A stretch of DNA of 64,000 nt from Flavobacteriales bacterium. Its GTDB lineage: Bacteria > Bacteroidota > Bacteroidia > Flavobacteriales_D > Sanyastnellaceae. This document shows, piece by piece, positions 1 to 64,000 of this stretch (position 1 is the stretch's first letter; each line of letters opens with the position of its first letter). The position numbers and the translations under genes are program-made. The stretch lies in contig JADFAK010000022.1 of assembly GCA_015665315.1 (NCBI GenBank), positions 1-64,000 of the forward strand, given 5' to 3'. The notes beneath the pieces were generated by a model. The model saw only the letters and a program-made list of their open reading frames with translations, was not told the origin of the DNA and did not search any database.

Positions 1-40
1 ATCTACTTCGAATTTTCGGCAAAAGTAGCACAATGGGGCG

Positions 41-1057
41 CTATATGTACTCGGGACAAATGCGATCTTGAATTTCAGGCATTTTCAACTTGCGGATAAT
101 ATAAATCAAACTAAGCTCTAATCCACCACGACCATTGCTCGCCGGACGGAGATTGCTCACGTTGATATCATAGCTAATTGCTGCTCGCCAATTGTCGTAA
201 TCCATACCGGCCATGAGGTAACCAGCATCGGAGGCGCGCATGTACAGTCCCACAAAGATCGTTCGATATAAACCGGCCTTGTCATTGAGAATATATCTGC
301 CGGCAGCTCCGAGAATTAGCTCCTTGAACTTGCCTTGGGATTGAAAGAGTAGGGAGGGTAAGAGGTCAATTTCCTGACTTATGGGAAAAGCGGCGTTGGC
401 GTGGAAGTTAAATCGCATGTCAAGTCGCACTGTTGGCTCATTGTAGAAACTTTGTTTCGGCGTATTTAGGTTGAACATGCCCAGTCCGGCATACACTTCT
501 GTTCGCTTTTTGGGCTTCCAGTAATAACCTGCTCCAATATTGAAGTTGAGATAGGTGCGTGAATCCCTATTGTTGGGTTCGTTAGGATCAATGTTGGGGT
601 CAAAAGCTAAACCGTTCCATTGGTTGTCGTATCTCAATTGAGAATAGTCGATTTTTTTATGTGTAAACCCAAGCTGGGCGCCGAATGACAAGGTGTGGAG
701 TGAATCAGTCGAAACAGGAATTAACCACGAGCCTGCGCCATTGACCTGGAGCGTGCTTAAGCGGGAATCACCTGCCTTGTCTTGGTAGATCGAGAGCCCA
801 GTTCCCAATCCACTGATTTGTTTCATGTTACGAGCATCAACAGAACCACCAAAAGTAGAAAAGGGGGTAGTTACCGATTTCCATTGGGTTCGCTGATTGC
901 CGATGAAGCGATAGTCGCCGTTGAACTGACCAGTCATCGCCGGATTGTAGTTCATGGGGGCCACATCAAATTGGGAGAAGTGAATATCCTGTGCGCTCAA
1001 AGCAAGCGAAGAGAACATCAAAGCCCAACACGCGATATGGAGGAATGCTCGTCTCAT
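41..1057 (-). CDS. PorP/SprF family type IX secretion-associated outer membrane protein
   Basis: 338 aa with signal peptide; N-terminal 'QDIHFSQFDVAPMNYNPAMTGQFNGDYRFIGNQRTQW' is typical of PorP/SprF. Start overlaps the stop of the upstream gliding-CTD gene (TCAT overlap). Confidence 0.93.
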   Translation of the reverse strand: MRRAFLHIACWALMFSSLALSAQDIHFSQFDVAPMNYNPAMTGQFNGDYRFIGNQRTQWKSVTTPFSTFGGSVDARNMKQISGLGTGLSIYQDKAGDSRLSTLQVNGAGSWLIPVSTDSLHTLSFGAQLGFTHKKIDYSQLRYDNQWNGLAFDPNIDPNEPNNRDSRTYLNFNIGAGYYWKPKKRTEVYAGLGMFNLNTPKQSFYNEPTVRLDMRFNFHANAAFPISQEIDLLPSLLFQSQGKFKELILGAAGRYILNDKAGLYRTIFVGLYMRASDAGYLMAGMDYDNWRAAISYDINVSNLRPASNGRGGLELSLIYIIRKLKMPEIQDRICPEYI

Positions 1058-4000
1058 TTTATCACGGTGATATTGCCTTTGTCAAAGTATTCGATACCAC
1101 CAACACAGGTGGCCTCGAGGTAGTAGACGAATACAGCGGGATCAACGGATTTGCCTTTGTACGTACCGTCCCAACCTACACTTTGAGATCGTGTTTCAAA
1201 CATCATTTCACCCCATCGATCGTAAATGGTGAGGTAAACACTTGTAAGATTCTCTCCGCGTATGAACAGGATTTCATTTTGGTCGTCGCCGTTGGGTGAA
1301 AATGCGTTGGGAATGTAGATCGAGGGCGGACCGCAAACAAAATCGACGACAGTTACACGAACAGAGTCCAAATGTGAACATTCGCCATCGCTCACAGTGA
1401 CGTAGAAGACAGTAGTTTCGTCTATGGTAGCGATCGGATTCTCACTGCTCGCATTGTCCAGGAATTCAGCTGGAGTCCAGGAGTAGTTGTAACCTGGAGG
1501 TAGGACGTTCAGTTGAGAAGATTCACCGGCAGAGATCAAGTCTGGATTGGCGGTCGCATTGATACTAAGTGGGTTGAGGCCAGAAATGCTGATCAATGCC
1601 GAATCCAAGGCTGTGCATTCGTTGTTGAAGTTCGATTCTAAATAGATCCAAGTCGTTTCGTTGGCCACAACTTCAACCGATGAGGTTCCTTGACCTTCCA
1701 GTATCAAGTTACTCGGACTCCAGGTGTACTGAAGTTGATCAGAAGGGTTAATCACCTGCACCGTAATCGTATCACCTCCACAAGCCACTACGTCGGCCGA
1801 TATATCGGTTTGCGTTCCGATCAAACTTATGCTCACCGAATCAACTGAAGTGCATTCTCCCGTAATAGCTTGAGCGTATAAAGTAATATTCTCTTCAACG
1901 AAAAATTCGATGTCTGTGTCTTGGTCGTTGTCGTTCAGGCTGATTGAAAAGTCCTCGTATTCCGACCACGTAATTTCGTCGCCGTCGGTAACTGCATTTA
2001 AGTCGACTAATTCAGACTCACAGAGAACCAGGTCGGCTGGGAGTTCGAGGAGAATGGTGTTGACTACGACTTCTTGGAAAAGTGTGTCAATACAGCCATC
2101 ATGCATGATCGTCAAAATGTAATCCGTGTCTTCACCGGCCGTAAATATCGGGTCAGCAACGTCGCTTTCAGAAAGGTAAGTGGCGGGACTCCATTCATAA
2201 GTGTATCCCGGAGTTGTTTCCGTTCCGATGGGCGTTGATTGATCGTCGCAGATTTCAATTGAACCAAAGTCGGTAACCGTAGGCACAATAATCTCAATGG
2301 TATGCATCACCGTATCCGATTGATTGCACGTGCCCGGATGATTGGTAATGAGCGTTACTTCGTAAATTCCTGGTTCGTCGTAGGAATGAAATGGATTGGC
2401 CACGTTCGATGACGAATCATCTCCAAAGTCCCAAGTGAAATTTTGACCGTAAGTACTAGCATTGCTAAATCCGACCGGGGCATTTTGACAATACTGATTC
2501 GGTGCAGAGAACTCGGCTATCGTAATGGGCAGCTGAAAGTCAAATTTAAAAACCCCGTTGTTGCAGTTAAAACTGTTGTTGGTAGGGGAAACAGCGTTGA
2601 ATGGCTCGATTGGAAAGTCGTCGTTGCTTCCACAACCGGCACATACCGACTGGTAAATGACTCCTTTGTCGCTAAAACGCGAAGTTCCGCCGTCCACGTG
2701 CTCATTGCTCACATTTCCTCCGAAGAAAGAAGCGTAGACCACGTCACTAGCGTCGTTCTCAAGAATAATAAGGTAGAAATCACTGGCGTTCGTAGTCGAT
2801 TGATAGGCGTCGTCGGTGGTCTCCATTCCTTCTACCGTCGCGGTGTTGGGATTGGAGGAGGTATTGGTTGTTCCTCCCCAGCCAGACATATATACTTTCC
2901 CACATACGTCGATGAGGAAAGCGGTTGGAGAAAGGTTCGGCTTTCCTGCACCCGTGCCGAAAACGGTTGACCAGATTTTATTCTCAAGTTCACTGTCCAT
3001 TTTCATGACAAGCATGCCGCTATTGGGCTGGGCATAGCCTGCATTTTCGATCCAATAATTGTCGGCAGCGCGGGTTTGTCCGTATGCGTACACTATATTG
3101 TCCAGATCGACTTCCACGAAATAAATTTGGTCGTAGGCCGACGAGCCGACATACGTTCCTTTGAGAATAGCCGTTCCTGCGGCATTCATTTTGATGATGT
3201 ATCCTTCAGCCTGACCGCCGTTGGAGGCATTTTGCCAGGCCGTTGCGGGGATAGGTAGTGTTGAAGTTTCAGTTCCACCACACACGTATATATCGTTGTT
3301 GCTATCGACCGCGATGGAATAGGCGGCATCGTCTCCAGTACCTCCCATATAGGTGCTCCAAATAATGTTTTCTAGTTCGGGATCGAATTTTGTAATGCAC
3401 GCGTCGAGTCCGCCGGCGTTGGTGTTTTGCAGTCCGTTCACAATGGGGAAGTTGGTCGAATAGGTGCATGAAACGACATATATATTGTTGTCGTTATCAA
3501 TCATCACCTCACCTCGCACTTCATCGGCATAATTAAATTTCAAGTCGGGTGCCGTATTCACACCGTCATTTCCAGTTCCTCCTAAAAAGGTACTCGAAGA
3601 GAGGGCACTTCCGAACTGATTGAATTTAGTCACGATAATATCAGAACCATTTACATAATCCACACCTACACCCGAAGGGGCAAAGGCACTTCCACCACCA
3701 AAACTTTGGTCGTAGCTGTTGCCAGTAACCGGGAAGTTGGCCGAAGAAGTCGTTCCATATACAATCAATTCATCACTATCATTGACGATCAAACTGTGAG
3801 GTAACTCGTCGGCACTACCTCCCAAATAGGTACTATAGACCATGAAGGTCCCTGTCGTATCATACTTAGATATCGCGATGTCGGTACCTACCAAAGTTCC
3901 TTGTCCGTCGCCGCCACCCCATGTTTGTTCGTACGACCCGGTAACATAAGGATAACCAGCCCCAAAAGCCGAGCTTCCCGAGTAGAGGAAGCCATCACTG

Positions 4001-4782
4001 TCGAAGGTAGCGGTGTATCCAAAGTTATCGGCAGTAGATCCCGAGTAGGTCGAGAAAATCAATTCGGGATCGATTAAAAGTTCATAAGTCGAATCGTATC
4101 CTTCAGGGAAGTTGAAGGAGCAAATGCCATTATTGAGCACAAATTCGCAAGCAACGAATACCTTTTCTCCATTTATTAGTTGCCAGGCGATGGGCTTCTG
4201 TTCGGTAATGTCGGCAACCGTATTTCGCACGATGAGTCGGTTTTCAACTTTCTCAACCTCAGCTCCTCGGTATTGCCAGGTTATTTGAGATGGATCAGCG
4301 CCAGGCTCAACGATGAAGTCATATTTCAGGAAGAAATCGTTGGAATATAATTTTAGATCGACACCTTCATACAGACTAGGATAGGTCATTTGGCCGAAGG
4401 CTCGACAATTGCCTTTCCACTTGCTGGGATCATTGCCTAGAAAGAAGTTTTGATAGGCAGGCTGAAGTTTATCCCAATGAGGAACTTGTGTTTGATTTGC
4501 ACCTAGAAAGTCTAAGTGGTAAACATGGCCATAAACATTTGCCGAAGGCTTACCTTTTTTATAAGCTTTGGGATTGGCATGTAAATCTGAGACCTCACTG
4601 TAGTCGGCCAAGTGGAAGGTAAAACCATCATTTTCAAACCAAACCCAACCAATTTCGATTTCGGCACGCGCTAGGACTGAAGAAGGCCATTGCCCCTTGT
4701 TCTCAACTAGCTGGTAGTGCGCAGATTGAGAGAAGGACTGGCATGCAATGGTTAGAAGAACAAATGTTAGAAGGAGCTTCAT
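1054..4782 (-). CDS. Secreted SBBP-type beta-propeller / PKD-domain protein with gliding motility-associated (T9SS type B) C-terminal domain
   Basis: SBBP-like repeats ('STYLGGSADE', 'STFLGGTGNDG', 'STYMGGTGDDAAYSIAVD'), PKD ('FTWDFGDDSSSN'), C-terminus 'IYIPNAFSPNGDDQNEILFIRG...IYDRWGEMMFETR...GWDGTYKGK'. Start set at internal Met34 of the ORF, just before the signal peptide. Confidence 0.9.
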   Translation of the reverse strand: MKLLLTFVLLTIACQSFSQSAHYQLVENKGQWPSSVLARAEIEIGWVWFENDGFTFHLADYSEVSDLHANPKAYKKGKPSANVYGHVYHLDFLGANQTQVPHWDKLQPAYQNFFLGNDPSKWKGNCRAFGQMTYPSLYEGVDLKLYSNDFFLKYDFIVEPGADPSQITWQYRGAEVEKVENRLIVRNTVADITEQKPIAWQLINGEKVFVACEFVLNNGICSFNFPEGYDSTYELLIDPELIFSTYSGSTADNFGYTATFDSDGFLYSGSSAFGAGYPYVTGSYEQTWGGGDGQGTLVGTDIAISKYDTTGTFMVYSTYLGGSADELPHSLIVNDSDELIVYGTTSSANFPVTGNSYDQSFGGGSAFAPSGVGVDYVNGSDIIVTKFNQFGSALSSSTFLGGTGNDGVNTAPDLKFNYADEVRGEVMIDNDNNIYVVSCTYSTNFPIVNGLQNTNAGGLDACITKFDPELENIIWSTYMGGTGDDAAYSIAVDSNNDIYVCGGTETSTLPIPATAWQNASNGGQAEGYIIKMNAAGTAILKGTYVGSSAYDQIYFVEVDLDNIVYAYGQTRAADNYWIENAGYAQPNSGMLVMKMDSELENKIWSTVFGTGAGKPNLSPTAFLIDVCGKVYMSGWGGTTNTSSNPNTATVEGMETTDDAYQSTTNASDFYLIILENDASDVVYASFFGGNVSNEHVDGGTSRFSDKGVIYQSVCAGCGSNDDFPIEPFNAVSPTNNSFNCNNGVFKFDFQLPITIAEFSAPNQYCQNAPVGFSNASTYGQNFTWDFGDDSSSNVANPFHSYDEPGIYEVTLITNHPGTCNQSDTVMHTIEIIVPTVTDFGSIEICDDQSTPIGTETTPGYTYEWSPATYLSESDVADPIFTAGEDTDYILTIMHDGCIDTLFQEVVVNTILLELPADLVLCESELVDLNAVTDGDEITWSEYEDFSISLNDNDQDTDIEFFVEENITLYAQAITGECTSVDSVSISLIGTQTDISADVVACGGDTITVQVINPSDQLQYTWSPSNLILEGQGTSSVEVVANETTWIYLESNFNNECTALDSALISISGLNPLSINATANPDLISAGESSQLNVLPPGYNYSWTPAEFLDNASSENPIATIDETTVFYVTVSDGECSHLDSVRVTVVDFVCGPPSIYIPNAFSPNGDDQNEILFIRGENLTSVYLTIYDRWGEMMFETRSQSVGWDGTYKGKSVDPAVFVYYLEATCVGGIEYFDKGNITVIK

Positions 4783-4870
4783 TGGCAGCAATTTACTCAA
4801 TATAGATGTTCTTTTTGCCGTAAAAAGTTGCTTAGCTTCAAGAGCTACCAAATTTGTTCCCAGTAAAAAG

Positions 4871-4900
4871 ACAAAGGCCACCTATATAGGCAGCCTTTGT
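4871..4900 (-). terminator. Rho-independent terminator of the PspC gene
   Basis: ACAAAGGC...GCCTTTGT stem; on the minus strand followed by CTTTTT. Confidence 0.7.
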
Positions 4901-4941
4901 TGCGTAAAAACCAAACGTTTTCCGTTGAAAATGTTGATTAA

Positions 4942-6522
4942 TTATTTATTCCTCAATTCGTCCCAGTTGCCGTCCTTCATGGTCAGACAGCGACCTTCAA
5001 GGTGCGAACGCCAGTAGATTCTTCCAGCATTGTCGCTTAGACATACTGTTTTCCCATCGGGAATATGGATTTTGACGTCGACACTTTGTGAGTGCCAATT
5101 ATCGTGGTAGGGGAAAGAAAGGATAGGCGCGAGGTCCAAGGTGTCTCCATGCAGATCCGATATATACGATATGTTGCCTGCATTTTCGAAGGCTTTGGAA
5201 TTGTTTCTGCCCGTGGCTTCCTTTTCGATTTCGACCACATAAGCTGCGGCCGAGTCGGTTGGATAGAACGCCATGTGTACTTGATTCCCAATGATCACCT
5301 GATCTCCATCTATACGTAACATTTCCAACCAGTCGCGGTCATTGAAATCAATTTGATCGGAGAAGTACTCATCAGAAAGTACATTGATGTACAACGTGTC
5401 GCTGCCGATTTCGTCCAATGAGATCTCGCTGCGCACTTCGGCATCATTAAGATTACCTCGGAACATTCCGAAACTTCCGCTCATGCACAGCACTATGCTT
5501 GTAATGAAGAAAACAATAAATACAATGAAAAGCGGTTTGATACCATTCTTAACATTTAACAACATTCTCAGGCCAGCGATAAAAAACATACCTGAAATGG
5601 AAAGAAAGAACATAACTGTTCCAATGGCGACTAGCGTCAGGTTGCCACTTCCCGCGAAGACGAGATCGTCAATAATATCCCATGATAGGTGTTCATGACC
5701 TAAAACGAGGTTGTCGACAGTAAACCATGTCCCGAAAAGTCCGAGAAAGAACATAATGCCCACGGCAAGAAATGCTACGCCGAAGACCTTCAACAGTACT
5801 TTACCGATTACTTCGAAAAAGCTCCCTAAACCATTGAAGAATTTTTGAAAAAAATCGCTCAAACTTGCTCCAGCTTTTTTCGTGTGTTCTTTGGTGTCGG
5901 ATGAGAACTTCTTGAAGGAATCCTTGACATTGTCCATCTCTTCGTTGATCGTCTTACTGATGTTCTCGACGTTGACGGGCTCGCCCTTCATGTGCAGCTT
6001 TTCGGCTGTAGTCTTGGCTTCAGGAATAATTGCCCACAGAATGATATAGATCAACAAGCCTGTTCCGGCAAAGATCACAGCGAATACGAGTAGGATACGC
6101 AGGACCAATGGATCCCATCCTAAGTAGTGGCTGAAGCCCGAACATACTCCACCAACCATGGCGTCATCTGCGTCTCGATAGATTCTACGACGCGCCTGGC
6201 GGCTGTCTGAATTTCCTGTTGCCGACGAGTGAGCCCTCGGTTCATCGTCGTCGAAGTCGGTCGCATATTCTTCGGGCTGACCCATAATAGCGATTACTTC
6301 TTCGATGTCTTTCATGGTAATTACCTGCTTCCCTGCGTGCAATCTCTCTTGAAAAAGCTCGGCAATTCGCGCTTCGATATCGTCAACAATCTCCTGGCCA
6401 CCTTCAGAGGTCGCGTAAAAGGACTGTATAGTTTTTAGGTATTGGAGTAGCCTTTGGTAAGCTTCTTCTTCAATGTTGAATATGAATCCGCTTATATTGG
6501 CTGATACGGTCTTGTTCATCAC
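4942..6522 (-). CDS. PspC domain-containing membrane protein
   Basis: 'RRIYRDADDAMVGGVCSGFSHYLGWDPLVLRILLVFAVIFAGTGLLIYIILWAIIPEA' is a PspC domain; large C-terminal beta-rich region. Confidence 0.92.
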   Translation of the reverse strand: MMNKTVSANISGFIFNIEEEAYQRLLQYLKTIQSFYATSEGGQEIVDDIEARIAELFQERLHAGKQVITMKDIEEVIAIMGQPEEYATDFDDDEPRAHSSATGNSDSRQARRRIYRDADDAMVGGVCSGFSHYLGWDPLVLRILLVFAVIFAGTGLLIYIILWAIIPEAKTTAEKLHMKGEPVNVENISKTINEEMDNVKDSFKKFSSDTKEHTKKAGASLSDFFQKFFNGLGSFFEVIGKVLLKVFGVAFLAVGIMFFLGLFGTWFTVDNLVLGHEHLSWDIIDDLVFAGSGNLTLVAIGTVMFFLSISGMFFIAGLRMLLNVKNGIKPLFIVFIVFFITSIVLCMSGSFGMFRGNLNDAEVRSEISLDEIGSDTLYINVLSDEYFSDQIDFNDRDWLEMLRIDGDQVIIGNQVHMAFYPTDSAAAYVVEIEKEATGRNNSKAFENAGNISYISDLHGDTLDLAPILSFPYHDNWHSQSVDVKIHIPDGKTVCLSDNAGRIYWRSHLEGRCLTMKDGNWDELRNK

Positions 6523-6851
6523 TTAGGTTTTTTGGTGGTTTTATTGACAGCGGTTGACAGTTCTTGCCATGTTTTGTCTAATTCAGCTAGAAACATACTG
6601 CCTGTTTCTGTTAGTGAATAATACTTCCTGGGCGGACCGGAAGTTGATTCTTCCCACCGGTAGCTGAGCAATCCGGCGTTTTTGAGTCTGGTAAGCAAAG
6701 GGTATAGTGTTCCCTCTACAACAATGAGCTTCGCTTCTTTCAATTCCTCTATTATATCTGAAGGATAAGCCTCCCGAGTTTTGAGAATCGCCAGTATGCA
6801 AAACTCCAAGACCCCTTTTCGCATTTGGGCTTTGGTGTTTTCGATTTTCAT
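6519..6851 (-). CDS. PadR family transcriptional regulator
   Basis: 'MRKGVLEFCILAILKTREAYPSDIIEELKEAKLIVVEGTLYPLLTRLKNAGLLSYRWEES...GPPRKYYSLTETG'; overlaps start of pspC gene by 4 bp. Confidence 0.95.
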   Translation of the reverse strand: MKIENTKAQMRKGVLEFCILAILKTREAYPSDIIEELKEAKLIVVEGTLYPLLTRLKNAGLLSYRWEESTSGPPRKYYSLTETGSMFLAELDKTWQELSTAVNKTTKKPK

Positions 6852-7393
6852 ACGTGATGAATTGTTTGTTTGGAGTCATAATAGTAATATCCATTGCAAA
6901 CATATAGCTTTTAGATGGTACTATGCAAAACAAAGTACTAAATATTTACAAATTTTGTGATTTCAAGTCTGCGAAGAGTAACAAACCCCAATCAAAGGAG
7001 GGAAGTAGCTATCGAAGAGTATATTGAATCATTTGCCTTGTGCTAAAAACCAACAATGAACACATTCTGATTTTCGAGAAATATGAACGTAACCTTTTGA
7101 AATAGAACAAGTAAAATGAAATGACGCCGTGAAAGATTTCTCCAAAAACGAAGGAAAAAACGAAAAACTGGAAATAATGGCAAAAGCAAAAGCACTCGAC
7201 TTTAGAGCACGAAAAGCACTTATTCTTGTCTTAGGAATCCTAGGAACATTCATAATGTTGATGCCATAAGAAGGATTATCTGCTCAACTTATGATTATCT
7301 TTAGGGCTCCTCGCAAGGGAACGAAACCTTTTGAAAGATTCAGCGTATAGGTGATTAACTGACAACTGAATCTAACTTTAATACCAAATTGTA

Positions 7394-7573
7394 ATGGATA
7401 CTATCGACGAAATTAACCACTCGGTACTGCAGAAATTGATTGTTATTTTTTTAGGCTTCCTTTTTCTCGGAGTAGTACTTCAGTCTTGTACATATCATCA
7501 GCCTTGTTCAGCTTACAGTAAGATAAGCGTCGAAGAGATGGATGCGCAAGAAGATCTTCCCACTTGGGAATGA
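7394..7573 (+). CDS. Small (59 aa) putative lipoprotein
   Basis: Translated by hand: MDTIDEINHSVLQKLIVIFLGFLFLGVVLQSCTYHQPCSAYSKISVEEMDAQEDLPTWE; lipobox-like LQSC; followed by a strong terminator. Below the ORF-track size cutoff. Confidence 0.65.
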   Translation: MDTIDEINHSVLQKLIVIFLGFLFLGVVLQSCTYHQPCSAYSKISVEEMDAQEDLPTWE

Positions 7574-7591
7574 CACCCATAAAATTTAGTA

Positions 7592-7628
7592 GGCCTCGGA
7601 ATTTGAAAAAGTTTCGAGGCTTTTTTTT
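7592..7628 (+). terminator. Rho-independent terminator after the small lipoprotein gene
   Basis: GGCCTCGGAA...TTTCGAGGC followed by TTTTTTTT. Confidence 0.8.
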
Positions 7629-7662
7629 GTCTGCAATTCATGCAAATGCTTGTCTGCCGAAT

Positions 7663-9366
7663 CTAAAACTGAAAGTAGATAAAGGGCTGCATCTCGGAGC
7701 TAATCACTTGGTAGAGCACAAATACCACGGCAAAACTTCCCAATACCTGCAGTGGAATGGGGAAATTAATGAAGGTCTGCCGGTACCAATTCTTCCAATT
7801 CTCCGGTAACCAGTGAATAACATAGCCCACCACGAGGACCGCCATCACCGCTTTGAATTCGATCATGAATGGAATCGCCACATCCCAATCGGGCGAGGTG
7901 AATATCCTTGCCAGCATGCTATAACCGGCCTCTAGCTCATTCTGAATATCGTGTTTGTCGTTGAGATTATCCCATGTATTATGTGATCCCGTCCTGAACC
8001 ATGCTCTTGTGAGTGTGATGAAATTAAACGTGATGAAGATGGCCCATGCACGTTTCCACCAGGTGTTTTTGGCCTCCCACGGACTGATCTTCCGAAAAAG
8101 TTTGTAAAAAACGATGCCTATTCCATTGAGCGCCCCCCAAATCATAAAATTCCAACTCGCTCCATGCCATAGTCCGCCCAAAAGCATGGTGAGCATCACG
8201 TTTATATTGGTCGTGAGCCAGCTCTTGAATTTCGGAACGAGGTAGGCTAGGAGGACTAGAGCACCAATTGTAGCCAGACAAATCCCCAGAATTAAAAGAC
8301 TACCAGCCATCGCCGAAGCAAAAAGGACAATCGCCAACAAAGCAATCCACGTACCTAAGGTTCCTCCCCGATTTCCGCCGAGGGGGATGTAGAGGTAGTC
8401 TTTGAGCCAGGAGGACAAACTGATATGCCAGCGCTTCCAGAAGTTCCCACAACTGTCGGCTTTGTAAGGTGAGTCAAAGTTCTTGGGCAGACTGAATCCA
8501 AGGAGCAGGGCGACACCTATTGCTATATCGGTATATCCTGAAAAATCGGCGTACACCTGGAGCGAGTAACCGTAGAGTGCCATCAAATTTTCGAAGCCAG
8601 AATACCGCGCTGGATCATCGAATACGCGGTCAATTAGGTTTACAGCGAGGTAATCGGCCAGGAGCATTTTTTTGAGCAGACCGTTCATGATCCAGAACAA
8701 AGCCAATCCGAAATCCCGCTTGGTGAGTGCGTATGGCTGGTATAGCTGGGGGATGAAAGCTGCGGCACGAACGATTGGTCCGGCGACAAGTTGTGGGAAG
8801 AAACTCACGTAGAATCCGAAGTCGAGCAGACTCTTCACAGGCTTGATATCACCGCGATAGACGTCTATTGCATAGCTCATCGTCTGGAAAGTATAGAAAG
8901 AGATTCCTACCGGTAGCAAGATTTTCTCAAAACGGAAGGTCGATCCAAAGAAGGAATTGGACCAGTAAGCGAAGTGATTGATCGGATTGAGATCACTCCC
9001 GAATATCGCGTTGAATGAGTCGGTAAAAAAGTACGCGTACTTGAAATAGACTAGCACTCCTAGATTAATAAGAATGCTAAGTGTGAGCCACGTTTTCCGC
9101 GACAATGTCGTCTTTCCATTGTGAATCCTGAATCCAATCAGGTAGTCAACAACAGTGGAGAACAAGAGTATCGAGAAAAAGAATCCGCTGGTCTTGTAGT
9201 AGAAGAACAAACTGACGGCAAAGAGAAAAGCATTCCTAGCAGCCCTGTTTTTATAAACGATGGAGTACCCCAAAAGCACGATTCCGAAAAACAACCAAAA
9301 GGTGAACTTGGTGAAGATCAGTGGAGTTGTGGGGTCGTATTTTAAAAACTCTAATAGATATTCCAT
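7663..9366 (-). CDS. MBOAT family O-acyltransferase (AlgI-like)
   Basis: 567 aa polytopic; 'LPVGISFYTFQTMSYAIDVYRG', 'FFPQLVAGPIVRA', 'FWKRWHISLSSWLKDYLYIPLGGNRGG', 'LLGGLWHGASWNFMIWGALNG'. Confidence 0.96.
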   Translation of the reverse strand: MEYLLEFLKYDPTTPLIFTKFTFWLFFGIVLLGYSIVYKNRAARNAFLFAVSLFFYYKTSGFFFSILLFSTVVDYLIGFRIHNGKTTLSRKTWLTLSILINLGVLVYFKYAYFFTDSFNAIFGSDLNPINHFAYWSNSFFGSTFRFEKILLPVGISFYTFQTMSYAIDVYRGDIKPVKSLLDFGFYVSFFPQLVAGPIVRAAAFIPQLYQPYALTKRDFGLALFWIMNGLLKKMLLADYLAVNLIDRVFDDPARYSGFENLMALYGYSLQVYADFSGYTDIAIGVALLLGFSLPKNFDSPYKADSCGNFWKRWHISLSSWLKDYLYIPLGGNRGGTLGTWIALLAIVLFASAMAGSLLILGICLATIGALVLLAYLVPKFKSWLTTNINVMLTMLLGGLWHGASWNFMIWGALNGIGIVFYKLFRKISPWEAKNTWWKRAWAIFITFNFITLTRAWFRTGSHNTWDNLNDKHDIQNELEAGYSMLARIFTSPDWDVAIPFMIEFKAVMAVLVVGYVIHWLPENWKNWYRQTFINFPIPLQVLGSFAVVFVLYQVISSEMQPFIYFQF

Positions 9367-9372
9367 GCCGAC

Positions 9373-10095
9373 TTACAGCTTCTTTTTGGCCACTAAACAA
9401 TGTCCGATAGGGAATTTGTCACGTGTGCGTTCGCTCGCTTTTCGATACCAGCCAGTCTGCTTATACCATTTGCTCAGCCTTAAAAATATCCGATTCGATA
9501 TCTTACCGGTCATCTTTTTGTTTATCAGATCGAGAAAAACATCTATTCGTCCCCCATATGCCGATAATTCGCATACTTCCAAGTTATTCTGGTCACAAAA
9601 TCGTTGCAATGCAAATTGCGTATACCTGAAATATTCATGAGGTGGCTCACTGATCCAATAAAAAAACGGACTGGTTAGCACTAAACGTCCGCCCGGTCGA
9701 AGCACACGACTAAATTCCTTCATCAATTGATGTGGCTCAGCGACATGCGCAAATACATCGGTAATCAGAATGCTATCAAATGAGTCCTCTGCCAATGGCA
9801 ATGGTTCATTCAAGTCGACCACATGATCTAGAAAGGGATTGGATCCATGCGTTTCCTCCCAATCAATGCAAGTAGAGGAAGTTATTTGGTCCTTATAAAT
9901 CGCGTAGTAGGGAACACTTCCGCACCCACAGTCGAGTAAATCTCCTTGAATGAATTTTCGAATAAGGGGTTCATACGCCCGAATTTGAAGGTCGGCGATG
10001 TGCAAGGAACCCGGATACACTACGCGCATCGAAGGAATGAAGCGACTTCCGTTCCATTCAATTCTATTGGGTTTCCACTGATCAATGTTCTTCAT
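9373..10095 (-). CDS. Class I SAM-dependent methyltransferase
   Basis: 'GDLLDCGCGSVPYYAIYKD...DSILITDVFAHVAEPHQLMKEFSRVLRPGGRLVLTSPFFYW'. Start at Met12 of the ORF; the upstream part overlaps the deacetylase gene. Confidence 0.88.
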   Translation of the reverse strand: MKNIDQWKPNRIEWNGSRFIPSMRVVYPGSLHIADLQIRAYEPLIRKFIQGDLLDCGCGSVPYYAIYKDQITSSTCIDWEETHGSNPFLDHVVDLNEPLPLAEDSFDSILITDVFAHVAEPHQLMKEFSRVLRPGGRLVLTSPFFYWISEPPHEYFRYTQFALQRFCDQNNLEVCELSAYGGRIDVFLDLINKKMTGKISNRIFLRLSKWYKQTGWYRKASERTRDKFPIGHCLVAKKKL

Positions 10096-11077
10096 GCAGG
10101 CGTTGGTTGACCTGGTGCAGTCTTTCAATCACACTGCGGTCGTTGTAAAGGCCGAATCTATCTAAAATACGCGGATCATTTTTATCTTCTTCGAATCTGT
10201 AATTCACAGCCAATTGGTAATTGTATCCACACTCAGCAGCAATGTCCAATGTTTCTCGTGTATAAGAACCATCAGGAAAGGCAAGGCTTTCAATAGGTGC
10301 TTGCGTGATTTCTTGCAGATAGGCCTTGGATTGCAGCAATTCCTCACGTTGTTGGTCAGGCGTGAGATTGGCCAAGTTAGAATGGCTAACAGCATGACTT
10401 CCAATCTCAAAGAGTGGATTGGAGGCCATTGTTCGAATCTGATCTTTACTCAACAATTGGTGGTAATCGTTGAGCGTTGCGTCATTTGGCTTTATGCCTG
10501 TTGCATTGCTTAGTTGTTCAATAAACGTTTCTCTTTCTTCTTGCGATCGTGTTTTTAAGAAACTCATTAATTCGCCGACTTCTGTGGAATGCCAACGATT
10601 CCATGGTCGGGGCTGGAAAATATGTCCTAAGCAAGAGAGTTCTCCAACATGAAAATGAGTTAGTATGTTGACTGCGTCCGGCCAAAGAATGGTCTTGTCG
10701 TGAAGTCCAGCACAGGTCACAAAGAAAGTAGCTGGAATACCCAGTTTTTGAAGTTCAGGGAGGGCATTCCTGAAGTTATTGGACAGTCCGTCGTCAAAAG
10801 TTATCGCAAGCCGATTGCTACCCGAATTCTTCTCGGTAAACATCTTCGCTAGGGGAAGCACTTCAAAGCGCTTTTTATAGTATTGAAGTTCCTTTCTAAA
10901 ATCTGGTTGAGCGATATGCCTTGAGTTGAACCGAAGGTCTCCCGTCAAGTCGATGTTGTGGTACATGACGATAATGTCGTGGCCCTTTTCTTTTCCGTAA
11001 AGGATTTGCTCCGCGCCGCTCAGGTACAAGAATTGTCGGGTTGTTCTCAAGAATTTGGAAATGACGCGGTGGAGCAT
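10082..11077 (-). CDS. Polysaccharide deacetylase family protein
   Basis: 'LAITFDDGLSNNFRNALPELQKLGIPATFFVT', 'EIGSHAVSHSNLANLT', 'AFPDGSYT' NodB-homology motifs. Confidence 0.94.
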   Translation of the reverse strand: MLHRVISKFLRTTRQFLYLSGAEQILYGKEKGHDIIVMYHNIDLTGDLRFNSRHIAQPDFRKELQYYKKRFEVLPLAKMFTEKNSGSNRLAITFDDGLSNNFRNALPELQKLGIPATFFVTCAGLHDKTILWPDAVNILTHFHVGELSCLGHIFQPRPWNRWHSTEVGELMSFLKTRSQEERETFIEQLSNATGIKPNDATLNDYHQLLSKDQIRTMASNPLFEIGSHAVSHSNLANLTPDQQREELLQSKAYLQEITQAPIESLAFPDGSYTRETLDIAAECGYNYQLAVNYRFEEDKNDPRILDRFGLYNDRSVIERLHQVNQRLHEEH

Positions 11078-11115
11078 GGTCTAAAAATACTGCTTTGATT
11101 GTAGATTCAATACGC

Positions 11116-11688
11116 TCATTTGAGATCCAAGGAATACTTGACCAGAAGACCCGCTAGATTGTCTTTTGAAAACTTGGCCGACTTCATTCGATTGTTCATC
11201 GGGTCAATATCAAAGCCTGTTGCCGTGCGGAAATCCGTTTTGAGCAGAATGCACTGATTGAAAGTTGTTCTCTCAAGTCTGCAATAATCGAAAACGGCGC
11301 TATTGAGGTCACAATTGGAGAAATCGGCTTCGTCGAGAATAGAATGTGAAAACTGCGTACTCTTTAATTTTAGCCCTTGGAAGGAACAAAAATTCAGCTG
11401 ACAATTCGTGAAACTCATGGCCAAGAGAAAGGGTAGGCAGGCGTCAAAGCGAATTCCAAGCATTTTGCATTCATAAAACGCGACTTCTTTGAGAGCGGTA
11501 TTTCCTAGTTTGACCATAGACAAGTCGCAACCCGAAAATTTGCATTCGATGAAGGAGTAATCACTCAGATCACCATTGGCAAATTTACAGTTTGTAAAAG
11601 TACAATTCTCATACTCACCGGCTGCTAGCGGGTTTTGAGCATGGTCAATGTTCTCAAAGGATTGATCAAGGTGAAATGAATCTGACAT
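11116..11688 (-). CDS. Pentapeptide repeat-containing protein
   Basis: Tandem A(D/N)LXX-like repeats ('CTFTNCKFANGDLSDYSFIECKFSGCDLS', 'DEADFSNCDLNSAVFDYCRLERTTFNQC'). Confidence 0.9.
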   Translation of the reverse strand: MSDSFHLDQSFENIDHAQNPLAAGEYENCTFTNCKFANGDLSDYSFIECKFSGCDLSMVKLGNTALKEVAFYECKMLGIRFDACLPFLLAMSFTNCQLNFCSFQGLKLKSTQFSHSILDEADFSNCDLNSAVFDYCRLERTTFNQCILLKTDFRTATGFDIDPMNNRMKSAKFSKDNLAGLLVKYSLDLK

Positions 11689-11708
11689 GCCGCAAAAGTG
11701 CGAAATAT

Positions 11709-12119
11709 TTAGCCTTCAAATCCGACTTTATTATGCGTCCCGTCGCAATAAGGCTTATTGGCCGAAGCACCACACCGACAAAAAGCCGTTGTCACCTTCT
11801 TTTGCTCAATATTACCCGCATTGGCTACTTCTATTGTGCCATGAACGAGCAATGGACCATTTGGCAACACGTCTACTTTAGTTGCAGTTTGGGAAGTTGG
11901 ATTTTCATCAGATTTAATGCTCAAAGCTCCAGACGGACAGAGTTTGACCTGAGCAATGAGTTCTTCTGAAGTAGCGTTTTCCATCTTTATCCACGGCTTT
12001 CCTTTTGGGTCGTACACCTTTGGAAGTGCTTTGACACATGCTGCCGCATGGATGCAAGTGCCTGGCTTCCATAGAATTGTTATATCTCCGTTGGTGTATT
12101 CTTTGGTTAGATCTTTCAT
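11709..12119 (-). CDS. (4Fe-4S) mono-cluster (YjdI-type) and CDGSH iron-sulfur domain fusion
   Basis: 'CIHAAACVKALPKVYDPKGKPWI...KLCPSGALSI' plus 'FCRCGASANKPYCDGTHNKVGF'. Start at Met29 of the ORF. Confidence 0.88.
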   Translation of the reverse strand: MKDLTKEYTNGDITILWKPGTCIHAAACVKALPKVYDPKGKPWIKMENATSEELIAQVKLCPSGALSIKSDENPTSQTATKVDVLPNGPLLVHGTIEVANAGNIEQKKVTTAFCRCGASANKPYCDGTHNKVGFEG

Positions 12120-12220
12120 GTTGATGTATGGTATATGGTGAAATGTAAGGATTATTTGAAATTTGACCTTCGTGGGGGTGACTGTACTTGCCGACAAATT
12201 CATTTTATTTGTGACGCTTC

Positions 12221-13444
12221 ATGTTTAGAAAAATCACACATCTATATCGCGACGCATACAGCGGTCACCCGCAAGAAGTTTGGGTTCTGGCCGCCTTGAC
12301 CTTTATCAATAGGATGGGTACCATGGTATTGCCCTTTCTTTCGGTATACCTGAGCACCGTTCGCGGATTCAGTTTGCAAGACGCAGGCTGGATAGGTGGT
12401 GCGTTTGGTCTAGGATCCTTTTCTGGCTCGTATTTGGGTGGAAAGGTCTCAGACAAAATCGGAGCTGAGAAAGTCATTGCGGGCAGTTTGGTGTTGTCAG
12501 GTATTATGTTCGTCACCATCCAATGGGCCGAAACGTTTTGGCAATTTTGGATCTTGGTATTTATCACTGCCTTGTTTGGCGAGTCATACCGACCGGCCTT
12601 GATGGTCTCGGTGGCCAAGTTTGTCCCCAAAAACCAAATGGGTCGCACTATGTCCTTGATTCGATTGGCCATTAATATGGGCTTCAGCTTTTCTCCGATG
12701 ATTGCGGGATTGCTGATTTCTACGGTTGGCTATTCGATGTTGTTTTGGGTAGATGGGTCTACTTGCTTTCTTGCTGGAATCTTCCTTTTGATCATGAGCA
12801 GAAACTGGCATCGAAAAGTCAAAAAGGAGGAAAGCATTGACACAACAGTTCAGCCGAACGACGTCCCACCATGGAGAAACAAGGCATTCTTGCTCTTTTT
12901 GCTCGCGACATTTCTCATGGGTTTTTGCTTCATGCAATGGTTTCACACTGTCCCTGTGTTCATCAAAACTGAGTGGGGGTTTGACGAGGGTTATATCGGT
13001 ATTCTATTGGCCGTAAGTAGCTTTTACATTGCAGTTGTTGAGATGCCGCTCATACATTTCATAGAACGAGCTGGAAAAATGATGAAAGCGATGACGCTAG
13101 GTCTTGTTTTCATAGGCGGTTCTTACCTAGTGTTCTTGTTTCCAGGATCATACGTATTAGGTTTTCTAGCCATAGCGCTTTGGACTACAGGTGAGATTTT
13201 ACACTTGCCATTGAATTCATCCCGCGCCATTGAGCTAAGTCCAAACAGTCGAAGAGGGGCCTATATGTCGTATTTCTGGATGGCGTGGTCTTTGACCCAA
13301 ATTACATGTCCTATCATAGGATTGAATTTCGCCGATAGATTTGGTTTCAGCAGCCTCTGGGTACTGCTCGGTGTAATAATGTCTATTAGTCTGCTATTGA
13401 ATATTATAAGTCAGCGATCGGCCAGTTTGAAAGGCAGTAATTAG
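12221..13444 (+). CDS. MFS transporter
   Basis: 407 aa, 12-TM pattern; 'FLSVYLSTVRGFSLQDAGWIGGAFGLGSFSGSYLGGKVSDKIG'. Confidence 0.92.
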   Translation: MFRKITHLYRDAYSGHPQEVWVLAALTFINRMGTMVLPFLSVYLSTVRGFSLQDAGWIGGAFGLGSFSGSYLGGKVSDKIGAEKVIAGSLVLSGIMFVTIQWAETFWQFWILVFITALFGESYRPALMVSVAKFVPKNQMGRTMSLIRLAINMGFSFSPMIAGLLISTVGYSMLFWVDGSTCFLAGIFLLIMSRNWHRKVKKEESIDTTVQPNDVPPWRNKAFLLFLLATFLMGFCFMQWFHTVPVFIKTEWGFDEGYIGILLAVSSFYIAVVEMPLIHFIERAGKMMKAMTLGLVFIGGSYLVFLFPGSYVLGFLAIALWTTGEILHLPLNSSRAIELSPNSRRGAYMSYFWMAWSLTQITCPIIGLNFADRFGFSSLWVLLGVIMSISLLLNIISQRSASLKGSN

Positions 13445-13510
13445 CGTTTTTTTATTAAGCCTTTGGCAAATGATGAACCACGGGCCTTTCATCCTTCTTA
13501 TCTTCGTGGC

Positions 13511-14257
13511 ATGAGAAAAACAGTGAATCTATTTCTTTGTTCGTGCCTTTTCACAATCAGCTTCCTAGTCAAGCCACAGCATGCATGGGCCCAAGAAAAA
13601 GAGCTCGTCGTGTATGAAAGCGCCGATGCCATGCCGTATTATAAAGATGGTCAGGCGGCGCTCAAAAATGATATCCAAGCCAATTTAGTCTATCCAAAAC
13701 TGGCTATTGCCCAAGGAATAAGTGGAGAAGTGTTGGTGTCATTCGTTGTCGATGAGACAGGTGGGCTTACGGAATTTGAAATTATCAAAAGCATTGATTT
13801 AGAGTGTGATATAGCCGCTATTAAAGCTATTCATTCAACTGAAAGAAAATGGGTGCCAGGCATGAAAGACGGCCGAAATGTGAATGTCTACGCTACGGCA
13901 AGGGTGAAGTTTGACCTGCCCAAAGCTAAAACAGCTGTGACTTATGCCTCCACACCCCCGAAGTACAAAGACGGTGAGGAAGCACTTTTTAAGCTGATCC
14001 AGAGCAAGGTGATTTATCCGCCAAAAGCCATTGATCAAGGACTTCAGGGCAAGGTTTTCGTAAAGTTTATCGTAGACAGCACAGGACATCTAAGTGACTT
14101 CGAAATTTTACAAGGTGTGGGCACAGAGTGCAACAAAGAAGCGATTCGGGCGATCCTTTTGACAGACGGTGACTGGATTCCAGGCAACCATGAAGGGAAG
14201 AACGTGAATACCTATGTTACCTTGCCTGTTCAATACAAAGTCCTACGAGTTGAATAG
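13511..14257 (+). CDS. Exported protein with two tandem TonB C-terminal-like domains
   Basis: Signal peptide then two copies of 'YPKLAIAQGISGEVLVSFVVDETGGLTEFEIIKSID..CDIAAIKAI' / 'YPPKAIDQGLQGKVFVKFIVDSTGHLSDFEILQGVGTECNKEAIRAI'. Confidence 0.85.
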   Translation: MRKTVNLFLCSCLFTISFLVKPQHAWAQEKELVVYESADAMPYYKDGQAALKNDIQANLVYPKLAIAQGISGEVLVSFVVDETGGLTEFEIIKSIDLECDIAAIKAIHSTERKWVPGMKDGRNVNVYATARVKFDLPKAKTAVTYASTPPKYKDGEEALFKLIQSKVIYPPKAIDQGLQGKVFVKFIVDSTGHLSDFEILQGVGTECNKEAIRAILLTDGDWIPGNHEGKNVNTYVTLPVQYKVLRVE

Positions 14258-14333
14258 CATGAACGCTAAACCATGCTCAAGAGGTTTACTTACAGTGATT
14301 TAGGTGAACAAGTCGATTGTCCACTACAATCTC

Positions 14334-14341
14334 TATTTTTG
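14334..14341 (+). promoter_or_regulatory. Bacteroidota -7 promoter element (TAnnTTTG) upstream of tpiA
   Basis: TATTTTTG, 24 bp before the tpiA ATG. Confidence 0.5.
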
Positions 14342-14364
14342 CCGTCCTATCAATTAATAGCAAT

Positions 14365-15120
14365 ATGAATCGTAAAGTTGTTTCCGGAAACTGGAAAATG
14401 AACTTGACTTGGAGCGAGGCTCAAACTTTGTTCAAAGATTTGACCAGCGAACTATCACGTCAAAAAGCCACCTGTCGTGTGATCGTCGCACCGCCAGCAT
14501 GTTATTTGTCTGGACTTGCAGCATTGAAGTCGAGCGATATTTCATTGTCTGCCCAAAACTGCCACCAAGAGCCCAAGGGCGCATACACAGGCGATATTTC
14601 GGCTATAATGCTCGCCTCGATGGGAGTGGAGTATTGTTTGGTAGGACATTCGGAGCGCCGACAGAATTATGGCGAGTCAAATGAGTTGTTGAGTCGGAAG
14701 GTAAATGCCCTGCTGGCTTCAAAGGTAAATCCGATTTACTGTTGTGGAGAAGTGCTCGAACAAAGAAAGTCAGGCGATCATTTCAAGGTTGTTGGCGCCC
14801 AAATAGCGCAAGGATTGTTTCATTTGTCGGCCGACGAGTTTTCGAATGTAATAGTCGCCTATGAGCCGGTTTGGGCAATAGGTACAGGGGAAACTGCAAG
14901 CAGTGATCAGGCACAAGAAATGCACGCTTTCATTCGTAAAACAGTTGCTGAAAAGTACGGTGAAGAAATCGCCCATTCCACAAGCATCTTATATGGAGGG
15001 AGTTGCAATGCTGCAAATGCGCAAGAGTTGTTCTCCCGACCAGACGTCGATGGCGGACTTATAGGTGGAGCGTCGCTTAAATGTGATGATTTTACGAAAA
15101 TTATTAGAAGCCATGGATAA
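14365..15120 (+). CDS. tpiA: Triosephosphate isomerase
   Basis: 'MNRKVVSGNWKMNLTWSEA', 'VGHSERRQNYGES', 'VIVAYEPVWAIGTG', 'ILYGGSCNAANA', 'DGGLIGGASL'. Confidence 0.98.
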   Translation: MNRKVVSGNWKMNLTWSEAQTLFKDLTSELSRQKATCRVIVAPPACYLSGLAALKSSDISLSAQNCHQEPKGAYTGDISAIMLASMGVEYCLVGHSERRQNYGESNELLSRKVNALLASKVNPIYCCGEVLEQRKSGDHFKVVGAQIAQGLFHLSADEFSNVIVAYEPVWAIGTGETASSDQAQEMHAFIRKTVAEKYGEEIAHSTSILYGGSCNAANAQELFSRPDVDGGLIGGASLKCDDFTKIIRSHG

Positions 15121-15970
15121 CACCTTTGTACCTAAAAATTTCATTTGTGCCGACTTTTCATTGAATCCACTTGACCCATGGCGAGACTTGCTGATTGCTG
15201 AATTGGGCGAACTGGGCTTTGAGAGTTTTGAGGAGCATACGCGTGGTGTAAAGGGATATATCGACGAGGGAAAATTTGTTCAAGGTAGTCTTGATCATGT
15301 CTTGGACATGGCGGGATCTATGGTGACGAAGTCCTATAAGACGAGCATTGTCCAAAGCGAGAATTGGAACAAGAACTGGGAGAAGCAATTCAATCCACTT
15401 GCGGTAGATGGCTTGTGCTATGTTCGCGCACCCTTTCACGAAAAGGATGATAATTTCGACTTAGAATTGATTATTCACCCTCAAATGTCTTTCGGCACAG
15501 GTCATCATGCAACGACCTATTTGATGATTCGGCAGCTCTTTGCACTCGACCTTGAAGGTAAGTCTGTCCTAGACATGGGCAGTGGCACTGGTATTCTTGC
15601 CATCCTCGCTGAGATTAGGGGAGCGAAGAACATTGATGCAATTGACATCGACGAATGGAGTTTCATGAATATGCCGCAAAATTTTGAGTTGAATGGCTGC
15701 AAGTTGATCAAGCACTATCAAGGTGGAAAGGAATTGTTGACAGATCAAGAGTACGATGTGATCATCGCCAATATCAACAGGAACATCCTTTTAGATCAGA
15801 TTCAAGACTATGCCCGAGTATTGGTGAACAATGGACATTTGTTGCTCAGTGGGTTTTACGAAGCCGACATTCCCAAATTGTTAGAGGCCGCCCAAAACGT
15901 GAGCTTTGAGCTGATCAATACCGATCAAAAAGACAAATGGGTTATGCTTCATCTGCAGTTGAGGAATTAG
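15113..15970 (+). CDS. prmA: 50S ribosomal protein L11 methyltransferase
   Basis: 'IHPQMSFGTGHHATTYLMIRQL...GKSVLDMGSGTGILAILAEIRGAKNIDAIDIDEW...VIIANINRNIL'; start overlaps tpiA stop. Confidence 0.95.
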   Translation: MDNTFVPKNFICADFSLNPLDPWRDLLIAELGELGFESFEEHTRGVKGYIDEGKFVQGSLDHVLDMAGSMVTKSYKTSIVQSENWNKNWEKQFNPLAVDGLCYVRAPFHEKDDNFDLELIIHPQMSFGTGHHATTYLMIRQLFALDLEGKSVLDMGSGTGILAILAEIRGAKNIDAIDIDEWSFMNMPQNFELNGCKLIKHYQGGKELLTDQEYDVIIANINRNILLDQIQDYARVLVNNGHLLLSGFYEADIPKLLEAAQNVSFELINTDQKDKWVMLHLQLRN

Positions 15971-17645
15971 ACCTCTGAATGAAGTCCAACGCTTGGTATT
16001 CATCTTCGTAAATATTGTCCAGTCCTATATGCTTCCAGAAAGACCCACGGAGCAAATAGGCTCGTGTTCTTCGTTTTAATCCGCTCACATAAAGCCCGCC
16101 ACCTTGTTTTCTCAACTGGTCGGCCAAATGCACTAGCATCTCTGCGCCAGCCATATCAACTAGGTTTATGCTATTTCCGACAATGAGTAGGGTATTGTGA
16201 CCAGCAACCAATTTGTCCAGTTTGTTCTTAATGTGGTTCACCGATCCAAAGAAAATCGAACCGTCGATCCGCACCATTACAACTCCAGGAACTTTCTTGG
16301 TTCTTTTCTTCCGAAGAGAACTTACAATCAGCTTCTTGCCATCTTTTTCATGAATCCCTAGAGGCACAACTCGAGGTGTGGAAGTTCGCTGCAAGTAAAA
16401 TATGAGAGAAAATATTACGCCAATATAGATCGCGAATTCAAGTCGTAAGAACAAGGTTGAGAGAAATGTGATTAGCAAGACAGCCGTTTCTTGTCCTGAG
16501 ACCTTGAGTATTTCTTTGATGTGCTTGACGTCGATCAGGTTGTAGGAAACGTAAAAAATGATTCCAGCCATTGTTGCAATGGGAAGGAATGCCGTCAATG
16601 GAGCTACAAAAAGAACAATCAACACAAGGAGCAAAGCAGCAAAGATAGCTGCCAAAGGGCTTTGAGCGCCTGCTTCATAGTTAACCCCTGATCGCGTGAA
16701 GCTTCCCGACCCAGCAAAACTGCTAAAGAAACTTCCAATCATGTTTGAGAGTCCTTGCCCAATGAACTCTTGATTGCCGTCAATACGTTGTCCAGATTGC
16801 ATGGCGATTGAGCGAGCGATGGCGACAGCTTCGATTAAGCCCAATAAGGCAATCGCAAAAGCATCCGGAGCAATTTTAGTAATGAGGTCCAAACTCAAAT
16901 TCGGCATGCCAAAAGGAGGGAGGTTGGCTGGCATTTCGCCGACGAGTGCAATTCCAGCTTCTTCACCACCTAGGAAGTAGGCCAGTAAACTACCGACTAA
17001 CATGGCGATAAGCATGAAAGGTAATTTAGGAGCTAACTTTCTTCCAACAAAGGCCACGATAAAAGTCACAGTGGCGATCAGTGCAACATAAAAATTGATT
17101 TCAGATGCTTTGCGGGCTACTGCCGAGAATATCTCGTAGATCTTAAGTCCGTTAGGGAGATCTACACCCAAGGCATACGGTAGTTGTTTAACAGCAATGA
17201 GGATCGCCGCACCAGCCGTAAATCCTATCACCACGGTATGGGAAATAAAATTGACCAAGGTTCCCAATCGGGCTATACCCATCGCAAGTTGGATGAGGCC
17301 GGCCACAAAGGTGATCACGAGCACCATTGCTATAAAGTCGGGGGTTCCTGGCAAAAGTCCATGTGAGGTAACAGCCGAAAAGACAACAATAGAAATAGCA
17401 GTTGCCGGCCCAGTAATCATGTGTTTCGAGCTGCCGAAAAGCGCCGCGACGACGGGCATGATCATCGCCGAATACAAGCCGTAAATCGGCGGCATACCAG
17501 CAATTATCGCAAAGGCCATTCCCTGTGGTAAAACCACAATAGCGCCCGTAAGTCCGGCAATGAGGTCTTTCTTAAGACTTCTTTTATTGGTCTTCGGAAG
17601 CCATTCTAAGAATGGTAAAAATCGATGCAATACTTTCTTCTCCAC
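15942..17645 (-). CDS. SulP (SLC26) family inorganic anion transporter with STAS domain
   Basis: 'LTGAIVVLPQGMAFAIIAGMPPIYGLYSAMIMPVVAALFGSSKHMITGPATAIS', C-terminal STAS. 3' end overlaps convergent prmA by 29 bp. Confidence 0.95.
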   Translation of the reverse strand: MEKKVLHRFLPFLEWLPKTNKRSLKKDLIAGLTGAIVVLPQGMAFAIIAGMPPIYGLYSAMIMPVVAALFGSSKHMITGPATAISIVVFSAVTSHGLLPGTPDFIAMVLVITFVAGLIQLAMGIARLGTLVNFISHTVVIGFTAGAAILIAVKQLPYALGVDLPNGLKIYEIFSAVARKASEINFYVALIATVTFIVAFVGRKLAPKLPFMLIAMLVGSLLAYFLGGEEAGIALVGEMPANLPPFGMPNLSLDLITKIAPDAFAIALLGLIEAVAIARSIAMQSGQRIDGNQEFIGQGLSNMIGSFFSSFAGSGSFTRSGVNYEAGAQSPLAAIFAALLLVLIVLFVAPLTAFLPIATMAGIIFYVSYNLIDVKHIKEILKVSGQETAVLLITFLSTLFLRLEFAIYIGVIFSLIFYLQRTSTPRVVPLGIHEKDGKKLIVSSLRKKRTKKVPGVVMVRIDGSIFFGSVNHIKNKLDKLVAGHNTLLIVGNSINLVDMAGAEMLVHLADQLRKQGGGLYVSGLKRRTRAYLLRGSFWKHIGLDNIYEDEYQALDFIQRSNSSTADEA

Positions 17646-17668
17646 GTTTTGTTTATTCTGAAAAAGGA

Positions 17669-17697
17669 AACAGGGTTGCTAAATTAGCAACCCTGTT
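17669..17697 (-). terminator. Rho-independent terminator of the soeA-like gene
   Basis: Perfect 14-bp inverted repeat AACAGGGTTGCTAA-A-TTAGCAACCCTGTT; minus-strand T-run (CCTTTTTC) after the stem. Confidence 0.85.
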
Positions 17698-17707
17698 CAT
17701 GATATCT

Positions 17708-20566
17708 CTATTTCTTTTCGTCGACGTAATAAGTGCTAGCGTCAGGACGAAGCGCTCGGGCAAACCACAATGGTCTTCTTAGTCCGTCTGGACCAGGAGC
17801 CGGGCGAGTCAGTTTAAGCCAATTCCTGTACACTTCCATGGACTTTTCGGTATCGACCGAAACATCACCGTAATTATCCTCTGGGCGTGCTTTCTCGAGT
17901 CGGACTTTTTGATGCCAACAGTGCATTCCACTGATCGGGTCAGGGTGAACGGGGAAAGTGATGTTTTGGTGTACACCTCCATCCGACCAAAATATTCTCG
18001 ACGAATCAGCATCGGCGCTTTTGAACGGACGAATACCTTCAAGCGTACTCATTTTCCAAGTCGTTCCTTTCTGGTCAATGTTTACCGTGTTAGTTCCCCA
18101 TCGATTTCCTTGGTCTTGTGCTCTTCGCCATCGACCGAGGTGGTGCGAACAGGCTACTACTCCGGGTTTCATCCCTTCGGTAACCCATACTTTATCGACA
18201 AAGTAGCCAATTTCTGTATTGATTCGGATCATGTCCCCATCGCGAATGCCAAGAGTCGCCGCATCGGAAGTGTGCATCCAAACTGGGTTGCGATTGGCAA
18301 TCTCTGTTAACCATTTTGAATTGGCTGATCGAGAGTGAATAAGTACTGGCAAGCGAAAGGTCGGGACCAAAGGGAAATCTCCTTTAGACCGATCCATTTC
18401 TTCTTCATGAATATGTGACTTTATATACTTTGGAATGGCAAACTCAGGCCACTTCCAATCTACCATGGTCTGCGAATAAAACTCTTGCTTTCGAGATGGA
18501 GTAGGGAATCCTACTACATTTTCTCCGCTTACCTCAACGCCAATGGGTGCATCGGAATTCGTAATTAAGCCAGTTTTAGGATCTGTCTGACTGTTCGAAA
18601 GCTGATCCGCGGGTACTTTTTTCAAATGTTTGTTATACGAATGCTCTTCTACTTCGAATGCTCCATACTTCTTCATGTAGTCCAAAGCCGACAAGCCTTC
18701 CTTCTCAGCGGTTTCCTTGAGATTGGGTACGCGCTCAAAAATGAACTGGTAATACTCATCAATATTAATCTTTTCTCCTTCTCTGTACGGCGACATAAAA
18801 TGCTTTCTAACGCCAAGAGAACCGTCAGGATCCATTCGCCAGCTCAATTCGATCCAGAACTCATCTTCTTCCCATACCTCACCAGGATTGACCTCGTAAG
18901 TAAATGTAAACGGCACCTTATCTCGACGAGCAGCTTCGCGCAAAACGGGTTGTCGAAACGCTACCCAAGTTCCACCATGCGTCGCGTACGAATTGATATC
19001 ATGTCTTTCAGATGCCAATCCCATTGGCAAAACGTAGTCGGCGAAAAAGGCTGTTTCGTTCCAAGTAGGGGTCAGCGCGATGTGCATACCCACTTTTTCG
19101 GCATCCTGTAGTACCTCCATCCAAGAGAATCCATCGGGATATGTCCACACTGGATTAAAGACACGTGTAAAATAGACGTCCATCTTTCCTCGATTTTCCT
19201 TTAAGAAATGGGGGAGAAGAAAGCTCATTTCAAAGAATGCCAATGGGTACTCTTTCGGGAAATGCAGTTCATTCCAAAACTTTTGTGCCGGAGGATTGTC
19301 AAAGAAGGTAGGTTTAAACTTATTCCAAGCATTTGGAGAAGTCCCACCAACTGTGCCCACACTTCCCGTAAGTACATTGAGAAAGTGCAAACAACGGGCT
19401 ACTGCCCATCCTCCCAGATTGCCGCTACCTGCACTTCTCCAATTGTGAGAAGCGAATTTTTCTCCAGCTTCACCTATGCCTCGAGCGATTTCGACGATCA
19501 TATTCTCGTCAACACCACATTCTTTTGCAGCAAATGCAGGAGTATATTCGGCATATTCTTCTTGCATTTTAACGATGAAGTTCTCGAAAGAAACTTCGGT
19601 CGACGGATGCATCTTTTCAAGGTATTCTTCCCAATTGACCCATGACTCCATGAATTTTCTGTTGTACAGACCTTCATCCAAGATTACTTTGGCCATGGCC
19701 AAGAGTACGGCAGCTTCCGTTCCCGGATAGGTAGGCATCCAGTAATTCGCCATGGACGCCGTGTTGGACAAACGCGGGTCCATGCAAGCCATTTTTGCTC
19801 CTTTCATCATGCCCTCAATGATGCGCTGAGCATGCGGGTTGAAGTAATGACCTGACTCGAGATGCGCGCTAATTAGCAATATGAATTTGGCATTGGAATG
19901 GTCAGGTGATGGACGGTCATAGCCGTGCCAAATATTGTATCCAAAACGAGCTCCAGAGGAACAGATATTCGTGTGGCTATTGTGACCATCAACTCCCCAC
20001 GCTTTCAATACGCGGTCCATATAACCTTCATGGCCCGGTCGGCCCACGTGATAGGCGATTTCATTATGTCTTTCTTCCTGAATTGCTTTTCTCAGTCGGC
20101 CAGAAATATCATCCAATGCCTCGTCCCACGACACGCGCTTCCATTTTCCGCTACCACGTTCACCATCTCTTTTGAGCGGATAGAGAATACGATCGGGATC
20201 AGTCAGTTGGTTGATAGTCGCTGGGCCTTTGGCGCAATTTCGTCCTCGGCTCCCCGGGTGGTAGGGGTTTCCTTCAAATTTGCGGACTTCATTGGTCTTT
20301 TTATCGATGTAGGCAACCATGCCGCAGGCCGACTCGCAATTGAAGCAGGTGGTTGGCACGATTCGGTAGTTCTTCTTTTCACGTTTGGCCCAACCTTTTG
20401 CCTCGTATTCAGTCCAGTTGTCCCATTGCTCTGGGGGTGGAAATTTAGTCAGGTCGGTACCTTCCATCAATCGAGGGATATCGGTCTTGGGCGGCGTTAA
20501 ATCAGGAATCAATTTCAGCTTTGCCGCAATTTTTTCTATTACTGTTGTTTCGGGGTTCTTTGACAT
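17708..20566 (-). CDS. Molybdopterin oxidoreductase catalytic subunit, SoeA-like (putative cytoplasmic sulfite dehydrogenase)
   Basis: 'TTCFNCESACGMVAYIDKKTNEVRKFEGNPYHPGSRGRNCAKGPATINQLTDPDRILYPLKR' CISM family; no Tat signal; adjacent to FeS-NrfD subunit. The SoeA assignment is by context and overall resemblance. Confidence 0.75.
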   Translation of the reverse strand: MSKNPETTVIEKIAAKLKLIPDLTPPKTDIPRLMEGTDLTKFPPPEQWDNWTEYEAKGWAKREKKNYRIVPTTCFNCESACGMVAYIDKKTNEVRKFEGNPYHPGSRGRNCAKGPATINQLTDPDRILYPLKRDGERGSGKWKRVSWDEALDDISGRLRKAIQEERHNEIAYHVGRPGHEGYMDRVLKAWGVDGHNSHTNICSSGARFGYNIWHGYDRPSPDHSNAKFILLISAHLESGHYFNPHAQRIIEGMMKGAKMACMDPRLSNTASMANYWMPTYPGTEAAVLLAMAKVILDEGLYNRKFMESWVNWEEYLEKMHPSTEVSFENFIVKMQEEYAEYTPAFAAKECGVDENMIVEIARGIGEAGEKFASHNWRSAGSGNLGGWAVARCLHFLNVLTGSVGTVGGTSPNAWNKFKPTFFDNPPAQKFWNELHFPKEYPLAFFEMSFLLPHFLKENRGKMDVYFTRVFNPVWTYPDGFSWMEVLQDAEKVGMHIALTPTWNETAFFADYVLPMGLASERHDINSYATHGGTWVAFRQPVLREAARRDKVPFTFTYEVNPGEVWEEDEFWIELSWRMDPDGSLGVRKHFMSPYREGEKINIDEYYQFIFERVPNLKETAEKEGLSALDYMKKYGAFEVEEHSYNKHLKKVPADQLSNSQTDPKTGLITNSDAPIGVEVSGENVVGFPTPSRKQEFYSQTMVDWKWPEFAIPKYIKSHIHEEEMDRSKGDFPLVPTFRLPVLIHSRSANSKWLTEIANRNPVWMHTSDAATLGIRDGDMIRINTEIGYFVDKVWVTEGMKPGVVACSHHLGRWRRAQDQGNRWGTNTVNIDQKGTTWKMSTLEGIRPFKSADADSSRIFWSDGGVHQNITFPVHPDPISGMHCWHQKVRLEKARPEDNYGDVSVDTEKSMEVYRNWLKLTRPAPGPDGLRRPLWFARALRPDASTYYVDEKK

Positions 20567-20577
20567 GATTGCAACAA

Positions 20578-22215
20578 TTAAGATAAAGGAATACGCTGAG
20601 GGGCTTCAACCCAAATGTGCTCGGTGATATAGACGCCAATGATCATAAGTACACCAGCTATTGTAATTGGTATGGGTGAACCGATAATCAACAAGGTCAA
20701 GGGGATAACCGCACCAAGAAGCACAGTTCCTATCCAAAACCGTTTGGCATAACGTCCTGATAGAATCGATTTCAGGGCTCGATGCGTGTGTTCGGTTGGG
20801 TGAACGGTGAGGATTTCAAAAATCAATACGATAAGGTTAATTACAATAGCACCCCCCAAAATCATCTGCAAGGAGAATGACCATTGAGGTAAGCGACCTA
20901 AGAAATAGGTAATTAAGATAAGTGCACCACCACCGGCCATGAAACTGTGTACAAGCATGTGGATAGCGAGAGTAGGGCTTTGCCAAAAATCTCTTCCTTT
21001 AGCTTGCGCAAATAGAAATGCGGTATAAATGGCAACTACAATCGCAAGTGCTGCTGACCCCCAAAAGCCTACAATCGCCAACGATTCAATTTTCAATATG
21101 AATCCAGCAATCATCAGTGAAAGGAGCGCTCCAAATAGTGTGAGTGCGTAGCCACCTTTCACAAGCCAGCTTTTCCAGTGCGGACGAAGCAATACGTAGA
21201 TAAACCTTCCAGGTTGATCCAAGTCCTTGACCAAAAACACGGTGGTGAGTATTAGGAATAGCATGGAGAGGCTAGATACCCATAGCATTCCTTCGCCATC
21301 AAGAATACTTCCGCCTAATAAGAAACTTAGTGCAGGTACGAGAATGAGCCCTGCCGAAATGGCCTTGGTCCACACATAAGCAGAAACTTCCCAACCCCAC
21401 AAAATTCCTTTGTCCGGCGTGTCATATACTCTTCTGGTCTTGTCCTTGTTCAGCAGAAGTTCAATTGATTTGGGTGCTTGAGCTTCTTCACCTTTAAAAC
21501 TTACGGTTTTGGAATCAACTTCAAATTGACCGCTTTGTCGCTTCGCTATATCCAATAAATCCTTTCCTAAGGTCAATTCTTCAGCAAATTTGCTAAAATG
21601 TCCAACGCCGGTGCTCTGCGAACTCCAAATGTAAGATTCAGACTTGTGCGTGGCTGTTGGATTCAACGACGCTTCGTCTCCATTTATGTAGAAAAGATTT
21701 GGCTTTGTTCCTTTTTCAGCTCTGCGCACGGTTACCTGCTCTCTAGACAACAGTTGTGCAATTTCTGTGTCTGGATTATCCATGTCGCCAGAAATAATCG
21801 CGTGCTCAGGACAGACGTTGACACAAGCAGGTTCAAGACCAACATCCACTCGATGAGCGCAATAATTACATTTGGCAGCTGTTTGTGTCTCAGGATCTAT
21901 GTACAAGGCGTCGTATGGACAGGCCTGCATACACGACTTGCATCCGATACATCTTCGATTATCAAAGTCGACGATGCCATCTTCGCGAATGAAAAGGGCT
22001 GTGGTAGGGCATATGTCCACACAAGGTGCATCCGTGCAGTGATTGCATCGCATCACGCTAAAAAGTCTCCTTGTATTTGGGTATTCTCCCTTTTCTGTTT
22101 GCTTGACAAATGTTCGGTTGACACCAACGGGTACGTCATGTTCCGACTTACAAGCGACCGTACATGCGTGACAACCTATGCACTTTCGGTTGTCGATGAT
22201 AAATCCATATTGCAT
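20578..22215 (-). CDS. Fused 4x[4Fe-4S] ferredoxin (SoeB/DmsB-like) and NrfD/DmsC-like membrane anchor
   Basis: N-term 'CIGCHACTVAC', 'CNHCTDAPCVDIC', 'CIGCKSCMQAC', 'CNYCAHRVDVGLEPACVNVC'; C-term multi-TM NrfD-like. Confidence 0.85.
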   Translation of the reverse strand: MQYGFIIDNRKCIGCHACTVACKSEHDVPVGVNRTFVKQTEKGEYPNTRRLFSVMRCNHCTDAPCVDICPTTALFIREDGIVDFDNRRCIGCKSCMQACPYDALYIDPETQTAAKCNYCAHRVDVGLEPACVNVCPEHAIISGDMDNPDTEIAQLLSREQVTVRRAEKGTKPNLFYINGDEASLNPTATHKSESYIWSSQSTGVGHFSKFAEELTLGKDLLDIAKRQSGQFEVDSKTVSFKGEEAQAPKSIELLLNKDKTRRVYDTPDKGILWGWEVSAYVWTKAISAGLILVPALSFLLGGSILDGEGMLWVSSLSMLFLILTTVFLVKDLDQPGRFIYVLLRPHWKSWLVKGGYALTLFGALLSLMIAGFILKIESLAIVGFWGSAALAIVVAIYTAFLFAQAKGRDFWQSPTLAIHMLVHSFMAGGGALILITYFLGRLPQWSFSLQMILGGAIVINLIVLIFEILTVHPTEHTHRALKSILSGRYAKRFWIGTVLLGAVIPLTLLIIGSPIPITIAGVLMIIGVYITEHIWVEAPQRIPLS

Positions 22216-22301
22216 CTAGCTGTATTTTGGAAATTAGCAGGCGTTAGGATCCGTAAAAAGTTTGGATTCTAATTGCACAAGTAACAAGAATACAATAAAT
22301 C

Positions 22302-22325
22302 ACAATGTGACAAAGCACACATTGT
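22302..22325. promoter_or_regulatory. 24-bp interrupted dyad (8-8-8) between the soeBC-like and moaD genes
   Basis: ACAATGTG-ACAAAGCA-CACATTGT, perfect arms, divergent intergenic region. Confidence 0.6.
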
Positions 22326-22425
22326 CGTGGAATATGGGCTTGTTTATAACTAGTTGTAAGTAGATAATAAATATGAGTGCTTCAGGATGTTTCCTACCTT
22401 CGTCCCATTAACGAAACAGCAATTA

Positions 22426-22662
22426 ATGGAGATATTGACATTTGGAATAGCCTTTGAAATAATTGGAAAGAGAAGATTCCAATTCAATGCTGACGAGTCT
22501 TTGAGTTGCGCCCAATTGAAAGATCAATTGATCAAAAAGTATCCAGAACTTGGCTCCCTTTCTTCTGTCAAGTTAGCCGTGAACGGTGAATATGTTGAAG
22601 ATGACTTTCTCATTCTACCTGACCACGAAGTCGCGATTATCCCACCGGTCAGCGGAGGGTGA
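22426..22662 (+). CDS. moaD: MoaD/ThiS family sulfur carrier protein
   Basis: Beta-grasp protein ending in 'HEVAIIPPVSGG' (C-terminal GG). Start at Met14 of the ORF, downstream of a TACCTTCG promoter-like element. Confidence 0.88.
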   Translation: MEILTFGIAFEIIGKRRFQFNADESLSCAQLKDQLIKKYPELGSLSSVKLAVNGEYVEDDFLILPDHEVAIIPPVSGG

Positions 22663-22692
22663 ATTTTTCGTTTGTTTGAAAGTGGGGCAATA

Positions 22693-22717
22693 AATAAGGG
22701 CCCATCGGACCCTTATT
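22693..22717. terminator. Hairpin between convergent moaD and cstB-like genes (probable bidirectional terminator)
   Basis: AATAAGGG-CCCATCGGA-CCCTTATT. Confidence 0.6.
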
Positions 22718-22753
22718 CGGTTTATAATTCACACGTATAGTTCAAACCCCATT

Positions 22754-24163
22754 TTAGAGCATGGTGTTTTGTTCAGAATACTCGCTTATTTTGATGTTCG
22801 TTTTCTTGAGCTCATTGAATCCGCCTTTGACGTTGACAACTTGAGCAATTCCATGCTTTTTCAGAATTGAACTTGCTATTACCGACCGATATCCTCCTGC
22901 ACAATGAATAAAGTACTTAGTGTCATTGGCCAATTTGTCCAGATTGGTATTTATGAAGTCCAAAGGAAAGTTTCGCACTCCGACGATGTGTTCGGCATTG
23001 AACTCACTTTCTTTGCGAACGTCTAGGGTAGTAGTGTCATCTGGACTGAAAATGTTCGCAAAATCAGCAGCCTCAATTTCTTCTAAAGTATCAAGAGCAA
23101 AGCCTGCTTTTTTCCAAGCTTCGATGCCGCCCTCCAGAAAGCCGATTGTATTGTCGTATCCAACTCGGGATAGTCTCTTAACAACCTCATCTTCACGTCC
23201 TTTTTCAGCCACAAATAGAATAGGAGTGCCTAAGTCCTCTATCAATGCACCTACCCATGGGGCAAAATTATCATCGATGCCAATTGACAATGATCCCGGG
23301 ATAAAACCGAGAGGGAATTCGCTGACATGGCGGGTGTCAAGAACGAGGGTCCGATCATTTTCAGCCATCTTCTTGAAATCACTTGGTTGCAAACCTTCCA
23401 TCCCTTTTTCGAGAATGAAATCTAGACTGCCATAGCCCTTTTTATTCATGGTGGCATTCTTCGGGAAATATTGAGGTGGGGCTACCAAACCGGTGGTTAC
23501 TTCTTTGATGAATTCTTCCCTCGTCATATCGGCACGGAGAGCGTAGTTGACCTTTAATTGGTTGCCCAAAGTATCCCACGTTTCCTTGCTCATGTTTTTT
23601 CCACAAGCCGATCCCGCACCATGGTTTGGATAAACGATAGTCTCTGGGGGAAGAGGCATGATCTTGTTTCGAAGTGAATCGAATAGGAATGAGGCAAGGT
23701 CTTCTCGTGTAACATTAGACGAAACTGCCAAGTCGGGTCGACCAACATCTCCGATGAAGAGAGCGTCTCCCGTAAAGATACAATGTGTCTTACCCGATTC
23801 ATCAAACAGGAGGATGGAAATAGACTCCATGGTATGCCCTGGGGTGTGAAGTACTTTCAACTTGATGTCACCTAGTTGGAACACTTCCTCATCTTTTGCA
23901 ATGTGGGCGTCGAATTCAGGTTTTGCTGTAGGACCAAAAACGATTTTAGCGCCAGTCTTTTTCGCTAGGTCCAAATGACCAGAAACGAAGTCGGCATGGA
24001 AATGAGTCTCAAAAACAAATTTGATTTTTCCTCCGATTTCTTCGGCCATCTTAATGTAGGGTGCAGGATCTCTTAGAGGATCAATAATTGCAATTTCTCC
24101 ATTGGATTCAATGAAATATGCGGCTTCTGCCAGGCATCCGGTATACAGTTGTTCGATTTTCAT
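22754..24163 (-). CDS. CstB-like persulfide dioxygenase (MBL fold) - pseudo-rhodanese - rhodanese
   Basis: 'FETHFHADFVSGHLDLAKKTGAKIVFGP', 'HTPGHTMESISILL', 'FTGDALFIGDVGRPDLA'; first rhodanese-like domain lacks catalytic Cys ('ILFVAEKGRED'), second has it ('YFIHCAGGYRS'). Confidence 0.88.
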   Translation of the reverse strand: MKIEQLYTGCLAEAAYFIESNGEIAIIDPLRDPAPYIKMAEEIGGKIKFVFETHFHADFVSGHLDLAKKTGAKIVFGPTAKPEFDAHIAKDEEVFQLGDIKLKVLHTPGHTMESISILLFDESGKTHCIFTGDALFIGDVGRPDLAVSSNVTREDLASFLFDSLRNKIMPLPPETIVYPNHGAGSACGKNMSKETWDTLGNQLKVNYALRADMTREEFIKEVTTGLVAPPQYFPKNATMNKKGYGSLDFILEKGMEGLQPSDFKKMAENDRTLVLDTRHVSEFPLGFIPGSLSIGIDDNFAPWVGALIEDLGTPILFVAEKGREDEVVKRLSRVGYDNTIGFLEGGIEAWKKAGFALDTLEEIEAADFANIFSPDDTTTLDVRKESEFNAEHIVGVRNFPLDFINTNLDKLANDTKYFIHCAGGYRSVIASSILKKHGIAQVVNVKGGFNELKKTNIKISEYSEQNTML

Positions 24164-24186
24164 TTTGCTATGTTTATTAGTCGGTT

Positions 24187-24194
24187 CAAATGTA
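24187..24194 (-). promoter_or_regulatory. -7 promoter element of the cstB-like gene
   Basis: Minus-strand TACATTTG, exact match to TAnnTTTG, ~24 bp upstream of the ATG. Confidence 0.55.
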
Positions 24195-24211
24195 TCTCAG
24201 AACTGGATTGT

Positions 24212-24235
24212 GTTATGTAGCTAGAGTTACATAAC
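24212..24235. promoter_or_regulatory. 24-bp interrupted dyad (8-8-8) upstream of the cstB-like gene
   Basis: GTTATGTA-GCTAGAGT-TACATAAC; same geometry and ATGTR..YACAT core as 22302-22325. Confidence 0.6.
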
Positions 24236-24236
24236 C

Positions 24237-24254
24237 AACTGATAATCATCAGTT
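24237..24254. promoter_or_regulatory. Crp/Fnr-like palindrome upstream of the cstB-like gene
   Basis: AACTGAT-AATC-ATCAGTT, perfect 7-bp arms; TGAT-N4-ATCA core. Confidence 0.6.
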
Positions 24255-24392
24255 ATTGACATGACAATACTCAGGTCAATAGGAGGGAAGTGCAATGGAT
24301 AAGACCTAGGTCGGCCTAGTCCTACTTGAAAGTTCAACATGTGATGATAGGACCCATGACATTTGGGCGTAGTCCCAGAAAAGAAACCAGAA

Positions 24393-24806
24393 TTAATGCG
24401 GAAGTCTTTTCTTAAGAACACCGTAAACTAATGTGCCTAACAAGGCCCCGAGAATGGACATGATTACCATTGTGTAGCCGTAACCCACTAGAATATATAG
24501 TGGCCCCGGACAAGCGCCGGTCATAGCCCAACCAAGTCCAAATATGGCGCCACCAAAGAGGTAGCGTTTCCAGCCTTTTCGGTATTCAATGAGATCGTAG
24601 GGTTGGCCTTCGGTTGTCTTCCAGCCAGTCCTTTTGGCTATTGCGAGGAAAATGACACCTAAGATAACAGCTGAGCCGATGACCCCATACATGTGAAATG
24701 ATTCAAATCGGAACATTTCGTAAATGCGAAACCAACTTATTATTTCTCCTTTTGTGAGGGTGATTCCGAAGACTATGCCTAAAACTAATACGATGAGGTT
24801 TTTCAT
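24393..24806 (-). CDS. YeeE/YedE-related half-transporter (DUF6691-like)
   Basis: 'GGAIFGLGWAMTGACPGPLYILVGYG' conserved YeeE/YedE Cys motif; paired with next gene. Confidence 0.83.
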   Translation of the reverse strand: MKNLIVLVLGIVFGITLTKGEIISWFRIYEMFRFESFHMYGVIGSAVILGVIFLAIAKRTGWKTTEGQPYDLIEYRKGWKRYLFGGAIFGLGWAMTGACPGPLYILVGYGYTMVIMSILGALLGTLVYGVLKKRLPH

Positions 24807-24815
24807 AACGTCGGG

Positions 24816-25376
24816 TTATAAGGTTAGAATATGAGGAAGGATCAACCATGTCATGATGAGTCCACCAATGAAGAAACCAATGACTGCTATGAGACTGGGA
24901 AGTTGAAGATTTGACAGTCCGCTGATGGCATGCCCTGAGGTGCATCCGTTGGCCCATCTTACGCCAAAACCAACAAAGAATCCGCCGAGCAAGAAGATGA
25001 TTATGCCTTTCAAGGTGAACAGACTGCCCCATGTGAAAAAGTCGGGGGCTAGATCCATTCCTGGATTCTCCATTCCCAAAGACTCAAGATTCTTTATGGT
25101 GTTATCTGAAATCGAAACGATCGTGTCTGACATCAAGTAGTTCGAAGCAATGTATCCACCTATCATGGAACCAATGATGAAGACAAAGAGCCATGACTTA
25201 CTCTTCCAGTCAATTTTGAAATAGTCAGACCATTTTGAAGCTCCAGCCATAGAACACATCACTTGTAAACTTGAAGAAATCCCAAATCGTCGGCCTACTA
25301 TTAGAAGTAAGGCCATTACGATGGTAATTAATGGTCCGGCGACGTACCAGGGCCAGGGTGAAAGGATATATTCCAT
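24816..25376 (-). CDS. YeeE/YedE family half-transporter (thiosulfate/sulfur-compound type)
   Basis: 'GGFFVGFGVRWANGCTSGHAISGLSNLQLPSLIAVIGFFIGG'; start at Met10 of the ORF. Confidence 0.85.
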   Translation of the reverse strand: MEYILSPWPWYVAGPLITIVMALLLIVGRRFGISSSLQVMCSMAGASKWSDYFKIDWKSKSWLFVFIIGSMIGGYIASNYLMSDTIVSISDNTIKNLESLGMENPGMDLAPDFFTWGSLFTLKGIIIFLLGGFFVGFGVRWANGCTSGHAISGLSNLQLPSLIAVIGFFIGGLIMTWLILPHILTL

Positions 25377-25434
25377 TTTGACTTCGTTTAAGTAGTTATT
25401 CATTAACCAGCAATCAATGGATCGCTAGTTTCAA

Positions 25435-27054
25435 TTATTTACACTCAAAAAGCAGCAGATCTCGCTTGGCTCCTAGATTGCACCATGTGACGTACTTACC
25501 TGGTTGAAAATCATAGAATCCATGAATGTTCGGAGCTATTGGCAGGCCTTTATTGTCTTTGGTGGTCCACATATGAGTTCGAATGGCGAAGTTGAAATCA
25601 AAAGGATCGACTTGCACAAGAGCGACTGGGTTGTCTGTCCCTGAAAAACGCGCTGGTTTTATACCATCCCAATTTGGAGCGATATTCGAAAAGTGGTCAT
25701 TAAAAACGATGTTCAGCATCCCATTTTCCAGAAAAACAAAGGAACTCTGTAGGGAAGAAGAACCTGACGCCTGACTTTTCTTAATCACGGTAGACTCCAA
25801 GATATGTCCATCTTCGTCAATTCTTGTGAGCAGTAAATTCATGGAAAAATAAGTCGTTCGAGCTCGGCCTTTGGAATCGTAAGAAGTAACCGAGTAATTC
25901 CTTTCAAAAACAAAGAGCATGGTTTTGTCTTCTAAAAGATGCCAGGAGATAAGGTTGGTGTTTTCGGGTTCATACTGTTTTCCTTTGGCGTTCGTTTTGT
26001 CAATCTTCTTCTGGGGTTTTTGCAGGTACTCTCCTAAGATCTGGTTGTCCCAATTCAGGTAAATTGGTTCGCCAGCACCATGCGAACTAAGTTTTTGGAT
26101 CATGAAGCCAGTTTCTTGTTTTTTTGAATCTTTATACTTCGCAAAGAACCAAACTTCAGGAAGGTGCGTTGGCTGACGAATAGACATCCCATACAAGTTA
26201 AAGTTTTCAGACTCCTCAATTTTCAAATATCTCACCCTTCCATTTTCGATGATGCAGTGTGACCAGTTTTCATCATCTCCTTTGATGTGGCCAAAAGTGT
26301 AAATCACTCCTTCGTTATCAATTTTAAATGGAGCGCTTCCTCCAGTGCCAAAGGCATAGGGCACACCACCAAAGACGGTCCAGCTAGATCCTTTTGGAAA
26401 GAATATGCCACCGCGGTTTTCAAACTCAATGTCATGCTCTTCAATTAAACTAAGATTGCCATCCAAGGTGATCAAGCGAAATGACAGAAATCCATCGCGT
26501 TCAGGTAGCTTGTGGGAGATAAGCACCTTTGACTCATCGTTGGAAATCCTTACATCCATAAACGCATTGAGGAAATTTTTAAAATATCCTGGCCCTGAAA
26601 TAGATGAGATAGTGCGGTAATCACTTTTGAATTGAAATTTGTTCAGATCAAATTCGAGTAAATACACTTCATTATTTTGCTCAGTAGTTTTCTCGCCAAG
26701 GCCGTATATCTTATCGCCTAGTTTGAAAGTTCGGCGAAGGGTTATGGCATTGGGTAAGATTTTATCCTCAGCTAGCTCTTTAGTCTCGGCCAAATTCAAA
26801 TCTCCATCGTAAAATCTATAAATACGGGATCCCCCGCGCATAGGCTGGATGGTGATCACCCCATTCGAGTGGACCATGAAAATGCTCTCGTCTCCGCCTT
26901 CTCGGTCATCGTTATATCCATGAGCTGAAACCTTGATGTTATTATTTTCAGCCAACACCTCTTGAGACCATGAATTATGCACCGAAAGCAGGAGGAGCAG
27001 ACAGCATACAACGGCATAATTCCTGTCCAATATTTTAGGTAGTATTCGTTTCAT
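25435..27054 (-). CDS. Secreted protein of unknown function
   Basis: 539 aa with signal peptide; no recognised domain by eye. Confidence 0.75.
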   Translation of the reverse strand: MKRILPKILDRNYAVVCCLLLLLSVHNSWSQEVLAENNNIKVSAHGYNDDREGGDESIFMVHSNGVITIQPMRGGSRIYRFYDGDLNLAETKELAEDKILPNAITLRRTFKLGDKIYGLGEKTTEQNNEVYLLEFDLNKFQFKSDYRTISSISGPGYFKNFLNAFMDVRISNDESKVLISHKLPERDGFLSFRLITLDGNLSLIEEHDIEFENRGGIFFPKGSSWTVFGGVPYAFGTGGSAPFKIDNEGVIYTFGHIKGDDENWSHCIIENGRVRYLKIEESENFNLYGMSIRQPTHLPEVWFFAKYKDSKKQETGFMIQKLSSHGAGEPIYLNWDNQILGEYLQKPQKKIDKTNAKGKQYEPENTNLISWHLLEDKTMLFVFERNYSVTSYDSKGRARTTYFSMNLLLTRIDEDGHILESTVIKKSQASGSSSLQSSFVFLENGMLNIVFNDHFSNIAPNWDGIKPARFSGTDNPVALVQVDPFDFNFAIRTHMWTTKDNKGLPIAPNIHGFYDFQPGKYVTWCNLGAKRDLLLFECK

Positions 27055-27641
27055 TTCGCTAATTGAATAATAAACTGACCCCCATATGTCGAGAATAATC
27101 TTGTTCCTTTAGTGGTTTTGAGAAAATCTTCAACAGCTCTTTTTACTGGGAGGTCACCTTTCAACTCTGGTGAAGTCCATTTATAATCGTCACCAACTAA
27201 ATACCCGCCAGCCTTAAGCAGAGTAGCGCATAATTTCAAGTCGGCCAAAACAAATTCATAGTAGTGATTGCCGTCAATATACATCCAGTCAAACTTGCCT
27301 TCAGGAAAGATAGAGGTCAATTCTTTTGAATAAACTCGATGGAATTGGACTTCGGGATGGTTTGCGAATCGCTTCTTTACTCCGTTGAAGATGGCATCCA
27401 TGTCCGACTGTGATTGGGCCACAAGTCCGCCAAACAATCGCTCACCAAAATCGGTCTGGTAGGCCCACGGATCAATGAGGTGTAGCTCTTTGGGATTGGT
27501 TCTATCCAATATCATTTGTGAGAAATCACCCTTCCAAACGCCAATTTCAGCACAAATGGCATTCTTGGGCATTTTCTTCAATAATTTCTCTCTTGGATCG
27601 CCAAGAATTCGCACTGCGATTGACTTCAGACTCATAGTCAA
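27051..27641 (-). CDS. Class I SAM-dependent methyltransferase
   Basis: 'NAICAEIGVWKGDFSQMILDRTNPKELHLIDPWAY...DWMYIDGNHYYEFVLADLKLCATLLKAGGYLVGDDY'. Confidence 0.85.
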   Translation of the reverse strand: MTMSLKSIAVRILGDPREKLLKKMPKNAICAEIGVWKGDFSQMILDRTNPKELHLIDPWAYQTDFGERLFGGLVAQSQSDMDAIFNGVKKRFANHPEVQFHRVYSKELTSIFPEGKFDWMYIDGNHYYEFVLADLKLCATLLKAGGYLVGDDYKWTSPELKGDLPVKRAVEDFLKTTKGTRLFSTYGGQFIIQLAK

Positions 27642-27722
27642 ATATAGTCATCGCGAATGATTTATGGTCATGAGAGGATAGGGATAATTCGACCGACCTC
27701 CCAATTGCTGGGTTTAATTATC

Positions 27723-28325
27723 CTAATTATTGATCTCCTGATCGTAGCCTTCAATAATCGTTGGAAGATGAGATAATGGAAAATACTTGTAGATGAAATC
27801 TTCGTCAAGAGGCTGAAGGTCGATCCATTTGATTTTTTCATACACTTCTAATTCACCAATGAACCTGTCAATCAATCGATAACAAATGAGCTCTTGTTCG
27901 GAGTCATGTCGAAAGCCTCTTACATAAACCCGTATTCCCAGTTTTGCCCTATCCTTGGCATATTCGAAATAAGCATCGTCAATGTGCAGTGTCGAACCTT
28001 TGTAAGTTACTTTCTTTAGGTGCCTGTCTTTTGGTCGAAAGGCCTGCCAGGTCCAGAACTCCAATTCAGGGGAATTATCGAGAATCTCGAATACTTTTGG
28101 GAAATGCCGCGGAATACCATGCACCGTAAACATAAGTTCGTACTTACCGTCGACTGTCACGCGCAAATGGGCAAAAACTCCGTTGAAGTATCTCGATAGG
28201 ATTTGATTGACTTCGAATTCCAGGCGATCTACAGGTGTCTCACTCGTATTCGTTCTTGTTGCCCATTCCTTAAATGTATTCCAGAATCTCTGGGCATTAC
28301 TTTTCTTAGTTCTTAGTTTGAGCAT
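27723..28325 (-). CDS. Conserved hypothetical protein
   Basis: 200 aa intact ORF, no recognised domain by eye. Confidence 0.65.
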   Translation of the reverse strand: MLKLRTKKSNAQRFWNTFKEWATRTNTSETPVDRLEFEVNQILSRYFNGVFAHLRVTVDGKYELMFTVHGIPRHFPKVFEILDNSPELEFWTWQAFRPKDRHLKKVTYKGSTLHIDDAYFEYAKDRAKLGIRVYVRGFRHDSEQELICYRLIDRFIGELEVYEKIKWIDLQPLDEDFIYKYFPLSHLPTIIEGYDQEINN

Positions 28326-28427
28326 TCCTCTAAATAAAAAATAATGAGTGAAAGAGGTTCAACAAAACTGAAGAAAATATTGCTTGCTACTGGCACCAAG
28401 TACAAAGTAAATAATCTTGTATCTGCG

Positions 28428-28973
28428 CTAATCTTCCAATTCCGCAATCTCCTTGTCCAAGATAGCTTCCATCGCTTTTAGCTGTTGCTTGGTGATTTTA
28501 CTATCGGTTTTAGCCTTTTTCTTCATGAAACGAAGCATTTGCTTTTTTTGGATTTCATAGGCGATGAATACCGTGTACTTTTCTCCATTGTAATATTTCT
28601 CCTCCCCAATCTTTCTGAGGTCGCCAATTTGCGTATTCGTGACTTCTCGGGTCAGACTTTCAAACTTATCGTTTAATGTAGACGACTCATCAACTTCAGT
28701 TTCAGATAAATATTGGTCGGTAACCACTTTTAATCGTGTTTGCACTTGTTGCGCAAGTTCCTTTTTAGCTTGTAGGTCGGCTTTGTTCTTTGCTATGTTT
28801 TCATCCATGCTATCTCCTTGACCAACAGCTCGAAAGTGGCGTTTGTCTGATTCGTATTTAGATGACGAAAATGGTGCTTTTACTTTTTTACCCAAGCTGC
28901 TAGAACTGTGGCAGGATGTGACCAGACTGAATAGCCCGAAGGTGAAGATCAATAGTAGAAATCTTGTTTTCAT
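28428..28973 (-). CDS. Putative lipoprotein (LPP20-like)
   Basis: 'MKTRFLLLIFTFGLFSLVTSCHSSSSLG' lipobox; 'ENIAKNKADLQAKKELAQQVQTRLK' LPP20-like helix. Confidence 0.7.
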   Translation of the reverse strand: MKTRFLLLIFTFGLFSLVTSCHSSSSLGKKVKAPFSSSKYESDKRHFRAVGQGDSMDENIAKNKADLQAKKELAQQVQTRLKVVTDQYLSETEVDESSTLNDKFESLTREVTNTQIGDLRKIGEEKYYNGEKYTVFIAYEIQKKQMLRFMKKKAKTDSKITKQQLKAMEAILDKEIAELED

Positions 28974-29015
28974 GACAAATGTTTTCATCCTTACCTTAAA
29001 AACCGTGCCACATTT

Positions 29016-29825
29016 TCAATTGAGAACCAGCAATGGTTTATTGGTCCGCTCGGCTACTTTCTTGGTGATGCTCTTTCTGAATATGCGCTCACTCAATGTA
29101 TTCTTACGTGGAATCAAAGCCACGAGATCAATTTTGTACGAATTCACAAACTTTAAAATACCTTCTTCAATTTTCTCGGCACTTACTTCATGGAATTCCG
29201 GGTCCTGTCCAGCAAATTCTTGCTCTAAAGTTTGCTTTTCAATAATCTTAGCGACCTCTAGCTCATTATCGAGATCTTTTCTGACGTGCAGGACATAGTT
29301 TTTTGAATCGTGAGCAGACATAATATCCTTGATAATGTCCAGTTGTTTGTCGATTAAGTGATAGCGGTAATCGGTTGCGAATAGAATATTCCCAAACCCC
29401 ATATATTCCACACCATTTGGAACTACGATCATGTTCTGCCTATGACTAGCCATGAACAACTCGGTATTTGTGTCCTTGGGAGAACGGTCATGCAGATTAA
29501 TTCCGTCGGAGCCAATTACCAATAAATCGATGGATTTCTTTTTGAAATAGCGCGCCGACATGGTAGTGAATCGACCTTCGTAGATGACCGTCTCTATGAC
29601 TAAATCGGGAGCGTATGCTTCTAAGGCCGACTTTTCATTCTGGAGCGACTCCTTGACGTGATTGGCTTTTCTATCATGCTCATCTGCACTTTTACACAAA
29701 GAAGGATCACAGGCGTGCATTAATACAATGGTGGCTTTTTGTCCGCGCAGCATATCACAGGCAAATTTAGCGGCATTGTGCGCACAAGGCGTAAAATTCG
29801 TTGGGACTAGAATTCGATTGAACAT
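29016..29825 (-). CDS. Universal stress protein (UspA family)
   Basis: 'MFNRILVPTNFTPCAHNAAKFACDML', 'IDLLVIGSDG'; C-terminal second Usp-like half. Confidence 0.88.
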   Translation of the reverse strand: MFNRILVPTNFTPCAHNAAKFACDMLRGQKATIVLMHACDPSLCKSADEHDRKANHVKESLQNEKSALEAYAPDLVIETVIYEGRFTTMSARYFKKKSIDLLVIGSDGINLHDRSPKDTNTELFMASHRQNMIVVPNGVEYMGFGNILFATDYRYHLIDKQLDIIKDIMSAHDSKNYVLHVRKDLDNELEVAKIIEKQTLEQEFAGQDPEFHEVSAEKIEEGILKFVNSYKIDLVALIPRKNTLSERIFRKSITKKVAERTNKPLLVLN

Positions 29826-29835
29826 AGGTGGCTTT

Positions 29836-30645
29836 TTATTCGTGAAGGATTAGCATTGGGGTTTTTAAGTGAAAAGTCAATTCGCGGGTGACACTCTTCC
29901 CAAATAGATCTTGCAGGAAGTTACGCTTGCGCTTCAGGGCGACAACCAAATCTGTGGGGTAGTCTTGGACGTATTTTTCTACTCCATCGACCACGTTTTC
30001 GGAGTCATCAAAACAAATTGACATTTCCAATCCATCGAAGAGTTCGTCGAAATGATTCAACTCCTTGTTCACCGTAAATGAGTCGGTATTACTCTTCATG
30101 TTGAGCACAGTCAAGTTGGATCTGTACTTCTGCATGATGTGCTTGAGTGGATTGAATATCGTGTCGTCTTTGAAAGGCTTAAGGTCACTCACAAAAATGA
30201 TCTGACTAGGCGCTTTGCATTTGCAGTCCTGTGGTATGACCAAAACGGGGAGTTCTGTATTGTCAACAAGGTCGTATGCATTTGATCCAAAGAAAAATTC
30301 TTTTAAACCACTGGTGCCTTTTGTCCCCATTACAACAACGTCAAAATCAATTGCTGCTGTTATTTTTTGGACAGCCGAAGGAAGATCACCAAACTCAAGA
30401 TGTTGCTCAATAATCACTCCTGGATGCTTGGCTGTTATTTCTGCGACAGCATTATTCAGTAATTCTTCACCTTTTTTCTCATAATGCTCAATAGGAGCGT
30501 AGGCCACTTCACTCGTAACCACCGGAATGGCATACGTGTAGAAGAGGTGATAGGTAGACGAATCAAGTCCATAAAGGTTGATTGCATACTCAATAGCATT
30601 GCTCGCCGTCTCCGAAAAATCAATGGGGCATAGGATGTGTCTCAT
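29836..30645 (-). CDS. Universal stress protein (UspA family)
   Basis: 'MRHILCPIDFSETASNAIEYAINLYG', 'FDVVVMGTKGTSGLKEFFFGSNAYDLVDNTELPVLVIP'. Confidence 0.94.
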   Translation of the reverse strand: MRHILCPIDFSETASNAIEYAINLYGLDSSTYHLFYTYAIPVVTSEVAYAPIEHYEKKGEELLNNAVAEITAKHPGVIIEQHLEFGDLPSAVQKITAAIDFDVVVMGTKGTSGLKEFFFGSNAYDLVDNTELPVLVIPQDCKCKAPSQIIFVSDLKPFKDDTIFNPLKHIMQKYRSNLTVLNMKSNTDSFTVNKELNHFDELFDGLEMSICFDDSENVVDGVEKYVQDYPTDLVVALKRKRNFLQDLFGKSVTRELTFHLKTPMLILHE

Positions 30646-30712
30646 AGCTTTCTTTTTTAGTAAAGTTCCATGAAATCATCGTTCCCCGTGATGATGGCAC
30701 TCAAAGCAAGAA

Positions 30713-30726
30713 CTGATAAACGTCAG
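30713..30726. promoter_or_regulatory. Crp/Fnr-like box upstream of the usp pair
   Basis: CTGAT-AAAC-GTCAG, 68 bp upstream of the first usp start. Confidence 0.5.
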
Positions 30727-30739
30727 CTATTAGAAATCA

Positions 30740-31660
30740 TCATTTTAATCCGAGGTTTTGGCGGTACGTGCTATCGGTAACATGGTTCAGACTCCAGTAG
30801 GGTAGTCTTTCACTGTTTATTAACGTTGCTTTTGTCGTCAAAACACGTGCTTGTTCACCCCAACCGCTTCGGTATGAATCTTCCCACGATGCAATGGTAT
30901 GAGGGAACTTTGTGTGATAGACTATTGATAGTTTCCTATCGGCATATTCAATAGAATAGATTGTCAGTTCCTTTTGAACTTCCTTCTTTGCTTTTGCTGC
31001 TATCGCCTCGGTTGGAATATGTCTAAATCTGATCACCTGAATCCCGGGTACAATGGAGATTTGACCTGTAGGAAGGAACTCGGGATTCGTACGAATCTGA
31101 GTCCAGATATTGTCTTCCAAGTATACATCTCCGATGGTCAATTGTTGATCGCCTTCCGATTCAAAATAAGACTTCTGGTCAACTTGGAACCCGCTGCTGG
31201 TCCTATCAATCTGCGTAAATGAATGTCCGCACCATTCCTGTGAAGAAGTGGTAACCTTCAAAACCCCCATGACAGATTCCACAGGACTAAAAACGGAAGT
31301 CATCAAGGAGTAGGGGTAAATACCTGTATTGAATTTTCGTGTGAAATTAAGTTTTAGGACATCCACATTGTCTTCTGGTGAATCATTTGGGGCATCCAGT
31401 TTCACATGTTTGGATTTGCTAAATGGTTCTGTAACAAAGATCATGGTGGCTTGACCGTCATGGATTTCACCGTAACGCGCTTGCTCAATGTCATAAACCG
31501 ATACTTCGGCATTTCCATCGTGCCAATAGTTGGAGAATTCGGTCGTGGAGCCCACTACGGCCGGCGATGGGGGCGAACTGGGTTCCGTATTGTCGGCATT
31601 GACACACGCGACAGTGATCAGCACACATGCAATCAATGAAATGATAGTGATCTTTTTCAT
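30740..31660 (-). CDS. Putative lipoprotein of unknown function
   Basis: 'MKKITIISLIACVLITVACVNADN' lipobox; 306 aa. Confidence 0.75.
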   Translation of the reverse strand: MKKITIISLIACVLITVACVNADNTEPSSPPSPAVVGSTTEFSNYWHDGNAEVSVYDIEQARYGEIHDGQATMIFVTEPFSKSKHVKLDAPNDSPEDNVDVLKLNFTRKFNTGIYPYSLMTSVFSPVESVMGVLKVTTSSQEWCGHSFTQIDRTSSGFQVDQKSYFESEGDQQLTIGDVYLEDNIWTQIRTNPEFLPTGQISIVPGIQVIRFRHIPTEAIAAKAKKEVQKELTIYSIEYADRKLSIVYHTKFPHTIASWEDSYRSGWGEQARVLTTKATLINSERLPYWSLNHVTDSTYRQNLGLK

Positions 31661-31779
31661 GGCGATATTTTGATCTCAAATCTCGGAATATCTCAGCTTC
31701 CTTCCCATGCCATTCATCAGCTAATCTCAGATCTGCTCAATTATTTGAATTTTTTAACCAATTTCAGAATGCATCTTGC

Positions 31780-31787
31780 TAAATTTG
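31780..31787 (+). promoter_or_regulatory. -7 promoter element for the Gly-rich protein gene
   Basis: TAAATTTG. Confidence 0.4.
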
Positions 31788-31895
31788 AAGTTGATCGAAT
31801 GAATACATAACTTCGTCGTTCACATGCATGGAGCTGAATGTCAAATTGATAGGCAAAGGTTACGTGACATAGACCTGAACCAAACTATACCTATT

Positions 31896-34184
31896 ATGAC
31901 GTCTCTCATGACCAAATTTGGAGTACTCATCTCTATTTTTCTCTTGGTTTTAACTTCAAGCACTTCAGCTCAAGACAACTGCGGATTGATATACGTTTCA
32001 CCTACCGGTTCTGGAATGGATGGAACAATCACATCGCCTACAAGTGTTTTGGAATCAATAGCAATAAATGCAAATGACCCAACTCGTAATAGAGTCCTTG
32101 TCCTCGCAGGAGTGTACAACGAAACGGCCACGATCGTTTTACCATCAGGAATGACTTTTGAAGGTGGTTTTTCGCCAGAAGGTGATGGGAGTTGGACGAA
32201 GAACAGCAATGCCTCTTCTATCTTAAATATCAATCCGCCAGTGGCCATATTTGAGAATGCAGCCCACCATATTGGTATTGATTTTTCGTTGACGACCAAC
32301 GTTATAATCAAAGATATTACGGTCAATACGATGATGGGAGGTACTACCGAATCTTTCAACGGCAATGGTGCTTCGATTTATGGGTTGTATGCTCACGGCA
32401 GTTCGAATTACACCTTAGAGCGAGTTGCTGTGAATACGGGGGCTGCGGCGAGCGGTGCGGCCGGGGCATCAGGTGGTAACGGAGGAGCTGGTGGCGCTGG
32501 CTTGCAAGGTGACGGAGGTTGTAACGACTGCGATTATTTCGGGCAAGGTGGTGCAGGAGGTGCAGGTGCATTCCCCGGTGGTGCCGGAGGAAATGGAGGC
32601 TATGGTGATACCAATGGGGCAACAGGTTCACCCGGTGGTGGCCCGCTAGGAGCCAATGGCGCTGGTGGTGGCAATGGAGATGGATCGACCTGTGCGTTTG
32701 GATGTAGCGATGGAGGCACTGGAGGAACTGCTTCTGGTGGCGGTAATGGATCTGCGGGTTCAAATGGCTTACCAGGTACAAATGGAACATTTTTCAATGG
32801 ATTTTTCATTCCACAAGCTGGAGCAAACGGAGCCGATGGTATCGGAGGTTCCGGCGGCGGCGGTGGCGGTGGTGGCGGTGGTTCTGACTGCTGCTTAGAC
32901 GACCGTGGTGCTGGAGGTGGCGGCGGTGGTGGCGGTGGCTACCCCGGAGCTGGAGGTACAGGCGGTGGTGGTGGTGGCGCCTCTATTGGTCTGCTACTTT
33001 GGGACAATGGAGCTGGTGCTCAACTCATTGATTGCCTTTTTAACCCAGGTTCTGCTGGATCAGGTGGTGTAGGTGGAAGCGGTGGTAACGGCGGTGTAGG
33101 CGGACCGGGAGCTTCCGGAGGAAATGGCGCCGATAATGGTGGTCCTGGTGGTGCCGGTGGTGCTGGCGGTACTGGTGGAAACGGCGGTGTTGGTGGAAAC
33201 GGAGCTGATGGTGAATCGTTGGCGATCCAAGTTTCTGGAACCAATGTAAACGAACTCGACACGGCATGGCCCATACCTCACTTGTTCACGGCCAACTACA
33301 ATAGAGGCTGCACAAATTCACAAGTGGCTATTGTCAAAGACTTCGGTATTTGGGATTTGAATGCCATGGGTGCGACTTTTGTGAATGATTTGGGACCGAC
33401 TAACTCTAGCTTTGACCTAACTTCAAACAATGCATTTGTGTCGTTCGGAAGTGTCGGCGCAAAGGATATTGCAAGCGATCAAGAGTCGATCGACAATTTT
33501 ATTTACATCAACGATATTCGACCTCTACCTACTATGGAATCATTCCCTGACACGCTTTGTGCTGAGGAAGATCTTATTTTAGGTACAACAGAAACAGCTG
33601 TAGAATACAAGTGGAATCTTTACAATTCTTCTTGGGCGCTAACGCAAATTTACGCTAGCCAAAACCCAGGAGCTGTGAGCTTAATCAATCCAGGGAAATA
33701 TTATGTGAAGCTAGAGGTAAAAGACGCGTGTTGTGGCTGGAGTGTGCCCGTATACGATTCATTGGTAGTTCGAGCCCCATATGAAACACTGAACCTTATC
33801 AATATTTGCAATGGTGATAGTGCCTTTATAGCTGGTGAATGGCAGTTTGCCCAAGGCGTGTTTGTAGATGATAGTCAGACCTTGAATGGATGTGATAGCG
33901 TAGCTACAACGGTGTTGTTCATCGATGCCTGCAACGAATTTGGATGTACAGATCCTGAAGCAGATAACTACGATCCACTTGCGCAAAACGACAATGGTTC
34001 TTGTGAATATTTCAACTTTGAGACCTTGTGCGGTGAAGGAACTGTTTGGTCAGAAGAATTGCAGCAATGCATTGTTGTGTGCCAGGCCGACTTGAATAAT
34101 GACGGTCAGATCAATACTTCAGACCTACTAATCTTCTTATCTCAATTTGGAGTTTCTTGCGAGGATCTTGGCCAAGGAGGTTAG
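31896..34184 (+). CDS. Secreted glycine-rich (GGX-repeat) protein with C-terminal dockerin-like Ca-binding motif
   Basis: Signal peptide 'MTKFGVLISIFLLVLTSSTSAQD'; long GG-N/A/T/S-GG tracts; 'CTDPEADNYDPLAQNDNGSCEY'; C-term 'ADLNNDGQINTSDLLIFLSQFG'. Start at Met25 of the ORF. Confidence 0.85.
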   Translation: MTSLMTKFGVLISIFLLVLTSSTSAQDNCGLIYVSPTGSGMDGTITSPTSVLESIAINANDPTRNRVLVLAGVYNETATIVLPSGMTFEGGFSPEGDGSWTKNSNASSILNINPPVAIFENAAHHIGIDFSLTTNVIIKDITVNTMMGGTTESFNGNGASIYGLYAHGSSNYTLERVAVNTGAAASGAAGASGGNGGAGGAGLQGDGGCNDCDYFGQGGAGGAGAFPGGAGGNGGYGDTNGATGSPGGGPLGANGAGGGNGDGSTCAFGCSDGGTGGTASGGGNGSAGSNGLPGTNGTFFNGFFIPQAGANGADGIGGSGGGGGGGGGGSDCCLDDRGAGGGGGGGGGYPGAGGTGGGGGGASIGLLLWDNGAGAQLIDCLFNPGSAGSGGVGGSGGNGGVGGPGASGGNGADNGGPGGAGGAGGTGGNGGVGGNGADGESLAIQVSGTNVNELDTAWPIPHLFTANYNRGCTNSQVAIVKDFGIWDLNAMGATFVNDLGPTNSSFDLTSNNAFVSFGSVGAKDIASDQESIDNFIYINDIRPLPTMESFPDTLCAEEDLILGTTETAVEYKWNLYNSSWALTQIYASQNPGAVSLINPGKYYVKLEVKDACCGWSVPVYDSLVVRAPYETLNLINICNGDSAFIAGEWQFAQGVFVDDSQTLNGCDSVATTVLFIDACNEFGCTDPEADNYDPLAQNDNGSCEYFNFETLCGEGTVWSEELQQCIVVCQADLNNDGQINTSDLLIFLSQFGVSCEDLGQGG

Positions 34185-34912
34185 AGTGCACGCAATTCTT
34201 TTTGCATTTCTTCCACCTTGCTTCTCGTGTAGGCCGCTAGTTCGTCGGCACTTTTGAGAGGATGGTTCGAAGGGAAAATGGGGCTTCCAATCTTAATTTT
34301 GACAACTCCTTTGTGGATTTGCATGGTTCCCGACGGATTCACTTGGTCTGTGCCTATTATTGCGATTGGCATGATTCCAATATTTCCTTCCTTGGCAATT
34401 ATAAAGGATCCTCTTCGGAATACGAGCAGTTCGCCCGTGGTTGAACGCGTTCCCTCAGGAAAGGTGATTACATTCTTACCAGCTTTGATCAGGTGAGCTG
34501 CCTCCTGCATTGAACGCATAGCACTCTCACGATTCTTTCGATCTATGAAGATCATCTCCGTCATAGTAATGTACCATCCTAGCACGGGGGCTTTCTTGAG
34601 TTCTTTTTTAGCAACGAAATACAAGGGTACGGGAACAGCGCGCACAACAGCAGCGATGTCTAAAGTTGACTGGTGATTGGCAGTATAGATGTAAAAACCA
34701 TTCTTGTCAATATTTTCCGAACCATAAACTTCGACTTTGGTGCGGCATACCGTAAACACAAAACGGTGCCATGCTGCTGGAATAAAGGTCAGAACCCAGT
34801 CAATTTTGCGCGTCAGCATGATCAGGACGATGCCTGTAAGTCCGCAAATCACCGTAAACAGGGCAATGAGGAAAACTTGGATAGGGTTTAAGATATAGCG
34901 CATGGGCGGCAA
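34181..34912 (-). CDS. plsC: 1-acyl-sn-glycerol-3-phosphate acyltransferase
   Basis: 'YTANHQSTLDIAAV', 'FIDRKNRESAMRSMQ', 'VITFPEGTRSTTGELL'. Confidence 0.93.
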   Translation of the reverse strand: MPPMRYILNPIQVFLIALFTVICGLTGIVLIMLTRKIDWVLTFIPAAWHRFVFTVCRTKVEVYGSENIDKNGFYIYTANHQSTLDIAAVVRAVPVPLYFVAKKELKKAPVLGWYITMTEMIFIDRKNRESAMRSMQEAAHLIKAGKNVITFPEGTRSTTGELLVFRRGSFIIAKEGNIGIMPIAIIGTDQVNPSGTMQIHKGVVKIKIGSPIFPSNHPLKSADELAAYTRSKVEEMQKELRAL

Positions 34913-35028
34913 TTTAAGAATATTGCGTTTTGATTTGAAGCTTATCGTTAGACGGAAAGAAAAATAGTGTGACGTGAACTACCAGCTTGTCGGTCACATG
35001 GAAAGAAACATTTGCCTTGTGCTAAATA

Positions 35029-35745
35029 TTATCTTAATAGATTCTCGAGAAACTCTCCTGTAAAATAGGCTAGAGCCGCTGCTGCCAAACCCAATCCTAC
35101 CGTCTCCAGAATGCTCCGGCCGATTGCGCGTTGATTGATCACGCCTTTGAAGTAGCCTATGAAAATGAAAGACACCAAAGTGAGGCTGCTGGCCCATGTA
35201 AAGAGATTAATTCCGAGCGGATGGATCCAATGAATGATATACAGAATCAAGGGAATTGCCCCCATCGCAGCAAATGATGTAAAAGTTGCTAAGCCTACGG
35301 CAAATGGTGATTTTGAAGGTTTTATCATCCCTAATTCGTGGTGCATCATGAAGTTGGCCCAGCGATCTTTATCTGCACAAATAGTCTCCGTCGCATCTCT
35401 GAGTACTTGTCCGTCAAACCCCATTTCCACAAAAGCCATTTCGACTTCCTTGCGCTCACTTTCGGGGGTGTTTTCTATTTCCTGATGTTCCTTTTGCAGA
35501 TTTTTATTGAAGGCATCAATTTCACTTTTGGAACTTAAGTAACCACCGACCGACATTGAAAAGCCATCGGCGACCAGGTTTCCCAGTCCGAGGATAATCA
35601 CAATATCCACACTCAAATGAGCCCCAGTTGCTCCTGCGACAACAGCAAAAGTGGTAATACTCCCATCGATACCTCCGTAGACGAATTCCGGTAAATATTC
35701 TTCGTATTTGTCGATGAAACTCGACGAGATTTTGGGTGTATCCAT
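35029..35745 (-). CDS. VIT1/CCC1 family transporter
   Basis: 'LPEFVYGGIDGSITTFAVVAGATGAHLS...GLGNLVADGFSMSVGGYLSSKSE'. Confidence 0.93.
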   Translation of the reverse strand: MDTPKISSSFIDKYEEYLPEFVYGGIDGSITTFAVVAGATGAHLSVDIVIILGLGNLVADGFSMSVGGYLSSKSEIDAFNKNLQKEHQEIENTPESERKEVEMAFVEMGFDGQVLRDATETICADKDRWANFMMHHELGMIKPSKSPFAVGLATFTSFAAMGAIPLILYIIHWIHPLGINLFTWASSLTLVSFIFIGYFKGVINQRAIGRSILETVGLGLAAAALAYFTGEFLENLLR

Positions 35746-35753
35746 AGGTCTAT

Positions 35754-36719
35754 TTATTTGCCGAATGGCTTCTTAAAAAGCATCTTATTCAAGATGTAGT
35801 CCATCGATTTAATGTTCAAAGGAAACTCCAAAAACACATGGAGAATACTCAAAGAGAATAGAACAGTGAGTCCAAGTTTTAAATCAATTAGATAGAGTGA
35901 AACGGCTGCTATCCAAATGGTTATGGAAATGATTAGTCGAGATGTTTTTACCTTGTGCCATCCGATAACGCTCGTTTTTGAGAACCAATTTAAGTAGTGG
36001 TATACATAAATAAAAGCTAGAAAAGATTGGATTCGTGTGTAGGTGTTTTCGCCTCCATGAATGAAGTATGAGATGAGTTGGTGCAGACTATTGAATCTGG
36101 ATTCGATCATGAAATTGCTCGTGAAGTCTGGAATTCCAATGATCAGGGCCGAAGGAATTATTAGTAGCAAGATGGCCACCAAAAAGAGGAGAACAACATT
36201 GAGATAGCCAATACGAGAATTTCCTTTATGAGCGCCTTGTATCATGAACAAACCGGTGAATAAGAAGACATGAAACACCGTGGGAAGAAAGGCCGCGAAA
36301 ATGTACAAAACAAGGGGTAATGGCGGGAGCAATGCGGCACATAGCAAGGTGAGCGAAGCAATGGTAAAGGACCACTTTCGATTTTTAATATAAAGCAAGG
36401 CGATAGCAGCGCAGAAAGTGCCAAGAATTAAATTACTCGTAGAAATGCTTTCTAGTAATTCTGGCAGTTCGTCGAGGTGGGTGTTTTTTAGGCTTACTAG
36501 TATAGAAATCAGACCTGTAGCAGCAAGGAGCCAAATCCATCGCACTTTTTCCTTGAAATAGAAGTCCCGGTCATTGAGCCAATTGATTTCGGTCAAGTAG
36601 TGGAGTGGTCCGAGGACGACATAGGATAATACGAAAACCCAGAAAGGAAAGATAAAGGCCAGAATACCGGCAAAAAGTATGAGAAACGTATTTAAAGGAT
36701 CAATGAATCGCGTTTTCAT
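35754..36719 (-). CDS. Polytopic membrane protein with conserved-looking intramembrane histidines, function unknown
   Basis: ~8-9 TM; 'LGPLHYLTEINWLNDRD', 'FLPTVFHVFLF', 'YVYHYLNWFSKTSVIGWHK', 'LSILHVFLEFPLN'. Confidence 0.75.
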   Translation of the reverse strand: MKTRFIDPLNTFLILFAGILAFIFPFWVFVLSYVVLGPLHYLTEINWLNDRDFYFKEKVRWIWLLAATGLISILVSLKNTHLDELPELLESISTSNLILGTFCAAIALLYIKNRKWSFTIASLTLLCAALLPPLPLVLYIFAAFLPTVFHVFLFTGLFMIQGAHKGNSRIGYLNVVLLFLVAILLLIIPSALIIGIPDFTSNFMIESRFNSLHQLISYFIHGGENTYTRIQSFLAFIYVYHYLNWFSKTSVIGWHKVKTSRLIISITIWIAAVSLYLIDLKLGLTVLFSLSILHVFLEFPLNIKSMDYILNKMLFKKPFGK

Positions 36720-36768
36720 ACAAATAGAAAGATAGGAGATGTGAGACCTCCTTTATTGTAAGGGAAAC

Positions 36769-37050
36769 TTACTGGATCTCAGCGGTGAGTCCGCGATCAA
36801 GCAATGCCGTACACATGGGCTCCAAAGTTGGATATTCACCACGCTTAATTTCGCATTTTCCTTTGTGGTGAACAAGCAAAGTACATTGCTCGGCTTGAAT
36901 AGTATCATGCCCACACACACGAATAAGCGCATCTATTACGAAATCAAATGTATTGATGTCGTCATCAAAAAGAACAATTTTTCTCTTCTCAACTTGCTTG
37001 GTAGCAACATCTACCTTTTCCTGTACCTCGGGAGAATAATTAAACTGCAT
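36769..37050 (-). CDS. clpS: ATP-dependent Clp protease adaptor ClpS
   Basis: 'KIVLFDDDINTFDFVIDALIRVCGHDTIQAEQCTLLVHHKGKCEIKRGEY'. Confidence 0.93.
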   Translation of the reverse strand: MQFNYSPEVQEKVDVATKQVEKRKIVLFDDDINTFDFVIDALIRVCGHDTIQAEQCTLLVHHKGKCEIKRGEYPTLEPMCTALLDRGLTAEIQ

Positions 37051-37154
37051 GTCTATCAATTTTCATGTAAAAATAACGAATTTCAAGGATGTTTCAACTA
37101 AAGCCCTCGCATTCACCAACATCGATTGGTGGATAAACTGGATTTCTAAAGCCC

Positions 37155-38981
37155 TCAATCTCGTTGAATAATGAGCTTTTGTTGCGACGAGGATTGTGCG
37201 TCCAAAACATGAATGAAATACACCCCGTTTGCCAGTTGGCCTACATCGAGGTTCAAAGGAAACAACTCCGATCCCTCTCGATGGAACACCACTTTACCTG
37301 AATTGTCTAGAATCTGAAGCTGCGCATTTCCATTGTTTTGATACTTCACTATGCACTGATCTGTGGCCGGATTGGGGTATACATTCAGCAAAGGTTTGAG
37401 CTCTACGAAAGCCGATACTTTGTCAGATATGGCATAGGTTCCATTGAAGTCATATTGCTTGAGTCGGTAGTAGTTCCATCCTCTTTTGGGTGATTTGTCC
37501 AAAGTTTGATACTTGATCACATTGGTTGAAGTTCCAGCGCCATCAACTGTAGCGATATTCATCCAATTGACAAGGTCGATCGATCTTTGCACCAAGAAAT
37601 AATCGTTGTTTGTCTCTGTAAGTGTATGCCAGTCAACCGCCACCTGTGTCCCTAGCTGAGTGGCTTCTAAATCCAGCAGTTCTATGGGCAGGATTAAGTT
37701 GCAGTCAATGTCGGCGGTCCCCGTAAAGTCTAGCACCACTGAAGCATTCACATAGCTCCAATTGGACAGACAGATGATATACTGTTCGCCAGCCAACACA
37801 TTCAATGGCGGACCATAGTTTCCGGCATTTCCACCAGGCGGAATGGTAGACGCCAAGCCTGTCCCTCCATAGGAAACGGCATTCCATGTGCATCGAGCTG
37901 GAGGTAGCGTATTGTTGGCGATATTATCGCAGGCGGTTTCGCTGTATGGCCACATGGCCCAATCGTAATAGCCATATTGTGTTCCATTGGCGCCAAACGT
38001 AAATGCGAGGACACCATCGGTTGCTACCGTGAACATCATCCAACTACTATTGAGCTCACCAGCAAGAAGACAACCCCAGTCGGATCCACCCCATGGGGCG
38101 TTGTTGCTGGAGCCGTAAGAAGGGTTCGAAACGGAGCCAGGTCCAGGAATGTCGTTGATTGATCCCCAGCCACTGGCTGAAATATTGAAGGTGTATGGAT
38201 CGCAAATACAAGGTGCAATAGAACAGTCGGAAGTCGGTTGCTGCGTGCCACATCCTTCTCCTGAAGTGCCCCCGCCATCGGGGTCAACGCCGGTACAATC
38301 TTGACCTCCTATATTGACCAATTGGTCTTCAGTACTGCCTCCCGTGAGTGTTCCAGTTGCGATTGTAGTCCCGAGTTCATCGGCCAATGTGTAGGTCGCA
38401 CCTTCCCATCCATCGGCTTCATTGTCGAAGAGAGAAATAAAATAGCATCCGTCGCTCAGACAAAGCGTTCCAGAATAAGGAGCAATTCCTTGATCAATGA
38501 CCGATCCACCTACCGTGAATTCCCATGATATATCCAAAGGATCCGTTCCAGGTGTGACGGTGAACGTGTATTCATCTGTTCCGGGCGAACAACCACCTCC
38601 GCCTCCAGGAGGATTGTCTACACAGCCATTATCGCCAAGATCAAGCGTGTCATAGCCTTGAAAACCATTGCTTAGGTTGGTATCAAAATCAAATTCACCA
38701 ATCCAATCTTCGATAATCCAGTCCTCATCTTCCCAACCATTTCCCGCGAGATCATACATGACGAGTGTGTAGCAACCGTCGGGCAGACAAACATCTTCAT
38801 CGTAGGGAGCGCCGCCGTTGAGCCATTGAACACCATTGTCGTCAATGAGTTGCCACGTGACTTCATCAGAGGAGTCGCTGTCAGTCACAGTAACTGTATA
38901 CCAAGTGCATTGGGCTTGGATATCATTTATTAGCCATAAAGGCAAATGCATAAAAAGGAGTAAAAATAATCGGAGTCTCAT
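37155..38981 (-). CDS. Secreted protein with T9SS type A sorting domain
   Basis: C-term 'LLNVYPNPATDQCIVKYQNNGNAQLQILDNSGKVVF...LANGVYFIHVLDAQSSSQQKLIIQ'; 'FLVQRSIDLVNWMNIATVDGAGTS' Fn3-like. Confidence 0.92.
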   Translation of the reverse strand: MRLRLFLLLFMHLPLWLINDIQAQCTWYTVTVTDSDSSDEVTWQLIDDNGVQWLNGGAPYDEDVCLPDGCYTLVMYDLAGNGWEDEDWIIEDWIGEFDFDTNLSNGFQGYDTLDLGDNGCVDNPPGGGGGCSPGTDEYTFTVTPGTDPLDISWEFTVGGSVIDQGIAPYSGTLCLSDGCYFISLFDNEADGWEGATYTLADELGTTIATGTLTGGSTEDQLVNIGGQDCTGVDPDGGGTSGEGCGTQQPTSDCSIAPCICDPYTFNISASGWGSINDIPGPGSVSNPSYGSSNNAPWGGSDWGCLLAGELNSSWMMFTVATDGVLAFTFGANGTQYGYYDWAMWPYSETACDNIANNTLPPARCTWNAVSYGGTGLASTIPPGGNAGNYGPPLNVLAGEQYIICLSNWSYVNASVVLDFTGTADIDCNLILPIELLDLEATQLGTQVAVDWHTLTETNNDYFLVQRSIDLVNWMNIATVDGAGTSTNVIKYQTLDKSPKRGWNYYRLKQYDFNGTYAISDKVSAFVELKPLLNVYPNPATDQCIVKYQNNGNAQLQILDNSGKVVFHREGSELFPLNLDVGQLANGVYFIHVLDAQSSSQQKLIIQRD

Positions 38982-39033
38982 ACGTAAAAGGATAAATCAA
39001 AAGTTGGCGCACAAAAGCGCTATAACAAAAGAT

Positions 39034-39453
39034 TCAGCCTACGAGAGGGGGATGGAAAACAGAGGTAGAGACGGAAACAACGCGGCCTACGGTATTCGGA
39101 AAAACAGAATGCGAAATGGAATAGTCGAGGGAAGCTAATGCTGTCATAACAGGAGCAATGTTGAATACTAGCGGACTTATTGAGGTCAAACTTGTACTAT
39201 TAGCATTCAGCGGAAGGGCGTCGTGAGATTCGTCGGCCAACTCATTGTGCTCAGTATTCCCATAATGCATAACAAGAAATTCAGTCCAAGACAAATCAGG
39301 ATCGATTTGAGCGTGCTCTTCAAAGTGTTCTGCAAGATGGGGGAGTTGTGCGATAATTTTGACAATACCTCCTTGTACAAAAGACATCGAGCTGATCTGG
39401 ATCGAGATTAAGAGTAGCAGTATGAATCGGGTGACATTCACTTTGACTAGCAA
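39034..39453 (-). CDS. Small hypothetical protein with signal-like N-terminus
   Basis: 139 aa; N-terminal hydrophobic segment; no recognised domain. Confidence 0.6.
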   Translation of the reverse strand: MLVKVNVTRFILLLLISIQISSMSFVQGGIVKIIAQLPHLAEHFEEHAQIDPDLSWTEFLVMHYGNTEHNELADESHDALPLNANSTSLTSISPLVFNIAPVMTALASLDYSISHSVFPNTVGRVVSVSTSVFHPPLVG

Positions 39454-39593
39454 TTAACTTATTGGTTGTCTAGCTAAAGTAGCACTTTTCGTCTGATTAG
39501 CAATGTCTTAGATAAGATATTACGCATGTCTTTTTTTCGTATTTTCGTTTCAGCCGCAGATGATTAATTGAATACTTCCTCAACACTCCGCTG

Positions 39594-40328
39594 ATGGATA
39601 AGATTAAAATACTATTAGTCGAAGATGACTTGGTAGAAAGAAACCACGTCGAAACGTTGCTTTCGCAAATGGGGTATGACATCGTTTCATCTGAAGACAA
39701 TACACTGGACGCCATTACAAGTTTTTGTGCCAATAGGCCAGATCTTGTGCTGACGGACATCGGTTTAAAGGGAGGTGACAATGGAATAGATCTGGTCCAT
39801 AGGTTAAATAAGATTGACAGGGTTCCTGTGATCTTTCTGACTGCCAACGATACGGATGACGTATTTAATTTAGCTAAAGCTACAGGGCCTTATGCGTACA
39901 TTTCAAAACCTGTTGAACCTAAAAACTTGGAGCGCCACATAGGCTTGGTTTTTCAACGCTTCGAATTGGAGAAAAAAGAGCTTGGAAGCGTTGCTAAGTC
40001 GGTCGAGGAGGCACCTTGCTTTTACACGAAAATAGGCAACCGCTTGAAGAAAATTTCAATTCCTGAGATTTCGACGGTTGAGGTAGAGGGTAAGTATTGC
40101 TGCATTACGATTGATTCACACCATTACCATGTTAAAATTTCGTTGACCGAATTACGAAATAAACTACCGTCCAATGCTTTCACGCGAGTGAGCAGAAAGC
40201 ACTTGGTTAATTTATCGATGATTTCAGACATTGATTTACAAGATCAAATGGTTGTTATAGCTGGCCAACGCATTGCTTTTTCCAGAAATTACCGCGAGGA
40301 GCTCATGAAGCATGTCGATTTAATTTAG
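39594..40328 (+). CDS. LytTR-type response regulator
   Basis: Receiver 'KILLVEDDLVERNHVETLL...DLVLTDIGLKGGDNGIDLV...VIFLTANDTDD'; LytTR 'FTRVSRKHLVNLSMI'. Confidence 0.95.
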   Translation: MDKIKILLVEDDLVERNHVETLLSQMGYDIVSSEDNTLDAITSFCANRPDLVLTDIGLKGGDNGIDLVHRLNKIDRVPVIFLTANDTDDVFNLAKATGPYAYISKPVEPKNLERHIGLVFQRFELEKKELGSVAKSVEEAPCFYTKIGNRLKKISIPEISTVEVEGKYCCITIDSHHYHVKISLTELRNKLPSNAFTRVSRKHLVNLSMISDIDLQDQMVVIAGQRIAFSRNYREELMKHVDLI

Positions 40329-40332
40329 TAGC

Positions 40333-42234
40333 CTAATCAACAATTCTCAATTTCTTTGTTTCGTCATTCTCAGATAGGCGGCCTTCGTGGATTTGCCATC
40401 TCAATACCCTCCAGGCTTCTTCACGACCAAATTCTGGAATTCCTTCCATTACTTCGTCAAAAGTCTGTTCCTGCTGGGAAAGTCCGTCATAAATGGCCGC
40501 TGAGATCAAGTTTGCTTTGGCCGATTGCGTTTTGGCTAAACAGACATCACAGATCCCACAATCTTGAGCATCTTTCTCACCAAAATAAGCCAGTAATGAA
40601 ACGCTCCGACATCTATCGTCTTGTAGATACTGTTTCATCGCGTTGGCCCTGAACTCGTCTAGTTTGTGGCGTTGATGGTATTGAATATGGTTGAAATGTA
40701 ATTCAGCTGGCAGTAACCGACCAGTTAGAAATGTAATCCGTGGATCTTTGGAAGCTTCCGAATACGATATGACTTCACTGGCATGCAATTTACCCAGAAG
40801 CTTTTTCACCTCACGTGTAGGGACTTTGAGCATATCTGCAAGCTGGCCTTCACGGATGTTCACTGGTCCATCGAAAACTCCAGCATAATTTCTGAGAATA
40901 CACTTGATAATTGGATCCATTTTGGATTCCCTAATTTGATAGTCATACAAGGTTTTGCGATCGGCTTTGACCATGATTGTTGACGGACGGAAATCGCTAT
41001 CGGCAACCTGAATAAACCCTGCGCGGTCCAATATTTTCAGGGCGTGATAAGTCAGCACCTGATCCAACTTAAATCGGGAACAAAAAGTAGCGATGGGAAA
41101 CGCATGATCGGTGTCCATCCCTGCGCCAATAGCAATGGAATAGAAATTGGCCAAAGCGACATAAACCCGTCTAATTTCTTCTTGTTCAGGGTATTTTAGT
41201 TTGACTCGGATGTCCATGTCGTCCAAATCTCCGGGATTCCACAATGTATAGGCAACAGCAGCCTTTCCATCTCGGCCGGCTCGACCTGCTTCTTGGAAGT
41301 AGCTTTCGGGTTCTAAGGGAATGTCGGCATGGACCACGAATCGAACATCAGGTTTGTCGATGCCCATACCGAACGCATTGGTGGCGACGATGACTCGCAA
41401 TTTATTGTTTTTCCAAGCGTCTTGCCTCTTGTCTTTTTCCAGTGGATCGAGACCAGCATGAAAATATTGGGCGGAAATGCCGCTTGAGCTCAGGTATTCC
41501 GCTAATTCTTTTGTCCGCTTTCTAGTGGCCGCATACACAATACCAGTTCCCGGGTTTTTATTGCAAATTTTTACCACCGTAGCCATTTTATTCTCGGCTT
41601 TGAGTGCTTTGTAGGCCAAGTTCACCCTCGCAAAGCTATTTCGAATGGCATTCTTTTCTCGAAAACCTAGCTTCTCCTGAATATCCTTAACTACTTCAAT
41701 TGTTGCCGTAGCCGTAAGAGCAATGAGGGGGACATCGGGCAAGGGTTCTCGAAACTTGTCAATTTCTAAGTAGGAGGGTCTGAAGTCATATCCCCATTGA
41801 GAAACACAATGCGCTTCATCTACAGCAATCAGGGAAACTTTCATGCGTGGTAGGCGCATGACAAACATTTCGGTCTTGAGTCGTTCGGGCGACAGGTACA
41901 AAAACTTGATATGGCCATTGCAGGCGTTTTCAAGAATGCGGTCAATATCTCGTTTGGAATGAACACTGGATATCTGTTCGGCCGATATCCCACGCTTCTT
42001 GAGGTTTTCAACTTGATCCTTCATCAAAGCGATCAAAGGTGAAATGACTAAACACATCCCGTCCTTCATCAGTCCGGGAACTTGAAAGCAAATTGATTTT
42101 CCGCCACCTGTCGGCAAGAGAGCTAGTGTGTCTTTCCCTTCCAAGACGGCGTTCACTATCGCCTCCTGATTCGGTCGAAAGGCAGGATAGCCCCAATACT
42201 GTTTCAATATTTGTCGTGCAGTCTGCTCCACCAT
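40333..42234 (-). CDS. recQ: ATP-dependent DNA helicase RecQ
   Basis: 'LLPTGGGKSICFQVPGL', 'VDEAHCVSQWGYDFRPSY', 'QEAGRAGRDG', C-terminal 'CGICDVC' zinc motif. Start at Met21 of the ORF. Confidence 0.94.
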   Translation of the reverse strand: MVEQTARQILKQYWGYPAFRPNQEAIVNAVLEGKDTLALLPTGGGKSICFQVPGLMKDGMCLVISPLIALMKDQVENLKKRGISAEQISSVHSKRDIDRILENACNGHIKFLYLSPERLKTEMFVMRLPRMKVSLIAVDEAHCVSQWGYDFRPSYLEIDKFREPLPDVPLIALTATATIEVVKDIQEKLGFREKNAIRNSFARVNLAYKALKAENKMATVVKICNKNPGTGIVYAATRKRTKELAEYLSSSGISAQYFHAGLDPLEKDKRQDAWKNNKLRVIVATNAFGMGIDKPDVRFVVHADIPLEPESYFQEAGRAGRDGKAAVAYTLWNPGDLDDMDIRVKLKYPEQEEIRRVYVALANFYSIAIGAGMDTDHAFPIATFCSRFKLDQVLTYHALKILDRAGFIQVADSDFRPSTIMVKADRKTLYDYQIRESKMDPIIKCILRNYAGVFDGPVNIREGQLADMLKVPTREVKKLLGKLHASEVISYSEASKDPRITFLTGRLLPAELHFNHIQYHQRHKLDEFRANAMKQYLQDDRCRSVSLLAYFGEKDAQDCGICDVCLAKTQSAKANLISAAIYDGLSQQEQTFDEVMEGIPEFGREEAWRVLRWQIHEGRLSENDETKKLRIVD

Positions 42235-42352
42235 GTAAAGTTCCTCTTTTTGTTCTATTGACCAGTCGACAGGGCGTAAATTTTGTAAATGCAAGATTGG
42301 GATGGGAATAGATCTAGCTATAAGACAACAATAATAGAACCAATTAATCGTG

Positions 42353-42360
42353 TATTTTTG
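42353..42360 (+). promoter_or_regulatory. -7 promoter element upstream of the 42379 gene
   Basis: TATTTTTG 18 bp before ATG. Confidence 0.45.
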
Positions 42361-42378
42361 TCGTAAACAGCTAGTTAC

Positions 42379-43113
42379 ATGGGGTGGAAAGCATCGATGA
42401 TTCTAATTGACGGAAAGGGAAACGACATTCAGGATGCTGATATTCTAAAGGCCATGGGTGTAGTTGAATACAAACAGGCAGTAGAATGGTCGCTTGAAAA
42501 GTGCATTTATCCCCGAGACAGATCAGTTAGTATCGGTCGGATCAACAATACGATAATCATTTGTGACGATCTGCAACTAGTTGATAGTTCGATGACCCCT
42601 GAGTTAGCTCCCTACGAAGAATTGTTGAGTCAGCTTGCCCAAGAAGGAGAAGTTCTTTCATTGGCTTGTCTTTCTAGTGTTAACTATCACGGATATAGCT
42701 TGGTCAAGAGTGGGAGTAAGCTGCGCTACAAGCAAGTGAACACCGATGGAACGCTTAACGAATTCGGGGATTTGGTGGAGCAGGAGATTACCATTTACGA
42801 TCAGTCGGTTGAGCAAAATGGCAAGACTGTATGGCCAGCATCTCTCAAGTCGGATATAGATGTATTCGAAGAAGATCAGTTGATGGAGGAGTTTACTTTT
42901 GGGATGGCTAAAAGACTCATCGGATTGCGTCTAGATGAAGAAGAGGGTGCCGACCTGTTTTTTAAAACGCCATTTACAAAGTATGAACCCCTCAGGTGGG
43001 ACTTGCCGAATGCGCTGGATGAGTCTAGTCCTTTGGGTAAGTCTAAAGCAGTCATCGTAGCAATAACCCTAGTTGTGTTGCTTGCAATCTCTTATTTCGT
43101 TTTCTTTCGATAG
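42379..43113 (+). CDS. Hypothetical protein with single C-terminal transmembrane helix
   Basis: 244 aa; 'KAVIVAITLVVLLAISYFVFFR' at extreme C-terminus. Confidence 0.7.
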   Translation: MGWKASMILIDGKGNDIQDADILKAMGVVEYKQAVEWSLEKCIYPRDRSVSIGRINNTIIICDDLQLVDSSMTPELAPYEELLSQLAQEGEVLSLACLSSVNYHGYSLVKSGSKLRYKQVNTDGTLNEFGDLVEQEITIYDQSVEQNGKTVWPASLKSDIDVFEEDQLMEEFTFGMAKRLIGLRLDEEEGADLFFKTPFTKYEPLRWDLPNALDESSPLGKSKAVIVAITLVVLLAISYFVFFR

Positions 43114-43115
43114 AC

Positions 43116-43808
43116 TTAGTGGCAGCAGTTCATTGAGCCGCTTTCTGTCATTTGCGGACTGATGAACGGAATTCCAAGATCCAATCCACGCAACAACAAT
43201 AGAATTCCGAAGAGAGCAAGAGTATAGGGAATGAGCTTTTTCATTTTGGCCCATTGCTGTGGTTTTACTAGTCCGCCCAAAAGGGGGAGAGCCATCATGG
43301 CCGGTATAGTACCGAAACCAAAAGCTGCCATGAATAGTGATCCTTGCGCACCGGTTCCACTGGCGAGGGCTCCAGCGAGGGCGACATAGACTAGTCCGCA
43401 CGGTAACAATCCATTCAACATGCCCAGGACAAAAAAGGCGGGGACACGTCTTGTTTTGAGGTAATAGCCCATTTTCTGTTTCAGTACAAACACAAGTCGT
43501 TCAAAAACCGGAATTTTGATCTTGTTGGTGAGAACGGGAAAGAATGCTGCCAACAACAATAGCAGACCGAGGGCTATACTCAAATACTGTTGAAATCCAC
43601 TCAGAACTAGTCCCCATCCAGCCAAGCCGAAGATCAATCCAATACAGGCATAGGTGAGTATGCGCCCGAAATTATAGAGAAAGACTGAAGTGAATCTTGC
43701 TCCTTTCGACATGGTGTGAACTGGCAGGGCGAGTGCTATTGGTCCGCACATACCAAGACAGTGCAAAGAGCCCATAAGGCCAAGCAGTATGGCTGCTCCA
43801 AGCATCAT
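43116..43808 (-). CDS. TauE/SafE-like membrane protein of the cbb3 oxidase cluster
   Basis: 'LLGLMGSLHCLGMCGPIALALPV', 'NGLLPCGLVYVALAGALASG'. Confidence 0.88.
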   Translation of the reverse strand: MMLGAAILLGLMGSLHCLGMCGPIALALPVHTMSKGARFTSVFLYNFGRILTYACIGLIFGLAGWGLVLSGFQQYLSIALGLLLLLAAFFPVLTNKIKIPVFERLVFVLKQKMGYYLKTRRVPAFFVLGMLNGLLPCGLVYVALAGALASGTGAQGSLFMAAFGFGTIPAMMALPLLGGLVKPQQWAKMKKLIPYTLALFGILLLLRGLDLGIPFISPQMTESGSMNCCH

Positions 43809-44278
43809 TCGAAAACGAATTCCTTTTCTAGGTAATACTCCTTATTTGCGGATGCAAAATCCACCTTAATCAAATAGAGGCCGGCTTGCAAAGATTCGTG
43901 CTGAATCACTTGTTTTCCGTTCTCATCCAGTGCCAATTTAAATTTGAGATCAAGACGTTTGTCCGAAGGACGGTAAATAAGGACATCGCCATTCAAATCT
44001 TGTTGTTGGTCGCCCGTGATGATGAATTCAATGCTGCCTTCGGATGAAGCTACCTCAAAATTCACGTTGTCGTTCAACACATTTCGCTTTTTGGAAATTA
44101 TCTCTTCGAATGCCAATTCTTCTTCATAGTAGTTCTCCGTTTGCAGATCGAAATCCTTGGTAAAGGAAATGAAGAGGATCGAAATGGTGGTGATTACGAA
44201 AATGCTGAAAAACAAGGCGATGCCATGTCCCCAGTTAAAAACGAATTTCTTTGATTCTTTATTCATAGTGTGTGGCAT
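43805..44278 (-). CDS. ccoH: FixH/CcoH family protein
   Basis: Single N-terminal TM, 'DLQTENYYEEELAFEEIISKKRN' typical of FixH; position after ccoG. Confidence 0.85.
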   Translation of the reverse strand: MPHTMNKESKKFVFNWGHGIALFFSIFVITTISILFISFTKDFDLQTENYYEEELAFEEIISKKRNVLNDNVNFEVASSEGSIEFIITGDQQQDLNGDVLIYRPSDKRLDLKFKLALDENGKQVIQHESLQAGLYLIKVDFASANKEYYLEKEFVFE

Positions 44279-44293
44279 TGATAAATGATCAAA

Positions 44294-45706
44294 TTATCTT
44301 TTTGGTGATAAAAACGAAGCTTCGACTTGTTCAATAAGCCGACCATCAATTTTATCAAAAATTCCTATTTCAACTTTCGGTCGTCCGCGGGGAATACTGT
44401 CTTCATGGATGTAAATGAAGCAACTTCCCGAAATTTCATCTCCACTATACAAGGTGTTTAGCGGACCGATAATCTCTATTCTCCGCACGAAAGGCGAGAT
44501 GGGTCGAATCTCTACAGCCATACTGTCATTGGTTTTGTTGTGAATGACATAGCTATACAAGTTTCGATAGGTATTGTCATCCATTTTTTGGTAGAGCACA
44601 CCCGATGTTCGAATGATGGCTGTATTTGTCTCTGTGCGGATAAGTAGCATGGTTATAAATACGCCTATTAGCACGAGTAAGACCGCAGTGTAAGCCTTGA
44701 TTCTTGTTGTAAATTTAAACTTTTCACCGGTCTGAATTTCGTTCTCCGATGCATATCGAATCAATCCTTGCTTTAGTCCTACACCGTCCATAATGTTGTT
44801 GCATGCATCAATACAGGCAGTACAATTCACACATTCGAGCTGAGTTCCATGTCGGATATCAATTCCGGTTGGACATACATCAACACATTGGTGGCAGTCA
44901 ACACAATCACCTTTTCCTGCTGCTTTTCGGTCTTCATTCTTTCTGAATTTCGCACGTCCTTCACCTCGTTCGTGATCGTAGGCGACCACAATTGAGTGGC
45001 TGTCGAGAAGAACACTTTGCAGTCGGCCGTATGGGCATATTGTCGTGCAGACTTGCTCTCGTAATTTGGAAAACACGAGATAGAAGACTACAGTAAACAC
45101 GAGCAGACTAATCAATCCGCTTATATGTTCGCTGGGCGGATCAGTGATAATATCAATGAGTGCTTCACTTCCAATCAAGTATGCCAGGAAGGTATTCGCA
45201 ATCAAAAAGGAAATCAGGAAGAATAGGGTGTGTTTAAAAAGTCTTTTCCTTGTTTTCTCTGCATCCCATCCTTGTCGTTGTAGCTTTTGCTGGTGCTTGT
45301 AGTCGCCATCAATCCAATACTCGATCTTACGAAATACGTTTTCCATGAAGATGGTTTGCGGACAAACCCAGCCGCAAAAGAGTCGGCCGTAGACGACGGT
45401 AAACAAGGTGATAAAAACAATACCAACGATCATCATGATCACGAACAGGAAAAAATCGTATTGTGAAAATACTTGTCCGAAAATGATGAACTTTCTTTCT
45501 AAAACCCCCAGCAATAGGAGAGGCTGACCGTTGATTTTTATGAAGGGGCCAGCAAAAAGGAAAGTCAGCAAAATATAGCTCACCAGATTTCTTCTGTTTG
45601 TGAATTTCCCAGCTGGTTTTTTAGGATATATCCACTTTCGACGACCTGTCTCGTCCACCGTGGCTATTCGGTCTCTGTATTGATCTTGCTCGTTAGTTGT
45701 GTGCAT
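44294..45706 (-). CDS. ccoG: Cytochrome c oxidase accessory protein CcoG/FixG
   Basis: 'GRLFCGWVCPQTIFMENVFRKIEYWIDGD', 'CTTICPYGRLQSVLLD', 'CVDCHQCVDVCPTGIDIRHGTQLECVNCTACIDAC'. Confidence 0.96.
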   Translation of the reverse strand: MHTTNEQDQYRDRIATVDETGRRKWIYPKKPAGKFTNRRNLVSYILLTFLFAGPFIKINGQPLLLLGVLERKFIIFGQVFSQYDFFLFVIMMIVGIVFITLFTVVYGRLFCGWVCPQTIFMENVFRKIEYWIDGDYKHQQKLQRQGWDAEKTRKRLFKHTLFFLISFLIANTFLAYLIGSEALIDIITDPPSEHISGLISLLVFTVVFYLVFSKLREQVCTTICPYGRLQSVLLDSHSIVVAYDHERGEGRAKFRKNEDRKAAGKGDCVDCHQCVDVCPTGIDIRHGTQLECVNCTACIDACNNIMDGVGLKQGLIRYASENEIQTGEKFKFTTRIKAYTAVLLVLIGVFITMLLIRTETNTAIIRTSGVLYQKMDDNTYRNLYSYVIHNKTNDSMAVEIRPISPFVRRIEIIGPLNTLYSGDEISGSCFIYIHEDSIPRGRPKVEIGIFDKIDGRLIEQVEASFLSPKR

Positions 45707-45754
45707 CTGTGGTCAATTGTGAGATCAAAGTTAAATTCAAGGGTAAGAAACAGG

Positions 45755-45784
45755 AGTGACCATACTCACTGGAGCATGGTCACT
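45755..45784 (-). terminator. Hairpin between ccoP and ccoG (attenuator, processing stem or weak terminator)
   Basis: AGTGACCATACTC-ACTG-GAGCATGGTCACT, one non-Watson-Crick position; weak T-run. Confidence 0.5.
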
Positions 45785-45831
45785 TTGCCTGATTAATGTC
45801 ATGTAATATATCGAGAAAATCTTCCTACACA

Positions 45832-47013
45832 TTATAGCTGAACGGTGTCCTCTGCGGGAACGTTTTCTCCGGCTGGAGCAGTTTCTTCAGCAGGCGCAAC
45901 TTCGTCGGTAGATGGAGTAGCACCTTCACGAACAAATAGCTCACCTTCTGGCGCTTTGGGGTTCAGAGGAGTTGTTCCTTCAAGTGAATAGATGTAGTAG
46001 GCTACATCCCGCATTTGCACAGGAGTGAGCTTAGACTGCCAGGCCTGCATACCTCGTTTTGCACCATACTTTATGGTTTTGAAGATGCCTTTAGCGTCAC
46101 CGTCGTAAATCCAGTACTGATCAGTGAAATTCGGGCCATTGATTCCACCTCCGTCAGCGGCATGACACGTAACACAGTTGGCGTCGAACACCTGCTTTCC
46201 ATTTTCAAGATAGCTCACATTGTTTTCGAAGACCATCGTCTTTTCATTGACTTTAGAAGCCATCTTTTCATTGTAAGCATCGAGCTCAATTTGTGCGATT
46301 TCATTGGCTTTTTCGTACTCGGCAATTTGTAAATCTCCTGTACCTAAGATGTGGTAGTGGGTCATATAGATAATTGCGACTACGATAGTAAGATAGAAAC
46401 CATATTTCCACCATGGAGGAAGAACATTGTCAAGCTCATGAATCCCATCGTATTCATGATCCATCATAACATCAGCCTCATGTTCGATAGGAACAGAAGC
46501 CTGCATCTTGGCCATAATATTTTCGAACCACGATGGTTCGTTTTGGATAAAGGCAGGTTCGACCTCCTTGTATCCACGTACATGGTCAGTAAGTTTACGC
46601 AGGAGGTAAACTTGGTACAAAACGATGCAAATCAAAACAAAATTAACCATGACCAATCCCCAGAACGACGCGTCGTCCAGAACGAAGATCGAACTTGCTT
46701 TTTCCGTAGCCGCATTTGCTGAATAGCCAGCTAAAGAAAATGCCGCAATGAGCAAAGGTGTTTTATTCACTTGCTTTCCTTCCCAAAAACCCTTGGTCTC
46801 GGCAATATTCCGAATCGAACTATTGATTATCAGGATGATAACCGACAGTAAGACGGCCATGCTGACCAGAATGATAATCAGGGTTCCATCAGGAATGCCA
46901 AAGTGCTCACCTGACTTAGCCACGCTCTCATCTTGAGCTTTCATTGCAAATGGGATGAGGAAGCTTCCTAACGCTAAGGAAATCCGAGTTATATATTGAG
47001 CAATGTTTTTCAT
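45832..47013 (-). CDS. ccoP: cbb3-type cytochrome c oxidase subunit III (CcoP)
   Basis: 'HELDNVLPPWWKYGFYLTIVVAIIYMTHYH', heme c 'CVTCHAADGGGINGPNFTDQYWIYDGDAKGIFKTIKYGAKRGMQAWQSKL'. Confidence 0.95.
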   Translation of the reverse strand: MKNIAQYITRISLALGSFLIPFAMKAQDESVAKSGEHFGIPDGTLIIILVSMAVLLSVIILIINSSIRNIAETKGFWEGKQVNKTPLLIAAFSLAGYSANAATEKASSIFVLDDASFWGLVMVNFVLICIVLYQVYLLRKLTDHVRGYKEVEPAFIQNEPSWFENIMAKMQASVPIEHEADVMMDHEYDGIHELDNVLPPWWKYGFYLTIVVAIIYMTHYHILGTGDLQIAEYEKANEIAQIELDAYNEKMASKVNEKTMVFENNVSYLENGKQVFDANCVTCHAADGGGINGPNFTDQYWIYDGDAKGIFKTIKYGAKRGMQAWQSKLTPVQMRDVAYYIYSLEGTTPLNPKAPEGELFVREGATPSTDEVAPAEETAPAGENVPAEDTVQL

Positions 47014-47025
47014 TTTACTAGATGT

Positions 47026-47205
47026 TTAGCGAAGTTCATTTTCTTCCAATGGAAGGTTGCTTAATACTTCGATTTTCGATTTTTTCATTGTCCATACATA
47101 CCAACCAACTCCTAAGAAGAATGTGAAGAAGATTAGAAATGAGATCACTGGAAAAATTTCAATTCCATCGATCGTTGTCATGTTATCTTTTATAAACTTT
47201 AGCAT
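47026..47205 (-). CDS. ccoQ: cbb3 oxidase CcoQ/FixQ-like small subunit (59 aa)
   Basis: Hand translation: MLKFIKDNMTTIDGIEIFPVISFLIFFTFFLGVGWYVWTMKKSKIEVLSNLPLEENELR; single TM; between ccoNO and ccoP; absent from the ORF track. Confidence 0.85.
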   Translation of the reverse strand: MLKFIKDNMTTIDGIEIFPVISFLIFFTFFLGVGWYVWTMKKSKIEVLSNLPLEENELR

Positions 47206-47214
47206 AGGATCGTC

Positions 47215-49368
47215 TTATTTATTAGCCTGTGGTTCTGCTTGAATATCGGTACCCAATCGTTGTAGATAGGCAATCAAGGCAATGATTTCAGTGTCTCGCT
47301 GCGCCTTGAGCTCTGGTCGGTCAGTATTGATTTGATCAACCACTGCATCGGCCTGGGCCCAGAAATCAGCTTCGGCTCTTTCCTGGTCGTATGATTTTGG
47401 ATAGGGAACTCCCAGCTTTCTCATCACACGAATCTTAGCGCCAATCTCGTCGCTCTCGAGAGAACCTTCGTCAAACAACCAAGGGTAAGGAGGCATGATC
47501 GATCTCTCTTCGAGGTCTTTTGGATTGTACATGTGAATGTAGTGCCAGCTGGCATTCGGATTGAGAACACCTTCTCTCGCCAAATCTGGTCCGGTTCGCT
47601 TAGAACCCCATTGGAATGGGTGATCGTACACAAACTCTCCTGCTTTCGAGTATTCCCCATATCGGGCGACCTCGTCTCTGAACGGACGAATCATTTGAGA
47701 GTGGCAGTTATAACATCCTTCTCGGATATAAATGTCTCGACCGTGAATTTCAAGCGGAGTGTAAGGTTTGACACTTGCAATACTCTTAATGTTCGAGTCA
47801 ACTACCAGTGTAGGTACGATCTCAATTGCACCACCGATTAGAATCACAACTAAAGTTGCAATGAGGAATTGTATTGGTCGGCGCTCGATAAATCTGTGCC
47901 AATCTTCTTTCCCTTCAGACTTAAAGACCTTCTCCAAAGCAGGTGCTTCCGCTTCTTCGTCACTGATGAATTTACCTTGCTTGGCTGTTTTCCAGAGATT
48001 GTAAACCATAACCAATGCCCCTACCAAGTACAAGGTGCCTCCTAATGCCCGCAAGACGTACATAGGTACAATGTTAATGACTGTCTCAAGGAAGTTTGGA
48101 TTGGCCAATGTTCCGGCAGGCGTAAATTCTTTCCAGGCAAAAGACTGTGTCCATCCCGCCCAGTAGAGAGGAACGGCGTAGAGAATAATTCCCAATGTAC
48201 CTATCCAAAAGTGGGTGTTGGCCAATTTCTTCGAGTACAACTGTGTATCCCAAAGCTTAGGCAATAGGAAGTAGAGCATTCCAAATGTTAAGAATCCGTT
48301 CCATCCCAATCCACCAATGTGAACGTGACCAATGGTCCAGTCGGTGTAGTGACTAATCGCATTGACACTCTTAATTGACATAAGCGGACCTTCAAAGGTG
48401 GCCATACCGTAACAGGTTACTGCCACGACCATGAACTTCAGAACAGCGTCGTCTCGGACACGATCCCAAGCACCTCGGAGGGTGAGCAGACCGTTCAACA
48501 TACCACCCCAAGATGGAGCGATGAGCATAATAGAGAATACCGTTCCCAGTGATTGAGCCCAATCCGGAAGGGCTGTATACAACAAGTGGTGTGGTCCGGC
48601 CCAGATGTACAAGAAAATCAAGGCCCAAAAGTGAATGATCGACAAGCGATACGAGTAAACAGGTCGATTGGCGGCCTTGGGAATGAAGTAGTACATCAAT
48701 CCTAAATAGGGAGTCGTCAAGAAAAAGGCGACTGCATTGTGACCATACCACCATTGAACCAAGGCGTCTTGCACTCCAGCGAAGACTGAGTAACTCTTCA
48801 TGAAGTTCAACGGCATCTCGAGAGAGTTGACAAGATGCAAGACAGCTACTGTCACAAAGGTGGCAATGTAAAACCAGATGGCAACATACATATGTCGCTC
48901 ACGTCGCTTGATGATGGTACCGAACATATTCCATCCGAATGCCACCCATATAAGGGTGATGGCAATATCGATGGGCCATTCTAGTTCGGCGTATTCTTTT
49001 CCCGTAGTATAGCCAAAAGGTAAAGTTGCAACGGCAGAAAGAATGATTATCTGCCATCCCCAAAAGTTCACTTTACTGAGAAAATCGCTATACATCCGCG
49101 CTTTCAGGAGTCTTTGCAGCGAGTAATAGACACCCGCAAAAATTCCATTCCCGACGAATGCAAAAATCACCGCATTGGTGTGCAGCGGGCGCAGTCGGCC
49201 GAATGTGAGCTGCGCATAGGGCAGGTATTCATTAAACCATGACGAAAAAGCAAGCTGACAGGCCACGATTAGGCCGACCAACATGCCGATAATTCCCCAT
49301 ACAACTGTTGCAATTATGAACAGTCGTACGATCTTGTTGTCGTACTTAAATTTTTCCAAACTCATCAA
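47215..49368 (-). CDS. ccoNO: Fused cbb3-type cytochrome c oxidase subunits I and II (CcoN-CcoO)
   Basis: CcoN part 'WWYGHNAVAFFLTTPYLGLMYYFIPK', 'HYTDWTIGHVHIGGLGWNG'; CcoO part 'REGCYNCHSQMIRPFRDEVARYGEYSKAGEFVYDHPFQWGSKRTGPDLAREG'. Confidence 0.96.
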   Translation of the reverse strand: MMSLEKFKYDNKIVRLFIIATVVWGIIGMLVGLIVACQLAFSSWFNEYLPYAQLTFGRLRPLHTNAVIFAFVGNGIFAGVYYSLQRLLKARMYSDFLSKVNFWGWQIIILSAVATLPFGYTTGKEYAELEWPIDIAITLIWVAFGWNMFGTIIKRRERHMYVAIWFYIATFVTVAVLHLVNSLEMPLNFMKSYSVFAGVQDALVQWWYGHNAVAFFLTTPYLGLMYYFIPKAANRPVYSYRLSIIHFWALIFLYIWAGPHHLLYTALPDWAQSLGTVFSIMLIAPSWGGMLNGLLTLRGAWDRVRDDAVLKFMVVAVTCYGMATFEGPLMSIKSVNAISHYTDWTIGHVHIGGLGWNGFLTFGMLYFLLPKLWDTQLYSKKLANTHFWIGTLGIILYAVPLYWAGWTQSFAWKEFTPAGTLANPNFLETVINIVPMYVLRALGGTLYLVGALVMVYNLWKTAKQGKFISDEEAEAPALEKVFKSEGKEDWHRFIERRPIQFLIATLVVILIGGAIEIVPTLVVDSNIKSIASVKPYTPLEIHGRDIYIREGCYNCHSQMIRPFRDEVARYGEYSKAGEFVYDHPFQWGSKRTGPDLAREGVLNPNASWHYIHMYNPKDLEERSIMPPYPWLFDEGSLESDEIGAKIRVMRKLGVPYPKSYDQERAEADFWAQADAVVDQINTDRPELKAQRDTEIIALIAYLQRLGTDIQAEPQANK

Positions 49369-49532
49369 TCTGGTTTTTTATGTTTTGGTTCAGGTTTGTT
49401 CTCAAATAACATCCTCATAGAAGGTGTATAGTCATCATCGTATTGCCCAGATTTCACGGCCCACAAAAAGGCAATTAGAAAGACTAGGGCTACAATAAAA
49501 CTTACGACGATCAATAGATATATGGCACTCAT
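49365..49532 (-). CDS. ccoS: cbb3-type cytochrome oxidase assembly protein CcoS
   Basis: 'MSAIYLLIVVSFIVALVFLIAFLWAVKSGQYDDDYTPSMRMLFE'. Confidence 0.92.
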   Translation of the reverse strand: MSAIYLLIVVSFIVALVFLIAFLWAVKSGQYDDDYTPSMRMLFENKPEPKHKKPD

Positions 49533-49579
49533 AATCAGGTTTTCGGACACAAATGAACAATTCAAGTGTCTTTTGCTGG

Positions 49580-49593
49580 TTGACTGTGATCAC
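49580..49593. promoter_or_regulatory. Fnr-like box 1 upstream of ccoS
   Basis: TTGAC-TGTG-ATCAC (8 of 10 to TTGAT-N4-ATCAA). Confidence 0.5.
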
Positions 49594-49600
49594 GAGAAAT

Positions 49601-49614
49601 ACTGATAGTTGTCA
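49601..49614. promoter_or_regulatory. Crp/Fnr-like box 2 upstream of ccoS
   Basis: CTGAT-AGTT-GTCAG, centre 21 bp from box 1. Confidence 0.5.
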
Positions 49615-49707
49615 GCTTTCTCCATAAGCCACATGAAATAAGCATGTTATCATCGTGTGGTCGTCACTTTCAGACTGCATTTTTTAGAGTATTTTAGCCG
49701 CTAAACC

Positions 49708-51006
49708 TTGAAGTACATGGAAAACAAGATTGATTTTAGTTCATTCAAGCACATCTCCAAGGAAGAGTGGATTCAAAAGATTGAGGCCGAATTCAAAGGT
49801 CAGTCGATTGAAAATCTGAAATGGCCCACTTTTGACGGATTGGGAGAAGTTTTTTTAAGCGATTCAAGCGTTGAAGAAAATTGTTTTAGCACAGACATTC
49901 GTTCGGCTAAATCGAGCGCGAATCAGTGGGGAATTGAACTTACATTCGATGAATCGACGTGGCCGTTTTATGCCGAAATGGGAGCTGAAGGAGTCGATGT
50001 GCTAAATGTCGATGCTAAATTTGCTTTGACGAGTGAGCATTTTCATTTGCCGAATGGCGGAGAACCTAAATTGTTTATTGACGCAAAAAGTGAGGTGAAA
50101 CTCCTTGTGGACAACCCTATACCTCCCAATACATCGGGGCTAGACTGGGATAGTGATTCAGACAACGTTTCGACAATAAATGAGCTATTTCAAGTTCGTA
50201 AGTCACATAATGCTTCTTATTCTTTAGCATGCGCAAATGGCTTGGAATGGTCCAATAAAGGTGCCTATATAAGCGAAGAATTGGGATTTGCGCTGGCTCA
50301 TGGCCATGATTTGTTGGTTGAGCTAATGAAAAACGGAGCCACAATAGATGAGGCCAGTAGCTGTATTCAGTTCAAAATGGGTGTGGGAAATTCCTTCTTC
50401 AAAGAGATTGCCAAGTTTAGGGCTTTACGGACCTTGTGGAAGGCAATAATTAAGAGCTATGATCCGAAGAAGGACTCTTCTTTGACCACTTCGATTCGAG
50501 CTACCAATTCGCGTTGGAATAAGACTGGAATAGACGAACATACTAACCTGCTGAGAACTACCACCGAGGCAATGAGCGCTATAATTGGAGGAGTTGACAC
50601 CATGAATGTGCTTCCCTATAATGTGTTTTCAGCATCAAAATCGGAAGCTTATCGGTGGTCGCGCAATACACAGCTTTTACTTCGAGAGGAATCTTTCTTG
50701 AATCGTGTGATCGATCCAGGCTCTGGGAGCTACTACATTGAGGATTGGTCCGAAAAAATAGCCAATACGGCCTGGAGTATTTTTCAAAGTATAGAAAAGG
50801 AAGGAGGTTACTTTAAGTGTGAAGAGGATGGAAAACTTGATGAACTGTGCTTGAAATCGGCCGAAGAGCAAAAAGCAGAATTGCGCGCGGGAGAACGCGT
50901 ACTCATTGGGGCCAATATTCATGTGAACAAGAAGGCGGAACAGATCAATAGCTCCAATGAGGAGAGGCTTTCATTGGAAGTTGAGAAGCAAGTGCAGACT
51001 ATATAA
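49708..51006 (+). CDS. mutA: Methylmalonyl-CoA mutase small (beta) subunit
   Basis: '[24 protein letters not shown]', '[21 protein letters not shown]'; immediately upstream of the large subunit. Confidence 0.93.
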
Positions 51007-51016
51007 TTCATTCAGA

Positions 51017-53149
51017 ATGAGAGCGAATTTTCAGAATATAGATTGGAAGTTGGGGAGTGAAGTAAAATCAACTCCAAGTGAGGTAACAGAATTTGCCACG
51101 GCCGAAGGGATAGAGATTAAATCGGTATACACGGAAAGTGACTCCAAGGACTTGCCGCATGTGGGTTTTGGTGCTGGCTTTGCGCCGTATTTGCGCGGGC
51201 CTTACGGTTCGATGTATACCATTCGTCCGTGGACTGTTCGCCAGTACGCTGGATTCAGCACGGCCGAAGAGTCAAACGCGTTTTATCGACGGAATCTAGC
51301 GGCCGGACAGAAAGGGCTGAGTGTGGCTTTTGATCTTGCCACACACCGTGGTTATGATAGTGATCACCCAAGGGTGGAAGGCGATGTTGGCAAAGCAGGA
51401 GTGGCGATTGATTCGGTTTTGGATATGAAACTGCTTTTTGATCAGATTCCGCTCGACAAGATGTCGGTATCCATGACCATGAACGGCGCCGTGGTTCCGA
51501 TCTTGGCGTTTTATATCGTTGCAGCTGAAGAACAGGGCGTTTCTTGTGATAAGCTGACAGGAACTATCCAGAATGACATTCTCAAGGAATTTATGGTGCG
51601 GAATACCTATATCTATCCGCCAGCTCCTTCGATGCGCATCATTGCAGACATCTTTAAATATACGTCTGACAACATGCCGAAATTCAACAGCATCAGCATC
51701 TCGGGTTACCACATGCACGAAGCTGGAGCACCGGCCGATATTGAGTTGGCTTATACGTTACTCGACGGATTGGAGTACGTGCGCACAGGTGTGAAATCGG
51801 GCATGGATATCGATGCATTTGCGCCAAGATTGTCCTTTTTCTGGGCGATCGGCATGAATCACTTTATGGAAATCGCCAAGATGCGCGCGGCGCGGATGAT
51901 TTGGGCCAAACTCATCAAAGAATTCAATCCGAAAAACAACAAGTCATTGGCTCTAAGAACCCATTGCCAAACTTCAGGCTGGAGCTTAACGGAGCAGGAT
52001 CCTTTTAACAATGTGGCTCGAACTTGTGTAGAAGCATTGGCAGCCGCTATGGGTGGGACTCAGAGTCTGCACACCAATGCGCTGGACGAGGCCATTGCTT
52101 TACCAACAGACTTCTCGGCTCGCATTGCTCGAAACACACAGATCTATCTGCAAAAGGAAACCGATGTATGCAAGAGTGTAGATCCGTGGGGAGGTTCTCA
52201 TTATGTAGAAAGCCTAACGAATGACCTGATGGCCAAGGCTTGGGAGCACATCCAAGAAATCGAAAAGATGGGCGGTATGGCCAAGGCGATAGAGTCGGGA
52301 GTCCCCAAGCTTCGAATTGAAGAGGCTGCGGCAAGAAAACAAGCTCGAATCGACTCAGGAAAGGACATTATTGTAGGTATAAACGCCTATACTACAGACG
52401 ATGAACAGGATTTGGATATCCTAGAGGTGGACAATACAGCTGTTCGATTGGGGCAAATTGAAAGGCTCAAGACCTTGCGCAGCGAACGAGATGAATCGGC
52501 CTGTCAAAAGGCTTTAGAGGCGCTTACGGCTGGAGCAAAGGGGAATGACAATATTCTCGAATTGGCGGTAGTCGCGGCTAGAGAGAGAGCCAGTTTAGGT
52601 GAGATTTCATCGGCTTTGGAAAGCGTTTTCGGACGATACAAGGCACAAATCAACAGTGTTTCAGGAGTATATTCATCAGAATCAATGGATGATCAAGATT
52701 TTATCAATGCACGTGCGAAAGCCGACCAATTTGCCAAACAAAGCGGTCGACGACCACGAATTATGGTAGTGAAAATGGGCCAAGATGGGCATGACCGTGG
52801 GGCGAAGGTTATCGCCACTAGTTTTGCCGACATAGGTTTTGATGTGGATATCGGTCCGCTTTTCCAAACCCCCGAAGAAGCAGCGCGCCAGGCCATCGAG
52901 AATGACGTTCACATCGTAGGTGTGTCATCATTGGCAGCAGGACACAAAACCTTGGTCCCTCAGATTATCGATCAATTGAGAAAGCAGGGTAGGGAAGACA
53001 TCCTGGTTGTGGCCGGTGGAGTGATTCCAAAACAGGATTATTCATTCTTAGAAGAAGCTGGAGTAGCGGGGGTATATGGACCGGGTACCAAGATAGCTTT
53101 GGCGGCTCAAGAATTGCTCGATATTTTGATTGAAGCGTGGACCGATTAG
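51017..53149 (+). CDS. mutB: Methylmalonyl-CoA mutase large (alpha) subunit
   Basis: '[57 protein letters not shown]'; B12-binding '[36 protein letters not shown]'. Start at Met21 of the ORF. Confidence 0.97.
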
Positions 53150-53523
53150 AGCTCAGATTTGAACTCTTCAAACGTGCCGTCAGTATAAAAAATCAACACT
53201 TTAGAGGCTACCTTTTTGGTAGCCTTTTTTGTGGGAATTGATTGTTCAGGAACAGTCGGACTATCCGTGTCATTTTCGACCAAAGGCAACTCGTTTGTTA
53301 CATTTGTAACAGGAGCGATCATCGGGTCTTTCCCGTGCAAGAGCCATGCATTGTTGATCTGCGGAAAATGCGTGGAAAGCTTGATAATGAAGTCTAGACT
53401 GGGCTTGTTGCGTCCGTTGAGTATATGGCTCAGGGCCGAGCGTTGGATGCCCATTTGCTCGGCAAACTCTTTGGGAGTGATCTCCAGGTGATCAAGTACT
53501 TGTTGGATTCTTTCTTGGAACAT
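53146..53523 (-). CDS. XRE-type helix-turn-helix regulator
   Basis: '[64 protein letters not shown]'. Stop overlaps mutB stop (convergent). Confidence 0.92.
53205..53230 (+). terminator. Rho-independent terminator for mutB located inside the antisense XRE coding region
   Basis: AGGCTACC-TTTTT-GGTAGCCT-TTTTT on the + strand. Confidence 0.75.
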
Positions 53524-53585
53524 TACAGTTGTACAATGTAGACGTTACAAATGTATAAAACCGTGTGGATACTAGCAAGACAAGA

Positions 53586-53603
53586 ATGTTACATGTGTAA
53601 CAT
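53586..53603. promoter_or_regulatory. 18-bp palindrome upstream of the XRE regulator gene
   Basis: ATGTTACA-TG-TGTAACAT. Confidence 0.55.
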
Positions 53604-53746
53604 GCTTATCGCAAAAGTTGCTCGTTTTATAGTACAACAGCATAAATCCGCGTGTTCAATCGCTACAATTAAGCGACCCATACCAACTGAATGTCAGTCA
53701 TTTGCGCTCGTCGCTGATTCAAATTATTCAGATGTAAACTCGCTGA

Positions 53747-54691
53747 TTATTCGAAAAACTGACCTGAAACAGGCTGAGAACCGCGTAAAAAATCCTCGAT
53801 TGGGATACGCTTTTTGCCCTCCATTTGGATGTCGAGAATTTGGATACTTCCGGACCCGCAGCCAACGAACAAATAACTCTTTTCGTCGCTGAGAATTTCC
53901 CCTGGCTCGGCCTCCTGATTTACGGCAATCGAGGTGAAAAATTTAACAGTCTTTCCATTCAATGTCGACCACGAAGCGGGGTAAGGTGAGAGTCCGCGAA
54001 TATGATTGTGAACCAGGAGGCAATCCTCCTTCCAATCAATGCGGCAATCCTCCCGAAAAAGTTTGGGTGCTGATTTCAATTCGGCTTCATCTTGGAAAAA
54101 ACTCGACTGGTCACTGGCATGGGCATTTCCCTGGGCAATTTTGTCAATAGTACTCACCAAGGTTTTGGCTCCCAAGCGCATCATTTCGTCGTGAATAAGT
54201 CCGGCCGAGTCGTTTTCAAGGATAGGCATGCTGGCTTGTTCAATGATGGCCCCCGTATCGATTTCCTTGGTGATGAAAAAAGTTGTGACCCCAGTTTCCG
54301 ATTCGCCATTCATGATCGCGCGATTGATAGGAGCGGCGCCGCGGTATTGTGGGAGGAGTGAGCCATGCAGGTTGATAGTCCCCAGCTCTGGCATCGTCCA
54401 CACAACCTCAGGAAGCATGCGAAAAGCGACTACTACGAAGAGATCGGCCTTCCAGGATTCAAGTTGCTCGATGAATTCGGAGTCTCTTAATTTTATGGGT
54501 TGCGCACAAGGCAAATGATGCTGAACAGCGTAATCCTTGACTGCAGAAGATCGAATTTTCTTTCCGCGGCCGGCCTGTTTGTCGGGGACAGTAACAACGC
54601 CAACTACTTCATGTGAGCTAGCGTGAATTGCTTTGAGAGATTCAACGGCAAATTCGGGAGTTCCCATAAAGACTATTCTAAGATTCTTCAC
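53747..54691 (-). CDS. fmt: Methionyl-tRNA formyltransferase
   Basis: 'RIVFMGTPEFAVESLKAI', 'GTINLHGSLLPQYRGAAPINRAIMNGESETGVTTFFITKEIDTGAII'. Confidence 0.97.
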   Translation of the reverse strand: MKNLRIVFMGTPEFAVESLKAIHASSHEVVGVVTVPDKQAGRGKKIRSSAVKDYAVQHHLPCAQPIKLRDSEFIEQLESWKADLFVVVAFRMLPEVVWTMPELGTINLHGSLLPQYRGAAPINRAIMNGESETGVTTFFITKEIDTGAIIEQASMPILENDSAGLIHDEMMRLGAKTLVSTIDKIAQGNAHASDQSSFFQDEAELKSAPKLFREDCRIDWKEDCLLVHNHIRGLSPYPASWSTLNGKTVKFFTSIAVNQEAEPGEILSDEKSYLFVGCGSGSIQILDIQMEGKKRIPIEDFLRGSQPVSGQFFE

Positions 54692-54701
54692 GATGGTAAA
54701 A

Positions 54702-56048
54702 TTAAACTTTAACGTACTTCCAGTTGCTGAATCTTAGCACAAGTAAGGCTGAGAGGGCAATGGATCCAAAATACAGGTAGTCATTCATCCACACTTTGTA
54801 GATAGGCTGTGGGTAAACGACGGTTACAAAATAGGTAAGAACGAGGTAACCGAGGCTAGCACCGAATTCGATCATCATGGCGATTTTGGTCTTTCCACAT
54901 CCTTCCACGGCATTCAGAAAGACCGATGAGAAGCAGGTCAGTATAAATGCAAAATATACTGTGAGCATCGATTTTTTCGTGAGGAAGAGAATTTCGACAT
55001 CCTGGGAATAGATCGATGTGATGAAATCGGGATAGAGTAACATACCATGACTCAAAAGGAACATGCCTGCGAGGTTAAGCAATACCAATTTGCCCAAGAC
55101 CTTATTCAATAAGTGTTGTTTGTTCTCCGCAATAAGGCCTGAAACGTAGGTTTTCGTCGTTTGAGAAATACCCATAATAGTCACAAAAACCATCATGTAC
55201 ATGAATCGGATTATCTGGGAAGACATTAGCTCCTTTTCGCCGAGCTTCTCAATAAGGGTAAAAAACACCGTCCACGTAGCAAGTGCAGCAACCTGTTGAG
55301 CCATGATAGGCGCGCTCAGATTCAGAATTTTCTTGGTCTCACGAAAAGATAGAATGCTCAAGTACTTCCAGATAGAATACTTAGCCCATATGGCATCTCG
55401 TCGCAGGTAGATAACTAAGAAAAGGAGGTTGAGTACCTCTGCGATTAGTGTGGCGTAGGCAGCTCCTTGGATTCCGAGGGCAGGAGCTCCCCAGTTTCCA
55501 AAAATCAACATCCAGTCTAGTCCGAGATTGAAGCCTGCCGTAATGAGTGTGGAGTAGATTAGGATTCGGGTATTGGCGACGCCCATGTACAGGGCGGTGA
55601 TGATAAGGGAGGGCATGTACACTAGGAGGCCGAAAAGGCGGATAGTCAAGTAGCTCGACATGTGTGCTCTCACTTCGTCGGACTCGACCAGGAAGTTGAG
55701 GAGCGGACTCATAATGCTTAGCATGAGTGCCAGCAATGAAACGCCTAGAATAATGCTAAGTAGGAGCGTGTTTGAAAACACTTGGCCAATCTGCTCGAAG
55801 AGTTTGGCTCCGTAACGTCTCGCAATTATTATCTGCGCTCCCGACGCAAGTCCAATCCCGAGCATCAATAAGGTAATGAAAAGCATCGACCCGAGACCGG
55901 CGCCATTCATGACATTCATGCCGACCCGGCTTAGAAAAGCATTGTCGGTAAGTACAACGATAAACTGTACGAAGCCGCCCAGGGATATTGGTATAGCGAC
56001 CTTTAAAAGACCTTTGGTCGAAATGTCTAAGTCGTGGCTACTTGACAT
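54702..56048 (-). CDS. MATE family efflux transporter
   Basis: 12-TM; 'LSRVGMNVMNGAGLGSMLFITLLMLGIGLASGAQIIIARRYGAK'. Start at Met8 of the ORF. Confidence 0.9.
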   Translation of the reverse strand: MSSSHDLDISTKGLLKVAIPISLGGFVQFIVVLTDNAFLSRVGMNVMNGAGLGSMLFITLLMLGIGLASGAQIIIARRYGAKLFEQIGQVFSNTLLLSIILGVSLLALMLSIMSPLLNFLVESDEVRAHMSSYLTIRLFGLLVYMPSLIITALYMGVANTRILIYSTLITAGFNLGLDWMLIFGNWGAPALGIQGAAYATLIAEVLNLLFLVIYLRRDAIWAKYSIWKYLSILSFRETKKILNLSAPIMAQQVAALATWTVFFTLIEKLGEKELMSSQIIRFMYMMVFVTIMGISQTTKTYVSGLIAENKQHLLNKVLGKLVLLNLAGMFLLSHGMLLYPDFITSIYSQDVEILFLTKKSMLTVYFAFILTCFSSVFLNAVEGCGKTKIAMMIEFGASLGYLVLTYFVTVVYPQPIYKVWMNDYLYFGSIALSALLVLRFSNWKYVKV

Positions 56049-56715
56049 TGTTCGAATTCCATTTCTCAATGATTTTGGCTGAGGCTCTGATAGACTTAGT
56101 CATCCATTCCAGTTTAAGGTCGGCCTGCTCTTCTTGTGAGAGATTCCAGTCTATCTTCTGTTCGATTAATTGGTTTCTGACTTCATACAGGCAGAGGGCT
56201 GCGGCTACGGAGATATTGAAGCTTTCGGTAAAACCGTACATAGGAATTTTGACAAAGCCATCGGCGTTATCAATGACTGTTTGTGACATCCCTTTGTCTT
56301 CGGTACCAAATACCAAAGCGGTTTTGTGAGTTAGATCAAGTTCGTTGATGAGGCAATCATCTTTGTGTGGGGTAGTGGCAATGATTTTATAGCCTTGTTC
56401 TTTGAGGGAATTTAAGCACTTGAGTGTGTTTTGTTCTTTTTCTTGGTAGCGCTTTACAGTAAGCCACTTTCGAGAACCGACGGAAATGCCTTTGGTCACA
56501 CTAAAAGGGTTGACGTTTTCTATAGCGTGAATATCCTGGATGCCAAAGCAATCGCAACTCCTTAATACGGCGCTTGCATTGTGGGGTTGGTATAAGTCCT
56601 CTAATACCACAGTCACGTGCCGCGTTCTCTTGTTCAAGATGTTCTCAAACAAGGTGGCTCGTTCCTCAGTCATAAAAGATGACAAGTGTTCTATAAGGTC
56701 TGTTATGTTTTTCAT
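56038..56715 (-). CDS. TrmH family tRNA/rRNA methyltransferase
   Basis: 'TVVLEDLYQPHNASAVLRSCDCFGIQDIHAIE', 'ALVFGTEDKGMSQTVIDNADGFVKIPMYGFTESFNISVAAALCLYE'. Confidence 0.94.
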   Translation of the reverse strand: MKNITDLIEHLSSFMTEERATLFENILNKRTRHVTVVLEDLYQPHNASAVLRSCDCFGIQDIHAIENVNPFSVTKGISVGSRKWLTVKRYQEKEQNTLKCLNSLKEQGYKIIATTPHKDDCLINELDLTHKTALVFGTEDKGMSQTVIDNADGFVKIPMYGFTESFNISVAAALCLYEVRNQLIEQKIDWNLSQEEQADLKLEWMTKSIRASAKIIEKWNSNNVK

Positions 56716-56728
56716 CGCAATAGGGAAC

Positions 56729-56755
56729 AAAAAAGGCCGACACTTGAGGTCGGCC
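56729..56755 (-). terminator. Rho-independent terminator of the HU gene
   Basis: Minus strand GGCCGAC-CTCAAGT-GTCGGCC-TTTTTT. Confidence 0.85.
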
Positions 56756-56780
56756 ATTCTTGAATTTCTAAAGGGGATAA

Positions 56781-57053
56781 TTACTTAACCTTTACAGATA
56801 AGTCAGCTCCCGCCTTAAATTTCACAACTTTTTTCGCTTGGATAGTAATTTCCTTTCCAGTCTGTGGGTTACGACCTTTACGTGCCGCACGCTCAGATAC
56901 TGAGAACGATCCGAAACCTACCAATGCAACACGGTCACCTTTCTTAAGTGCGTCTGCAGTAGTGTCAATAAATGCATCAAGAGCCTTCTTTGCGTCAGCT
57001 TTCGAAATTCCGGCTGATCCAGCCATTGAGTCAATCAATTCTGCTTTGTTCAT
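56781..57053 (-). CDS. HU family DNA-binding protein
   Basis: '[69 protein letters not shown]'. Confidence 0.97.
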
Positions 57054-57097
57054 AGTAATAAATTTTAAACGTGCTGAACTTTGGTGTTCAACTGAAA

Positions 57098-57105
57098 CAA
57101 ATATA
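57098..57105 (-). promoter_or_regulatory. -7 promoter element of the HU gene
   Basis: Minus strand TATATTTG, exact TAnnTTTG. Confidence 0.55.
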
Positions 57106-57372
57106 TACACGGAAAACCACGCCCCGCAAGCATTCTAGCGGAAAACGGGTCATTTTGTTGAAAAGTACGGTGTTTTGTTAATAACCATGAGTGTATTTGG
57201 CTCAAATCGACGTTGTAAGGGCTGTTCAGGCGAGTAGGGAGGCGTGTGAAAAACCAGATTAATGTGAATAACGTGTGAATAGCGAGAGCCAAAAGAGAGG
57301 TGATCGCACGATCCGAAAAATTCGTCTGCACATCACATTAACAGGAGGAGAAGCGCGAAGCGGCTGATTATT

Positions 57373-58212
57373 TTATTGGGCATCGATGATACGCGTCCAA
57401 AATGCCGCGTTCGGCCTTTTCCGATAATCTTTGCTTTGGTGAATGTGTATTATTGTGTTTTCGGGACTCAGAAGAATAGAGGTAGGGAAAACGGTTTCTG
57501 AGACAAATCCGAACACTTGAAAACCAAATGGCAGTCCGTTTGAATGTTGGATTCCTAACCTTTTGATTTCACGATTGTCTTGATCGTATAGTACTTTGAG
57601 TTGTCCGCTCAAAGAGCCCTCCATACTCGCGGCGTACTTTTGAGGAACAGGTGCAATGGCATAGACAGCGACTTTTTCGTTGTTCATCAATTCATAGTTG
57701 TCTTCTAATTCATTGATTTGAGCCACGCAAAAAGGGCACCAATTGCCGCGATGAAAAACGAGTAGTTTGAATTTGCCCTTGTCCTTGATGGGGTCATAAG
57801 CCGATCCGTTGGCTTGTTTTAGATCCAATGCCGTTAATTCGTCACCGATTTTCAGTTGAATGCTGTGAGAGAGTTTGGCGTACCACATATTGTAGAGGAT
57901 CCAGCCCAACAGGGAAATAGCTGCAATCCAAACGGCCGAATCAAACATGGCCGAATTAAAGAATCGATCGCCGATAGTAATAAGCGTCGCCGCGGCAGTT
58001 GTAGCCGAAAGGATGACCTGCAATGTTGCGGTCGCTTTTGGTTTGACAAGATATATGATAGCGAAGAAACTAAAGGGAAGGGCACAAGCCAAGAAGCACG
58101 AAAACCATATCAGCTGTGCATCGTTTGTGAAATACTGCACTACGCAATAGATCATGGCAATTGCCAGGAATGCGACATATGAAGAAATGAAAATGGGTTT
58201 TAGGCGATTCAT
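57373..58212 (-). CDS. Membrane-anchored peroxiredoxin / AhpC-TSA-like redoxin
   Basis: N-terminal TM segments then 'KFKLLVFHRGNWCPFCVAQINELEDNYELM'; ATG at Met3 of the ORF. Confidence 0.85.
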   Translation of the reverse strand: MNRLKPIFISSYVAFLAIAMIYCVVQYFTNDAQLIWFSCFLACALPFSFFAIIYLVKPKATATLQVILSATTAAATLITIGDRFFNSAMFDSAVWIAAISLLGWILYNMWYAKLSHSIQLKIGDELTALDLKQANGSAYDPIKDKGKFKLLVFHRGNWCPFCVAQINELEDNYELMNNEKVAVYAIAPVPQKYAASMEGSLSGQLKVLYDQDNREIKRLGIQHSNGLPFGFQVFGFVSETVFPTSILLSPENTIIHIHQSKDYRKRPNAAFWTRIIDAQ

Positions 58213-58231
58213 GCTCAATTATTTTTTGGGG

Positions 58232-58239
58232 CAAAGGTA
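58232..58239 (-). promoter_or_regulatory. -7 promoter element of the redoxin gene
   Basis: Minus strand TACCTTTG. Confidence 0.5.
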
Positions 58240-58269
58240 CATCTTGAATCAATGTAACGGTTCAGTTTC

Positions 58270-58277
58270 TACATTTG
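58270..58277 (+). promoter_or_regulatory. -7 promoter element of the thioesterase gene
   Basis: TACATTTG 16 bp before ATG. Confidence 0.5.
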
Positions 58278-58293
58278 CGCAAAAGAGAGATGT

Positions 58294-58689
58294 ATGAAGA
58301 GTAGTTGTCAGATTGAAGTGAGGTTTAAAGATCTAGATGCATTGGGGCATGTCAACAATGCCGTGTATTTTACCTACTTCGAACAAGCACGGATCAAGTT
58401 TTTTGCCGACCACCTAGAGCAGTGGAATTGGGCGGAACAAGGTCTGCTTCTCGCTCACTCAGAAATAGATTATTTGATTCCACTGTATCTTAATGAAAAA
58501 GTAACCGTAGACACTTGGTGTTCTCGTTTGGGTAGGAAAAGTCTGACATTCATGTACGAAGTCTTTACCGAAAAAAATGGAAGCAGGACAAAAGTGGCCT
58601 CAGGGTCATCTGTTTTAGTGTGTTACGACTATAAGGAAAAGTGTACAATTGTCATTCCTGAGGACTGGAGATCGAAATTGATGGGTTGA
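58294..58689 (+). CDS. Acyl-CoA thioesterase (4HBT hotdog fold)
   Basis: 'IEVRFKDLDALGHVNNAVYFTYFEQARIKFF'. Confidence 0.93.
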   Translation: MKSSCQIEVRFKDLDALGHVNNAVYFTYFEQARIKFFADHLEQWNWAEQGLLLAHSEIDYLIPLYLNEKVTVDTWCSRLGRKSLTFMYEVFTEKNGSRTKVASGSSVLVCYDYKEKCTIVIPEDWRSKLMG

Positions 58690-58836
58690 TTGTTTAGATT
58701 CATCGAGGATAATTGATTATTGAGCGACAATAGTGATGTTCTGGCGAATTTTGGCTGGTATTTGGGCTCTAAATAATCACATAACATTGGGGATAAATAG
58801 CTATTTGACTTCTTGGTATATTGGATAGCGCTTACC

Positions 58837-58844
58837 TATATTTG
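58837..58844 (+). promoter_or_regulatory. -7 promoter element of the SprB-repeat protein gene
   Basis: TATATTTG. Confidence 0.5.
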
Positions 58845-58890
58845 ACAGATTAAATAAAAAACTAACTCAGTATTTACAAATTCATTTGAA

Positions 58891-61317
58891 ATGAAGAGAC
58901 TTTTACTATTTCTTACTTTATCCTTCGCAATTGGCGGCCTTCAGGCGCAGATTACAGGCGTTGAGCTAGAAGAATTTTTGGTTCACCCGAGCACTGACTA
59001 TTCTGACGGCATTAACTTGGATGGATACACTACATACAGACTGTATGTAACATGCGCTTCACCTGGTGACTTTCTCTCTTCAGTTTATGGAGTGCAGGAT
59101 GAGCTTACAAGCATTTGGGCAGATGGTGGTTTTTGGCAATCAGCTTTTGGTTCGGCCGTAGTTGATGGTGTGAATCCATCTTTCTTTAACGTTGCCCCAA
59201 CATTGGAATATGATAGTTACGTAACTATTGGAAAAGTAAATTCAACAGATGTTGGACCTTTCTACACAATTCAAGATCCTGACAACTTATGGATTCCGAA
59301 TTTTGAAGCTGGTCTTCCATTGACCCTTCAAGGTCTTGTTGGTGGAGCTTGGTTTACAGCCAATCTTGGTCCTGATGGTGAAGGTAACCCACAGTCGCCA
59401 AACGGTTTTGCTGGTGATGACTTGAAAGTGTTGATTGGTCAGTTTACGACCAACACTTGTTTGAACGGATATGTTAGTGCTGAGGTGTTTGTTAACGCCA
59501 ACGGTAACAACCCTTCATCAGGATTTTACACATTTTCTAGTTGTGATGCGACATTTGGTTGTACCAACCCAGACGCAGAGAACTATGATTCTACTGCAGA
59601 GGAAGATGATGCTTCTTGCGTTTTTGGATGTAGCTTGAGCGTTGCTAGTTTGACTACAAACTTCCCAACATGTGCAGGAAACAACAACGGTTCGATTCAG
59701 ATAACTTCTACTGGCGGACAAGGAGCTGTTATTTATAACATGAACGGTGGAAACAACTTGGCAGTTGGTAACTGGGCGAACCTAGTTAACAATACCTACA
59801 ATATCCATATTCAGGATGGAGCTGGTTGTGTAGTTGATACAGCTATTACCTTAATCACTCCTCCAATCGCGGTAGATATTTCACTGTTCCAAGGAATTCA
59901 GTGTAATGGAGACAACGATGCAATGATCACTGGAACTTTTAGTGGTGGTACTGGAATGATCGTTTTTGACTTAGATCAAAACTTCGATGAGCCAGCTTGC
60001 TTCCCTGATTATACTAACCTAGGCCCTGGAACATATTCGGTTTGGGCGATGGACGAGAATGGATGTACCGTTCAGTCGAATTCTATAAGCGTAGTTCAGC
60101 CTTCAGTTTTGAACATTGCTGTTCAGAACCAATCGGAAGCTTCTTGTTATGGTGTTGCAGATGCCCAACTAGTTATGTTTAAAACTGGTGGAACAGGTGA
60201 TGTCGATTGGTCGATTGATGGCGGTGAAAACTACCAAGAGTCGAATATTCTTCTACTTGCTGGTGGCACCTATACTGTTTGGGGAATTGATGAAAATGGA
60301 TGTACAGATACAGCTGAAGCAACTGTCTTGTCTCCAGATTCTATTACTGTACTAGGTGTTGTTACAGACATCCTTTGTAATGGTGATCAAAATGGTGTGA
60401 TCGATGGTATCGCTTCTGGTGGTAACGCTGGATTTACTTATTCATTCAACGGAGGTAACTATGGCAACTTGTCATTGTGGTCAGACCTTGCTGCTGGAGA
60501 GTATACTATTGACGTAATAGACAACGAAGATTGTGTTGGCTCTACGGTAGTAACTGTTTCTGAGCCAGACGTACTTGAAGTTTCTGCTGATGAGACTGAC
60601 ATCTCTTGCTTTGGCGAGGAAGATGGAGCGTTTTCTATCATTGGAACAGGTGGTACGATGATGTATTCGTACTCACTTGATACAATCACATGGGACAACG
60701 AGGGTATGTACGGCGATCTTGAAGCTGGTACTTACATGTATTACATCGTTGATGCCAATGGTTGTGAGTCTTCTGGTACTGCTACTATTGAAGAGCCTGC
60801 TGAATTGGTACTTACTATCGATGCTTCTGGCCCTGAGTTGGAAGGTGTTGATGGCGGTTTTATCGATATTACGATTGAAGGTGGAACAGGCGACTACGAT
60901 GTTAGCTGGACTTCAACAGATGGATATTCTTCTTCTGATGAAGACATCGACGGAATTGATGGAAACGAAACGTACACTGTTACTGTAACAGATGAGAATG
61001 GATGTACTGTCTCAGAGGAGCAGTTCATCGATTTTATCATCAGCGTGAACGAAGTATTCAACAATGTTTCTTACGGTGTTATGCCGAATCCAAACAACGG
61101 TTTATTCACATTGAATATCTCTGGATTGGCCAACCAAAAGGTTAACTATGCTATTACTGATGTAAGTGGACGTATCATTGCTCAAAAGCAATTGAACACA
61201 ATCAACGGTGAGCATACTTCTACAATTAATATGACTGATGCAGCAAGTGGAATGTACTACTTGACTTTGACTATTGACGGACAAAGCACAACTGCTAAGA
61301 TCATGAAGCAAAACTAA
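58891..61317 (+). CDS. Secreted SprB-repeat protein with T9SS type A sorting domain
   Basis: Repeats like 'ISLFQGIQCNGDNDAMITGTFSGGTG', 'GVVTDILCNGDQNGVIDGIASGGN', 'DETDISCFGEEDGAFSIIGTGGT'; C-term 'GVMPNPNNGLFTLNI...GMYYLTLTIDGQSTTAKIMKQN'. Confidence 0.94.
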   Translation: MKRLLLFLTLSFAIGGLQAQITGVELEEFLVHPSTDYSDGINLDGYTTYRLYVTCASPGDFLSSVYGVQDELTSIWADGGFWQSAFGSAVVDGVNPSFFNVAPTLEYDSYVTIGKVNSTDVGPFYTIQDPDNLWIPNFEAGLPLTLQGLVGGAWFTANLGPDGEGNPQSPNGFAGDDLKVLIGQFTTNTCLNGYVSAEVFVNANGNNPSSGFYTFSSCDATFGCTNPDAENYDSTAEEDDASCVFGCSLSVASLTTNFPTCAGNNNGSIQITSTGGQGAVIYNMNGGNNLAVGNWANLVNNTYNIHIQDGAGCVVDTAITLITPPIAVDISLFQGIQCNGDNDAMITGTFSGGTGMIVFDLDQNFDEPACFPDYTNLGPGTYSVWAMDENGCTVQSNSISVVQPSVLNIAVQNQSEASCYGVADAQLVMFKTGGTGDVDWSIDGGENYQESNILLLAGGTYTVWGIDENGCTDTAEATVLSPDSITVLGVVTDILCNGDQNGVIDGIASGGNAGFTYSFNGGNYGNLSLWSDLAAGEYTIDVIDNEDCVGSTVVTVSEPDVLEVSADETDISCFGEEDGAFSIIGTGGTMMYSYSLDTITWDNEGMYGDLEAGTYMYYIVDANGCESSGTATIEEPAELVLTIDASGPELEGVDGGFIDITIEGGTGDYDVSWTSTDGYSSSDEDIDGIDGNETYTVTVTDENGCTVSEEQFIDFIISVNEVFNNVSYGVMPNPNNGLFTLNISGLANQKVNYAITDVSGRIIAQKQLNTINGEHTSTINMTDAASGMYYLTLTIDGQSTTAKIMKQN

Positions 61318-61339
61318 ATTGCTTCTCTAATACTGAGGT

Positions 61340-61371
61340 AAAAGCCCTGATAGATATCTATCGGGGCTTTT
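61340..61371 (+). terminator. Rho-independent terminator of the SprB-repeat gene
   Basis: AAAAGCCCTGATAG-ATAT-CTATCGGGGCTTTT (one G-U wobble). Confidence 0.85.
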
Positions 61372-61394
61372 GCTTTTACAAGCTTTGTGTTTAG

Positions 61395-61402
61395 TACATT
61401 TG
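61395..61402 (+). promoter_or_regulatory. -7 promoter element of rnpB
   Basis: TACATTTG, with TTTG about 22 nt upstream. Confidence 0.6.
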
Positions 61403-61404
61403 TC

Positions 61405-61752
61405 GCGGCAAGCCGGTTCATCGCTCCACTCGTGGGGAGGAAAGTCCGGACAACATAGGGCGCCGCACTTCTTGAAAGGGAAGGACTCAGCAATGAGGAC
61501 AGATAGTGCTAAAGAAACTTAGACAGCCGAACCAGTTTACTGGTGGTGATGGTGAAAAGGTGCGGTAAGAGCGCACCAGTATTGAGGGTGACCTCAGTAG
61601 CTTAGGTAAACCTTGCGGGTTGAAAGGCCATGTATACCGGAATTCTCTTAGGAGAAAAGAATTGCCCGTTCTTCCGGAGGGTAGGCCGCTTAGATAAATG
61701 ATGAACGCTCCTCTGGAGTACAGAATCTGGCTTATAGGCTTGCCACTTTTTT
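61405..61752 (+). ncRNA. rnpB: RNase P RNA (bacterial type A)
   Basis: 'GAGGAAAGTCCGGACA' and 'ACAGAATCTGGCTTATAGGCTTG' signatures; 5' GGCAAGCC pairs with 3' GGCTTGCC; 3' T-run. Ends approximate. Confidence 0.95.
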
Positions 61753-61765
61753 ACCTTTCTAATCT

Positions 61766-62773
61766 ATGATCCCGAAGATTTCCGTTATCATCCCCATGAA
61801 AAATGAAGCGTCTTTCATTGAGGAATGTTTGGACTCTAGCCTTCGGCAAATGCATAGCAGTTTTCACCTAGAGATTATCGTGATCGACGATCATTCGACC
61901 GATAATTCACCTTCCTTGGTTCAACGTCTGTCGGCACAGCAACCCCAAACAATCATTTTCCTTCCCAACAATGGCCTCGGAATTATAGATGCTCTGTGCA
62001 CCGGTCTCAATGCTGCAACGGGCGATTATATTTCGAGAATGGATGCCGATGACCTTATGCCTGATCATAAACTTCGCCGACTCATGCAAGCGCTTGTCGA
62101 CTGCCCAGAAGCCGCTGTTGCCACCGGGAAAGTCAGCTATATAAGTACGGGGAAATCACTTTCTGAGGGCTTTTTGAACTATGCCGACTGGTTGAATAGA
62201 ATCAACTCGGCACATTGTCCATTTTCGGAGATCTACAAAGAATGCCCAATTGCTTCACCGAACTGGATGATGAGAATGCCCAAATTCAAGGACTTAGGCG
62301 GCTTCGATGGGCTAGAATATCCTGAAGACTACGATCTTGTATTTCGCTGGTATTCCAGTCAACTGAAAACTGCCTATGTTGATCAAGTCACTCACATATG
62401 GAGAGATCATGAGGCAAGGGCTTCGCGTAATGATCCTAATTATGCCGATAATCGCTTCATTCATCTCAAAGTAAGTCAGTTCCTGAACATCGATTATAAT
62501 CCCCATAAGACTTTGTGCCTGCTTGGTGCTGGTCGGAAAGGAAAGAGTGTAGCCAAGGAGCTTGCCGACAGAAACATTGAATTTATCTGGCTCACCAACA
62601 ATTCCAAAAAAATCAATGTGACTATATATGGAGTTCTTTTGAAAGATTGGAATGAACTTGAGGGGCTGAAGAGCGGTCAGCTAATTTCAGCCGTTTCAAG
62701 TCCCGCAGATATAGAGGAAGTCCAATCCAAGTTTGCCCAGAAACCTGAACTACAGTGTTTTCCTTTCTTCTGA
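61766..62773 (+). CDS. Glycosyltransferase family 2 protein
   Basis: 'KISVIIPMKNEASFIEECLDSSLRQ...LEIIVIDDHSTDNSPSLV...ISRMDADDLM'; extra C-terminal nucleotide-binding-like region ('LCLLGAGRKGKSVAKEL'). Confidence 0.93.
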   Translation: MIPKISVIIPMKNEASFIEECLDSSLRQMHSSFHLEIIVIDDHSTDNSPSLVQRLSAQQPQTIIFLPNNGLGIIDALCTGLNAATGDYISRMDADDLMPDHKLRRLMQALVDCPEAAVATGKVSYISTGKSLSEGFLNYADWLNRINSAHCPFSEIYKECPIASPNWMMRMPKFKDLGGFDGLEYPEDYDLVFRWYSSQLKTAYVDQVTHIWRDHEARASRNDPNYADNRFIHLKVSQFLNIDYNPHKTLCLLGAGRKGKSVAKELADRNIEFIWLTNNSKKINVTIYGVLLKDWNELEGLKSGQLISAVSSPADIEEVQSKFAQKPELQCFPFF

Positions 62774-62885
62774 ATCAACCGAATTTGATTTTATATCTTT
62801 AGGCGAGAAGAAATTTGCACCACTCATCTGATCTTGCAAGGAGGATAGTCGCTGCATTTTGTCTGCGTTGTCAAATCCTGGAACC

Positions 62886-64000
62886 ATGAGAACAAGCATC
62901 ATTCAGAAATGTATAATACCCGCGATATTGGTTGGAGTAGGAGTGCTAGCTTTGTCCTGGTCCTACCATGATATCACTCCTTTTGACCATCGAAGCGCCG
63001 TTGGTGATTATCCTACTGCCTATAATTCTCTATTCACAGGCGCTGGCTCATGTGTTCAATGCCATGGCCACGATACGGCTATGATTGCGAGTGTGGATAT
63101 TCTGGGAAACGATGTCAATGTAGTTGACGCCTGGAGTTCAACTATGATGGCCAATAGCGCAAAAGACCCGTTCTGGCGTGCCAAAGTAAGCCATGAAGTG
63201 CTCGTGAACCCAGGTTTACAAACCGCCATCGAAGACAAATGTACTTCTTGCCACGCTCCTCTTGGTCATTTTGCAGCCAAACATGACGGAGCATTGAACT
63301 ACTCAATCGCCGAGATGTTGGTTGATAGCCTCGCTCTCGATGGTGTCTCTTGCGTAGCTTGCCATCAGCAGGATTCCGTGAATTTGGGTGATCAGTTTTC
63401 AGGTCATCTCAGCTATGATACGAATAGGGTGGCGTACGGACAGTACGTCAGTCCGCTTGTGAGTCCTATGGCTTTGGCTTCTGATTACATCCCTCAGCAT
63501 AGTTTACACATCGAGAAATCCGAAGTGTGCGCCACCTGCCACACCCTCATCACGGCGGCTGTGGATCTTGAAGGCAATTTGACAGGGACCGATTTTGTGG
63601 AACAAGCAACTTATCATGAATGGTTAAACTCGCAATATGCCGAGGACAATCAGAATTGTCAGTCCTGCCACATGCCTGTCGCCGCCAAAAGTGAAGTCAA
63701 ACTTGCCGCTGGATTTGATACACCTGCGCGTTCTCCTTTCTATCTGCATGAATTCGCTGGCGCAAATGCTTTTATGTTGTCTGTTTTGAAGGATAACGCG
63801 TCCGAATTGGATGTGTTCGCTTCAGATGAATCCTTTGATAAAACCATGGCCGCCACTTTGGACATGTTGCAGAACAAAAGCTGTGATATCAGCACTGAAC
63901 TCGACTACCGCACGGCAGATACATTGTACTTCGATGTTGCGTTGAACAACCTTGCTGGTCACAAATTTCCAAGCGGATATCCCTCGCGTCGAGCCGTGTT
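62886..64000 (+). CDS. Multiheme cytochrome c, truncated by window end
   Basis: Open frame to window end with CVQCH, CTSCH, CVACH, CATCH and CQSCH motifs; N-terminal signal/anchor 'MRTSIIQKCIIPAILVGVGVLALSW'. Confidence 0.85.
   Translation, partial: MRTSIIQKCIIPAILVGVGVLALSWSYHDITPFDHRSAVGDYPTAYNSLFTGAGSCVQCHGHDTAMIASVDILGNDVNVVDAWSSTMMANSAKDPFWRAKVSHEVLVNPGLQTAIEDKCTSCHAPLGHFAAKHDGALNYSIAEMLVDSLALDGVSCVACHQQDSVNLGDQFSGHLSYDTNRVAYGQYVSPLVSPMALASDYIPQHSLHIEKSEVCATCHTLITAAVDLEGNLTGTDFVEQATYHEWLNSQYAEDNQNCQSCHMPVAAKSEVKLAAGFDTPARSPFYLHEFAGANAFMLSVLKDNASELDVFASDESFDKTMAATLDMLQNKSCDISTELDYRTADTLYFDVALNNLAGHKFPSGYPSRRAV

Follow-up and report, generated by a model that had tools for sequence, protein, structure and literature searches.

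Two palindromes that precede the sulfur genes of a 64-kb stretch of Flavobacteriales DNA (the whole stretch analyzed, 64,000 nucleotides, hereafter the window) are probably operators through which a Crp/Fnr-type activator, L021, would control a regulon for sulfide, persulfide, and sulfite oxidation. As judged by comparative genomics, activators of the L021 type probably drive the genes for sulfide-to-sulfate oxidation across much of Bacteroidota. The evidence comes from a refined motif, its spacing to the promoter, gene context and linkage, conservation, and the target genes found in the genome under study (G000).

Results

Sulfur genes and dyads of the window

The cst gene (22754..24163, minus strand) encodes a metallo-beta-lactamase domain (PF00753) and two PF00581 rhodanese stretches, which is the domain makeup of a CstB-type protein, and its role as a persulfide dioxygenase-rhodanese is predicted. 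The same strand carries two YeeE/YedE halves (24393..24806, Sulf_transp/DUF6691, and 24816..25403, Sulf_transp), a soeBC-like gene for a fused 4Fe-4S ferredoxin and NrfD membrane subunit (20578..22215; PF13247, PF03916), a soeA-like gene for a molybdopterin oxidoreductase (17708..20566; PF00384, PF01568, PF04879) and, next after soeA, a gene for a SulP sulfate permease with a STAS domain (15942..17645). A MoaD/ThiS-like protein is encoded divergently from soeBC (22387..22662, plus strand), a layout shared with Lutibacter and others. No curated NCBIfam model scored above its cut-off for the soe proteins, and their assignment as a SoeABC sulfite dehydrogenase is putative; linkage to cst, sulP, and yeeE supports a sulfur role for these genes, and sulP precedes or follows soe in many relatives.

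The initial annotation had described two dyads in front of the two sulfur transcription units, their 8-bp arms perfect and separated by 8 nt, and both were recovered exactly so: ACAATGTG-ACAAAGCA-CACATTGT at 22302-22325 and GTTATGTA-GCTAGAGT-TACATAAC at 24212-24235. Their shared core, ATGTR-N8-YACAT, matches the window at these two places alone (0.3 expected; 3 of 100 shuffles reach two matches), and the window holds four perfect 8-8-8 dyads versus ∼1.1 expected. Such counts, by themselves, are only modestly above chance. Across the 4.6-Mb genome, the core gave 15 matches versus 14 for its reversed control. As written, therefore, the pattern carries no genomic signal, and the 8-8-8 geometry with its ATGTR core had to be given up as the motif. 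The dyads themselves are real, because each stands ahead of a sulfur transcription unit and both are conserved. Although the core occurs at the genomic background rate, chance palindromes are a very unlikely explanation: an independent PWM ranks the cst site first in the window, this site has a -7 box at 29 nt, and both dyads are kept in the same-genus sister species G028.

Elsewhere in the window, near-identical 16-bp palindromes (TGTTACATNTGTAACA) occur at 53296-53311 and 53587-53602, one upstream of and one inside an XRE-type HTH gene (125 aa, 53146-53523, minus strand). This pair (0.17 expected; none of 100 shuffles reach it) probably represents autoregulatory operators of the HTH gene.

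A refined motif and its promoter geometry

A collection scan for soeBC provided 80 soe loci with flanks from other Bacteroidota. Most of the distant cst orthologues in the family showed no dyad of strict TGT geometry in the first 400 bp upstream, and it was the soe loci that yielded the motif. Within its own family, soeBC is confined to the same genus; of 395 genomes of the class, 10 contain it at E <= 1e-60. A de novo dyad scan that used no prior motif, run upstream of soeBC, cst, yeeE1, sulP, and the crp gene, returned GTAAC-N4-GTTAC as the top dyad (43 of 184 upstream regions versus 0.33 expected from shuffles). Either TGTRAY-N4-RTYACA or GTAAC-N4-GTTAC was present upstream of 56 of 212 sulfur genes, as compared to 1 of 229 control genes taken from the same contigs (Fisher 7e-19). 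The sole control site lies before a DUF983-like gene, which recurs beside the regulator. Near the Crp/Fnr gene, this DUF983-like gene (CPRC motif) repeatedly bears the motif (loci L126, L171, L241, and L246) and may be an overlooked part of the sulfur regulon.

The arrangement TGTR-N8-YACA, or TGT-N10-ACA, has the spacing of Crp/Fnr operators (TGTGA-N6-TCACA). In 26 of the 59 sites, TAnnTTTG begins 28 to 29 nt downstream of the motif centre; it is found elsewhere twice (at 30 nt; one also at 13 nt), its background density being 0.0025 per position. When dyads were sought by symmetry and distance to the -7 box alone, nearly all were of the TGTAAC or TGTGAT types. A second set of loci was picked by the regulator and not by soe; there, too, TauE/SafE-like, cst, or sulP genes follow a site that has its box at 29 nt. 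The TAnnTTTG -7 box of Flavobacterium psychrophilum lies at -12 to -5, and the SM5 motif reads TAnnTTGY (PMC9723704). With the box at that position and the motif centre 28 to 29 nt before it, the centre would fall at about -41.5, the position of a class II activator. The true motif is TGTRAY-N4-RTYACA, mainly TGTAAC-N4-GTTACA, at a predicted position of about -41.5. Flavobacterial yeeE1 upstream regions (L121, L123, L126, and L146) contain a TATATTTA box and two tandem sites whose centres are ∼17 bp from each other.

Overlap with the -7 box would be commoner for a repressor site. The constant placement at a predicted -41.5 upstream of the box, the TGT-N10-ACA geometry, and the recurrent linkage of a Crp/Fnr gene to the targets all argue against a sulfur repressor of the ArsR, CsoR, or MarR type, such as BigR/SqrR or CstR, as the protein that the dyads serve. 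In other phyla, these families do regulate genes for persulfide dioxygenase or sulfur oxidation (for example, PMC10451225 and PMC10318464), but for the dyads described here we consider such a repressor very unlikely. An activator of the Crp/Fnr family is the reading that we favor.

The cst and soe promoter sites

The cst dyad (24212..24235, minus strand) is a predicted Crp/Fnr-type operator with the core TGTAAC-TCTA-GCTACA at 24216-24231. Going downstream from its centre, it is 60 bp to the cst ATG and 29 nt to TACATTTG (24187..24194, minus strand), a perfect Bacteroidota sigma-A -7 box (TAnnTTTG); this spacing corresponds to about -41.5. The site matches the composite of site and TAnnTTTG with zero mismatches, and its PWM score of 16.8 is the best in the window, the next being 8.5. 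In G028, the left half-site and AGCTACA are retained and GATAnATTTG of the promoter is conserved. A second perfect dyad, AACTGAT-GATT-ATCAGTT (7-4-7; 24237..24254, minus strand), resembles an FNR box (TGAT-N4-ATCA) and is centred 22 bp upstream of the first, at about -63.5. Its CTGATGATTATCA is identical in G028 and forms the longest conserved block of the cst promoter; it is possibly a site for another Crp/Fnr protein or a tandem site.

The soe dyad (22302..22325, minus strand; TGTGTG-CTTT-GTCACA) lies between the divergent moaD and soeBC genes, 110-87 bp ahead of the soeBC ATG, and is probably a weaker operator of this kind. AATGTGT and TTGTCACATTG are kept in G028 at the same gene distance, the surrounding region having otherwise diverged. 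No canonical TAnnTTTG is present 28 to 29 nt from the dyad; a degenerate -7-like box, TTACTTGT (22277..22284, minus strand), is tentatively assigned 29 nt from the centre with one mismatch to TAnnTTGY. The proposal that the same site stands before both units thus holds strongly for cst and more weakly for soe, whose PWM score of 4.4 ranks 13th in the window.

These differences could indicate that, of the two dyads, only that of cst is part of the regulon and that the soe dyad serves a different regulator with a similar TGTGAC-type half-site, for instance the Crp/Fnr paralogue L020. The gap in PWM score, the missing TAnnTTTG, and the difference between the arms (ATGTG versus ATGTA) fit this possibility, which we nevertheless hold to be less likely. 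G028 keeps the soe site, which scores 12.6 there, and has no counterpart of L020, and Lutibacter-type divergent moaD/soeBC regions contain TGTGAT-N4-RTYACA 28 nt from TAnnTTTG. In addition, L021 has the RExxxR helix of CRP, and CRP with this recognition helix reads TGTGA. Membership of the soe dyad in the same Crp/Fnr regulon is, on these sequence features, probable.

The regulon in the genome under study

The genome was searched by pattern scans, and the PWM was used to order the composite matches. The perfect GTAACN4GTTAC occurs five times in G000 versus 25 times for the reversed control, and TGTRAY-N4-RTYACA with at most one mismatch occurs 108 times genome-wide versus 124, so that neither is enriched. 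Three of the five perfect sites precede cst2, the usp-yeeE operon, and sulP, and the other two lie within coding sequence. Enrichment of the G000 sites thus lies in their context alone and not in motif counts.

The composite (site, 22 nt, and TAnnTTTG, at most one mismatch) was found at 16 places versus 7 for the reversed control; the genome-wide comparison in which the ATGTR core showed nothing came out in favor of the refined motif with its -7 box. Ordered by PWM, the top composites precede sulP (20.5), cst2 (19.2), cst (16.8), usp-yeeE (16.1), a TetR gene (13.2), a rhodanese gene (10.4), and an SQR gene (9.3), so six of the seven highest precede sulfur genes. A DUF2892-type gene follows lower in the ranking (7.0), and the scan also matches non-sulfur genes (TetR, serC, and phytase). 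The names SQR, DUF2892, TauE/SafE, and DUF983, outside the window, come from sequence inspection and not from a family search. The cst, cst2, and soe sites are all kept in G028.

Several further matches were noted. At G000:C9:66464 and 67613 (L291 and L285), an SQR-like gene and its sterol-desaturase-like neighbour each have a composite before them, and the motif also precedes an SQR-like gene in L136 and L146. In the window, a one-mismatch composite at 45726-45769 (site GTGAGTATGGTCAC, box TAACTTTG at 29 nt) has a weak PWM score of 1.4 and lies 20 nt upstream of a CcoG-like gene on the minus strand.

The candidate regulator

The initial annotation had thought it possible that a dedicated regulator of the sulfur genes is encoded elsewhere, and this idea is supported by a Crp/Fnr gene at G000:C19:50522-51187, an orthologue of genes within soe/yeeE/cst clusters elsewhere. 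It encodes L021 (222 aa). G000 has six cNMP-binding proteins over the Pfam cut-off. In many of the soe loci, L021-type Crp/Fnr genes adjoin yeeE, soeBC, soeA, sulP, or cst, and an L021 homologue lies within 6 kb of cst in 21 of 55 family genomes outside its own genus. The L021 gene of G000 does not itself adjoin sulfur genes. For many L021-like genes of the class, no sulfur gene lies nearer than ∼1.5 kb, so some of them may serve different functions.

G000 has one more close Crp/Fnr homologue, L020 (G000:C164), and a composite match at C164:2174-2217 sits directly downstream of its gene, beside the DUF2892-type gene. This location makes L020 a conceivable acting regulator in place of L021, but an unlikely one. 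Every cluster-linked Crp/Fnr protein of the L021 type is closer to L021 (30-49%) than to L020, and the tree places L021 in a clade of 0.97 support with cst- or soe-linked members, L020 falling outside. G028 retains the sites and an L021 orthologue at 84%, but yields no match to L020, which also lacks the second conserved cysteine described below.

L021 is a member of the Crp/Fnr superfamily with a cNMP-binding-like beta-barrel and a Crp-type HTH: PF00027 scored 27.9 bits (cut-off 27.5), PF13545 52.9 (27), and PF00325 31.6 (21), and the best Foldseek matches to its AlphaFold model (pLDDT 90.7) are all Crp/Fnr. The operator layout of the superfamily, TGT-N10-ACA with class I/II placement, is present in the linked gene clusters, and binding is predicted. 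Assignment as CRP proper was rejected (NF008732, 58.7 bits versus a cut-off of 266), as was assignment as an Fe-S FNR (NF008365, 24.8 bits versus 228; no N-terminal cysteine cluster). The recognition helix of L021 reads RExxxR.

In CRP, Arg82, Thr127, and Ser128 contact cAMP. In the alignment, Arg82 is replaced by Lys in most members and the Thr127 and Ser128 positions are hydrophobic. Among 23 members, Cys84 is invariant and Cys90 is conserved in at least 90%. Both cysteines fall within the part of the protein that holds the cAMP phosphate in CRP. Because the Thr127/Ser128 positions are hydrophobic and Cys84 lies in the phosphate-cassette region, cAMP is an unlikely effector. A reasonable guess is that L021 is a thiol-based, cAMP-independent sulfur sensor that would act through its paired cysteines.

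Discussion

From the sequence evidence, we infer that L021 is the regulator in this species and that it binds the dyads and activates rather than represses. In the mechanism that we propose, an L021 dimer would bind TGTRAY-N4-RTYACA centred at about -41.5, in the place of the -33 element, and would recruit sigma-A RNA polymerase at the TAnnTTTG -7 box by class II activation. Its targets would include SQR, two persulfide dioxygenase-rhodaneses, a rhodanese, the YeeE and SulP transporters, and probably SoeABC. The signal would probably be sulfane sulfur, sensed through Cys84 and Cys90 of what was once the cyclic-nucleotide pocket.

To our knowledge, the regulators of sulfide and persulfide oxidation known so far are mostly of the ArsR, CsoR, MarR, or sigma-54 types. 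In the open-access literature searched, we found no description of a Crp/Fnr regulator of sulfur oxidation in Bacteroidota, and an L021-type regulator does not seem to have been described. We suggest, tentatively, that L021 may exemplify a so far undescribed Crp/Fnr activator, present throughout Bacteroidota, that would turn on the oxidation of sulfide and persulfide, with sulfane-sulfur sensing by a cysteine pair and a TGTAAC-N4-GTTACA class II regulon of its own. Bacteroidota are major marine and sediment heterotrophs. The analysis supplies a regulator gene, an operator, a promoter geometry, and a target list that are testable in culturable strains, for example of Lutibacter, and the motif with its -7 box has enough specificity to help annotate the regulon from sequence.

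Among known systems, L021 resembles Escherichia coli CRP in its class II mode in fold, HTH family, TGT-N10-ACA geometry, the helix residues equivalent to R180 and R185, and the predicted centre at -41.5. It differs in its half-site, which is mostly TGTAAC and not the TGTGA of CRP, in the hydrophobic Thr127/Ser128 positions, in Cys84 of the phosphate-cassette region, and in the Bacteroidota TAnnTTTG promoter. FNR and DNR belong to the same superfamily, and the cst site has an FNR-like TGAT-N4-ATCA 22 bp ahead of it; L021, however, scores far below the FNR model cut-off and its main motif is TGTAAC-N4-GTTACA. Among solved structures, searches by sequence and by fold gave as the best match 3dv8, a Crp/Fnr regulator of Eubacterium rectale with no known sulfur-related function. 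CstR (CsoR family), BigR/SqrR/SoxR (ArsR family), and FisR have comparable targets, namely persulfide dioxygenase, rhodanese, SQR, and sulfur transporters, but they belong to other protein families and are mostly repressors, whereas L021 is a Crp/Fnr protein whose predicted operators occupy the class II activator position.
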